41,855 nt of DNA, from positions 1-41,855 of the forward strand of contig JAHEDT010000006.1 of the NCBI GenBank assembly GCA_024641085.1. The letters run 5' to 3'. A program made the translations under genes and the position numbers. Each line of letters opens with the position of its first letter. Within the stretch, counting starts at the first letter, position 1. Of this stretch, positions 1 through 41,855 are shown piece by piece. Under the pieces are notes generated by a model, which worked only from the letters and a program-made list of their open reading frames with translations, did no database searches and was not told the DNA's origin. The stretch is from Geobacteraceae bacterium (lineage in GTDB: Bacteria; Desulfobacterota; Desulfuromonadia; Desulfuromonadales; BM103).

Positions 1-19
1 TGAAAGCGGAATCATCGCC

Positions 20-71
20 AAATCTTCCGGCCGGAGTGTGCCGTATTGGCACCCTGGCCGGAAGATTTTTT
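20..71 (+). terminator. Intrinsic terminator of an upstream gene outside the window
   Basis: A perfect 12-bp stem (21-32 with 56-67; one more A-T pair at 20/68) encloses a nested 5-bp hairpin (38-42 with 48-52) and runs into six T residues (66-71). A TGA occupies bases 1-3 and could be the stop codon of the preceding gene, but its frame cannot be judged from inside the window. Confidence 0.85.
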
Positions 72-502
72 GGCAGTCGGTGCGCTGATCAGAGGGCCGG
101 GTGTGAGAAGCCCTGACAAATAAGAAAAGCTCCTAAGTCCGAAACCGGGGGCTTTCGTGCTTTATAGATGCTGCAAAGTGAAACAGACAGAATGAGGCTC
201 CTGTGCTCACGGCTTTCCTCTGTTCGGAAAAAACCAAACAGAACGCTAACAGAGCGAAAATAAATCCTGCATCAAAGGTTGCGCTGCCTGTTTATCGAAA
301 GGATGCCGCCGCTGTCGTTCCAGTTGTCATCTGCCAAGTTTAAGGCGATCCCTCAGCTTTCTTCCCTATCTGCCTGAAAAATAATACTTTGTATTTTGTC
401 GGCTCTCGTGGCATGGTCAGGCCACTCTTAAAACAGCCGTAACAGAAGCTCGACCGTTACCATCTCGAGATGGCCTAACCCCTTAAAAAATTGAAATATT
501 TC
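72..502. other. Long intergenic region upstream of the dcw operon
   Basis: About 430 nt without a convincing open reading frame or RNA gene. It holds a wobble-containing 8-bp hairpin (about 126-153), short inverted repeats around 225-260, and a 14-bp palindrome just before the mraZ promoter (listed separately). I compared it by eye with c-di-GMP-I, cobalamin, TPP and RNase P RNA consensus cores and saw no match. Confidence 0.5.
460..473. promoter_or_regulatory. 14-bp perfect palindrome upstream of the mraZ promoter
   Basis: CCATCTCGAGATGG is a perfect dyad, with GTTA on its left and TAAC a further two bases out on its right. It ends 29 nt before the -35 box of the mraZ promoter, a usual place for an activator or repressor site. 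No regulator is identified; the role is inferred from position and symmetry only. Confidence 0.4.
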
Positions 503-531
503 TTGACAGCTATCAACCCTCCGACTATATT
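503..531 (+). promoter_or_regulatory. Sigma70-type promoter of the dcw operon
   Basis: A perfect -35 hexamer TTGACA (503-508) is followed after exactly 17 nt by TATATT (526-531), five of six matches to the -10 consensus. The expected transcription start is near 538, about 40 nt before the mraZ start codon. This is the best-matching promoter in the window and would drive the whole mraZ-ftsZ cluster. Confidence 0.85.
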
Positions 532-562
532 TGCCCAGAAGGTGGTGAAACGTGTAATTTAA

Positions 563-579
563 GGCCAAAGAGGGCCAAA
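563..579 (+). promoter_or_regulatory. Two GGCCAAA direct repeats, 10-bp period, over the mraZ start
   Basis: GGCCAAA occurs at 563-569 and again at 573-579, one helical turn apart, spanning the ribosome-binding site (AGAGGG) and the A of the start codon. In E. coli, MraZ represses its own operon by binding direct repeats with 10-bp periodicity in the mraZ leader. The E. coli repeat is TGGG-based and is not the same sequence, so autoregulation here is only a hypothesis. Confidence 0.3.
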
Positions 580-1034
580 TGGCATTCCAGGGCGTCTATT
601 ACAATTCAATTGATGCAAAGGGGCGGGCAAGTATTCCGGCCAGGTTCCGCGAGCAACTGAAAGAGTTGTTTGCGGATGAAATTCTGGTTGTCACTCAAGA
701 CCGTTGCGGTATCGTCGCCTATCCCGTCTCCGAATGGGATCGCTTCCTCGAAAAATTCGCACTACTCCCCAACGACCAGTTTCGGGAAGACCTCTATTTC
801 ACAACGGTAACCCCGGCAACGCACTGTTCGTTCGACAAGCAGGGCCGTATCCAGTTGCCACAATCTCTCCGTGAATATTGTCAGCTCGATACGGATGGCG
901 TGCGTGACGTCGTTATCGTCGGTGGGGCCAAAAAGATTCAGATCTGGAACAAGTCACGTTATCTCGAAATGATCGCCGAAGCCGAACAGCGCCTGGCTGA
1001 TGACCGGCAGAAGCGGTTCGACCTGGGACTTTAG
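579..1034 (+). CDS. mraZ: Transcriptional regulator MraZ
   Basis: MraZ is a DNA-binding AbrB-fold protein that forms rings and controls the division and cell-wall cluster it heads. The 151 residues match the usual family length of about 140-155. Two SpoVT/AbrB-like repeats are visible, each with the signature D-x-x-G-R: DAKGR at residues 12-16 and DKQGR at 86-90, each followed by a proline-containing strand (SIPARF, QLPQSL). The start is set by AGAGGG six bases upstream. It is the first gene of the cluster, about 40 nt after the predicted transcription start, and its 3' end lies against rsmH. Repeats over its start may be its own binding site. Identity is secure. Confidence 0.97.
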   Translation: MAFQGVYYNSIDAKGRASIPARFREQLKELFADEILVVTQDRCGIVAYPVSEWDRFLEKFALLPNDQFREDLYFTTVTPATHCSFDKQGRIQLPQSLREYCQLDTDGVRDVVIVGGAKKIQIWNKSRYLEMIAEAEQRLADDRQKRFDLGL

Positions 1035-1038
1035 ATCT

Positions 1039-2007
1039 TTGACTACTGATGCGTTCAGGCATGTGCCGGTGATGGCGAACGAGGTCCTGCACTACCTTGA
1101 GCCACAACGCGGCGGCATTTACCTGGACGGGACACTGGGGGGAGGCGGCCATGCCCGCCTGATTCTTGAAGCGTCCGCGCCGGATGGCATCCTGGTTGGT
1201 CTTGATCGCGATGCGGCGGCTCTTGCCGCCGCACAGGCCGGCCTGGTGGCTTTCGGCGGGCGGGCGATCCTCCGGCAGGGCAATTTCGCTGACATGGCGG
1301 TCCATCTCGATCAGCTCGGTATTGGCCGTCTCGACGGTATCCTGCTCGACCTGGGGGTTTCCTCTCACCAGCTTGACACCCCGGACCGCGGTTTTTCATT
1401 TCGCGAAGAGGGGCCGCTGGATATGCGCATGAATCCGAGCGAGGGCCTTTCCGCCGCTACGGTGATTGCCGAGGCCGGCGCCGATGATTTGAAGCGCATC
1501 TTTCGTGAGTATGGAGAGGAGCGCTGGGCGGGTAAAATAGCCCGGGAGATCGTGTCGACCAGGAGTCGGCAGCCCATTGTCACTACGTTTCAGTTGGCTG
1601 AACTGGTCAGTCGCGTCGTTCCCGGTGGCAGGGTGCCCCAGCGCATCCACCCGGCAACCCGGGTTTTTCAGGCTCTGCGAATCCATGTAAACGGCGAGCT
1701 TGATAGCCTCCAGGCAGGGCTGGATGCCGGGTGGCGAAGGTTGAAAGTCGGTGGCCGACTGGTGGTGATCAGCTTCCATTCCCTGGAAGACCGCATCGTC
1801 AAACAGGCCTTCCGGACCTTGGCCACCGGCTGCATCTGCCCGCCGCGGCTCGCAGTCTGTGCCTGCGGACAGCAACCGATTGTACGGGTGATGACTCGCA
1901 GGGCCGTGCGGGCCGACGACAACGAAGTCAAACATAACCCGCGAGCGCGCAGCGCGGTACTGCGGGCCATGGAGAAACTTACAGAAGAGGACAATGAAAA
2001 TGTCTGA
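1039..2007 (+). CDS. rsmH: 16S rRNA (cytosine(1402)-N(4))-methyltransferase RsmH
   Basis: RsmH (formerly MraW) uses S-adenosylmethionine to N4-methylate C1402 in the 16S rRNA P-site region. The SAM-binding motif LDGTLGGGGHA is near the N-terminus. Further family blocks are ILLDLGVSSHQLD, the ISFHSLEDRIVK strand and the terminal NPRARSAVLR. An ATG at 1000 would give 335 residues but lies 35 nt inside mraZ with no ribosome-binding site. I prefer the TTG at 1039, just after the mraZ stop, giving 322 residues that begin shortly before the conserved HVPVM segment, as in relatives. The start remains uncertain. The 3' end overlaps ftsL. Confidence 0.95.
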   Translation: MTTDAFRHVPVMANEVLHYLEPQRGGIYLDGTLGGGGHARLILEASAPDGILVGLDRDAAALAAAQAGLVAFGGRAILRQGNFADMAVHLDQLGIGRLDGILLDLGVSSHQLDTPDRGFSFREEGPLDMRMNPSEGLSAATVIAEAGADDLKRIFREYGEERWAGKIAREIVSTRSRQPIVTTFQLAELVSRVVPGGRVPQRIHPATRVFQALRIHVNGELDSLQAGLDAGWRRLKVGGRLVVISFHSLEDRIVKQAFRTLATGCICPPRLAVCACGQQPIVRVMTRRAVRADDNEVKHNPRARSAVLRAMEKLTEEDNENV

Positions 2008-2317
2008 CACGACCATCAGGACTCTGCCAAAAATCAATGGTTTCACCCTGCGCCGCCCGAACCTCGTGCCGGTGCTTGGTTTTATTGGGCTTGTGCTGGC
2101 CGTATCGCTCTTCTTTGTCTGGTCTCGTGTCCAGGTGACCGGGTTGGAATACGAGATCTCGCAGTTGGAAAGCAATCTGCGCGACTTACGACAGGAGACG
2201 TCCAACCTGCGCCTTGAAGCAGCCAGTCTCAGCAGTCCGGAACGGATCGAACGGGTGGCACGAAAAGAGTTGAATCTGCGCCTGCCTTCTGCCGAGCAGG
2301 TGATAACGGTGGATTAA
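2000..2317 (+). CDS. ftsL: Cell division protein FtsL
   Basis: FtsL is a small bitopic divisome protein that, with FtsB and FtsQ, activates the FtsW-FtsI septal synthase. From ATG 2000 the protein has 105 residues: a basic cytoplasmic tail (RRPN), one membrane span at about 22-42, a leucine-rich coiled coil at about 46-75 (LEYEISQLESNLRDLRQE), and the SSPERIERVARKELNL segment typical of FtsL in this lineage. ATG 1994 is also in frame but sits only 3 nt after AGAAGAGG, whereas ATG 2000 is 9 nt away, so the second is chosen. It overlaps the rsmH stop by 8 nt and its own stop overlaps the ftsI start (TAATG). Confidence 0.9.
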   Translation: MSDTTIRTLPKINGFTLRRPNLVPVLGFIGLVLAVSLFFVWSRVQVTGLEYEISQLESNLRDLRQETSNLRLEAASLSSPERIERVARKELNLRLPSAEQVITVD

Positions 2318-4296
2318 TGAAAGAACTGGGGAAAGGCGTCCGTATTCGCATCCGCCTGATCGGGGCTCTCTTCACCCTCGGTTTTGTGCTGGTGGCAATG
2401 CGCGCCTTTGATCTCCAGGTCATGCAGGAAAAGCAGTGGGATGAGCGTGCTGAACGCCAGCACCAGAAAGTCATCCCATTGACGCCGCAACGCGGGACGA
2501 TCTTCGACAGCAATGGCGAAGAGCTTGCGGTCAGCGTCGATGTCGATTCAATTTATGTCGAGCCCCGAAAACTGGAAGACCGGGCTGACGCGACCCAGAA
2601 GCTTGCCAAGGCTCTTGACCTGACACCTCGGGCCATCAGTGCCAAGCTGAAGGGCAACAGCAACTTCGTCTGGCTGAAACGTCAGGTCGCCCCTGCCCAG
2701 AGCGAACAGATCAAGGCGATGAAGTTGAACGGCGTCGGTGCAATCAAGGAGCCTCGTCGTTTCTATCCCAACTCGAATCTCGCCGCCCACCTGCTCGGCT
2801 TCACCGGTCTCGACCCGAAAGGGTTAGAGGGGTTGGAGCTCAAATACGACAAGATGATTCTCGGCCGCGGCGGTTATCTGGTGATGGAGCGTGACGCCCT
2901 GGGGCGCGGGATCGGTGCCGGAACGCCACAGGTCCAGGGGGCAACGCGGGGTCACGATCTTTACCTGACGCTCGACAAGAACCTGCAATACATTGCCGAA
3001 CGGGAACTGGCCGACGGTTTGCGTGAGGCCGATGCCAAGGCCGGTACAGTCGTGATGCTGGAGCCTTCCACCGGCAAGGTCCTGGCCATGGCCAGCTTCC
3101 CCGAATACAACCCGAATGCGTTGTTTCGCTACAAGCCTTCCCAGTGGCGGAATCGAGCGGTTTGCGACAGTTTCGAACCTGGCTCGACGTTCAAGGTCTT
3201 TCTGATGGCGGCGGCGCTCAACGAGGCGGTTGTCAGTACGACCCAGAAGATCGATTGCGAAAATGGTTCGTACCGGGTCGGCGGCAAGGAAATCCACGAC
3301 CACAAAAAGTATCAGAAACTGACGCCTGCAGAGATTATCAAGTACAGCTCGAATATCGGCTCCGCAAAGATCGGCAAGATGTTGGAGAGGAAAAACTTCC
3401 ACCGGTATATCGAGGAGTTCGGATTCGGCCAGCAGACCGGTATCGACCTTCCCGGCGAAGCCATCGGCCTGGTCCGGCCGCCGGAGAGATGGTTCGAAGT
3501 CGACCTGGCCGCCATCTCTTTCGGGCAGGGTATCAGTGTTACGCCTATTCAGCTGGTTGCGGCAACGGCGGCGATTGCCAACGGCGGGTACCTCATGGAG
3601 CCTTACATCGTCGAGCGGGTCGTTGACAGCCAGGGGCAGGTGACCATGCAGAACCAACCGCGCATGGTGCGCAAGGTGATCGCCCAGGACGTCGCGCACG
3701 TTGTGAGCCGGATGATGGAAATGACCACCGAAGAGGGCGGTACGGCAACCAACGGCAGGGTCCCGGGGTTCAGGGTCGCTGGAAAAACCGGAACTGCCCA
3801 GAAGGTGGATCCTGTGACCGGCGGCTATTCATCGGACAAGCGGGTTGCTTCCTTTGTCGGTTTCCTGCCGGTCGAAGAGCCGCGCCTGGTCATGCTGGTC
3901 GCTATAGACGAACCGAAAAAAGGAGTTTACGGCGGGTTGCTCGCAGCACCGGTGTTCTCCCGGATCGCTGCCCAGGCGATGCAGTATCTCAAGGTCGCAC
4001 CGAATCAGGATGTGCCGGCCGGCGAAGCTCTGCCTTCGCTGGAACAGATTTTCGCCGAGGCAACGGCCCCCGAGCGGGCCAAGGCGCAGGAAGTGACCAC
4101 ATCGGAAGCTTCGAGCGGGCCGCAGATGCCTGATTTTATGGGCTTTAGTTATCGCCAGGTCCTCGAACTCATGGAGGAACGGCAGTTGAATATCAGTTTT
4201 CGTGGGCGCGGCCGGGTGATTGAACAGTCCCCCGGACCCGGAGTGGCCATCCCCTACGGGGCCCCGGTTTGGGTGCGCATGGCGCCGCCCTCCTGA
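2317..4296 (+). CDS. ftsI: Septal transpeptidase FtsI (class B PBP) with one PASTA domain
   Basis: FtsI (PBP3) cross-links septal peptidoglycan in partnership with FtsW. The 659 residues contain an N-terminal membrane anchor (about 13-32), a PBP dimerisation domain (RGTIFDSNGEELA near residue 60) and a transpeptidase domain with all three active-site motifs: S290-T-F-K293 with nucleophile Ser290, S344-S345-N346, and K490-T491-G492. A single PASTA domain closes the protein (about residues 606-659, MPDFMGFSYRQVLELM onward), making it longer than E. coli FtsI (588). PASTA domains are common on class B PBPs of Gram-positives and also occur in desulfuromonads. The start codon overlaps the ftsL stop, suggesting translational coupling. 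Confidence 0.96.
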   Translation: MKELGKGVRIRIRLIGALFTLGFVLVAMRAFDLQVMQEKQWDERAERQHQKVIPLTPQRGTIFDSNGEELAVSVDVDSIYVEPRKLEDRADATQKLAKALDLTPRAISAKLKGNSNFVWLKRQVAPAQSEQIKAMKLNGVGAIKEPRRFYPNSNLAAHLLGFTGLDPKGLEGLELKYDKMILGRGGYLVMERDALGRGIGAGTPQVQGATRGHDLYLTLDKNLQYIAERELADGLREADAKAGTVVMLEPSTGKVLAMASFPEYNPNALFRYKPSQWRNRAVCDSFEPGSTFKVFLMAAALNEAVVSTTQKIDCENGSYRVGGKEIHDHKKYQKLTPAEIIKYSSNIGSAKIGKMLERKNFHRYIEEFGFGQQTGIDLPGEAIGLVRPPERWFEVDLAAISFGQGISVTPIQLVAATAAIANGGYLMEPYIVERVVDSQGQVTMQNQPRMVRKVIAQDVAHVVSRMMEMTTEEGGTATNGRVPGFRVAGKTGTAQKVDPVTGGYSSDKRVASFVGFLPVEEPRLVMLVAIDEPKKGVYGGLLAAPVFSRIAAQAMQYLKVAPNQDVPAGEALPSLEQIFAEATAPERAKAQEVTTSEASSGPQMPDFMGFSYRQVLELMEERQLNISFRGRGRVIEQSPGPGVAIPYGAPVWVRMAPPS

Positions 4297-4323
4297 TGAC
4301 CTTGGTATAGCAGTGGGAAGATT

Positions 4324-5832
4324 ATGAAACTTGCAGGACTTCTTAAAAACTGTCCGGTGAAACGGGTGCATGGCAGCACGGATACCGAAGTCACCGGTTT
4401 GCACTATGATTCGCGCCAGGTCAGGCCGGGGGATGCTTTTTTCGCTCTGCGCGGGGTGGTCAGTGACGGGCACAACTTCATTCCCAGCGCCTTGGCAGGA
4501 GGCGCCGGTGTGATCTTTGCCGAAGAGCTGATCCCCGGTTCCGAGCAGGTGACGACAGTTCTGGTTGAAAATTCACGTCTGGCGATGGCGATGGCTGCGG
4601 CCGAGTTCTACGGCGATCCGACCCAGGACATCCCGGTCGTCGGGGTGACCGGGACCAATGGCAAGACGACCATTACCTATCTCCTGGAAGCGATTCTGCG
4701 TCGCGCCGGTCTGGCACCTGCCGTCGTCGGTACGATCAATTACCGCTTCGGCTCGAATTTGCGTCAGGCGCCCCACACCACTCCGGAATCACTCGACCTG
4801 ATGAAACAGATCAGTGATTTCAGGCGCTTCGGAGCGCGCTCACTGGTGATGGAGGTCTCTTCTCATGCCCTGGACCAGTACCGTGCTGACGGTGTGCATT
4901 TCCAGGTCGGAGTCTTCACCAACTTGACTCTCGACCATCTCGATTACCACAAGGATATGGAAGGCTATTTCACCAGCAAATATCATTTGTTCAAAGAGCT
5001 GCTGCCGCGCGAAAACGGTCGAGCAGTGATCAACGTCGATTGCTCCTACGGGCAGCGCCTGGCCGCGATGCTCCCAGAGGCGATCACCTGCGGGCGCTCT
5101 CCGCAGGCCGACGTTCATCCTGAAAAGCTCGAGGTCTCTCTACGCGGGATCCGCGGCCGCCTGGTCACCCCGGTGGGTATGATCGATCTTGTCAGCCCGC
5201 TGCTCGGCGAATTCAATGTCGAGAACCTGCTCTGTGCGGTTGGTGCCGCCGTCGCCCTTGACCTGCGGCCGCAAACGGTCACCCACGGGCTCGCAGAGGC
5301 AATTGGCGTGCCCGGGCGCCTCGAGCAGATCGAGAATGACCGTGAAGCAGTGATCCTGGTCGATTATGCGCACACCGGCGATGCCTTGCGCCGGGCCATA
5401 GAGGCACTGCGGGCCCTCGCCCCGAAGCGTCTTCTGACGGTGTTCGGCTGTGGCGGCGACCGGGATCGCAGCAAGCGACCGATCATGGCAGAAACTGCCG
5501 CCAGCGGCTCCGATATTGCCATCGCCACTTCGGATAACCCGCGTACGGAAGACCCCGAACAAATCCTCAACGACGTTCGCGTCGGGCTGGCCAGAGTTCA
5601 CGAACGTGAATGGAGCAGGGCTGAAGCCGTCGCCGGACACGGCAAGGGTTACGTCGTCATCCAGGACCGACGTCAAGCCATTGAGTTTGCTGTCGGCCTG
5701 TTGCGTCCTGGTGACCTGCTGCTGGTTGCCGGCAAAGGCCACGAGGATTACCAGATTCTATCCACCGGGCGCATTCATTTCGATGATCGCGAAGAACTGC
5801 GCAAGGCATTGCAGGCAGGAGGTCGGCCATGA
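4324..5832 (+). CDS. murE: UDP-MurNAc-L-Ala-D-Glu:meso-diaminopimelate ligase MurE
   Basis: MurE adds the third residue of the stem peptide in the cytoplasm, using ATP. At 502 residues it has the normal length and three-domain Mur ligase layout. The ATP loop GTNGKTT has its lysine at residue 114. The substrate motif DNPR lies at 404-407; in the family DNPR marks meso-diaminopimelate specificity, against D(D/N)P(N/A) in lysine-adding enzymes, so this organism should make the Gram-negative type of stem peptide. GGGAAG lies just upstream of ATG 4324. The gene starts 27 nt after ftsI and its TGA overlaps the murF ATG (ATGA). Confidence 0.97.
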   Translation: MKLAGLLKNCPVKRVHGSTDTEVTGLHYDSRQVRPGDAFFALRGVVSDGHNFIPSALAGGAGVIFAEELIPGSEQVTTVLVENSRLAMAMAAAEFYGDPTQDIPVVGVTGTNGKTTITYLLEAILRRAGLAPAVVGTINYRFGSNLRQAPHTTPESLDLMKQISDFRRFGARSLVMEVSSHALDQYRADGVHFQVGVFTNLTLDHLDYHKDMEGYFTSKYHLFKELLPRENGRAVINVDCSYGQRLAAMLPEAITCGRSPQADVHPEKLEVSLRGIRGRLVTPVGMIDLVSPLLGEFNVENLLCAVGAAVALDLRPQTVTHGLAEAIGVPGRLEQIENDREAVILVDYAHTGDALRRAIEALRALAPKRLLTVFGCGGDRDRSKRPIMAETAASGSDIAIATSDNPRTEDPEQILNDVRVGLARVHEREWSRAEAVAGHGKGYVVIQDRRQAIEFAVGLLRPGDLLLVAGKGHEDYQILSTGRIHFDDREELRKALQAGGRP

Positions 5833-7226
5833 TCCGCATGGATGTGCGTACCGTGGCAGAAATAACCGGAGGTCACCTGATGCAGAACGGCGCGTCTGTC
5901 GCTCTTCAGGGGATTTCCACGGACAGCCGAACCTTGCAGCCTGGGGACCTTTTCGTCCCGTTGCGCGGTGCAAATTTTGACGGTCACGATTACCTGACCC
6001 AGGCCATCCAGCGCGGTGCTGCCGCCTGTCTCAGCGAAGAGACGATCGGCGGACTGCTGGTGCCGGTCATCAAGGTCAGTAACACGCTCAAGGCGCTTGG
6101 TGACCTGGCGGCTGCCGTGCGCCGCAAGTTTGCCGGTCCGGTCATCGGCATAACCGGCACCTCCGGCAAGACCACCTGCAAGGAGATGTTGGCCGCAATA
6201 CTCGCCGATCTTGGCCCAGGCCTCAAGACGAGCGGCAACTTCAATAACCTGGTTGGTGTGCCGCTCACCCTCTTCGGTTTACAGCCTGAGCACCAATGGG
6301 CGGTTGTCGAGATGGGGATGAGTGTCCGCGGTGAAATTGCCCGGCTGGCTGAAATTTCTGCACCGAACATCGGCCTGATCACCAATGTCGGTGCCGGTCA
6401 TCTGGAGAATTTCGACGGGCTCGCCGGCGTTGCGCGGGCCAAGGGCGAGCTGTTCATCGGCCTGCCGGCAGGTGGTGTTGCGCTGATCAACATCGACGAT
6501 CCCGAGATTCGTGTTCTGCCGGTCGCCAATGGCGTCCGCAAAGTGTCTTTCGGGACCGGCAGTGAGGCCGCGATCCGTGCCGAGCAGGTTGCCGTCCATA
6601 ACGGTTCAGTCAGTTTCAGTCTGGTGATCGAAGGTGCCGAACAACGGGTCGTTCTGCCGTTGCCGGGCCGCCACAATGTCGCCAATGCCCTGGGCGCAGC
6701 CGCTGCTGCGACGGTGCTCGGTGTCGGCCTGAAAGAGATCGCCGCCGGCCTGGCCGCCTTCCAGCCCTGTCCAGGCCGGATGGAGCTGATCGAATTACCT
6801 GGTGACGTTGTTGTGCTTGAAGACAGCTACAATGCCAATCCCCTGTCGGTGCATGCTGCCCTCAATGCCCTGTATGACCTCGGTGCCGCCGGACAGCGCA
6901 TAGCGGTGTTGGGAGATATGCTCGAGTTGGGAGCATCGGCTCCGGAGCTGCATCACCAGATAGGCACCCTGGTCGCCAAGCGAGCCGACCGGCTTTTTAC
7001 CTACGGCAGGCTGGCGGAACAGATCGCCCAGGGGGCCAAAGATTCCGGCATGCCCGCGGGGAAGATTTGCATTGCCAGCAACCATGGAGAATTGGCAGAG
7101 CGGCTGCTGGGAGTTTTGCAGGCTGGCGACCGGGTCCTGGTCAAGGGTTCGCGGGGCATGCGCATGGAGAAGGTGACCGCAGCTTTGCGCATGGCGAAGC
7201 GAAAAACGGCAGTAAACGGCGACTGA
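5829..7226 (+). CDS. murF: UDP-MurNAc-tripeptide:D-Ala-D-Ala ligase MurF
   Basis: MurF joins the D-Ala-D-Ala dipeptide made by Ddl (encoded downstream) to the UDP-MurNAc tripeptide, completing the cytoplasmic pentapeptide. The 465 residues have the Mur ligase P-loop GTSGKTT (Lys114), the central [15 protein letters not shown] block with its HLENF-containing follow-on, and the C-terminal segment [12 protein letters not shown] that marks MurF. The ATGA overlap with murE and the short gap to mraY place it in the same operon. Several long open frames in other registers here are codon-bias shadows. Confidence 0.97.
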
Positions 7227-7237
7227 CGGAGATTGAT

Positions 7238-8314
7238 GTGCTCTATCATCTGCTCTACCCACTGCATACGGAATTTTCGGTCTTTTACGTCTTCCGGTTC
7301 ATAACTTTCCGGACGATTTACGCGGCCATCACGGCGCTGGTCATCAGCTTCCTGCTCGGGCCCTGGCTGATCGAAAAGCTCTCAGCTTTGCAGCTGGGAC
7401 AGAGTATCCGGCGGGTAGGGCCGGAGTCACATTTCAAAAAAGAGGGCACGCCGACCATGGGTGGCGCCCTGATCCTCTTTGCCATCGTACTGCCGACTCT
7501 GCTCTGGGCTGATCTCACCAACATGTACGTCTGGCTGGTTCTGCTGGTGACCGTTGGTTACGGCTGCATCGGCTTTGCTGATGATCTGCTGAAAGTCCGA
7601 AAAAAGAACAGCGACGGGTTGTCGCCGCGCAAGAAAATGTTCTGGCAGATGCTGCTGGCTTTCGGGGTCGGCATGATCCTGATGACCTATCCTGACTTCC
7701 AGACGACGCTGGTGTTCCCCTTCTTCAAAGGAATCCATCCCGACCTCGGCTGGTTCTACGTGCCCTTCGCCATGCTGGTGATCATCGGTGCCAGCAACGC
7801 TGTCAACCTGACCGACGGTCTCGATGGCTTGGCCATCGGACCGGTGATCATCGCCGCGGGGACTTATCTGCTCTTTGCCTATGTGGCCGGTCACGCCACT
7901 CTGTCAAGTTATCTGCAAATCAACGGTGTCAAGGGAGCCGGCGAACTTTCGGTCCTGTGCGGCGCCATGATCGGCGCAGGACTCGGGTTCCTCTGGTTCA
8001 ACACCTACCCGGCGCAGGTGTTCATGGGCGATGTCGGCAGCCTCTCGCTTGGCGGAGCCATAGGGACCATAGCAGTCATTACCAAGCAGGAAATCGTGCT
8101 GGTGATCGTCGGCGGGATCTTTGTCATGGAGGCGCTCTCCGTGATCGTGCAGGTGGCGTCGTTTCGCCTCTATGGCAAACGGATCTTCCGTATGGCACCG
8201 ATCCACCACCACTTTGAATTGAAGGGCTGGCCGGAACCGAAGATCATCGTGCGATTCTGGATTATCAGTATCATCCTGGCCTTGATCGGCCTCTCGACGT
8301 TGAAGTTGCGCTAA
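7238..8314 (+). CDS. mraY: Phospho-N-acetylmuramoyl-pentapeptide transferase MraY
   Basis: MraY transfers phospho-MurNAc-pentapeptide from UDP to undecaprenyl phosphate, giving lipid I at the inner face of the membrane. The open frame extends upstream into murF, but GTG 7238 is preceded at 6 nt by GGAG (7228-7231) and gives 358 residues, the usual length, beginning LYHLLYPL. Ten membrane spans are expected. Family motifs are present: [42 protein letters not shown] and the histidine-rich [12 protein letters not shown] loop. It starts 11 nt after murF and murD begins directly after its stop. Confidence 0.96.
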
Positions 8315-9685
8315 ATGAAAAGTAATTACCGGGACATGAAGATCGTGGTGATAGGCGCCGGCGCTAGCGGTCGCAGCCTGGCAAGATTCTTTCGTGCCCA
8401 GGGAGCCAGGGTTGTCCTGTCCGACAACCGTGCCGCCGACCAGCTGCAGGGGCTCGCAAAACTCCAGGAATCAGGGGTTCATCTTGATCTCGGCGGTCAC
8501 ACCCCTGAACTCTTTGCGGCCGCCGACCTGGTCGTGGTCAGCCCCGGGGTACCGCTGGACATCCCGGTCCTGGGGCATTGTCGCGCGCAGGGGATACCGG
8601 TTCTCGGCGAGGTCGAAATCGCCTGGCGCGAACTGTCCGGGACAGTGATTGGCATCACCGGCACCAACGGTAAATCGACGGTGACTACGCTGGTTGGGGA
8701 AATGCTCAAGAATTGGGGTCAGAAAGTCTTCGTCGGCGGCAATCTCGGCACACCTCTGGTGGATGCTGTCGGCAACGATTATGACTGGTTTGCGGTCGAG
8801 CTGTCATCCTTTCAGCTTGAGGCGATCGATGCATTCCGACCGCACTACGCTGTGCTGCTCAACGTCACCGAGGACCATCTGGACCGTTATCCGGACATGG
8901 ACAGCTATATTACGGCTAAAGCGCGCATCTTCGAAAACCTCCAGGACGAGGATGTCGCCGTGCTGAATCATGACGACCCGCTGGTCATTCAGGCCGCAGC
9001 TGCAACCCGTGCCAACAAGGTCTACTTCAGCAGCCGAACCGCTCTGGATGCAGGTATGAGCCTGTGCGACGACAAGATCATCTGGCGTTGGCAGGACAGT
9101 GAGATCTTCTTCCCGGTTGCCGAGTTGCAGCTTCGTGGAAGGCATAACCAGGAAAATGTCATGGCGGCCCTGATCCCGCTGTTGCTTGAAGGCTGTCCTG
9201 CCGAGGTTGCCTGGAGTGCAGCAAGAAATTTTCCAGGTCTGCCTCACCGTATGGAACTTGTCGGAGAATTGCATGGTGCCTGCTGGTACAACGACTCGAA
9301 GGGCACCAATATCGGCAGCGTTGTCAAAAGCCTGGCCGGACTGGAGAAGCCGGTGGTCCTGATCGCAGGAGGCAAGGACAAACAGGGTGACCTGACCTGC
9401 CTGGTCGAGCCGATCAGAGAGAAGGTCGCCCACCTGGTCCTGATCGGTGCGGCGGCGGAGCGCATGGCCATGACCTTTGCCGGACTGTGCGAAATCCATC
9501 GTGCCGACAGCATGCATGCAGCCGTCGCGCTTGCTGCTCGAATGAGCTGCGCGGGAGGGGCGGTCCTGCTGTCACCAGGATGCTCCAGCTACGATATGTA
9601 CAGAAATTACGAAGAGCGCGGTAATGATTTCACCACAGAGTTCCGTGCTCTGACGCTGCCGAGGGATTGTCGCGATGGAAGTTAG
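8315..9685 (+). CDS. murD: UDP-MurNAc-L-alanine:D-glutamate ligase MurD
   Basis: MurD adds D-glutamate to UDP-MurNAc-L-Ala. The N-terminal Rossmann-like domain (KIVVIGAGASGRSLARF) is followed by the ATP loop GTNGKST with Lys120, the central ELSSFQLEAI block, HLDRY, and the C-terminal YNDSKGTN and AGGKDKQGD segments characteristic of MurD. The 456 residues fit the family. ATG 8315 abuts the mraY stop; an alternative ATG at 8336 (MKIVVIG) would drop seven residues and match many family members better at the N-terminus, but neither start has a good ribosome-binding site, so coupling to mraY translation is likely. The 3' end overlaps ftsW by 11 nt. Confidence 0.96.
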   Translation: MKSNYRDMKIVVIGAGASGRSLARFFRAQGARVVLSDNRAADQLQGLAKLQESGVHLDLGGHTPELFAAADLVVVSPGVPLDIPVLGHCRAQGIPVLGEVEIAWRELSGTVIGITGTNGKSTVTTLVGEMLKNWGQKVFVGGNLGTPLVDAVGNDYDWFAVELSSFQLEAIDAFRPHYAVLLNVTEDHLDRYPDMDSYITAKARIFENLQDEDVAVLNHDDPLVIQAAAATRANKVYFSSRTALDAGMSLCDDKIIWRWQDSEIFFPVAELQLRGRHNQENVMAALIPLLLEGCPAEVAWSAARNFPGLPHRMELVGELHGACWYNDSKGTNIGSVVKSLAGLEKPVVLIAGGKDKQGDLTCLVEPIREKVAHLVLIGAAAERMAMTFAGLCEIHRADSMHAAVALAARMSCAGGAVLLSPGCSSYDMYRNYEERGNDFTTEFRALTLPRDCRDGS

Positions 9686-10781
9686 GCAGGGAACCGACAA
9701 TTCCATACTGTTGCTGGCGGTCTGTCTGACCTGTCTCGGGGTTGTGATGGTCTTTTCCTCGTCTTCGATCATGGCTGTGCGCGATTATGGAGACAGCCTG
9801 CATTTCCTGAAGCGGCAGGGAATCTATGCCCTGGTCGGGTTTGCGGCGATGGCCCTGATGATGCGCATTGACCTCGACATTCTGCGCAAAGCCGCCTGGC
9901 CCGTGTTGGGGCTCTGTACCCTGCTGTTGTTGGCCGTGCTGATCCCTGGCATCGGTAAAAAAGTCGGTGGCGCGGCCCGTTGGATCAAAATCGCCGGTGT
10001 GACCTTCCAGCCGGCCGAGTTCACCAAGATCGGCCTGGTGCTGTTCATGGCGCATTCACTGGCCCGCAAGCAGGAGAAGGTCAAAAACTTCCGTTGCGGC
10101 TTCCTGCCGTACATGGTCGTTCTGGCCGTGTTCCTCGGTCTGCTGCTGGCTCAGCCGGACCTCGGCAGTGCCTTGACTCTCGGTATCGTGGCCATTGCCA
10201 TGCTGCTGGTGGCTGGTACACGGCTGCGCTACCTGGCCGGGATCGGCCTGGTCGCCTTGCCATTCCTCTACTTCATGATCATGAATGTGGATTACCGGCG
10301 GCGACGGATCATGGCGTTTCTCAACCCCTGGGAGGACCCGAGCAACACCGGGTTCCAGATTATCCAGAGCTGGATCGCCTTCGGTTCCGGCGGTGCTTTC
10401 GGTACCGGGCTCGGTGAGAGCAAACAGAAGCTTTTTTACCTGCCCGAGGCACATACCGATTTTATCTTCTCTGTGGTCGGCGAAGAGCTCGGTTTCATCG
10501 GTGTGATCGTGATCGCCGCTATGTTCATGCTGCTGGTCCTGCGCGGCCTGCGTACGGCAATCAATGCCCCCGACGAATTCAGCAGTTTTCTCGCTTTCGG
10601 GATCACGCTGCTGATTGGCATGCAAGCCTTTGCCAATATGGCTGTCGTCATGGGGATGGTCCCCACCAAGGGGTTGGCGCTGCCTTTCATTTCCTATGGA
10701 GGGACCAGCCTGGTGACGACCCTAGCGTCGATCGGTATTCTGTTGAACGTATCAAGGCATCTGCCGGGAGAGTTGCGATGA
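9675..10781 (+). CDS. ftsW: Septal glycosyltransferase FtsW (SEDS family)
   Basis: FtsW polymerises lipid II into glycan strands at the septum with FtsI as transpeptidase partner. The 368-residue protein is hydrophobic throughout, with about ten expected membrane spans. SEDS signatures visible are the early VMVFSSSS segment, AEFTKIGLVLFMA, the QPDLGSALTL block, the extracytoplasmic GTGLGESKQK / LPEAHTDFIFSVVGEELGF loop, and the C-terminal GLALPFISYGGTSL. GAGGGA lies 8 nt before the ATG. The start lies inside the end of murD, and the last four bases overlap the murG start. Confidence 0.95.
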   Translation: MEVRQGTDNSILLLAVCLTCLGVVMVFSSSSIMAVRDYGDSLHFLKRQGIYALVGFAAMALMMRIDLDILRKAAWPVLGLCTLLLLAVLIPGIGKKVGGAARWIKIAGVTFQPAEFTKIGLVLFMAHSLARKQEKVKNFRCGFLPYMVVLAVFLGLLLAQPDLGSALTLGIVAIAMLLVAGTRLRYLAGIGLVALPFLYFMIMNVDYRRRRIMAFLNPWEDPSNTGFQIIQSWIAFGSGGAFGTGLGESKQKLFYLPEAHTDFIFSVVGEELGFIGVIVIAAMFMLLVLRGLRTAINAPDEFSSFLAFGITLLIGMQAFANMAVVMGMVPTKGLALPFISYGGTSLVTTLASIGILLNVSRHLPGELR

Positions 10782-11857
10782 AACTGCTGCTGGCCGGAGG
10801 TGGCACCGGCGGACATCTTTTCCCGGCAATTGCCCTGGCCGAGCAGCTCATGAGCGAGGATCCGCACAGTGAAGTCCTGTTTGTCGGCACGTCAAGAGGG
10901 TTGGAAGCCCGCTTGCTGCCGGAACTCGGCTGGCCTCTGGAAACTGTCGATATGAGCGGCTGGGCTGGTACCGGTGGGTTGGCCCGTTTGAAAGTCCTCG
11001 GAAAACTCGTGAAGAGCTTTGCCGAATCCAGAGAAATTTTGCGCAGGTTCAAGCCGGATGTCGTGGTTGGCGTCGGCGGCTATGCCTCGGTACCCGTCCT
11101 GCTGGCGGCTAAAACGGCAGGAGTCCCTTACCTGGTCCATGAACAGAATGCCTGGCCCGGTCTGGCCAATCGCCTGCTTGGCCGTTGGGCGAAAAGGGTC
11201 TGCCTGTCATTCAGTGAGGCTGACCGCGCCTTCCATCGCAGTGCGACGGTTCTGACCGGCAACCCGGTCCGGGCGGCCATGGAGAACTGTCCGAACCTCG
11301 CCGATGGCAGGCCATGCCTGCTGGTATTCGGTGGCAGCCAGGGGGCACGGGCGATCAACCGGGCCGTCATCGCAGCTCTGCCGTATTTGGCTGAGTGGCA
11401 GGGTGAGCTGGACATCGTGCATCAGTCCGGGACGCTCGATTATGAGGCCACCGTTGAGGGTTACAAGGCAAATGGCTGGTCGCATGTCGATGTGCAGCCG
11501 TTCATCAAGGATATGGCGCAGGCTTATGCCAGAGCAACGCTGATCGTCTGTCGGGCCGGGGCAACGACCCTTGCCGAACTGACAGCCTGCGGCCGTCCTT
11601 CCATTCTGGTGCCCTATCCGCACGCAGCCGCCGGACATCAGTCAGGCAATGCCCGGGCCATGGCTGTCAAAGGCGCCGCAATGATGATGGAAGAAAACGA
11701 TTTGACGCCTGAGCGCCTGGCCAAGCTGATCGGTGGTCTGCTCCATGACCGGTCCAGTCTCATCTCCATGGCCGCAGCAGCAAAGCGGTTGGCTCGATTC
11801 GGCGCCGCTGCGCGTTTGCTGCAGGAATGCCGGACGGTTCTCGCAGAAGTGTCGTGA
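10778..11857 (+). CDS. murG: UDP-GlcNAc:lipid I N-acetylglucosaminyltransferase MurG
   Basis: MurG converts lipid I to lipid II on the cytoplasmic face of the inner membrane. The 359 residues show the glycine-rich N-terminal loop [10 protein letters not shown] (residues 8-17), the [13 protein letters not shown] block, the second-domain [10 protein letters not shown] loop and the C-terminal [11 protein letters not shown] donor-binding motif. GGGAG lies 6 nt before the ATG, and the ATGA overlap with ftsW argues for coupled translation. murC follows after 11 nt. Confidence 0.97.
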
Positions 11858-11868
11858 AGGGAAATATA

Positions 11869-13245
<1,377 letters not shown>

Positions 13246-13266
13246 TCCAGAGGATGCTGAGTTGAC

Positions 13267-14205
13267 ATGAGTGCCATGACCGATCGCAATGATTTCAAAA
13301 AAAGCCGCGTTGCCGTACTGATGGGAGGTCTCTCAGCCGAACGGGACGTGTCCTTGAAGACTGGCTCGGCCGTTCTCAAGGCTCTGCTTGAAAATGGTTG
13401 CAACGCTGTGGGTGTGGATGTCGGTCACGATCTGCCCGGGCAGCTGCAATCAGCCGGAGCCGAAGTGGCGTTCATCTGCCTGCATGGCCGCTACGGCGAA
13501 GATGGCACTGTCCAGGGCCTGCTCGAAATGATGCAGATCCCCTATACCGGCAGCGGGGTGATGGCTTCGAGCATGGCCATGGACAAGGTGGTGACCAAGC
13601 AGATTTTACTCTATCACGAAATATCGACGCCCGGATTCGTCGTGTACCGGGCCGGGGAAGATCGTGCCGCGCTCCTCGAGAGTTGCCGGCATTTCCCGTT
13701 GGTGGTCAAGCCGGCCAGGGAGGGTTCGACGATTGGCATCAGCATTGTCAAGGACAGGGCCCAGCTCGAAGCGGGACTTGATCAAGCGCTGCAACACGAC
13801 AGCCTGGTTTTGATCGAGGATTTCATCAATGGCGACGAGATCACGGTCAGTGTCCTGAACGACCAGCCTTTGCCGATCATCAAGATCGTGCCCAAAAAGG
13901 GCTTTTACGACTATGCATCGAAGTATACGCCAGGGCAAACCGAGTATCTACTGCCGGCGCCCCTGGAAGCGGTACTCTACAACCGGCTCCAGGAAGTCTC
14001 CCTGTCGGCATGCCGGGCACTCTCATGCCGGGGGGCCGCCCGGGTCGACTTCATGGTGCGGGATCGTGAGTTTTTCTGTCTCGAGGTCAATACTATTCCA
14101 GGAATGACCGAAACCAGCCTGCTGCCCAAAGCTGCCGCCGCAGCCGGGGTGAGCTTCAACGAGCTGGTGATGCAGATTCTTGGGGATGCCGGGCTGAACA
14201 AGTAG
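13267..14205 (+). CDS. ddl: D-alanine:D-alanine ligase Ddl
   Basis: Ddl makes the D-Ala-D-Ala dipeptide used by MurF. The 312-residue ATP-grasp protein has the N-terminal VLMGGLSAERDVSLKTG, the HGRYGEDGTVQGLLEM substrate loop, VVKPAREGSTIGISIV for ATP binding, and the C-terminal metal-binding block LEVNTIPGMTETSLLP. Two candidate starts, ATG 13267 and ATG 13276, are in frame and neither has a strong ribosome-binding site; the first is kept. ftsQ follows after 20 nt. Nothing in the sequence points to D-lactate or D-serine specificity. Confidence 0.95.
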   Translation: MSAMTDRNDFKKSRVAVLMGGLSAERDVSLKTGSAVLKALLENGCNAVGVDVGHDLPGQLQSAGAEVAFICLHGRYGEDGTVQGLLEMMQIPYTGSGVMASSMAMDKVVTKQILLYHEISTPGFVVYRAGEDRAALLESCRHFPLVVKPAREGSTIGISIVKDRAQLEAGLDQALQHDSLVLIEDFINGDEITVSVLNDQPLPIIKIVPKKGFYDYASKYTPGQTEYLLPAPLEAVLYNRLQEVSLSACRALSCRGAARVDFMVRDREFFCLEVNTIPGMTETSLLPKAAAAAGVSFNELVMQILGDAGLNK

Positions 14206-14225
14206 CCGGTCAAGCGGATGACGCG

Positions 14226-15068
14226 ATGCGCGATCTGAAATCACAAAAGCAGAAGAAGACCAAAACCAATCGCCGCAAGTTGGAGAAACAGCCGCGCGAC
14301 TGGAAGAAAATTTTCCATCGGCTGCTGCGAATCGGCATCGCTTGCGGCAGCGGTCTCCTCCTGGCGAGCGGTGCCCTGCTGACGGTCCAGGTGCTGCTCG
14401 ATTCAGGTTATTTCGAGGTCAGGCAGATCCGTGTGGAACAGCAGGTGCGAGTGACTGAAGGCGACATCCTCGAAGCCTCGGACATCAAGCTGGGCGACAG
14501 CATGTTCGACCTTGAACTGTATATGATCGGACGCAAGATCGAGGAGCATCCGTGGATCGCCAAGGCCTATGTGGAACGCGTCTTCCCGGATCAGGTGGTG
14601 ATCCGGGTCGAGGAACGGCAACCCAGAGCCATCATCGACCTGGACTACCTCTATTACGTCGACAAAGGAGGCGCTGTGTTCAAGATGCTGGACGCGGGTG
14701 ATCAGCTGAATTATCCGGTCATTACCGGCATCAACCGCCAGTACCTGCTCGACCATCCGGACCAGACTCAGGACTGTCTGAACCTGGCCCTGAAGCTCAT
14801 GGATGAGTTGGACAGCCGGGCCCTCTTCAACCTGGAGGATGTTTCGGAAATCCACTATGACCAGCAGGAGGGACTGATCCTGCACACCATGGTTGGTGGG
14901 GTTCCGGTACGCATGGGCACCCAGAGTTTCGCCGCCAAGCTGGATCGCCTGGAGGCAATTTATGATGATCTGGAGCCGCGGCTTTTGGCTCTCAAGTATA
15001 TTGACTTAAACGTGGCCGACCGGGTGATCGTCAAGGTGGATACCAAACGCACGGTCGGCAGGAGTTAG
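14226..15068 (+). CDS. ftsQ: Cell division protein FtsQ (POTRA domain)
   Basis: FtsQ is the bitopic hub of the FtsQLB complex that links early and late divisome proteins. The 280 residues comprise a very basic cytoplasmic tail (residues 1-40, rich in K/R/Q), one membrane span at about 40-60, a POTRA domain (FEVRQIRVEQQVRVTEGDIL to VVIRVEERQPRAI) and the periplasmic beta domain ending KYIDLNVADRVIVKV, which is typical for the family. It sits in its normal place between ddl and ftsA. The upstream ribosome-binding site is weak. Confidence 0.92.
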   Translation: MRDLKSQKQKKTKTNRRKLEKQPRDWKKIFHRLLRIGIACGSGLLLASGALLTVQVLLDSGYFEVRQIRVEQQVRVTEGDILEASDIKLGDSMFDLELYMIGRKIEEHPWIAKAYVERVFPDQVVIRVEERQPRAIIDLDYLYYVDKGGAVFKMLDAGDQLNYPVITGINRQYLLDHPDQTQDCLNLALKLMDELDSRALFNLEDVSEIHYDQQEGLILHTMVGGVPVRMGTQSFAAKLDRLEAIYDDLEPRLLALKYIDLNVADRVIVKVDTKRTVGRS

Positions 15069-15070
15069 CG

Positions 15071-16324
15071 ATGCAGAAGGGGAAGGGAAGAGACATGAAC
15101 AACAAACGGGAAAATCTGATCGTCGGGCTTGATATCGGTACAACCAAGATCTGCGCCATTGTCGGGGCGATGACCGCAGAAGGGCTCGATATCGTCGGCA
15201 TTGGCACCAGCCCCTCGCGCGGTCTGCGCAAGGGCGTGGTCATCAACATCGAAAGTACGGTCAATGCGATTCGCAAGGCGCTCCAGGAGGCCGAGCTCAT
15301 GGCGGGATGCGAAATCAAGTCGGTCTTCGCCGGGATTGCCGGCGGCCACATCAAGGGGATCAACTCCCAGGGTGTGATCGCCATCAAAAACCGTGAAGTG
15401 ACCAACGAAGATGTCCGCCGCGTCATCGACGCTGCCAAGGCGCTGGCCATACCGATGGACCGGGAAGTTATCCATATCCTTCCCCAGGAGTTCATCATTG
15501 ACGACCAGGACGGCATCAAGGAGCCGCTGGGAATGAGCGGGGTGCGTCTTGAGGCGCGGGTGCATATCGTCACCGGTGCGGTCGCCAGTGCGCAGAATAT
15601 CATCAAGAGCTGCAACAAGGCCGGCGTCGACGTCGGTGATATCGTGCTGGAGCAGCTGGCTTCTTCGGAAGCGGTCCTGACCCCGGATGAAAAGGATCTC
15701 GGTGTGGCTCTGGTGGATATCGGCGGAGGCACTACGGATATCGCCATCTTTGTCGATGGTGCCATCAAGCACACTTCAGTCCTTTCCCTTGGCGGCAACC
15801 ACCTGACCAACGATATCGCGGTTGGCCTGAGAACTCCGACCGCCGAGGCGGAGAAGATCAAGCAAATTTCAGGGTGCTGCCTGTCCTCGATGGTCGGTAA
15901 GGACGAAACCATCGAGGTGCCGTCCGTGGGCGGCCGGGAACCACGCATCCTGTCCCGCCAGCTGCTTGCGGAAATCCTCGAGCCCCGGGTTGAAGAGATT
16001 TTCACCCTGGTCAATCGCGAGATCGTCAAGAGCGGTTTCGAGGACCTGATTGCATCAGGGGTGGTCCTGACCGGCGGCTCGGCAATCCTGCCGGGGATGC
16101 CGGAACTGGCGGAACAGATTTTCGACCTGCCGGTGCGGCGTGGCAAACCGACCGATATCGGTGGTCTGATCGATGTTGTCAACTCGCCAATCTACGCTAC
16201 CGGCGTTGGCTTGGTGAAGTACGGCAGTCGCAACATGCAGACGCGTAATTTCGTGATCGGTCAGGAGAACCTGTTCGACCGCGTGACACGTCGCATGAAA
16301 GAGTGGTTTGGCGAATTTTTCTAA
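15071..16324 (+). CDS. ftsA: Cell division protein FtsA (actin-like)
   Basis: FtsA is an actin-like ATPase that tethers FtsZ filaments to the membrane and recruits later divisome proteins. The phosphate-1 loop GLDIGTTKICAIVG is near residue 20, the phosphate-2 loop LVDIGGGTTDIAIF is near 215-228 and an adenosine-motif-like GVVLTGGSAILPG near 330. The C-terminus is an amphipathic helix ending TRRMKEWFGEFF, the expected membrane-targeting sequence. Two starts are plausible: ATG 15071 (GGAG 6 nt upstream, 2 nt after ftsQ) giving 417 residues, and ATG 15095 (GGGAAG upstream) giving 409 residues, nearer to many relatives. ftsZ follows after 86 nt. Confidence 0.96.
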   Translation: MQKGKGRDMNNKRENLIVGLDIGTTKICAIVGAMTAEGLDIVGIGTSPSRGLRKGVVINIESTVNAIRKALQEAELMAGCEIKSVFAGIAGGHIKGINSQGVIAIKNREVTNEDVRRVIDAAKALAIPMDREVIHILPQEFIIDDQDGIKEPLGMSGVRLEARVHIVTGAVASAQNIIKSCNKAGVDVGDIVLEQLASSEAVLTPDEKDLGVALVDIGGGTTDIAIFVDGAIKHTSVLSLGGNHLTNDIAVGLRTPTAEAEKIKQISGCCLSSMVGKDETIEVPSVGGREPRILSRQLLAEILEPRVEEIFTLVNREIVKSGFEDLIASGVVLTGGSAILPGMPELAEQIFDLPVRRGKPTDIGGLIDVVNSPIYATGVGLVKYGSRNMQTRNFVIGQENLFDRVTRRMKEWFGEFF

Positions 16325-16410
16325 AACCAAGAACGTGGCTTGAAGCCATTAACCGAAACGACTGTCGCTATGGAGAAGCGTCGGTCACAACCATGACGGA
16401 GGGAGTCAAA

Positions 16411-17562
16411 ATGTTTGAATTCGACGAAAATGTAGACCAGGTAGCCAAGATCAAAGTGGTCGGAGTCGGCGGGGGTGGCAGCAATGCAGTCAACACGATG
16501 ATTGCCGCGCATATCGATGGTGTAGAGTTCATGGTGGCCAACACCGATGCCCAGGCATTGCGGGCCAACCTGGCGGGGCTGCGAGTGCAGCTTGGGCCGA
16601 AGCTCACCAAGGGGCTCGGTGCCGGTGCCAATCCGGAAGTGGGTCGCAGCGCCGCAGAGGAAGACCGGGCCCGTCTCAAGGAAATGCTGCAGGGTGCTGA
16701 CATGGTCTTTATCGCCGCAGGTCTGGGTGGCGGTACGGGGACCGGTGCCGCACCGGTGATTGCCGAAGTGGCTAGGGAACTCGGTGCGCTGACCGTTGCC
16801 GTGGTGACCAAGCCGTTCAGCTTCGAAGGCAAGCAGCGCATGGGCAAGGCGATCCAGGGTGTTGAAGAACTCAAGCAGGTCGTCGATTCACTGATCCTGA
16901 TCCCCAATGACCGCTTGAGCGGTCTCGCCGGCAAGAAGATGGGCATCCTCGACGCCTTCAAACCCGCCGACGACGTACTCCGCCAGGCGGTGCAGGGGAT
17001 CTCGGACCTGATCACCACCCACGGCATGATCAACGTCGATTTTGCCGATGTCAAGGCGGCGATGAGCGAACGCGGTATGGCGATGATGGGGATCGGCATC
17101 GGCGAAGGTGAGAACCGTGCCGTTCATGCGGCTCAACAGGCAATCAGCAGCCCGCTGCTCGAAGAGATCGATATCTCGGGAGCCAAGGGCGTGCTGGTCA
17201 ACGTTACCGGTTCTTCGAGCATGACCATGGACGATTACCAGTCGGTCGCCAACATCATTCACGAGAAAGTCCATGAAGATGCCAACATCTTTATCGGCCT
17301 GGTGATCAACGAGGATATGGGGGACAAGATCCAGGTGACCGCGATCGCAACCGGTTTCGGCTGTTCTTTTGAAACTTCGCGGCGGCCCGGTAAGGAGCTG
17401 GGTTGGCCCAGCACACCGAATCCGACCAAGATCGACCGCGACATCCCGGCTTTCATTCGCAACCAGAACCAGGACAAACCACGTGCCAGCATGCGCATTG
17501 GCGCCTACAACGAGGACGAGGAATACGATATCCCGACGTTCCTGCGCAAGCGCGTCGACTGA
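16411..17562 (+). CDS. ftsZ: Cell division protein FtsZ (tubulin-like GTPase)
   Basis: FtsZ polymerises into the Z-ring that positions and drives septation. ATG 16411 is preceded by GGAGGG, and the protein then begins MFEFDENVDQ with 383 residues, a normal length; an in-frame ATG at 16393 is upstream of that ribosome-binding site and is rejected. The tubulin signature GGGTGTG lies at residues 106-112, VVGVGGGGSNAVN at about 15-27, and the T7 loop region NVDFADVKAAM near 208. The conserved C-terminal peptide for FtsA binding is DIPTFLRKR at the very end, after a short linker. It is the last gene of the operon before the terminator at 17734. Confidence 0.98.
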   Translation: MFEFDENVDQVAKIKVVGVGGGGSNAVNTMIAAHIDGVEFMVANTDAQALRANLAGLRVQLGPKLTKGLGAGANPEVGRSAAEEDRARLKEMLQGADMVFIAAGLGGGTGTGAAPVIAEVARELGALTVAVVTKPFSFEGKQRMGKAIQGVEELKQVVDSLILIPNDRLSGLAGKKMGILDAFKPADDVLRQAVQGISDLITTHGMINVDFADVKAAMSERGMAMMGIGIGEGENRAVHAAQQAISSPLLEEIDISGAKGVLVNVTGSSSMTMDDYQSVANIIHEKVHEDANIFIGLVINEDMGDKIQVTAIATGFGCSFETSRRPGKELGWPSTPNPTKIDRDIPAFIRNQNQDKPRASMRIGAYNEDEEYDIPTFLRKRVD

Positions 17563-17917
17563 AAGCAATTCATTTTCCGACGGACCCGGTCCCAGGGTCC
17601 CGACGGCCAACAGCTGGAATTTAATTCTGCGGCTTGTCAACGAGTGAGCAGCCGCGCCGGTTCTCCGCCCGGCCTCTGACGGTGCGCTCGGTTTCTCGAC
17701 AACTGCCTGAAATGTGACTCCCTCAACCTCTTAGGGCCGCCTTGCGCGGCCCGTTTTTTTCATAGCGAAACAGGTCGCCGGAATTTGCTTCCGGATCCCG
17801 TTGGTCCGGGGGAAGTCTCTGCCGCCGGGGCGCTTGCTGCGGAAGTCCTGAGCCGGCCGGTCGGATAAACGCCGAGAGTGATTGTAATAGAGCCGGCTTC
17901 ATCCTAATATGTGACCG
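17563..17917. other. Intergenic region between ftsZ and the radical SAM gene
   Basis: About 355 nt without a gene. It contains a 6-bp hairpin at about 17583-17601 (GGACCC with GGGTCC), the operon terminator at 17734-17760, and a bulged hairpin around 17790-17816 (CCGGA with TCCGG). I could not assign a riboswitch or small RNA to the structured stretch after the terminator. Confidence 0.5.
17734..17760 (+). terminator. Intrinsic terminator of the dcw operon
   Basis: A 7-bp all-GC stem (GGGCCGC 17734-17740 with GCGGCCC 17746-17752), a 5-nt loop and seven T residues at 17754-17760. It follows ftsZ by about 170 nt and closes the division cluster. Confidence 0.9.
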
Positions 17918-19645
17918 ATGTCACGTCAGCTGATTGAAAAATACCGGCAACGGTTTGCTTTGGAAGTCGGGGGAATCTCCACCCCCCATGGCGGGCGCCT
18001 CAGCGTCGCTCTGGTTTATCCGAACACCTATCATCAGGGGATGAGCAACCTGGGCGTCCAGACGGTCTACCGGATGCTGAACAGCCGTGAGGATACGCTC
18101 TGTGAGCGTTTTTTCCTCCCCGATCCCGAGGACCTTGCAGAGCATCGCCGTGCCGGTTTTCCTCTGGTGTCCGTTGAATCACAACGCCCGCTCGACGATT
18201 TCGATCTGGTCGCTTTTTCCATCTCCTTTGAAAATGATTACCTCAACCTGCCGACCCTCTTCGAAATCGGCCGTCTGCCGTTGTGGCGTGAGGAGCGTGG
18301 CGAAAACCATCCCCTCATACTCTGCGGTGGGGTCTGCGCCTTTCTTAATCCTGAGCCGCTCGCAGAGATCATGGACCTGTTCGCAGTCGGTGAAGCCGAG
18401 GTCATTCTGCCCGCCCTGCTGGAGGGCTTGCTTGCTGTGGAGCCGCGCAGCCGAGTGCAGCTACTGGCCGGCCTTGCGCAACTGCCGGGTGTCTATCAAC
18501 CCGGCGGGTACACCGTCACTTATGCGGATAACGCGACCCTCGCCGGGATGACACCACATGGCAACCTGCCGAGCCGTGTCAGCCGCCGGTGGCAGATCAA
18601 TCTTGATGACAGCCAGAGCTGTACCTGGGTTGCGACCCCGGATACGGAGTTCGGCAGCATGCACCTGGTTGAGGTCTCACGCGGTTGTCCACGGGCCTGC
18701 CGCTTCTGCGCCGCCGGGTTTATTTATCGGCCGTTTCGCGAACATTCCCCCGATCACCTGCGCCGGGAAATCCTCGACGAACAGACCGATATCGGCCGAA
18801 TCGGCCTGGTGGCAGCGGCGGTCTCCGATTATGGAGACCTGGCCGATATCGGTCGCGCCATCCTCGAGCATGGTGGCGAGGTGTCGGTCTCGAGCGTGCG
18901 CATCGATGCCATTACTGCCGCCCAGGTCGAGGTTTTGGCCGATGCCGGGCATAAAACCCTGGCTCTGGCGCCGGAGGCCGGCAGCCAGCGGATGCGGGAC
19001 GTCATCAACAAGGGGATCGACGAAGCGCAGATCCTCGCTGCCGTGAAACTGCTGGCCGAGGGCGGCATCCCGAACCTCAAGCTCTATTACATGATCGGAC
19101 TGCCCACGGAAACCGAAGCGGATGTCGTCGCTATTGCAGACCTTACCGTGAAAATCCGCCAGATCTGGGAAGAGATCGGCCGGCAGCGCGGCCGCCTTGG
19201 CCGCCTCCACCTTTCAGTCAATCCATTTGTGCCGAAGCCCTGGACGCCCCTGCAGTGGGCGCCGATGGAAGCGCGCTTGTCACTGGAAAAGAAAATCCGT
19301 CTGTTGCAAAAGCGTCTGCGCCCGCTGCCGAACGTCGAGTTGCGCTGCGAATCCCTCCGCCAGGCTGAAATCCAGGGATTCCTTGCCCGCGGCGACCGGC
19401 GCGTCGGCAAAGTCCTGCCGCTACTGGGCAAGGGGCTCGGATTGAAAGCCGCCTGTCGACAGCTCGGTCTCGCCCCCGAGTTCTTCCTGCATCGTGAACG
19501 CGCTGCCGACGAACCGTTCCCCTGGGACATCATCGCACAGGGCGTGCAGCGTGAGCACTTGCGCAGGGAGTACGAGCAGGCTCTGGCGGGCCGGCCAGGC
19601 TCCGTCTGCCATCCTGGCTGTCAGCGGTGCGGACTGTCCTGTTGA
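17918..19645 (+). CDS. B12-binding-type radical SAM protein (TIGR03960/YgiQ-like)
   Basis: The 575-residue protein has an N-terminal cobalamin-binding-like region (VALVYPNTYHQGMSNLGVQTVY, FSISFENDYLNLPTLFEI, ILCGGVCAFLNPEPLAE) followed by a radical SAM core with its [4Fe-4S] motif C257-x3-C261-x2-C264 (SRGCPRACRFCAAGF). The C-terminus carries extra cysteines (CHPGCQRCGLSC) that could bind another cluster or metal. The reaction is unknown; related proteins are often encoded with, or fused to, a DUF2344 partner, which is absent here. No clear ribosome-binding site precedes ATG 17918, so the start is approximate. It lies after the dcw terminator and is probably its own unit. Confidence 0.85.
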   Translation: MSRQLIEKYRQRFALEVGGISTPHGGRLSVALVYPNTYHQGMSNLGVQTVYRMLNSREDTLCERFFLPDPEDLAEHRRAGFPLVSVESQRPLDDFDLVAFSISFENDYLNLPTLFEIGRLPLWREERGENHPLILCGGVCAFLNPEPLAEIMDLFAVGEAEVILPALLEGLLAVEPRSRVQLLAGLAQLPGVYQPGGYTVTYADNATLAGMTPHGNLPSRVSRRWQINLDDSQSCTWVATPDTEFGSMHLVEVSRGCPRACRFCAAGFIYRPFREHSPDHLRREILDEQTDIGRIGLVAAAVSDYGDLADIGRAILEHGGEVSVSSVRIDAITAAQVEVLADAGHKTLALAPEAGSQRMRDVINKGIDEAQILAAVKLLAEGGIPNLKLYYMIGLPTETEADVVAIADLTVKIRQIWEEIGRQRGRLGRLHLSVNPFVPKPWTPLQWAPMEARLSLEKKIRLLQKRLRPLPNVELRCESLRQAEIQGFLARGDRRVGKVLPLLGKGLGLKAACRQLGLAPEFFLHRERAADEPFPWDIIAQGVQREHLRREYEQALAGRPGSVCHPGCQRCGLSC

Positions 19646-19859
19646 TGCTGGCTGGTACCGCCCCAAAGTCCCGGCGTTTCTCCCTGCGCAGAGGGTTTCT
19701 CCGTTGCCCGAAAGTTCTCTGCAGGGACAACCATTTCTTGCTGCTACGGGATTGATTGAATGCGTGCTGCCGATTGTTCGGGTATGATTCTATTCTCAGC
19801 CCTCTCCGGAGGGCAGTCGTTGACTTGCGTAACTGAAGGGAGCAGCAAAGGAGGAGGTC

Positions 19860-20234
19860 ATGCTTGGAATAGAATGGCACCATGCCGCGAAAATCCTGGC
19901 CGTTGCGCCGCAGGGAAAACTTGCCGTTGAAGATTTTGCCCGCCTGGCTGAGGAGGTCGATGCCTACCTGGAGAAGGAGGGGGAGCTCAACGGCTTGTTG
20001 ATAGAGGCGGAATCTTTCCCCGGCTGGCACGATTTTGCCGCTCTGCTGTCGCATGTGCGGTTTGTCAAAGAGCATCATCAGAAAATCCGCAAGGTCGCTG
20101 CGGTCACCGACAGCGGTTTCCTGGCCATCCTGCCCAAGGTGGCCGGGCTTTTCCTCAAGGCGGAGGTCAAACACTTCCCCTACCATGACAGGACGGCCGC
20201 GCTAGCCTGGCTGATGGAAGGACTGCCTGGATAG
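19860..20234 (+). CDS. SpoIIAA-like (STAS-related) protein
   Basis: The 124-residue protein matches the SpoIIAA-like family (PF11964 type) by its pattern: an opening IEWHHAAKILAVAPQGKLAVEDF segment, the LIEAESFPGWHDFAALLSHVRFVKEHH central block, the RKVAAVTDSGFLAIL strand and a closing VKHFPYHDRTAALAWL. Family members are small soluble proteins with a STAS-like fold; their biochemical role is not known. An excellent ribosome-binding site, GGAGGAGG, precedes the ATG. The dedA gene follows after 3 nt, so the two are almost certainly co-translated. Confidence 0.85.
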   Translation: MLGIEWHHAAKILAVAPQGKLAVEDFARLAEEVDAYLEKEGELNGLLIEAESFPGWHDFAALLSHVRFVKEHHQKIRKVAAVTDSGFLAILPKVAGLFLKAEVKHFPYHDRTAALAWLMEGLPG

Positions 20235-20237
20235 ACC

Positions 20238-20807
20238 ATGGAGTCATTCATCGAGCACTTTGGTTACCTGGCCGTTCTGATCGGCACTTTTCTGGAAGGC
20301 GAAACCGTTGTGATCCTTGCAGGTTTTGCCGCGCATCGCGGGTATCTGCACCTGCCGCTGGTGATCGGTGCTGCTTTTGCGGGGACGTTGATAGGCGACC
20401 AGCTGTTTTATTTTCTCGGCCGCAAGCACAGCCAGGTGGTCCTGGCACGGCGACCGTCATGGGTCCCCAGGATCGAAAAAGCGCGCAAGCTGGTCGCCGG
20501 GCACCAGGTGTCGATTATTCTCGGATTCCGTTTTCTTTACGGGCTGCGTACGGTGATTCCATTCACCCTTGGTGCAGCAGCGGTGCCCTTGAGGGTCTTC
20601 GTCCCGCTGAATATCCTTGGCGCCTTGATCTGGGCCATGGCCATCGGCTATGCCGGTTACCTGTTTGGACAAACCCTGGAAAGCCTGCTCGGTCGGCTGA
20701 AACACATCGAGGTGTGGATCATGCTGGGGATCGCTTTGACCGGCGGAGCCTTCTGGGCGATCCGTTTTTGGCGGGCACGGCGCAACAATCACCATAACCC
20801 TCCGTGA
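20238..20807 (+). CDS. DedA-family (SNARE-associated/VTT) membrane protein
   Basis: A 189-residue polytopic inner-membrane protein of the DedA superfamily, members of which are implicated in lipid (undecaprenyl phosphate or phospholipid) scrambling and membrane homeostasis. Family marks are the early FLEGETVVILAGFAAHRG with its membrane-embedded acidic residues, the GDQLFYFLGRKHS segment and the basic ILGFRFLYGLRTVIPFTLG re-entrant motif. About four to five hydrophobic segments are visible and the tail is basic (RFWRARRNNHHNPP). It lacks its own ribosome-binding site and follows the SpoIIAA-like gene by 3 nt. Confidence 0.9.
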   Translation: MESFIEHFGYLAVLIGTFLEGETVVILAGFAAHRGYLHLPLVIGAAFAGTLIGDQLFYFLGRKHSQVVLARRPSWVPRIEKARKLVAGHQVSIILGFRFLYGLRTVIPFTLGAAAVPLRVFVPLNILGALIWAMAIGYAGYLFGQTLESLLGRLKHIEVWIMLGIALTGGAFWAIRFWRARRNNHHNPP

Positions 20808-20831
20808 GGCTATCATCGCATGTTTCCTGCC

Positions 20832-20876
20832 GGCCCCCTCACCGCGTGCAACAAGCCGCTTCCCGGGGCCTTGTTT
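20832..20876 (+). terminator. Possible terminator after the dedA unit
   Basis: GGCCCC (20832-20837) can pair with GGGGCC (20865-20870), followed by TTGTTTT. The 27-nt loop is large and contains smaller alternative pairings, so this is only a moderate candidate. Confidence 0.4.
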
Positions 20877-20925
20877 TCATCGACATTAACCCATATGTTT
20901 CAGATAGTTGAAAAGGAGGCTCCAT

Positions 20926-21699
20926 ATGGCTGAGGCAAACCTTCTGCTGAGCAGGGAAGGCGCATTGGCGACGATTACGTTCAATAACCCAAAAATGCTC
21001 AATGCCCTGACCGTGGCGACCTTCGAAGCCTTGGAAAGGGTGCTTGACGAACTGGAGCAGGATGCCTCGGTGCGCGTGGTGATCATCACCGGTGCCGGAG
21101 AGAAGGCGTTTGCGGCCGGTGGCGATATCGGTCACCTGGGGACCCTGGACGCCGATGGCGCCCGCGAGTTCGCCCTGCTGGCCCAACGTGTCATTGACCG
21201 TGTCGAAGAGTTTCCCAAGCCGGTGATTGCCGCTATCAACGGCTATGCCCTCGGTGGCGGTTGTGAGCTGGCCATGGGTTGTGATCTGCGAATCGCCGCC
21301 GATACGGCCAGGTTCGGACAGCCCGAAGTCAAGCTCGGCATCATCCCCGGTTTTGCCGGGACCCAGCGCCTGGCGCGCCTGGTTGGCAAGGGCAAGGCCA
21401 AGGAACTGGTCTTTACCGGAGAGATGATCGGCGCCGAGGAAGCCTGCCGGATCGGATTGGTCAACCGCGTGGTGCCCGGGGATCAACTGCTCGCGGAGAC
21501 ACATGCCCTGGCTCAGCAGATCTGCGCGAGGAGCGCCTCGGCGATCAGGCTCGCCAAGGACGCGATCGACAACGGACTGGAGATGGACTTTGCCCGCGGG
21601 TCGCGCTACGAAGCGGACCTTTTTGCCATCTGCTTTACCACGGCGGACTGCCGGGAAGGGATCAGGGCTTTTCTCGAAAAGCGCCCCGCCAGGTTCTGA
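20926..21699 (+). CDS. Enoyl-CoA hydratase/isomerase family protein (crotonase)
   Basis: A 257-residue crotonase-fold protein, expected to hydrate short-chain 2-enoyl-CoA such as crotonyl-CoA. The start is ATG 20926, preceded by AAGGAGG; an upstream TTG extension is ignored. Oxyanion-hole segments are present (AFAAGGDIGHL and NGYALGGGCELAMGCDLRIA), and both catalytic glutamates expected of a true hydratase are seen, one in GGGCELA and one in FGQPEVKLGIIPGFAGTQRL. The C-terminal FARGSRYEADLFAICFTTADCREGIRAFLEKRPARF is a standard ending. It stands alone, convergent with wrbA, so the pathway cannot be fixed from context. Confidence 0.92.
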   Translation: MAEANLLLSREGALATITFNNPKMLNALTVATFEALERVLDELEQDASVRVVIITGAGEKAFAAGGDIGHLGTLDADGAREFALLAQRVIDRVEEFPKPVIAAINGYALGGGCELAMGCDLRIAADTARFGQPEVKLGIIPGFAGTQRLARLVGKGKAKELVFTGEMIGAEEACRIGLVNRVVPGDQLLAETHALAQQICARSASAIRLAKDAIDNGLEMDFARGSRYEADLFAICFTTADCREGIRAFLEKRPARF

Positions 21700-21759
21700 A
21701 CTGCGGCAATCCCCGGTAATGGCCCTGCTGCAAATAACTTCGGGTGCGAGGCCTGGCCC

Positions 21760-22377
21760 TCAGCGGCTGAGCCTTCTGGCCAGTTCAGCAACATGACGTC
21801 CCTGGAAACGGGCGATTGCCAGCTCATTTTCACTCGGCTGGCGTGAGCCGTCGCCAGCGGCGAGAGTGGATGCACCGTAGGGGGTCCCGCCGGTTATCTC
21901 ATCCATCTTCATCAGGCGGGCCTCGGCGTAGGGAACGCCGACGATGATCATGCCGTGGTGCAGGAGCGTAGTGTGGAAACTCGTGATGGTGGTCTCCTGG
22001 CCGCCATGCTGGGTGGCTGTCGAGGTGAAGACACTGCCGATTTTGCCGACCAGGGCACCGGACATCCAGAGACCGCCGGTCTGATCGAGGAAATTTCGCA
22101 TCTGCGCGCACATGTTGCCGAACCGCGTGGGGGTTCCGAAAATGATGGCATCTGCTGCCGCGAGATCATCCGGGGTGGCGACCGGAATCTTGGCGAAGGC
22201 GGCCCGGGCCGCCTTGGCACCACTCTTTTCGAGGATCTCTGCGGACATCAGTTCGGGAACCTGCAGGGTGCTCACCTCGACACCGTCAACCTCGCCTGCC
22301 CCTTGCGCTACCGCTTCGGCCATTTTGTAAATGTGACCGTACATGCTGTAAAAGACTACCTGGACCCTGGTTGTCAT
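21760..22377 (-). CDS. wrbA: WrbA-type NAD(P)H:quinone oxidoreductase
   Basis: A 205-residue flavodoxin-fold protein of the WrbA family, which uses FMN to reduce quinones by two electrons and is linked to oxidative-stress protection. Visible marks are the phosphate-binding [15 protein letters not shown] loop, the [25 protein letters not shown] block and [25 protein letters not shown], all typical of WrbA. The length fits (about 198-210). AGGAGAG lies 8 nt before the ATG. It is divergent from the sugar dehydrogenase gene and convergent with the crotonase gene. Confidence 0.93.
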
Positions 22378-22437
22378 AAAAACTCTCCTTTATTTGCAAT
22401 CTTGTTGAGGCTTCCTATGCTGTAAACACGTCTCTTT

Positions 22438-22464
22438 ATTGTAGCAAACTCTCCTGTTGTGCAA
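22438..22464 (-). promoter_or_regulatory. Candidate promoter of wrbA
   Basis: On the minus strand TACAAT (22443-22438) is a good -10 box. TTGCAC (22464-22459) is a fair -35 box, but the spacing is only 15 nt. The region is the divergent gap between wrbA and the sugar dehydrogenase gene. The spacing makes this a weak call. Confidence 0.3.
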
Positions 22465-22559
22465 CCCCCGGCCGTGAAAAGTCCTGCTGAGGATGAGGCG
22501 CTATGATTGATAATTGTTAGAATGGAACATACTGAGTTTCTTGGCTTGGAGAAATAATC

Positions 22560-23726
22560 ATGAGTGGAACCAAACGGCGCATGGTTCATTACATCATGAC
22601 CGGCATCGCAATAGGCGTGCTGCTGGGCTGGCTTCTTACGCGTCCCTACCTGTTCCAGAGCAGTCTGGCAACGCTCGCCAGTGCGGCGGGGCCGAGCCGG
22701 GTCGAGGTGCCTCCGGGGTTTCGAGTGGAGGTCTTTGCTTCAGGTCTGCAAGGGCCGCGTTTCATACACTTCGGACCAGATGGTGCCCTCTATGTGGCCG
22801 AGCGCGGTGCCGACCGTATCGTGGCACTGGCGGATCGCGACGGCGACGGATTTTCTGACCAACGGTCGATCTTCGCCGGCAGCCTGACCCGGCCGCACAG
22901 CCTGGTCTATCATGGCGACGCCTGGTATGTGGGTATTCCCAGCGGTATCGTCCGGCTCAGGGACCGCGATGGCGATGGCGCGGCTGAAGAGCGCCATGTG
23001 CTGATCGACAACTATCCCAGCGGTGGCCACAGTACGCGCACGGTGACATTCCTTCCGGACGGCCGCATGGTGGTATCGATCGGCTCAAGCTGTAACGTCT
23101 GTGAAGAGGTCGACCCGCGCCGTGCGGCGGTGGTCATTTATGACGGCCCACATGCGTCCGGCGAGAGGGTCTTCGCCCGCGGCTTGCGCAACGCCGTCGG
23201 CCTGGCCATCCACCCGGACAGCGGAGAGCTCTGGGCAACCAACAACGGCCGCGACCTGCTCGGCGACGATTTGCCGCCGGAAGCGCTCTATATCCTGCGC
23301 GACGGTGAGGATTACGGCTGGCCGCGCTGCCATAACGGCAGTATCGAGGACCCGGATTTCGGAGGCCCGGGTTCCTGCCGCGACGTCGCCATGCCGGTCG
23401 TCAATATGCAGGCGCACTCGGCACCGCTCGGCCTGGTCTTCTATACCGGCACGAGCTTTCCCGACGAGTACCATGGCGACCTGTTCATCGCCTTCCACGG
23501 CTCTTGGAACCGGAGCGTGCCGACCGGCTACAAGGTGGTCCGAATCCCCCTGCATGAGAGCCGGCCGCGGGGTAAATTGGAAGATTTTGCCACAGGCTGG
23601 CTGGACGCAGAGAGCGGACGTGCCAGCGGGCGCCCGGTAGGGTTGGCGGTCGGGCCGGATGGCGCGTTGTATGTCAGCGATGACAAGGCTGGCATGATCT
23701 ATCGAATCCGGTACAGTGGTCTTTAA
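22560..23726 (+). CDS. Membrane-anchored PQQ-type sugar (sorbosone-like) dehydrogenase
   Basis: A 388-residue beta-propeller protein of the L-sorbosone / soluble-glucose dehydrogenase superfamily, expected to oxidise a sugar or aldehyde in the periplasm with pyrroloquinoline quinone. An N-terminal span (about residues 10-30) serves as uncleaved anchor or signal. Family segments are VPPGFRVEVFASGLQGPRFIHF, GHSTRTVTFLPDGRMVVSIGSSCNVC, ARGLRNAVGLAIHP, EDYGWPRCHNG and APLGLVFYTGTSFP. Repeated RDGDG stretches (for example LADRDGDGFSD, LRDRDGDGAAE) resemble calcium-binding loops. GGAG lies 8 nt before the ATG. No PQQ biosynthesis gene is in the window, so cofactor use is from family knowledge. Confidence 0.85.
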   Translation: MSGTKRRMVHYIMTGIAIGVLLGWLLTRPYLFQSSLATLASAAGPSRVEVPPGFRVEVFASGLQGPRFIHFGPDGALYVAERGADRIVALADRDGDGFSDQRSIFAGSLTRPHSLVYHGDAWYVGIPSGIVRLRDRDGDGAAEERHVLIDNYPSGGHSTRTVTFLPDGRMVVSIGSSCNVCEEVDPRRAAVVIYDGPHASGERVFARGLRNAVGLAIHPDSGELWATNNGRDLLGDDLPPEALYILRDGEDYGWPRCHNGSIEDPDFGGPGSCRDVAMPVVNMQAHSAPLGLVFYTGTSFPDEYHGDLFIAFHGSWNRSVPTGYKVVRIPLHESRPRGKLEDFATGWLDAESGRASGRPVGLAVGPDGALYVSDDKAGMIYRIRYSGL

Positions 23727-23734
23727 ACAGGTCA

Positions 23735-23771
23735 AATCAAGAGGGCCTCGCTCTGTGAGGCCCTCTTGATT
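23735..23771. terminator. 15-bp stem-loop terminator after the sugar dehydrogenase
   Basis: AATCAAGAGGGCCTC (23735-23749) pairs perfectly with 23757-23771 across a 7-nt loop. The stem begins 9 nt after the stop codon. The T-tract on the + strand is weak (TTGATTCCGCTTT), while on the minus strand the stem also follows the YitT unit. It could serve both converging transcripts. Confidence 0.7.
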
Positions 23772-23776
23772 CCGCT

Positions 23777-23881
23777 TTAGGCAGGTGGCATGCCGTCCTC
23801 GACCTCTTTGCGAGTCATCTCCCTGTACTCTGCGTTTTCCTGACAGCCATGGGCAGTATTGCCGTGCTCCACGCTGTGCAT
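23777..23881 (-). CDS. Possible 34-residue small protein downstream of the YitT gene
   Basis: A short frame reading MHSVEHGNTAHGCQENAEYR and ending in VEDGMPPA, followed at once by the shared stem-loop terminator. The composition is acidic, polar and protein-like with three His and one Cys. No ribosome-binding site precedes the ATG, though AAGGAGAG lies further upstream (about 23904-23897). It would be the second gene of the YitT transcript. I do not recognise it; the call rests on position and composition alone. Confidence 0.3.
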   Translation of the reverse strand: MHSVEHGNTAHGCQENAEYREMTRKEVEDGMPPA

Positions 23882-23925
23882 GACGTTCTGCAGGTGGCGC
23901 CTTAAGCGACACTCTCCTTAAAACA

Positions 23926-24789
23926 TCAGTAAGTTTTGCGCCTGGAGAAGGTCGAGCCCAGGACGGTGAAGGTGTTGTCGACAATGAAGAGCGACTGCGG
24001 ATCGCTGGTGAAGACAATCTCTTCGAGGCGTTTGAGCTGAATGTTGTTGATAACCACCATCACAATGGTCTTGGTGGCACGTTTGTAGGCCCCAATGCCG
24101 GGGAGCAGGGTGGCGCCGATCTTCAACGAGGTCATGACTTCGTCGGCGATCTCTTCGGGCTTCTCGGAGATGATCAGGGCCAGTTTGCGCTGATTGAAGA
24201 GCGACAGGCAATAATCGACCGTGAACGCGGTGATGAAGACCGAGATCATCGAGGCAATGACCAGGTCGTTGTCCAGGGTCAGAAAGCTGACGCTGTAAAT
24301 CAGGCAGTTGAAGGCGAAAAAGAACTTGCCGAAGCCGAGGTTGAACTTCTGGTTGAGGATCACGGCGGCGACGTCGAGTCCACCGTTCGAACCGAGAGAA
24401 CGCAGTACGATGCCGGCCCCGGCACCGATAATCGCGCCGAAGGAAACGGCCGCGTAGAGCTGGTTGTGCAGGTCGATCCTGAAGTCGATCAGCATGAAGA
24501 ACAGCGAGAGAGAAACCATGGCGAGCGAGCTGTAGGCGAGGAAACGCTTGGTGACATAGATGTAGCCGAGGATGAACATGGGGATGTTGAGCAGCAGGTA
24601 GAAGACACCGGTGTTGAGGGAGCCGGTCATGTAGTGGATCAGGGTGGCGACACCGAACAGTCCTCCGGGGACGAAGCCTTGAGGCTCGCCGAGGGCCTTG
24701 AAGCCGATCGCCTGGATGAACGTTCCTGCCAGGATCAGAAAGCAGTTCCAGGGGATTGAGTAGGTGAATTTGCGATCCTGTTGCTTCAT
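23926..24789 (-). CDS. YitT-family (DUF161/DUF2179) membrane protein
   Basis: From the ATG at 24789, preceded by GAGGAGG at 6 nt, the protein has 287 residues, typical of the YitT family (COG1284). An upstream extension to 24858 is in frame but has no ribosome-binding site. The first two thirds contain about five or six hydrophobic spans (ILAGTFIQAIGFKALGEPQG, TGVFYLLLNIPMFILGYIYV, LYAAVSFGAIIGAGAGIVLR, LTLDNDLVIASMISVFITAFTVDY), then a soluble C-terminal DUF2179 domain (LALIISEKPEEIADEVM to VFTSDPQSLFIVDNTFTVLG). The function is not established; transport has been suggested for relatives. It is convergent with the sugar dehydrogenase gene. Confidence 0.9.
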   Translation of the reverse strand: MKQQDRKFTYSIPWNCFLILAGTFIQAIGFKALGEPQGFVPGGLFGVATLIHYMTGSLNTGVFYLLLNIPMFILGYIYVTKRFLAYSSLAMVSLSLFFMLIDFRIDLHNQLYAAVSFGAIIGAGAGIVLRSLGSNGGLDVAAVILNQKFNLGFGKFFFAFNCLIYSVSFLTLDNDLVIASMISVFITAFTVDYCLSLFNQRKLALIISEKPEEIADEVMTSLKIGATLLPGIGAYKRATKTIVMVVINNIQLKRLEEIVFTSDPQSLFIVDNTFTVLGSTFSRRKTY

Positions 24790-24890
24790 GACAGGCCTCC
24801 TCGGGATGTCGAATAAATGGTGCTGACAGGAGGTACACTTTAAAGAGTGAATTGTCAATCACAGGATCCGCTGCAGTGAAGGGAAATTCT

Positions 24891-25799
24891 TTACGGGGCG
24901 AGCCGGCGCAGGACAAAGCTTTTGGCCAGGTCGCGGACCTGGCCCAACTCCGCGCGGGTCGGCCCCCGGTCGAGGCCGGGGTAGTCGGCAGAGCGGTAGC
25001 AGGGGCGGTACTGGTCCATCAGGTTCAGGTAGGTGTTGCAGGAGATGTCACCGGCAAGAAACGCCAGGGTCTGTTCACTGCCGGCCAGGTCGTCGGGGAG
25101 AACCAAATGACGGACCAGCAGACCATGCCGTGCCAGTCCGTCAGCGTCGAGCACCAGGTCGCCGACCTGGCGATGCATCTCCCGCACCGCCGCACGATTC
25201 ACCTCGGCATAATCGCTGACACCGAGATAAGCCTTGGCAACCTGAGAATCGGAGAACTTCATGTCGGGCATGTAGATGTCGATCACGCCATCCAGGAGGG
25301 CCAGCCCCTCAGGGCCGTCGTAACCGCCGCTGTTGAAGACCAGGGGCAGTTCCAGCCCCTGATCGACTGCGTTTACCAGTGCAGAGAGGATCTGTGGAAT
25401 GACGTGGCTGGGGGAGACCAGATTGATGTTGTGGCACCCCGAGGTCTGTAGCAAGAGCATCTGTGCCGCCAGGCGTGCGTCACTCATCTCGCGACCTTCT
25501 CCACCGTGGCTGATTTGCCAGTTCTGGCAGAAGACACAACCCAGGTTGCACCAGCCGAAAAAAATAGTTCCCGACCCACGCCGGCCTGAGAGGGGACGTT
25601 CTTCACCGTGATGTGGTCCGGCGCTGCAGACCACAGCATGTTTGCCGGTGCGGCAACGGGCCCGGTCACGCCCTGCCCTGCGGTCAGCGTGGCAGCGGTT
25701 GGCGCAGAGCGCGCAGTCGCTCAACATCTGCCGGGCCGCGGCAGCGCGCTTCGCCAGTTCACCGCTTCGATAGAGGGTCAGGTAGGCCGCTTCGCGCAT
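24891..25799 (-). CDS. PflX-type (COG1313) radical SAM protein
   Basis: A 302-residue radical SAM protein related to pyruvate formate-lyase activating enzymes but of the uncharacterised PflX/COG1313 group. The core motif is C84-x3-C88-x2-C91 in FFGWCNLGCVFCQNWQISH. N-terminal cysteines C29, C32, C36 and C49 (CALCANRC and further) could bind an additional cluster, as in relatives. Later blocks SGCHNINLVSPSHVIPQIL, PLVFNSGGYDGPEGL, IDIYMPDMKFSD and VRHLVLPDDLAGSE are characteristic. No glycyl-radical enzyme is encoded nearby, so the substrate is unknown. No gene overlaps it and it appears monocistronic. Confidence 0.88.
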   Translation of the reverse strand: MREAAYLTLYRSGELAKRAAAARQMLSDCALCANRCHADRRAGRDRARCRTGKHAVVCSAGPHHGEERPLSGRRGSGTIFFGWCNLGCVFCQNWQISHGGEGREMSDARLAAQMLLLQTSGCHNINLVSPSHVIPQILSALVNAVDQGLELPLVFNSGGYDGPEGLALLDGVIDIYMPDMKFSDSQVAKAYLGVSDYAEVNRAAVREMHRQVGDLVLDADGLARHGLLVRHLVLPDDLAGSEQTLAFLAGDISCNTYLNLMDQYRPCYRSADYPGLDRGPTRAELGQVRDLAKSFVLRRLAP

Positions 25800-26029
25800 G
25801 CGCGTCTGCTGTCGTTTCTACGGGCTCTAGTGGTCTGGACCGTCATCCGTCCACTCTCCGCCCAACTGTCCGGTTGTTCTTTCCATAATAGCAGATCGAC
25901 TCGTTAACCCACCGAGAAAGTGGCAGGCCGCTTGATTTGGTCTTGCCATTTACGTGCTTTGCGGGAAGAATATAGCCCCCAATGTCTGCTTGAGTGGCAG
26001 ATGCAACGCTCTTATCTGGAGGACTGCCC

Positions 26030-27670
26030 GTGAACGACCTGCTGATTGAACGCACCGCTTCCGCCTATACTTACCCGCTGCTGATCAAGAACCTGCTCGC
26101 CTACCCGGTGGTCAACGACCCCGACCAGGAGATCGTTTATCGTGATCAACAGCGTTTCGACTACCGCACCCTGCGTGAACGGATCTGCCGTCTGGCCAAC
26201 GTCCTCACCGAACTCGGCGTCAAACCCGGTGACACGGTAGCGGTGATGGACTGGGACAGCCACCGCTACCTCGAATGTTTCTTCGCCGTGCCGATGATTG
26301 GCGCTGTGTTGCATACCATCAATGTGCGCCTCTCGTCTGACCAGATCCTCTACACCATCGACCATGCCGAAGACGATGTCATTCTGGTGCACAGCGATTT
26401 CCTGCCAATTCTCGAGGCGATCAAGGGCCGTATAGATACCGTCCAGGACTATGTCCTGCTCAGCGACGGCGGAGCGCAGCCCGTGACGAGTCTGCCGCTG
26501 GTCGGCGAGTATGAGCACCTTCTCGCCGGGGCGGCCGCGGAATTCGCTTTTCCCGACTTCGACGAACATACCCGTGCCACCACTTTCTATACCACGGGTA
26601 CGACCGGTATGCCGAAGGGGGTCTATTTCAGCCACCGTCAACTGGTGCTGCACACCCTAGGCGCCCTGGCGGCGATCGGTACACCCAAGACCCAGGGACG
26701 CCTGCATCAGCAGGACGTCTACATGCCGATCACGCCGATGTTCCATGTACATGCATGGGGACTGCCTTACGTGGCCACTGTGCTCGGCATCAAGCAGGTC
26801 TACCCGGGACGCTATACACCGGAGATGCTGCTCAACCTGATCAGGCAGGAGCAGGTGACCTTCTCCCATTGCGTCCCGACTATTCTGCACATGCTTCTCA
26901 ACCACCCGGACATCAAAAATGTCGATCTGAGCGGCTGGAAGGTGATTATCGGTGGAGCCGCAATGCCCCAGTCACTCTGCCTGGCAGCACTCAAACTTGG
27001 CATCGACATCTTTGCCGGCTACGGCATGTCCGAAACCTGCCCGGTGGTCGCTCTGGCCCACGTCCCTGAGCAGCAGCTCGCTCAACCGGCCGAAGCACAG
27101 GTCGATACCCGCTGTAAAACCGGCCGGGCAATGCCTCTGGTCGATCTACGCCTGGTCGACCAGGAGATGCAAGATGTCCCGGCCGATGGTGAAAGCGCCG
27201 GAGAAATCGTGATGCGGGCACCCTGGCTGACTCAGGGCTACCTGAAGGACCATCACAATTCCGAACAGCTGTGGCGTGGCGGCTACCTGCACACCGGCGA
27301 CGTCGCCAATATCGACAATGCCGGCTACTTGAAAATTACCGACCGTGCCAAGGATGTGATCAAAATTGCCGGCGAGTGGGTCTCTTCGCTCGAAGTCGAG
27401 GACATCCTGGCCCAGCATGCCGCGGTGCGCGAAGTGGCGGTGATCGGCTTGCCCGACGACAAGTGGGGCGAGCGCCCCCTGGCACTGGTGGTGGCAGGAG
27501 AAACGGAGCTGAGCGAACGGGATCTGCTTGCTTTCGTCAAGGGGTTTGTCGACTCGGGCCGGCTGACTCGCCACGCCCTGATGCTCAAAATCCAGGTGGT
27601 TGATGAAATCGCCAAGACCAGCGTCGGCAAGACCGACAAGAAGCTCTTGCGCCAGAAGCATTTATCGTAA
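26030..27670 (+). CDS. Fatty-acyl-CoA synthetase (AMP-binding ligase)
   Basis: A member of the acyl-adenylate-forming superfamily, activating a fatty acid with ATP and CoA. GTG 26030 is chosen because GGAGG (26018-26022) lies 7 nt upstream; an ATG at 25994 would ignore this site. The 546 residues include the P-loop TTFYTTGTTGMPKGVYFSHRQ (about 185-205), the fatty-acid-ligase HVHAWGLPY block, the AGYGMSETCPVV motif, YLHTGDVANID, and a C-terminal KTSVGKTDKKLLR with the catalytic lysine. The N-terminal pattern fits medium/long-chain ligases related to FadK/AlkK. A ferritin-like gene follows after 16 nt. Confidence 0.92.
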   Translation: MNDLLIERTASAYTYPLLIKNLLAYPVVNDPDQEIVYRDQQRFDYRTLRERICRLANVLTELGVKPGDTVAVMDWDSHRYLECFFAVPMIGAVLHTINVRLSSDQILYTIDHAEDDVILVHSDFLPILEAIKGRIDTVQDYVLLSDGGAQPVTSLPLVGEYEHLLAGAAAEFAFPDFDEHTRATTFYTTGTTGMPKGVYFSHRQLVLHTLGALAAIGTPKTQGRLHQQDVYMPITPMFHVHAWGLPYVATVLGIKQVYPGRYTPEMLLNLIRQEQVTFSHCVPTILHMLLNHPDIKNVDLSGWKVIIGGAAMPQSLCLAALKLGIDIFAGYGMSETCPVVALAHVPEQQLAQPAEAQVDTRCKTGRAMPLVDLRLVDQEMQDVPADGESAGEIVMRAPWLTQGYLKDHHNSEQLWRGGYLHTGDVANIDNAGYLKITDRAKDVIKIAGEWVSSLEVEDILAQHAAVREVAVIGLPDDKWGERPLALVVAGETELSERDLLAFVKGFVDSGRLTRHALMLKIQVVDEIAKTSVGKTDKKLLRQKHLS

Positions 27671-27686
27671 TCAGGAGGGATCTGCC

Positions 27687-28178
27687 GTGCCAGCGAATCA
27701 GAGCATCACCACAATCGAATCAGTCCTCGACCTTGCCGTCTGGCTGGAAAAGCATGGCCAGGCCTTTTATGAGAGAGCCCGGGACGCGGCGGCCGAGCCT
27801 GAGCTTAAGGACATTTTCGCACACCTTGCAGTCGAGGAACGGAAACATTGTGCGATTTACACCGACCTGTACCAGCTCTATACCGGTAAAACAGTCGATG
27901 GGGAGCAGTTGCTTGGTGAATACGGCAAGTTCATTCAGCTGCTGATCAAGGAGATCATCCAATCTCTCGAGTTGCAAGGCGTTGTCAGCCAGGAAGACTT
28001 GCTCAGCCGAGCCCTGCAATTCGAAAAAAACACCCTGCTTTACTTCCTGGAGGTTAAGCCGCTGTTTCGCGGTAAGGCCGGCTCCCTCATCGAAGCGATT
28101 TGCCGTGAGGAAAAACGTCACATCCAGCAGTTGATGGAGCGCCGGCAACTGTTGAGGGTCCGCACCGCACCGGGGTGA
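27687..28178 (+). CDS. Ferritin-like (rubrerythrin-type) diiron protein
   Basis: GTG 27687 follows GGAGGG and gives 163 residues of mostly helical sequence; an upstream in-frame extension into the ligase gene is ignored. Four-helix-bundle carboxylate/histidine ligands are seen: Glu29 in AFYERA, the VEERKHC block (Glu50/51, His54), a central QFEKNTLLYFLEV helix and a terminal REEKRHIQQL. This spacing fits the ferritin-like superfamily, members of which bind a diiron centre and handle oxygen or peroxide. No rubredoxin domain is attached. It sits between the acyl-CoA ligase and the exported rhodanese; a redox-stress role is inferred. Confidence 0.85.
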   Translation: MPANQSITTIESVLDLAVWLEKHGQAFYERARDAAAEPELKDIFAHLAVEERKHCAIYTDLYQLYTGKTVDGEQLLGEYGKFIQLLIKEIIQSLELQGVVSQEDLLSRALQFEKNTLLYFLEVKPLFRGKAGSLIEAICREEKRHIQQLMERRQLLRVRTAPG

Positions 28179-28264
28179 AAAAAGAGGACTGCTCTTGTCA
28201 GCAATGGCCTGCTCTGTTACTCTTGCATTCAAATCATTATTGATTGCGAAAGGAATGAAAGGGT

Positions 28265-28675
28265 ATGCGTCACGGTTCTCTAGCTATCTGTGCCGTTCTT
28301 ATGGCCGTCGCCCTGCTTCTCGGCTCAGGTTTTGCCGCACGTGCTGACAGCGTGCCGCGCATGTCCACCGATGAACTCAAGTCACGGCTCGGCGATGCCG
28401 ACCTGGCGGTGCTCGATGTGCGCACCGACTGGGACTGGAATCAGTCGGCTGAAAAGATCGCCGGTGCCAAGCGCGTCAACCCCGCGGCAGTTGAAGAGTG
28501 GGCCGGCAGTTATCCGAAGGAGGGAACGCTGGTTCTCTACTGTTCCTGAATGAACGAAGCGACCAGTGCCAGTGTGGCACTGACATTGATCAAGCTCGGA
28601 TACACCAGGGTTTACGCGCTCAGAGGTGGTTGGCATGAGTGGCAAAGTAAAGGCTATCCGGTAGAGCCAAAGTAG
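28265..28675 (+). CDS. Exported rhodanese-like sulfurtransferase, predicted selenoprotein (Sec95)
   Basis: Read to the first stop the frame ends at TGA 28547-28549 after 94 residues, in the middle of a rhodanese domain. In the same frame the domain continues for 41 codons (MNEATSASVALTLIKLG, then YALRGGWHEW) to TAG 28673. Relatives have YC-x-C-P-N-E-A at this point; here it is YCS, TGA, MNEATSA, so TGA replaces the second Cys. A SECIS-like hairpin follows at the correct distance (28564-28582). I therefore read TGA as selenocysteine 95 of a 136-residue protein. Residues 1-28 are a signal peptide with an ARA-type cleavage site, placing it in the periplasm. The alternative is a nonsense mutation. 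Confidence 0.8.
28564..28582 (+). promoter_or_regulatory. Predicted bacterial SECIS element inside the rhodanese gene
   Basis: CAGTGCCA (28564-28571) pairs perfectly with TGGCACTG (28575-28582), leaving a GUG loop (28572-28574). The loop begins 22 nt after the TGA. Bacterial SECIS hairpins recognised by SelB lie within the coding sequence just after UGA, with the apical loop about 16-37 nt away and a G among the first two loop bases. All these conditions are met. Confidence 0.75.
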
Positions 28676-28680
28676 TTCTA

Positions 28681-28735
28681 GCGCAACACGAAACGTTGTG
28701 CAAAAGGGGTTTCCACATGGTGGAAGCCCCTTTTG
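28681..28735 (+). terminator. Tandem hairpins ending the rhodanese transcript
   Basis: A 7-bp hairpin (28681-28687 with 28695-28701, one G-U pair) directly adjoins a 16-bp stem (28701-28716 with 28720-28735, one G-U pair, ATG loop). The right arm of the second ends in CCCCTTTTG. The stems start 5 nt after the TAG that ends the extended rhodanese frame, which also supports translation running to 28675 rather than stopping at 28549. Confidence 0.75.
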
Positions 28736-28877
28736 AAATGAAGATAAAGCGCACCGTCAAGCGCCGCTCAGCAGTTGCTGTGTTTTTCTGTACAGGCTTT
28801 TGTTAAATATGACTGTTTTGGTGGTGATGTTTTGTGCTACAAATAGTTAAAAAGACAGTTGTTCCGTGCCGTTCGGT

Positions 28878-28905
28878 TTGACATCCCATGGGCATGACTC
28901 ATAAT
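28878..28905 (+). promoter_or_regulatory. Sigma70-type promoter of the leuCD-ilvBND operon
   Basis: TTGACA (28878-28883) and CATAAT (28900-28905) are separated by 16 nt, six and five matches to consensus. The expected start is near 28912, giving a leader of about 54 nt before leuC. The leader is too short to hold a usual leader-peptide attenuator and I see no run of leucine or valine codons. Confidence 0.75.
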
Positions 28906-28965
28906 GACAGCTGAATCGCGGGCAATTTTACGACTCTCTAGATACTCTCCTCCAGGAAGACGCTT

Positions 28966-30375
28966 ATGAATGACAAGACACTCTATGACAAGCTCTGGGA
29001 CCGCCATGTGGTGCGTTGCGACGCAGATGGCACCTGCCTGCTCTATATCGATCGGCACCTGGTGCATGAAGTGACATCGCCCCAGGCCTTTGAAGGGCTG
29101 CGCCTGGCCAACCGCCGCCCCTGGCGATCGGATGCCAACCTGGCCGTGCCTGACCACAACGTGCCCACCACCGATCGCAGCGCCGGGATTGCCGACCCCC
29201 TGTCGCGCCTCCAGGTCGAGACGCTCGATGCCAACTGCTCTGATTTCGGTATCACGGAGTTCGCCATGAACGATATCCGCCAGGGGATTGTCCATATTAT
29301 CGGTCCTGAGCAGGGCGTGACGCTGCCGGGCATGACGATCGTCTGCGGCGACTCCCATACCTCGACCCATGGTGCCCTGGGTTCTCTGGCCTTCGGCATC
29401 GGCACTTCGGAGGTCGAACACGTTTTGGCCACCCAGTGCATTATCCAGAAAAAGGCCCGCAACATGCTGGTCAGCGTCGACGGTCAGGCCGGGTCCGGCG
29501 TTACCGCCAAGGACATCATGCTGGCGATCATCGGCAAGATCGGCACCGCCGGTGGCACCGGCTACGTGATCGAGTATGGTGGCGATGCAATCCGCGCACT
29601 GTCGATGGAAGGGCGTATGACGGTCTGCAACATGTCGATCGAGGCCGGCGCGCGTGCCGGCCTGGTGGCCGTCGATGACAAGACGATCGCTTACGTCAAG
29701 GGCCGTCCCTATGCTCCGAGCGGCGAGCTCTGGATGCAGGCGGCAGCCGACTGGCAGACTTTACGCAGCGATGCCGGCGCCCGCTACGATCGTGTCGTGC
29801 ACCTCGATGCCGCCTCCATTCAACCCCAGGTGACCTGGGGGACCTCGCCGGAGATGGTGACCTCGATTGACGGCCGGGTTCCGGACCCGGCACTGGAAAC
29901 TGACCCTGTCAAACGCGAGGGCATGCAGGCCGCTCTCGCTTACATGGGGCTGGCCGCGAACACCCCGATCGCCGAGATTCACCCCGACACGATATTTATC
30001 GGCTCCTGCACCAACGCCCGCATCGAGGACCTGCGGGCTGCCGCGGCCGTCCTCAAGGGACACAAGCTGGCCGCCAATATCAAGCGGGCGCTGGTCGTCC
30101 CAGGATCGGGGTTGGTCAAGCAGCAGGCCGAGGTCGAGGGCCTCGATCAGGTCTTCAAGGCGGCCGGCTTCGAGTGGCGGGAGCCGGGCTGTTCCATGTG
30201 CCTCGGTATGAACGATGATCGTCTCGCGCCTAAAGAGCGCTGCGCATCGACATCGAACCGCAACTTCGAAGGTCGGCAGGGGCAGGGTGGGCGTACTCAC
30301 CTGGTCAGCCCGGCCATGGCCGCCGCCGCGGCCATCACCGGCCACTTTGTCGATGTCCGTACGCTGGAGGTTTGA
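28966..30375 (+). CDS. leuC: 3-isopropylmalate dehydratase large subunit LeuC
   Basis: LeuC with LeuD isomerises 2-isopropylmalate to 3-isopropylmalate in leucine synthesis; it is an aconitase-family [4Fe-4S] enzyme. The 469 residues hold the cluster ligands Cys348 ([10 protein letters not shown]) and Cys409/Cys412 ([12 protein letters not shown]), the [20 protein letters not shown] block and the terminal [19 protein letters not shown]. The length and the closing segment belong to the long E. coli-like class, not the roughly 420-residue class. AGGAAG lies 6 nt before ATG 28966. leuD follows after 3 nt. Confidence 0.96.
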
Positions 30376-30378
30376 GCT

Positions 30379-31020
30379 ATGCAAGCATTTCGTAAGTTGA
30401 ACGGGTTGGTCGCGCCCTTTGATCGTTCCAATGTCGATACCGATGCCATCATCCCCAAGCAGTTTCTCAAGTCGATCAAACGCACCGGCTTTGGTCCCAA
30501 CCTGTTTGACGAATGGCGCTATCTTGACCACGGTGAGATCGGCATGGACTGCAGCCAGCGACCACTCAACCCCGATTTCGTCTTGAACCAGCCACGTTAC
30601 CAGGGGGCGCAAATCTTGCTGGCACGCGACAATTTCGGTTGCGGATCCTCCCGAGAGCATGCGCCCTGGGCGATGCTCGATTTCGGTTTCCGGGTCGTGA
30701 TCGCCCCCAGTTTTGCCGATATCTTTGCTAACAACTGCTGCAAGAACGGTATCCTGCCGGTAGTGCTCTCCAGTACCGAGGTGGCCAGGCTGTTCGCGGA
30801 GGTGGACGCAGCCCCTGGCTACTGCCTGGATGTCGACCTGGAAAAGCAGCAGGTGAAAACCCCTGGCGGTGAGGTGTTCAGCTTTGCCATCGATGACTTC
30901 CGTAAAAAATGCCTGTTGCAGGGCCTCGACGAGATCAGCCTGACCATGCAGCATGTCGCTGATATCAAGACCTTCGAAGCACGGCGCATGCTTGATGAAC
31001 CCTGGTTGTTTAGCGGCTGA
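30379..31020 (+). CDS. leuD: 3-isopropylmalate dehydratase small subunit LeuD
   Basis: The small subunit completes the LeuC active site. The 213 residues have the family markers [22 protein letters not shown], the [16 protein letters not shown] loop and [17 protein letters not shown]. The length fits the E. coli-like class (about 200) and not the short class (about 165), agreeing with LeuC. GGAGG lies 8 nt before the ATG. A 71-nt gap separates it from ilvB. Confidence 0.96.
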
Positions 31021-31091
31021 GGGTCCCGATTGAGCGGGGCCATGGCCTGCATGGACAGAATTCAATTATCACTTCCGGCGAAGAGGATGCA

Positions 31092-32822
31092 ATGCAAGGA
31101 ACAGAACTGGTTTTAAAGGCGCTCCATGCCCGAGGCGTGAAATATATTTTCGGTTATACCGGCGGGGCCATCATGCCGGTGTTCGATGAGATGGAAAAAC
31201 AACAGCTTTTCACCTTTGTCATGCCGCGCCACGAGCAGGGGGCGACCTTCATGGCCCAAGGGCTGTCCCGGGCTTCGATTTCCACTGACAACCCGCAGGT
31301 CGGAGTCTGCATGTCGACCTCCGGACCGGGGGCGATGAACCTGGTCACCGGCATCGCCGACGCGCATATGGACTCGGTGCCGATCGTCGCGATTACCGGC
31401 CAGGTGGCCACCGGCGTGATTGCGACCGACGCGTTCCAGGAGAGCGATGTGGTCGGCGTCATGATGCCGATCTGCAAGCAGACCTACATGCCGCTCGCTG
31501 CCGAAGAGATCGAGAAGACGATCCACGAAGCCTTCTACGTGGCAACCACCGGGCGGTCAGGGCCGGTGGTCATCGATATCCCCAAGGATGTCCAGATCCA
31601 GCAGACGGTAAAATCGTATCACTTCAACCCGCGAAGCTTTCGTCCGGAGTTGCCCGGGTTCTTTTACCACCCCTCACCGGAACGGGACGTTCTGCACCGG
31701 GCGATTGGCATGATCAACCGCAGCGAGAGGCCGGTCATGTTCTGCGGCCACGGCGTCATCGCCAGCAATGCCGGTGCCATGCTCCAGGAGTTCGCCGAAA
31801 AGACCAATATCCCGATCGCCTTCACTCTGCACGGTTTGTCGGCATTGCCGGCCGACCACCCCTTGAGCCTCGGCATGATGGGCATGCACGGTACGGTCGA
31901 GGCGAACCGCGCGGTGATGAACGCCGATCTGATCATCAGCTTTGGCATGCGTTTCGACGACCGTGTGACCGGAAAGCTCAACGAGTACGCCAAGAATGCC
32001 GACGTGATTCATGTTGAAATTGACCCCTCCGAACTCGACAAGAATGTCCGGACTACGGTCGCCATCAACGCCGATGTCTACCGTACCCTGCATGTCATGC
32101 TCGGCGATCCGGAGCTGATCTTCAAGCCACGCCGGCGCTGGCTGCAGGAAATTGCCGCCAATCGCGAGCTGGTGCGAGAGGATGTCGCGGCAGAGGTCGC
32201 CGCGGGAGTTGGCAAGGGTGGCAAACTGTTGATGAAGAGCATCGTCAGCCGCCTCTCGGATATCACTGAAGGGAGGGACATTGTCGTGCCGGATGTCGGC
32301 CAGCACCAGATGATCGCCGCACGCTTCTACAATTTCCAGACCCGCAACAGCTGGTTCACCTCCGGTGGCGCCGGCACCATGGGCTGCTCGCTGCCGATGG
32401 CGATCGGCGCCAAGCTGGCGCGTCCCGACGAACGGGTCTGGTCGATCAGCGGTGACGGCGGCTTCCAGATGAATATCCAGGAACTCGGAACTGTCATGGA
32501 GCAAAAGACCGACGTCAAGATCATGATCTTCAACAATGGCTACCTCGGCATGGTGCGCCAGTGGCAGACCCTGTTCTTTGACGGCCGCTTTGCCGGGACG
32601 CCGATGCAGAGCCCTGATTACGGAATGATCGCAAATGCCTACGGCATCCCCTACCAGAAGGTCACGGAACTCGACCAGGTCGATGGCGCGATCCGTGCCG
32701 CCATCGCCCACGACGGCGCCTACATGCTCGAGTTCGTCTGCGACCCCTCGGAGATCGTGCTGCCGATGATCCCTTCGGGAGGCGGTTTTGGTGACATGAT
32801 CGTGTCACGTCCCGGGGACTGA
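31092..32822 (+). CDS. ilvB: Acetolactate synthase large (catalytic) subunit IlvB
   Basis: IlvB condenses two pyruvates, or pyruvate with 2-oxobutyrate, using thiamine diphosphate, the first common step to valine, leucine and isoleucine. The 576 residues include the catalytic Glu48 (PRHEQGA), the STSGPGAMNLVTGIADAHMDSVPIVAITGQV block, the FAD-domain region FGMRFDDRVTGKL and the ThDP/metal motif SGDGGFQMNIQELGT with NNGYLGMVRQWQ. AAGAGG lies upstream. The regulatory subunit is encoded 54 nt downstream, so this is the anabolic, regulated form and not catabolic AlsS. Confidence 0.95.
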   Translation: MQGTELVLKALHARGVKYIFGYTGGAIMPVFDEMEKQQLFTFVMPRHEQGATFMAQGLSRASISTDNPQVGVCMSTSGPGAMNLVTGIADAHMDSVPIVAITGQVATGVIATDAFQESDVVGVMMPICKQTYMPLAAEEIEKTIHEAFYVATTGRSGPVVIDIPKDVQIQQTVKSYHFNPRSFRPELPGFFYHPSPERDVLHRAIGMINRSERPVMFCGHGVIASNAGAMLQEFAEKTNIPIAFTLHGLSALPADHPLSLGMMGMHGTVEANRAVMNADLIISFGMRFDDRVTGKLNEYAKNADVIHVEIDPSELDKNVRTTVAINADVYRTLHVMLGDPELIFKPRRRWLQEIAANRELVREDVAAEVAAGVGKGGKLLMKSIVSRLSDITEGRDIVVPDVGQHQMIAARFYNFQTRNSWFTSGGAGTMGCSLPMAIGAKLARPDERVWSISGDGGFQMNIQELGTVMEQKTDVKIMIFNNGYLGMVRQWQTLFFDGRFAGTPMQSPDYGMIANAYGIPYQKVTELDQVDGAIRAAIAHDGAYMLEFVCDPSEIVLPMIPSGGGFGDMIVSRPGD

Positions 32823-32876
32823 CCCGGATATCCGGTCGATGAGAGTCAACTATCAACCTGAAACGGAAAGAGAACC

Positions 32877-33362
32877 ATGACCGCGAAACTGATGAAACGT
32901 CGGGCCATCCTGGCTTTCGTGCAGGATAAACCGGGAACACTGAACAAGATTTCCATGTTGATCCGGCGCAAGATGTACAATGTCGACACCCTGACGGTCT
33001 GCAAGGCCAAGGTGCCCGGAGTCAGCCGCATGACCATCACCCTCCGCGAGGACGACGAGGCCAAGGTGATCCAGGTGATCCGGCAGATCGAGAAATTCAC
33101 CGAAGTGATCCGCGCCAAGGAGCTCGATCGCGACCACAGTTACTGGCGCGAGGTGGCCATCGTCAAATTCGAGCTGGATGCCAAGCACTTCGAGAAGCTG
33201 CAGAAGAAGTACCAGCTTGAAATTCTCGACAACCAGCCACATGATATCCACATCATCCAGATTGCAGGCCCGACCGACCGTCTCGATGGTTTTCTCAAGG
33301 ATCTTGGCCCCGAACACCTGATCGAGATCGCCCGCACCGGTTTAACCGCTTTGGAAAAGTGA
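32877..33362 (+). CDS. ilvN: Acetolactate synthase small (regulatory) subunit IlvN
   Basis: The 161-residue regulatory subunit stimulates IlvB and carries the valine-feedback site. An N-terminal ACT domain ([31 protein letters not shown], about residues 9-80) is followed by the C-terminal domain ([15 protein letters not shown] to [23 protein letters not shown]). The length matches the IlvH-like size class of about 160. It lies between ilvB and ilvD, with a 7-nt gap to ilvD. Confidence 0.95.
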
Positions 33363-33369
33363 GGTAGGC

Positions 33370-35073
33370 ATGAAACGTCGCAGCGAAGAAATCACCGGTC
33401 ACAAGGGCACTGAAAAATGGGTCGAACGCACCGCGGCACGGACCATGCTTCGGGCCGTGCGCTTTACCGACGAGGATTTCGACAAACCGATCATCGCCCT
33501 CGCGGTACCGCATACCAATGGCACGCCGTGCAATGACCACGTCCGGGCGCTTGGCGACATCGTGCAGCAGGCAATCGAGGCCGCCGGCGGCAAGGCGATC
33601 GTGTTCGGGACCCCTGTGGTCTCCGACGGCATCTCCATGGGCACCGAGGCGATGAAGTACTCCCTGGTCAGCCGGGAAGTCATCGCTGACAGCATCGAGC
33701 TGATGACAGAGGGCTACATGGTCGATGCCGTGATTACCCTGTCTGGCTGCGATAAGACCATCCCGGCCGCCCTGATGCCGATCGCCCGCAACAATCTGTC
33801 TGGATTGACTCTGTATGGCGGCAGCATCCTGCCCGGCGAATATCGCGGCAAGGCTCTCAACATTGTCAGCGCCTTCGAGGCGATCGGCGCCCATTGTGCG
33901 GGAAAGATCGATGCCGAAGAGCTGCATGCCATCGAGTGTCATGCCTGCCCCGGTGCCGGCTCCTGTGCCGGGATGTATACCGCCAATACCATGGCATCGG
34001 CCATTGAAGCGCTCGGTATGAGCCTGCCTGGTGCGTCCTCCAATCTCGCCGTCGATCAAGGGAATGAGATCTCGGTGGACAAGCGTGACGATTGCATGCG
34101 TGCCGCCCATGCGGTCATCGCCCTGATCGAGTCTGGCATCAAGGCTCGCGACATCATGACCCGCAAGGCGTTTGAAAACGCCCTGACCGTGGCCTGGGCC
34201 CTGGGTGGTTCGACCAACGCGGTCTTGCACCTCCTGGCCCTGGCCCATGAAGCAGCAGTGGAACTGACTCTCTCCGATATCGAGCAGGTGACAGCAAGAG
34301 TTCCGCTGCTCGGCAACTTCAAACCCTTCGGTCAGTACGTGATGAATGACCTGCACAGGATCGGTGGCATGCCGATGGTCATGAAAACCCTGCTGGACGC
34401 CGGCTATCTGCACGGCGACTGTCTGACGGTGACCGGTCGTACCCTGGCCGAGAACCTGGCCGACGCCCCGCCGCGCCCAGATAACCAGGATATATTTTAT
34501 AGCCCGGTCAAGCCCTACGCGCCGGCTCGCCAGCATATCCGCGTGTTGCGCGGTAACCTGGCAACAGACGGCTGCGTGTTGAAGATCAGCGGCAAGGAGA
34601 TGACCCGTTTTACCGGGCCGGCGCGGGTTTTCGATCGGGAAGAGGGGGCGCTTGAAGCGATTCTGGCCGGCAGGATTCAGTCCGGCGACGTGGTGGTCAT
34701 CCGTTACGAGGGACCGCGCGGCGGTCCCGGTATGCGTGAAATGCTCTCGCCCTCATCGGCCCTGATGGGGGCAGGTCTGGGCAAGAACGTGGCGCTGGTC
34801 ACCGACGGCCGCTTCTCGGGCGGCACCCATGGTATCATGATCGGCCATGTGGCCCCGGAAGCTCAGGCGGGAGGAGTCCTTGCCGTGGTGAAGGAGGGTG
34901 ATACCGTCGAGATAGACCTTGAGCGCGGCGAGCTGAACCTCAAGCTCAACCAGGAGGAGATCAACAGACGACTGGCACAGTGGCAATGCCCGGAACCGAG
35001 GTACAGCCGCGGTGTCCTGGCAAAATACGCCACGCTGGTATCGTCTGCATCCAAGGGGGCGGTGACCAGTTGA
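33370..35073 (+). CDS. ilvD: Dihydroxyacid dehydratase IlvD
   Basis: IlvD dehydrates 2,3-dihydroxy acids to the 2-oxo acids that precede valine and isoleucine; it is an oxygen-sensitive Fe-S enzyme. Of 567 residues, the expected cluster-ligand cysteines are Cys54 (TPCNDH), Cys127 ([11 protein letters not shown]) and Cys199 ([10 protein letters not shown]). The C-terminal [25 protein letters not shown] block is diagnostic. GAGG overlapping the ilvN stop serves as ribosome-binding site. It ends the operon, with a terminator 36 nt after its stop. The remaining pathway genes ilvC, ilvE, leuA and leuB are not in the window. Confidence 0.96.
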
Positions 35074-35108
35074 ACGGCGTCGCGTATCCCGCTCAGGCCC
35101 ATTGATCC

Positions 35109-35144
35109 GGGGACACTTCGAGTGAAGTGTCCCCGTTTAATTTT
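35109..35144. terminator. Intrinsic terminator of the leuCD-ilvBND operon
   Basis: An 11-bp perfect stem (35109-35119 with 35124-35134), a 4-nt loop and a T-rich tail GTTTAATTTT. It lies between ilvD and the convergent cyclase gene and may also stop transcripts from the other side. Confidence 0.88.
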
Positions 35145-35182
35145 AGAGTGTAAACCTTCAGCCACCAGGAAGGGTCAGGTGG

Positions 35183-36592
35183 TCAGGCTTGTAAAACCTG
35201 ATCTTTCCCCTTGTTCTTGGCCGTGTACATGGCCTGGTCGGCCAGTCTTATCAATTGCTCATAAGATTGGAGGTTCTCTCCAGCATAGGTCGAGATCCCT
35301 GCGCTGATGGTGATGTGTCCGCCATTCAGCTCTTCGAACGGGTTTTCCCGGATAACCGTGCACAGCCTTGTCCCGACGTCGAATGCTCCCGACGCCGTTG
35401 TATTCGGCAGGAGCAGGGCAAACTCTTCCCCTCCGTAGCGTGCGGCAATATCACTCTCTCTGGCGACCCTCTTCATAAAATGTCCAATCTTCTCGAGCAC
35501 CTTGTCGCCTTTGGTGTGGCCGTAGTTGTCGTTGACCTTTTTGAAATCGTCTACGTCGAAAAAAACCAGTGAAAGGGGTGTGCCGTAACGGTTGGCGCGG
35601 CTGAATTCCTCTTCCAGCCGGTCGTAAAAGTAGCGATGGTTGTAGAGCTTGGTCAGGCCGTCGCGGACGGACATCTCCTCAAGATATTCCTGCGCGGTTC
35701 TCATTGATTCGAACAGAGTCGCATTTAAAAGGGCATTTGCCGAGATGTTTGCCACCAACTGGCACAGCTTGCGGACTCTCAGAGTGATGCCGTCTTTCAG
35801 GGGAGAGGAAGTCCTCAGGAAGAAGGTCCCTATGACACTCTGATTTTTAATGATCGGGATGACAACGATGGAATTATAACTATGCGCGGGCAGATATTGG
35901 CGAACGGAATCCATCAGGGGGTCGTTGCTGACGTCATTGACAATAATAGGCTGCTTCGATTCGAGGGACTTGCGAATTTCCGGGTATCTGGATAAGTCCA
36001 GCTTTATCTCGGTGTCCCTCTTCAGGTCGTTGCTTGCCTTGACGTAGGCTTCTTCCTTGTCGTTGATACTGATAATTGAGCACCGTGTGAGATCGACGAT
36101 GTCCGACATTTTTTTGACGATCAGACGGAGGATCGTCATGGGGTTGCGAATGGCAGCGATGTTTTCAGAAAGTTCCAGCAGAAAAAGCAGGTCTTTGTAC
36201 TCCAGTTCGGAATAGTAATCGATCGTACGAAGATGTGCATCCACCCTGGCCATGACTTCGTTCATGTTCATCGGTTTAGAAAGGTAATCATCGGCGCCAG
36301 CCTTCAAACCGAGAATTAGGTCGTCTTTCTTTGCGTGTGCAGAGAGCAGGACCAGGGGAATGGCTGCGGTCTCATCCATGTCCTTGAGCTCCTTGCAGGC
36401 ATCAACCCCACTTTTGCCGGGCATCTCGACATCCATGATGATCAGATCGGGGTTGTGTGCCAGGGCAAGGGAGATAGCTTCGTCGCCGTTTTTTCCTTCG
36501 ATGATGGCATGTTTTCCTGCTAGGGCATCTTTCAGGACTTTCCTGAAAAAGAGCTCGTCATCCACAATCAGGATTTTACCCTTCGGCGCCAT
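35183..36592 (-). CDS. REC-GAF-GGDEF response regulator / diguanylate cyclase
   Basis: The 469-residue protein joins a receiver domain (residues 6-120, phospho-acceptor Asp54 in LIIMDVEMPGKSG, switch Ser in VLLSAHAKK, Lys in DDYLSKPM), a GAF domain (about 150-305) and a GGDEF domain (about 325-469). The active-site loop is GGEEF, which is catalytically competent, and RESD sits exactly five residues before it, the standard inhibitory I-site. It should therefore make c-di-GMP and be feedback-inhibited by it. Of two adjacent ATGs, 36592 has AGGAG at 6 nt and 36595 only at 3 nt. No histidine kinase gene adjoins it. Confidence 0.93.
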   Translation of the reverse strand: MAPKGKILIVDDELFFRKVLKDALAGKHAIIEGKNGDEAISLALAHNPDLIIMDVEMPGKSGVDACKELKDMDETAAIPLVLLSAHAKKDDLILGLKAGADDYLSKPMNMNEVMARVDAHLRTIDYYSELEYKDLLFLLELSENIAAIRNPMTILRLIVKKMSDIVDLTRCSIISINDKEEAYVKASNDLKRDTEIKLDLSRYPEIRKSLESKQPIIVNDVSNDPLMDSVRQYLPAHSYNSIVVIPIIKNQSVIGTFFLRTSSPLKDGITLRVRKLCQLVANISANALLNATLFESMRTAQEYLEEMSVRDGLTKLYNHRYFYDRLEEEFSRANRYGTPLSLVFFDVDDFKKVNDNYGHTKGDKVLEKIGHFMKRVARESDIAARYGGEEFALLLPNTTASGAFDVGTRLCTVIRENPFEELNGGHITISAGISTYAGENLQSYEQLIRLADQAMYTAKNKGKDQVLQA

Positions 36593-37099
36593 CATCTTCT
36601 CCTGTGAGATAGGTTGTTCAAAAGCGGAGTGCTGTACAAACAACACCGGAATATTTCGGGATGCCGGGAGTCTCTTTATGTTATGGCCGCAATCCTAGGG
36701 CTTGCCGAATAAGTAGGCGGATTCCCACCGTGTAATGAGTACAATTTTAGTCATTATATGGTGTTCTTTATGACCCGTCAAAAGTTTCTTGCCTTCAAGG
36801 GTCGCTGAAGGTTCATCTCAACGTGACGCTCATGCGAATTTTGACAGCCGGCTCAGTTTTTTCGCCTGCTGAGAGGCAGTATAAATCATCTCAATATTAC
36901 ATCATTGCATACGGCGTCTTAAAATCCTCTTACAATTATTCTCGAATTCCCTGTGGTTTGATTTTTATATTGATGTGAGTATTCATTCCCCGTAACTTAC
37001 CGCCTGGCAGTTCATTCCCGTGCGGCCATGGTTGCGTGCTGGATCGGTGCCCGGCAGTTGGCGTGCAATGGGACAAGGGCCTCAGCCCGGCGTTGTCCC
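36593..37099. other. Intergenic region between the cyclase and DUF2238 genes
   Basis: About 500 nt, noticeably more AT-rich than the flanking genes, with no convincing reading frame. A 7-bp hairpin with an inner GGGC/GCCC helix lies at 37070-37099, next to the end of the DUF2238 gene, and may act as its terminator although no T-run follows. The promoter of the cyclase gene should be near 36610-36760 on the minus strand, but I see no clear hexamer pair. Confidence 0.4.
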
Positions 37100-37840
37100 T
37101 CAGCGCTGGTGTTTCTCTTTCCAGAGACGAATAATCTCATCCTCGCCAAGGGGTGATGACCGCTTGATTCTCAGGCTGTCAGCCCACTCCCGGGCAAAAT
37201 CGCGTTGGATACAGCGGTTGATGGCCAAAGTCAGGAGCATCGCGGTCAGTGCGCCGAGGCTGGCGAGCCCCATGTCCTTGTGTGCATCCCAGACGTCACC
37301 CTGCGTGCCCAGGTAGGCAATCCCGAGTTCGCCGCCAAAGACTTCTGCTGCTGCCCATTCGATCAGTTCGTAAATCATCGAGGTTGACATGGCGAAATCC
37401 AGCGGCAGGAAATAGCCCCAGAAACCATCGGCATTGGCGATGCGCAGGTAAATCTCACGGATCGGATAGGTGATCAGCAGGCCATAGGAGAAATGCACGA
37501 CGCGGTCAAAATTATTACGCTCCCAGCCGACGAGTTCATTGAAACTGCTGCCGGTCAAATGTATGAACCACTGGTCGTAGGGCACCTCCGCGTAGGTATA
37601 GTGAGAGCCCAACTCGTGTACAGCGAGAAAAATGAAAATCAGGCTGTAGGAAATCCGTGACAGTGGAAATTTTTTCCGGGTCGCCAGCAATGCGCACAGT
37701 GCCAGCAACACGAGCACGTTTTCCAGTATCCAGTCTTTACGATCGTAGACATTGAACGCCAGGATAAAACACTCCACCAGGAACGGGATCATCAGCAGCC
37801 AGAGAAATCGGCCGTGCGGTATTGGGCGAAACAGGCTCAT
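37100..37840 (-). CDS. DUF2238 (YjdF-like) integral membrane protein
   Basis: From ATG 37840 (AGGA upstream) the protein has 246 residues; the frame extends to 37945 without a ribosome-binding site. About six hydrophobic segments are visible, with family marks of DUF2238: VHELGSHYTYAEVPYDQW, ERNNFDRVVHFSYGLL, SMIYELIEWAAAEVFGG and the acidic GTQGDVWDAHKDM loop, followed by a basic cytoplasmic tail. Conserved His/Glu/Asp residues in and near the membrane suggest metal or substrate binding, but the function of this family is unknown. Confidence 0.88.
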   Translation of the reverse strand: MSLFRPIPHGRFLWLLMIPFLVECFILAFNVYDRKDWILENVLVLLALCALLATRKKFPLSRISYSLIFIFLAVHELGSHYTYAEVPYDQWFIHLTGSSFNELVGWERNNFDRVVHFSYGLLITYPIREIYLRIANADGFWGYFLPLDFAMSTSMIYELIEWAAAEVFGGELGIAYLGTQGDVWDAHKDMGLASLGALTAMLLTLAINRCIQRDFAREWADSLRIKRSSPLGEDEIIRLWKEKHQR

Positions 37841-37943
37841 GATCAGTATCCTAAATCTCGAGTTATAGATCCGACCACCGGGCTGATTGACCCGGGAATT
37901 GCTTAAGTCAGGCTCCAGCATTGACCAGATAGGGCAGATTGAC

Positions 37944-37965
37944 AAAAAAACCGCCGGTCAGCGGT
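37944..37965 (-). terminator. Candidate minus-strand terminator
   Basis: On the minus strand ACCGC, a 6-nt loop and GCGGT are followed by TTTTTTT. The stem is short (5 bp), but the T-run is uninterrupted. The nearest firm minus-strand gene upstream is 350 nt away, so it may end an unrecognised small RNA or small-protein transcript. Confidence 0.4.
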
Positions 37966-38254
37966 GCCGACAACAGCGGTTCATGGCTCAGTAGCAGTAT
38001 TTTCTGCTCGCCCATCGATCATTGTTATCCCCCATGGCGCAAACCAAGTCAGACAAGAACAATCTACTCGACAATGGTATCTAGGTAAAGAATTAGTCGT
38101 GTCTGAAACCCTCGTGCATCGGTTGGTGCTTGTGTGGAGGTTTACAGCACAAGCTCAGGCCATGCCCTGAAAACAACTGCACTGCAAGCCGCCTCGAAAG
38201 CCTTTTCTCGGTGTCAGGCGAGAGCCGATCGTCAGCGGTGAAGGCCGTAAGCAG

Positions 38255-38283
38255 CACAGCCCTCCCGGTCCGGGAGGGCTGTG
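38255..38283. terminator. 13-bp stem-loop downstream of the small membrane protein gene
   Basis: CACAGCCCTCCCG (38255-38267) pairs perfectly with 38271-38283 across a 3-nt loop. It is GC-rich and lies 36 nt past the end of the minus-strand 39-residue gene. There is no T-run on either side, so it may act as a transcript-stabilising 3' end or a factor-dependent stop. Confidence 0.55.
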
Positions 38284-38319
38284 GCTGAGCAATTCATTTG
38301 AATGTCCTGCAAGTTTCTG

Positions 38320-38439
38320 TCAGTGCCCTCCGATGCCCAGCGAAGAGATCGCCAGCAGGACGACAGCGACAGTAACCAAAACATACAGAGCACGCGCAAT
38401 ATTGAGCAGACCTTGGCGAAAAGTAGATTGTTTAGACAT
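38320..38439 (-). CDS. 39-residue single-span membrane protein, function unknown
   Basis: A short gene with an ideal ribosome-binding site: AAGGAG (38452-38447) exactly 7 nt before ATG 38439. The product starts with a polar, basic segment (MSKQSTFRQGLLNIAR), continues with one hydrophobic span (about residues 17-34, ALYVLVTVAVVLLAISSLG) and ends in IGGH. The basic N-terminus predicts an N-in orientation. A GC-rich stem-loop follows. I recognise no family. An overlapping frame of 87 codons (38232-38495) uses the same DNA but lacks a ribosome-binding site. Confidence 0.7.
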   Translation of the reverse strand: MSKQSTFRQGLLNIARALYVLVTVAVVLLAISSLGIGGH

Positions 38440-38968
38440 TTCATCTCTCCTTGAACTGTGGGCTCCAATTGACCCGTAAAATATGTGACAACCATGTAAC
38501 ATCTCGCAAATTATGTCAATATCAAAATATATGAAATAATTAATTTACTGAAGCTTATTTTAAATGTCATGTGCTTTGGACACGACCGGGCGACTTGATC
38601 TCCGGAGAGCGAAATAAAGGGGAACTGTGCAAAACCAGGGAATGTCCGTCAAATATTAAAGGCACGGCAGTTTTCTGTGGGGCATTCTTAATCCAGTTGT
38701 CAGGACTCCTTGCCAGGTAACTCGCTACACCGCTTGGTTGTAGGGCTTCTTCTGGATTATGAGGACTTGATTGGCTCAAAAAGGTCCAAACCAAGTGACC
38801 AGAACTGCATGGTACAGGACTCTACGGGGAGCAACCATCTTCAATGATGTGTCACAGGAGAGAGCCGTCTACAAGGCCGCGGCTCGGCGTCTTGAGTCAT
38901 ACTAGGCGTGAATTAAAATCTTTGCTAAAATGCGATTTCTGTTTAAGATTCGACGCAGAGGAGGATTT
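38440..38968. other. Divergent intergenic region before the DUF302 gene
   Basis: About 530 nt between the minus-strand small membrane protein and the DUF302 gene. The part at 38500-38570 is very AT-rich and should hold the minus-strand promoter; TTGACA occurs there on the minus strand but without a good -10 partner at 16-18 nt. A possible + strand promoter at 38891-38918 is listed separately. Short frames here lack ribosome-binding sites. Confidence 0.4.
38891..38918 (+). promoter_or_regulatory. Candidate promoter of the DUF302 gene
   Basis: TTGAGT (38891-38896) and TAAAAT (38913-38918) are 16 nt apart and lie about 50 nt before the start codon at 38969. Both boxes are imperfect, so this is a moderate candidate. 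Confidence 0.4.
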
Positions 38969-39385
38969 ATGGCATCAGACTGTAATTACGGCTTTGGAGC
39001 AAATTTTTCGATCGGCTACGAAGAAGCTCTTGTCAAGGTCGAGCAACTGCTCGCAAGGCACGGCTTCAAGATTTATACGCGCCTGACCCTCCAGGAAATA
39101 GTGGGCGGCTCGCTACAGGGCAAGATCGGTCGCTATGTGATTCTGGGTGCCTGCAACCCGGAATTCGCCAGGGAGATTTTCGCCGCAGACCCTGACATCG
39201 GTTTACAGATTCCATGCAATATCATTATCTACGAACGCCCGAATGGTCGCTGCAGAATCATGATCAAGGATCCTGCTCGTATCATGGACCTGATCAGCAA
39301 TCCTGTCGCGATTGAAGCCGCCATCAAGGTCAAGGAACAGCTGGAACAGGTCATTGATGACCTGAAAAGTCAGTATCGTTTTTAG
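38969..39385 (+). CDS. DUF302 family protein
   Basis: GAGGAGG lies 5 nt before ATG 38969, which gives 138 residues; the frame extends to 38930 but the upstream start has no ribosome-binding site. The single DUF302 domain spans most of the protein: GFGANFSIGYEEALVKVEQLLARHGFKIYTRLTLQEI, then YVILGACNPEFAREIFAADPDIGLQIPCNIIIYE and the DPARIMDLI block. The fold is a small alpha/beta sandwich of unknown function, often found with sulfur or redox proteins. There is no signal peptide in the chosen version. It appears monocistronic, ended by the hairpin at 39413. Confidence 0.87.
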   Translation: MASDCNYGFGANFSIGYEEALVKVEQLLARHGFKIYTRLTLQEIVGGSLQGKIGRYVILGACNPEFAREIFAADPDIGLQIPCNIIIYERPNGRCRIMIKDPARIMDLISNPVAIEAAIKVKEQLEQVIDDLKSQYRF

Positions 39386-39412
39386 CTTGTTGTGCAAAGT
39401 TACCGGATCATC

Positions 39413-39445
39413 ATGGCCACCTGGAGGATAAAACCAGGTGGCCAT
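39413..39445. terminator. 12-bp stem-loop after the DUF302 gene
   Basis: ATGGCCACCTGG (39413-39424) pairs perfectly with 39434-39445 around a 9-nt loop, followed by AAATATTTGC. It lies 28 nt after the DUF302 stop codon, between two convergent genes. Confidence 0.65.
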
Positions 39446-39607
39446 AAATATTTGCATTGCAACGAATCTGGTTGAGAGTGCTCTTCGGACCGGCGACTCG
39501 AGTTATGAGCGTCGGCACGCAACGTTCCAACCCGATACTCGATTCAAGGCCGACTTCCCGGCCGAGACAGATCATTCAAAGGCAAGAATGATTGCCGTCA
39601 ACGCCAG

Positions 39608-39919
39608 CTATTCAGAGATGATCTCGTGGGTAAGGTTATCGACCACGACGGGGCTCTCCATATAGGTGACCGTTGGTTCGGTCCCATACTTTTCTTTGAC
39701 GAATGCTCGCCAGCCTTCCGTATAGAGGGCCTCTGCTTCCGCTCTGCTCTTCCAGAGATAAACCCCGCCAACGGTGTCACCATCCTGCGAGAGCAGGTAG
39801 TATTTGCGAATCAGACCTGTTACGCCCTGATATTTCGGGGCGGTGCTCATGAAAATGTCGCGTGCCTGGTCGAGAGTGATCGGCTTTGACAGTTGAAAGG
39901 TGGCAATGGCAGTGATCAT
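39608..39919 (-). CDS. YdhR-like monooxygenase-fold protein
   Basis: From ATG 39919, with GGAGG 6 nt upstream, the protein has 103 residues. It reads as a dimeric alpha/beta-barrel (ABM superfamily) protein of the YdhR type: ITAIATFQLSKPITLDQARDIF, APKYQGVTGLIRKYYLLSQDG, GGVYLWKSRAEAEALYTEGW and the closing VTYMESPVVVDN. Members are called putative monooxygenases, but no substrate is known. The gene is isolated, convergent with the DUF302 gene. Confidence 0.82.
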   Translation of the reverse strand: MITAIATFQLSKPITLDQARDIFMSTAPKYQGVTGLIRKYYLLSQDGDTVGGVYLWKSRAEAEALYTEGWRAFVKEKYGTEPTVTYMESPVVVDNLTHEIISE

Positions 39920-40333
39920 GGTGTTCCTCCGTGTTGACCGGCTTGGCTCACGGCATATGGCATGGCTCAACGTGCAGGTGCCTGTCTGTACCTGCTCTCA
40001 AACTTGACAAGATCCGGCAAGGTTTCTCCTGGTAGCCAGGGCCTTCGTCACGCACAGGAAGGCAGCGGCAGACAGGATCGCAAGGATCATTCTTATGCTC
40101 CAGCTCTTCTTTGTCTGTCTCCTCCTCGCCACAGGTATTTTGTTGCCTGAACGGGGAACAGCGAGCCTTGGCATGGGTTGGTTGTCGCAGGCAAATATAA
40201 CAGAATCACTGCGGCCTGCTGCAGTATATATGAGTCTTTTTTACTGGTATTGACCAGTTTTATCCGCCGCGCTGGTTGCCTGGAGGGTGAGACTTCGGCT
40301 ATCGACGAAATGCCCGCAAAGCACGGTTGACAC
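39920..40333. other. Intergenic region between the YdhR-like and transglutaminase genes
   Basis: About 410 nt with no secure gene. The one clear element is a symmetric inverted repeat at 40243-40258 (ACTGGT, 4 nt, ACCAGT) between T-rich flanks, listed separately. Frames crossing this region on either strand lack ribosome-binding sites and recognisable domains. Confidence 0.4.
40243..40258. promoter_or_regulatory. Inverted repeat ACTGGT-N4-ACCAGT
   Basis: A 6-bp perfect dyad with a 4-nt centre, flanked by TTTTTT on one side and TTTA on the other. The half-sites resemble TGGT/ACCA sites of GntR-family regulators such as FadR and PdhR, though those use a 3-nt centre. It could equally be a weak + strand terminator. 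Confidence 0.3.
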
Positions 40334-41200
40334 TTATTCATGACCGAGTGCAACCACCCTGACATCGACAATTAATTGAGGCGGTGCTCCGGGCGGGCCA
40401 ATAAAACTGCCGGCCACCGGGGGAACGGCCTCAGGGTGGCGCGCCACGGCCACGGAAATGTGTCGAACCCCGGCCACCTCGCCATTGGTCGGGTCGAACC
40501 CCTTCCAACCGGCACCCGGGAGGTAAACCTCTGCCCAGGCATGTGTGGTAGCGGACCATTGCTCCATGGCCGGAGCATGCGCATAGCCGCTGACAAAACG
40601 GCTGGCCAGGCCCAGAAAGCGGCAGGTCTCGACGAACAGGGCGGCAAAATCGCGACAGGAGCCCTGTGCCAGGGACAGTGTCTGTCCCGGTGTTTGAACC
40701 CCCGGTTCTTCGCGGGCGGCGTAGGAGAAGCGTTCGGCGATGGCCCGGTTTATAAGGTCGAGCAGGGCATAGGTCTGCATGGCCGGCCGCCTTAAGTCCA
40801 ACTGGCCGAGCCAGGTGCGGATGGCACCCTCGTCGCCGGGGTAACTGGGCTTCAGAAATGGGGTCAAGTCGACCCGGTCCATGGGGGCATACTGGAAGGG
40901 GAAGTCGACGGCGTAGTCTTCAAAGAGAAAGTCGAAGGGGTTCTCCACATAGTGCTGGATGACCACTTCACTGGTGATGGCCAGGGTTTGTGCAGGTTCG
41001 AGAAAATCGACCACGGCCGCGGCGTTGTCGAGAGCATCCCGGTGCCATTTGACCGTATGGGCAGGGGAGATCGTCAGCGACGAGGATTCAATGTGTACGT
41101 CCGGTCCCTCCCGGGGGCGAATCAGGAGCCGGTGGGGCTGTAGAGTGACCGTGCTGCAGAACTGATATTCCGTGAGGTGAGTGATTCTCAAACGATGCAT
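40334..41200 (-). CDS. Transglutaminase-like cysteine protease family protein
   Basis: ATG 41200 with GGAG upstream gives 288 residues; the frame runs on to 41467 without support. An N-terminal bacterial transglutaminase-like domain (RITHLTEYQFCSTVTLQPHRLLIRPREG, about 1-115) precedes the catalytic core. The triad is intact: Cys182 in LAQGSCRDFAALF, His220 in TTHAWAEVYLPGAGW and Asp236 in GFDPTNG. No signal peptide is visible, so it is probably cytosolic. Relatives are annotated as transglutaminases but are thought to act as proteases or amidases; the substrate is unknown. It diverges from aceE. Confidence 0.9.
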   Translation of the reverse strand: MHRLRITHLTEYQFCSTVTLQPHRLLIRPREGPDVHIESSSLTISPAHTVKWHRDALDNAAAVVDFLEPAQTLAITSEVVIQHYVENPFDFLFEDYAVDFPFQYAPMDRVDLTPFLKPSYPGDEGAIRTWLGQLDLRRPAMQTYALLDLINRAIAERFSYAAREEPGVQTPGQTLSLAQGSCRDFAALFVETCRFLGLASRFVSGYAHAPAMEQWSATTHAWAEVYLPGAGWKGFDPTNGEVAGVRHISVAVARHPEAVPPVAGSFIGPPGAPPQLIVDVRVVALGHE

Positions 41201-41549
41201 GTCAATATCTCCACCTCTTTGCCGTGCCGGGTAAAAGTCTAAGTGAACCCTCCCCCTTGCACAGTATGCTACTAAGCATAACAGGTCAGCGCGAATGGTG
41301 AGGGGGGAATCAAAATAATAGAGAGTCTCTTTTGAGAGCCCCTCACGCAGAGGGTCTGGTGTGTCCCGTTGCCAGCATTTATTTGGCGTCCCGGGCTTGG
41401 TAGCCAGGTACCCCGAAGGCCATTTTTCTGCCAACAGTCGTGGTAAAACAACAAATCTCAGGTACATTTTGATAGTATGTCTTTTTCAAAAGACACTCGG
41501 CCGCTGATCTTGGCTGGCGCAATTGAAACGCACAGAGGAGTTGTAACTC
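41201..41549. other. Divergent regulatory region between the transglutaminase-like gene and aceE
   Basis: About 350 nt with no gene. It holds two short inverted repeats: TATGCT-N4-AGCATA at 41265-41280, nearer the minus-strand gene, and GTCTTTT-N2-AAAAGAC at 41479-41494, 56 nt before the aceE start. No good sigma70 hexamer pair is obvious in either direction. Confidence 0.4.
41479..41494. promoter_or_regulatory. Inverted repeat upstream of aceE
   Basis: GTCTTTT and AAAAGAC form a 7-bp perfect dyad with a 2-nt centre, ending 55 nt before the aceE start codon. The position suits an operator in the 5' region of aceE. It does not match the E. coli PdhR site. Confidence 0.35.
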
Positions 41550-41855
41550 ATGACGACTGATGACAACAGGACAACCAACCGCCTGCAGGACATTGAAAAC
41601 GCCGAATGGCGCGAGTCCCTTGACTATGTCCTGCAGACGCAAGGGGAGGAGAGGGTCCGCCAGGTACTGCGCCTATTGCAGATCAGGGCTCAGGAACAGG
41701 GTGTCAGCATCCCCTTCACTGCGAACACACCTTATATCAATACCATCCCCAGGGACCAGCAGCCGGTTTTCCCGGGCAACCGCGACATCGAACGGCGCAT
41801 CAAGTCGATCATACGCTGGAATGCCATGGCCATGGTGGTCCGTGCCAACCGTGAG
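41550..41855 (+). CDS. aceE: Pyruvate dehydrogenase E1 component, homodimeric type (partial)
   Basis: The first 102 codons of a gene that runs off the window. The N-terminus reads DIENAEWRESLDYVLQTQG, then TPYINTIPRDQQPVFPGN and RRIKSIIRWNAMAMVVRANR, the hallmark opening of AceE, the roughly 890-residue homodimeric E1 that decarboxylates pyruvate with thiamine diphosphate for the pyruvate dehydrogenase complex. AGAGGAG precedes the ATG at 41550 by about 9 nt. The thiamine-binding part lies outside the window, so catalytic residues cannot be checked. Confidence 0.93.
   Translation, partial: MTTDDNRTTNRLQDIENAEWRESLDYVLQTQGEERVRQVLRLLQIRAQEQGVSIPFTANTPYINTIPRDQQPVFPGNRDIERRIKSIIRWNAMAMVVRANRE

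Follow-up and report, generated by a model that had tools for sequence, protein, structure and literature searches.

A probable selenocysteine residue in the active-site loop of a predicted exported rhodanese from a Geobacteraceae bacterium

Introduction

Does the TGA codon that interrupts a small rhodanese gene of a Geobacteraceae bacterium end the protein, or is it read as selenocysteine (Sec)? The question is raised by a locus on contig JAHEDT010000006.1 (assembly GCA_024641085.1), of which a stretch of 41,855 nucleotides was analysed; this whole stretch is referred to below as the window. An initial annotation, made from the sequence letters, proposed that translation through the TGA yields a periplasmic selenoprotein with a Cys93-Ser-Sec95 site.

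Rhodanese-like selenoproteins have been catalogued before. The accessible passages of four papers name a rhodanese-like domain with Sec from a marine deltaproteobacterium (PMC8318568), a Sec-containing sulfur transferase in Geobacter sulfurreducens (PMC1242214), a CxU form of COG0607 in a list of selenoproteins (PMC9312934) and, for the family NF041203, a 'Rhodanese-like domain-containing protein form 3' with a CxU motif and one Sec (PMC13188914). NF041203 is carried in NCBIfam release 20.0 as rhodanese_LYCAU, 'rhodanese-related (seleno)protein'. The window gene belongs to this already catalogued family, and the idea of a Sec-containing rhodanese is not new.

The gene and its predicted product

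The features considered here, all on the forward (+) strand, are as follows.

28265-28675, +: predicted Sec-rhodanese gene; 136 codons through the TGA, then TAG; matches to NF041203 and Pfam Rhodanese
28265-28345, +: predicted signal peptide, residues 1-27, judged by eye (hydrophobic core, ARA then D)
28541-28543, +: codon TGT of Cys93, the CxU partner residue; TGA in 12 double-Sec relatives
28547-28549, +: UGA codon, predicted selenocysteine 95, where rhodaneses have their catalytic Cys; same position in homologues
28564-28582, +: candidate bacterial SECIS-type hairpin; core stem 28566-28570 / 28576-28580, loop AGTGT 28571-28575

The frame starts with ATG at 28265, meets the in-frame TGA at residue 95 and closes with TAG at 28673-28675. 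Past the TGA it stays open and reads MNEATSASVALTLIKLG, continuing to the ending RGGWHEW. The coordinates of the initial annotation (TGA 28547, the same frame to TAG 28673, 136 residues) were all reproduced, and the truncation that it expected of a gene caller is seen in the plain ORF listing, which gives a 94-residue product ending at the TGA. Residues 34-128 of the read-through product match Pfam Rhodanese (PF00581, E 1.5e-15), and the gene of a same-genus relative, at 81% identity, has a TGA at the identical position; together, these observations put the read-through frame far beyond chance. The product scores 162.9 bits against NF041203 (cut-off 115; profile positions 5-126 of 126) and 155.4 bits in six-frame translation, and residues 91-95, LYCSU, contain the LYC-x-U motif of that family. 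This score supports the selenoprotein reading. TGA ends six of the eight neighbouring ORFs checked and is therefore an ordinary stop there, so that the code as a whole is not reassigned, and a reassigned genetic code was ruled out on this ground.

The proposed N-terminal export signal agrees with the hydrophobic N-terminus, as judged by eye. An N-terminal helix spans residues 4-20 in the AlphaFold model at low confidence, and seven of the 49 CxU rows described below agree with a crude lipobox pattern. An Rfam scan of the window gave no match at gathering scores, the promoter and terminator scan returned nothing useful, and the plasmid search returned 32 records, every one below 60% identity.

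Conservation of the in-frame TGA

The relatives search covered 58 genomes, that of the window included, with a rhodanese match threshold of E 0.001. A rhodanese match of some kind was obtained in 56 of them, and in 23, again including the window's own genome, the best match has a TGA at the same place. A phylum sample of 395 genomes was searched with NF041203, which matched at E 1e-25 or better in 72 and above the family cut-off in 61. Among the 101 matches listed, 89 contain at least one TGA, 11 have no stop and one has a TAA only; the position of the TGA was checked only in the individually read rows. The rows read with a TGA at this place number 61, namely 49 CxU rows (23 from the relatives search, the window gene among them, and 26 from the phylum sample) and 12 UxU rows. 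Rows L040-L046 lie outside the motif, the three of them that were read being plain rhodaneses without it, and rows L126 and L133, which contain no readable domain, were dropped. A search with the read-through protein returned one relative, L055, a Desulfuromonadales MAG.

The initial annotation placed the TGA at the second Cys of a YCxC loop. Alignment of the homologues agrees: the loop reads YCxU, the TGA position being occupied by putative Sec in the CxU and UxU members and by Cys in two CxC members (L124 and L125), which read YCSC with the codon TGC and are the only two such homologues found, in two genomes. The active loop and the RGGWHEW end, both described earlier as intact, were likewise borne out. 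Over the 41 codons after the TGA, the window gene and that of the same-genus relative gave dN 0.077 and dS 1.106; with dN this far below dS, the downstream part is under protein-level selection. Among the orthologues, sequence is conserved both before and after the in-frame TGA. After the TGA, dN was also below dS in seven of eight further pairs, L025/L027 being nearly identical and uninformative, and the 18 codons before the TGA, a small sample, gave less clear ratios in some pairs.

These data bear on two other explanations. If the gene were a pseudogene or the product of a sequencing error, a normal CxC rhodanese would have acquired the TGA by a recent nonsense mutation or through a miscalled base, which would fit the ending of the standard ORF at the TGA and the failure to find selC in the assembly (see below). 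Against this, the relatives search found a TGA at the same codon in 22 more genomes, and the phylum sample added 26 CxU and 12 UxU rows that have it; dN after the TGA is far below dS, and the hairpin described in the next section covaries. Conservation across dozens of genomes in effect refutes a nonsense mutation or an error, and we give this explanation almost no weight. The second explanation is a real stop followed by reinitiation, by which the downstream part would be a second peptide made by coupled translation; it draws on the sequence TGAATG at 28547-28552, where an ATG lies next to the TGA in the window. However, the next codon is ATG in three of the 49 CxU rows (L017, L019 and L033) and GTG in four (L020, L021, L022 and L102), the rest being mostly codons for Pro, Gly, Ala and others, and a peptide starting at residue 96 would hold no more than the rear part of the fold, severed at the active-site loop. 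On these counts reinitiation at the adjoining ATG was rejected, and its probability is negligible.

A candidate SECIS-type hairpin

With the T of the TGA taken as base 1, the candidate hairpin pairs bases 20-24 with bases 30-34 around a five-base loop, which starts at the 22nd base after the TGA. Pairs 20-34, 22-32, 23-31 and 24-30 form in all 61 rows and pair 21-33 in 60 of the 61, the outer pairs being weaker (18-36 in 42 of the 61 rows, 19-35 in 20). Both bases of pair 21-33 are third codon positions, and the pair shows T-A/C-G compensation at synonymous sites: the 60 distinct rows comprise 38 T-A, 16 C-G, 5 T-G and 1 C-A, so that 59 are paired. None of 20,000 column shuffles, which ignore relatedness, equalled the pairing at this position. 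The hairpin was looked for in eight of the ten non-Sec rows (all but L134 and L135), and these homologues (two CxC, four CxS, one SxS and one CxA) retain one to three of the five core pairs.

In bacterial SECIS elements one of the first two bases of the loop is, as a rule, a G, and the loop AGTGT of the window has a G in second place. Folding energy by itself is a weak signal for a SECIS element: synonymous shuffles of the stretch after the TGA gave mean z values of -0.95 and -0.82 with two codon pools, two of four control windows gave -0.55 and -0.40, and the window's own sequence gave -2.33, with 5 of 200 shuffles folding equally well. In the UxU genes the loop of the shared hairpin begins at the 22nd and 28th base after the two UGAs, and one hairpin would serve both.

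Selenocysteine machinery in the genome

The genes selA (618.9 bits), selB (397.5 bits) and selD (380.2 bits), each above its NCBIfam cut-off, form a cluster on contig C146 of this genome. The selD gene (L047:6435-7466, minus strand) carries an in-frame TGA of its own, in the N-terminal sequence SKSSGUAAK, and is likely to be a second Sec gene of this genome. As to the tRNA, selC was not found in the 151-contig draft by Rfam, ARAGORN, blastn or a 13-mer search. The Rfam model RF01852 gave 11 matches in the genome, of which the one above the cut-off is tRNA-Trp by ARAGORN and seven further loci are tRNA-Ser, -Leu, -Gly, -Tyr and -Thr. On the sel contig, neither Rfam nor ARAGORN detected a tRNA, the four weak Rfam matches including no tRNA-Sec. 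A blastn search of the genome with a relative's selC returned nothing, and the anticodon-arm 13-mer common to the selC rows of 13 relatives is absent from it.

A tRNA-Sec match of at least 68 bits is present in 49 of the 58 genomes, the window's own and the same-genus genome being among the nine without one. In two relatives, G012 and G014, the gene immediately before selC is one that we presume to be yedF. A yedF of the G012/G014 type was not found in the window's own genome either, which suggests that a stretch was lost from the 151-contig assembly rather than that the Sec system is absent. In G012, selC is closely followed by an ORF that by eye resembles an integrase (L085:1501-2794); it may mark a genomic island, which would explain why the selC stretch drops out of drafts. 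Among carriers of the TGA gene, selB scores above the cut-off in 21 of 23 (G009 and G021 being those without), compared with 33 of 35 non-carriers; selB thus does not tell the two groups apart, and its correlation with the gene is uninformative. The initial annotation held that a genome without selB and selC would count against its reading; selC was not found in this draft, but selA, selB and selD are present.

The recoding of UGA 95 is strongly supported by these comparisons: SelB and tRNA-Sec would recode the codon as Sec, aided by the downstream SECIS hairpin. We conclude that the gene very probably encodes a small, exported rhodanese-fold selenoprotein of family NF041203 with Sec at codon 95.

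Active site and fold

In a 37-row alignment in which Sec was written as C, the invariant columns include D51, R53, Y92, residue 93, residue 95, E98 and S101. A profile built from this alignment matched 6mxv with no gap and Escherichia coli GlpE (1gmx) with a two-residue gap, and in both cases residue 95 falls on the loop Cys, which we take to be the catalytic Cys of both proteins. The AlphaFold model (mean pLDDT 88, and at least 94 per ten-residue block from residue 31) shows a strand at residues 88-92, followed by residues 93-95 and a helix from residue 96; most of its top-ranking Foldseek hits in the PDB are rhodaneses. From the position of residue 95 on the catalytic Cys and its placement in the model, Sec95 is most likely the nucleophile and Cys93 an added partner. 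Cys93 was rejected as the rhodanese nucleophile, since the profile alignments place residue 95 there. The Cys93-Ser-Sec95 site of the initial annotation therefore stands as a conserved pair and is amended in its roles, Sec95 holding the catalytic position and Cys93 being its added neighbour.

In bacteria generally, Sec decoding competes with termination. Hence the 94-residue form might be the one mainly made and serve as a distinct product, the longer form appearing only when selenium is plentiful. Such a short form would be without the helix that follows the active site and the last strands (residues 96-135), and we consider regulated termination of this kind very improbable.

Relation to known rhodaneses

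Compared with the predicted selenoprotein of the window, other NF041203 members have the same length range, CxU motif and rhodanese domain, and nothing sets the window gene apart; its motif is C-S-U-M-N-E, and many members have C-A-U-P-N-E. With GlpE (1gmx), likewise a single-domain rhodanese, it shares the fold (Foldseek E 1.1e-05) and the position of the catalytic residue. It differs from GlpE by an insertion, in the alignment, of two residues ahead of the catalytic position, by an additional chalcogen at -2, by predicted Sec in place of Cys and by a predicted N-terminal export signal. TsoB, a rhodanese/DsbD fusion selenoprotein (NF045694), also combines a rhodanese domain with Sec, and its motif is given as UxxxxU in the available part of PMC13188914. 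The window protein scores 40.8 bits against NF045694, for which the cut-off is 805, and is not TsoB; motif and architecture differ. The polysulfide-sulfur transferase of Wolinella succinogenes (1qxn) is a single rhodanese domain of similar fold (E 1.4e-05). We take the latter protein to be periplasmic, with Cys rather than Sec and without a CxC or CxU pair.

Motif variants and cytochrome fusions

In 12 rows (L094, L100, L104, L115 and L116-L123) the motif reads YUxU instead of YCxU. All 12 listed rows with two TGAs were chosen deliberately and read, and all proved to be UxU; because of this choice, 12 of 61 is not a frequency. Exchange between CxU and UxU needs seven changes on the tree, at least six of them by well-supported branches; the tree rests on a short alignment with many open forks and unsettled bootstrap values, and the CxS, SxS, CxA and plain rows were left out of it. 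The 12 UxU members support the view that the partner residue at position 93 would matter.

In rows L127-L131 (group f31; genomes G424, G270 and G352), CxS or SxS replaces CxU. G270 and G352 also hold a Sec-bearing member of the family, and these five rows are likely to represent inactive or changed copies.

In four members (L136, L137, L138 and L141), found among ten stretches chosen mostly for long frames, the rhodanese is joined to a C-terminal octaheme cytochrome c domain, which carries eight CxxCH motifs; three of these members have UxU and one CxU. The C-terminal domain of L138 matches PF13447 (E 3e-21) and structures of hydroxylamine oxidoreductase (best E 9.5e-22), and scores 57 bits against hydrazine dehydrogenase, far below the cut-off of 900. 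These octaheme cytochrome fusions favour periplasmic redox chemistry. The open-access passages searched contain no mention of a UxU form or a cytochrome fusion of NF041203, and the recurrent UxU variants and four octaheme fusions are possibly new by-products of this analysis.

At L109, the sole case in 53 loci scanned, a separate ORF with seven CxxCH motifs lies beside the CxU rhodanese gene. L142 and L143 each have a frame with membrane-like segments that ends in a CTU rhodanese; we presume that this may be a DedA-type fusion.

Possible function and mechanism

Several roles can be considered for the predicted selenoprotein. Exported CxU and UxU pairs are expected to be strong ligands of soft metals, and the protein might use its CxU pair to bind or detoxify soft metal(loid)s, mercury and selenite among them. 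Four neighbouring ORFs were searched against NCBIfam; two gave no match and the two that can be named are an acyl-CoA ligase and LeuC, which speaks against metal binding, a role that we hold to be improbable. None of the four hints at a substrate. Of the 23 loci from the relatives search, 11, that of the window among them, have a leuC gene immediately downstream, and we take this adjacency to reflect inherited gene order and not function.

A thiol-disulfide or peroxide oxidoreductase, acting through Cys93-Sec95 with no sulfur transfer, would suit the CxU/UxU exchange at position 93 and the octaheme fusions, both of which fit electron transfer. It is also in line with the argument, made in the accessible part of PMC9312934, that most uncharacterised predicted selenoproteins are very likely redox in function. 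The invariance of the rhodanese-site residues D51, R53, E98 and S101 across the 37 rows, together with the occupation by Sec95 of the place of the sulfur-carrying Cys, argues against this reading, and we consider a pure oxidoreductase possible, at well under an even chance.

The reading that we tentatively prefer, while putting it somewhat short of an even chance, is a redox-active rhodanese in which Sec95 takes up the chalcogen, Cys93 resolves the intermediate and a donor re-reduces the pair. In the periplasm, Sec95 would attack a substrate with sulfane sulfur or a similar chalcogen and hold it as an Se-S species. Cys93 would then resolve this species, with release of sulfide or transfer of the sulfur, leaving a Cys93-Sec95 selenenylsulfide that a periplasmic electron donor would reduce. 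The protein would accordingly act as a redox-active sulfane-sulfur reductase or transferase rather than as a plain transferase. A broader proposal, which we regard as rather unlikely, is that the family forms a dedicated periplasmic chalcogen redox module whose pair at positions 93 and 95 switches repeatedly between CxU and UxU under one SECIS element. In some lineages the module would be linked to an octaheme cytochrome resembling hydroxylamine oxidoreductase, as donor or acceptor of its electrons, and would constitute an undescribed enzyme.

Conclusions

If the broader proposal is true, the family would provide a new redox enzyme for a sulfur (or selenium) oxyanion or polysulfide. The analysis confirms that seeming pseudogenes of this type are real genes, halved by simple gene callers. 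A predicted Sec nucleophile with an adjacent Cys or Sec, together with the multihaem fusions, would make an uncharacterised family testable, and with it the idea that the rhodanese fold may serve periplasmic redox chemistry.
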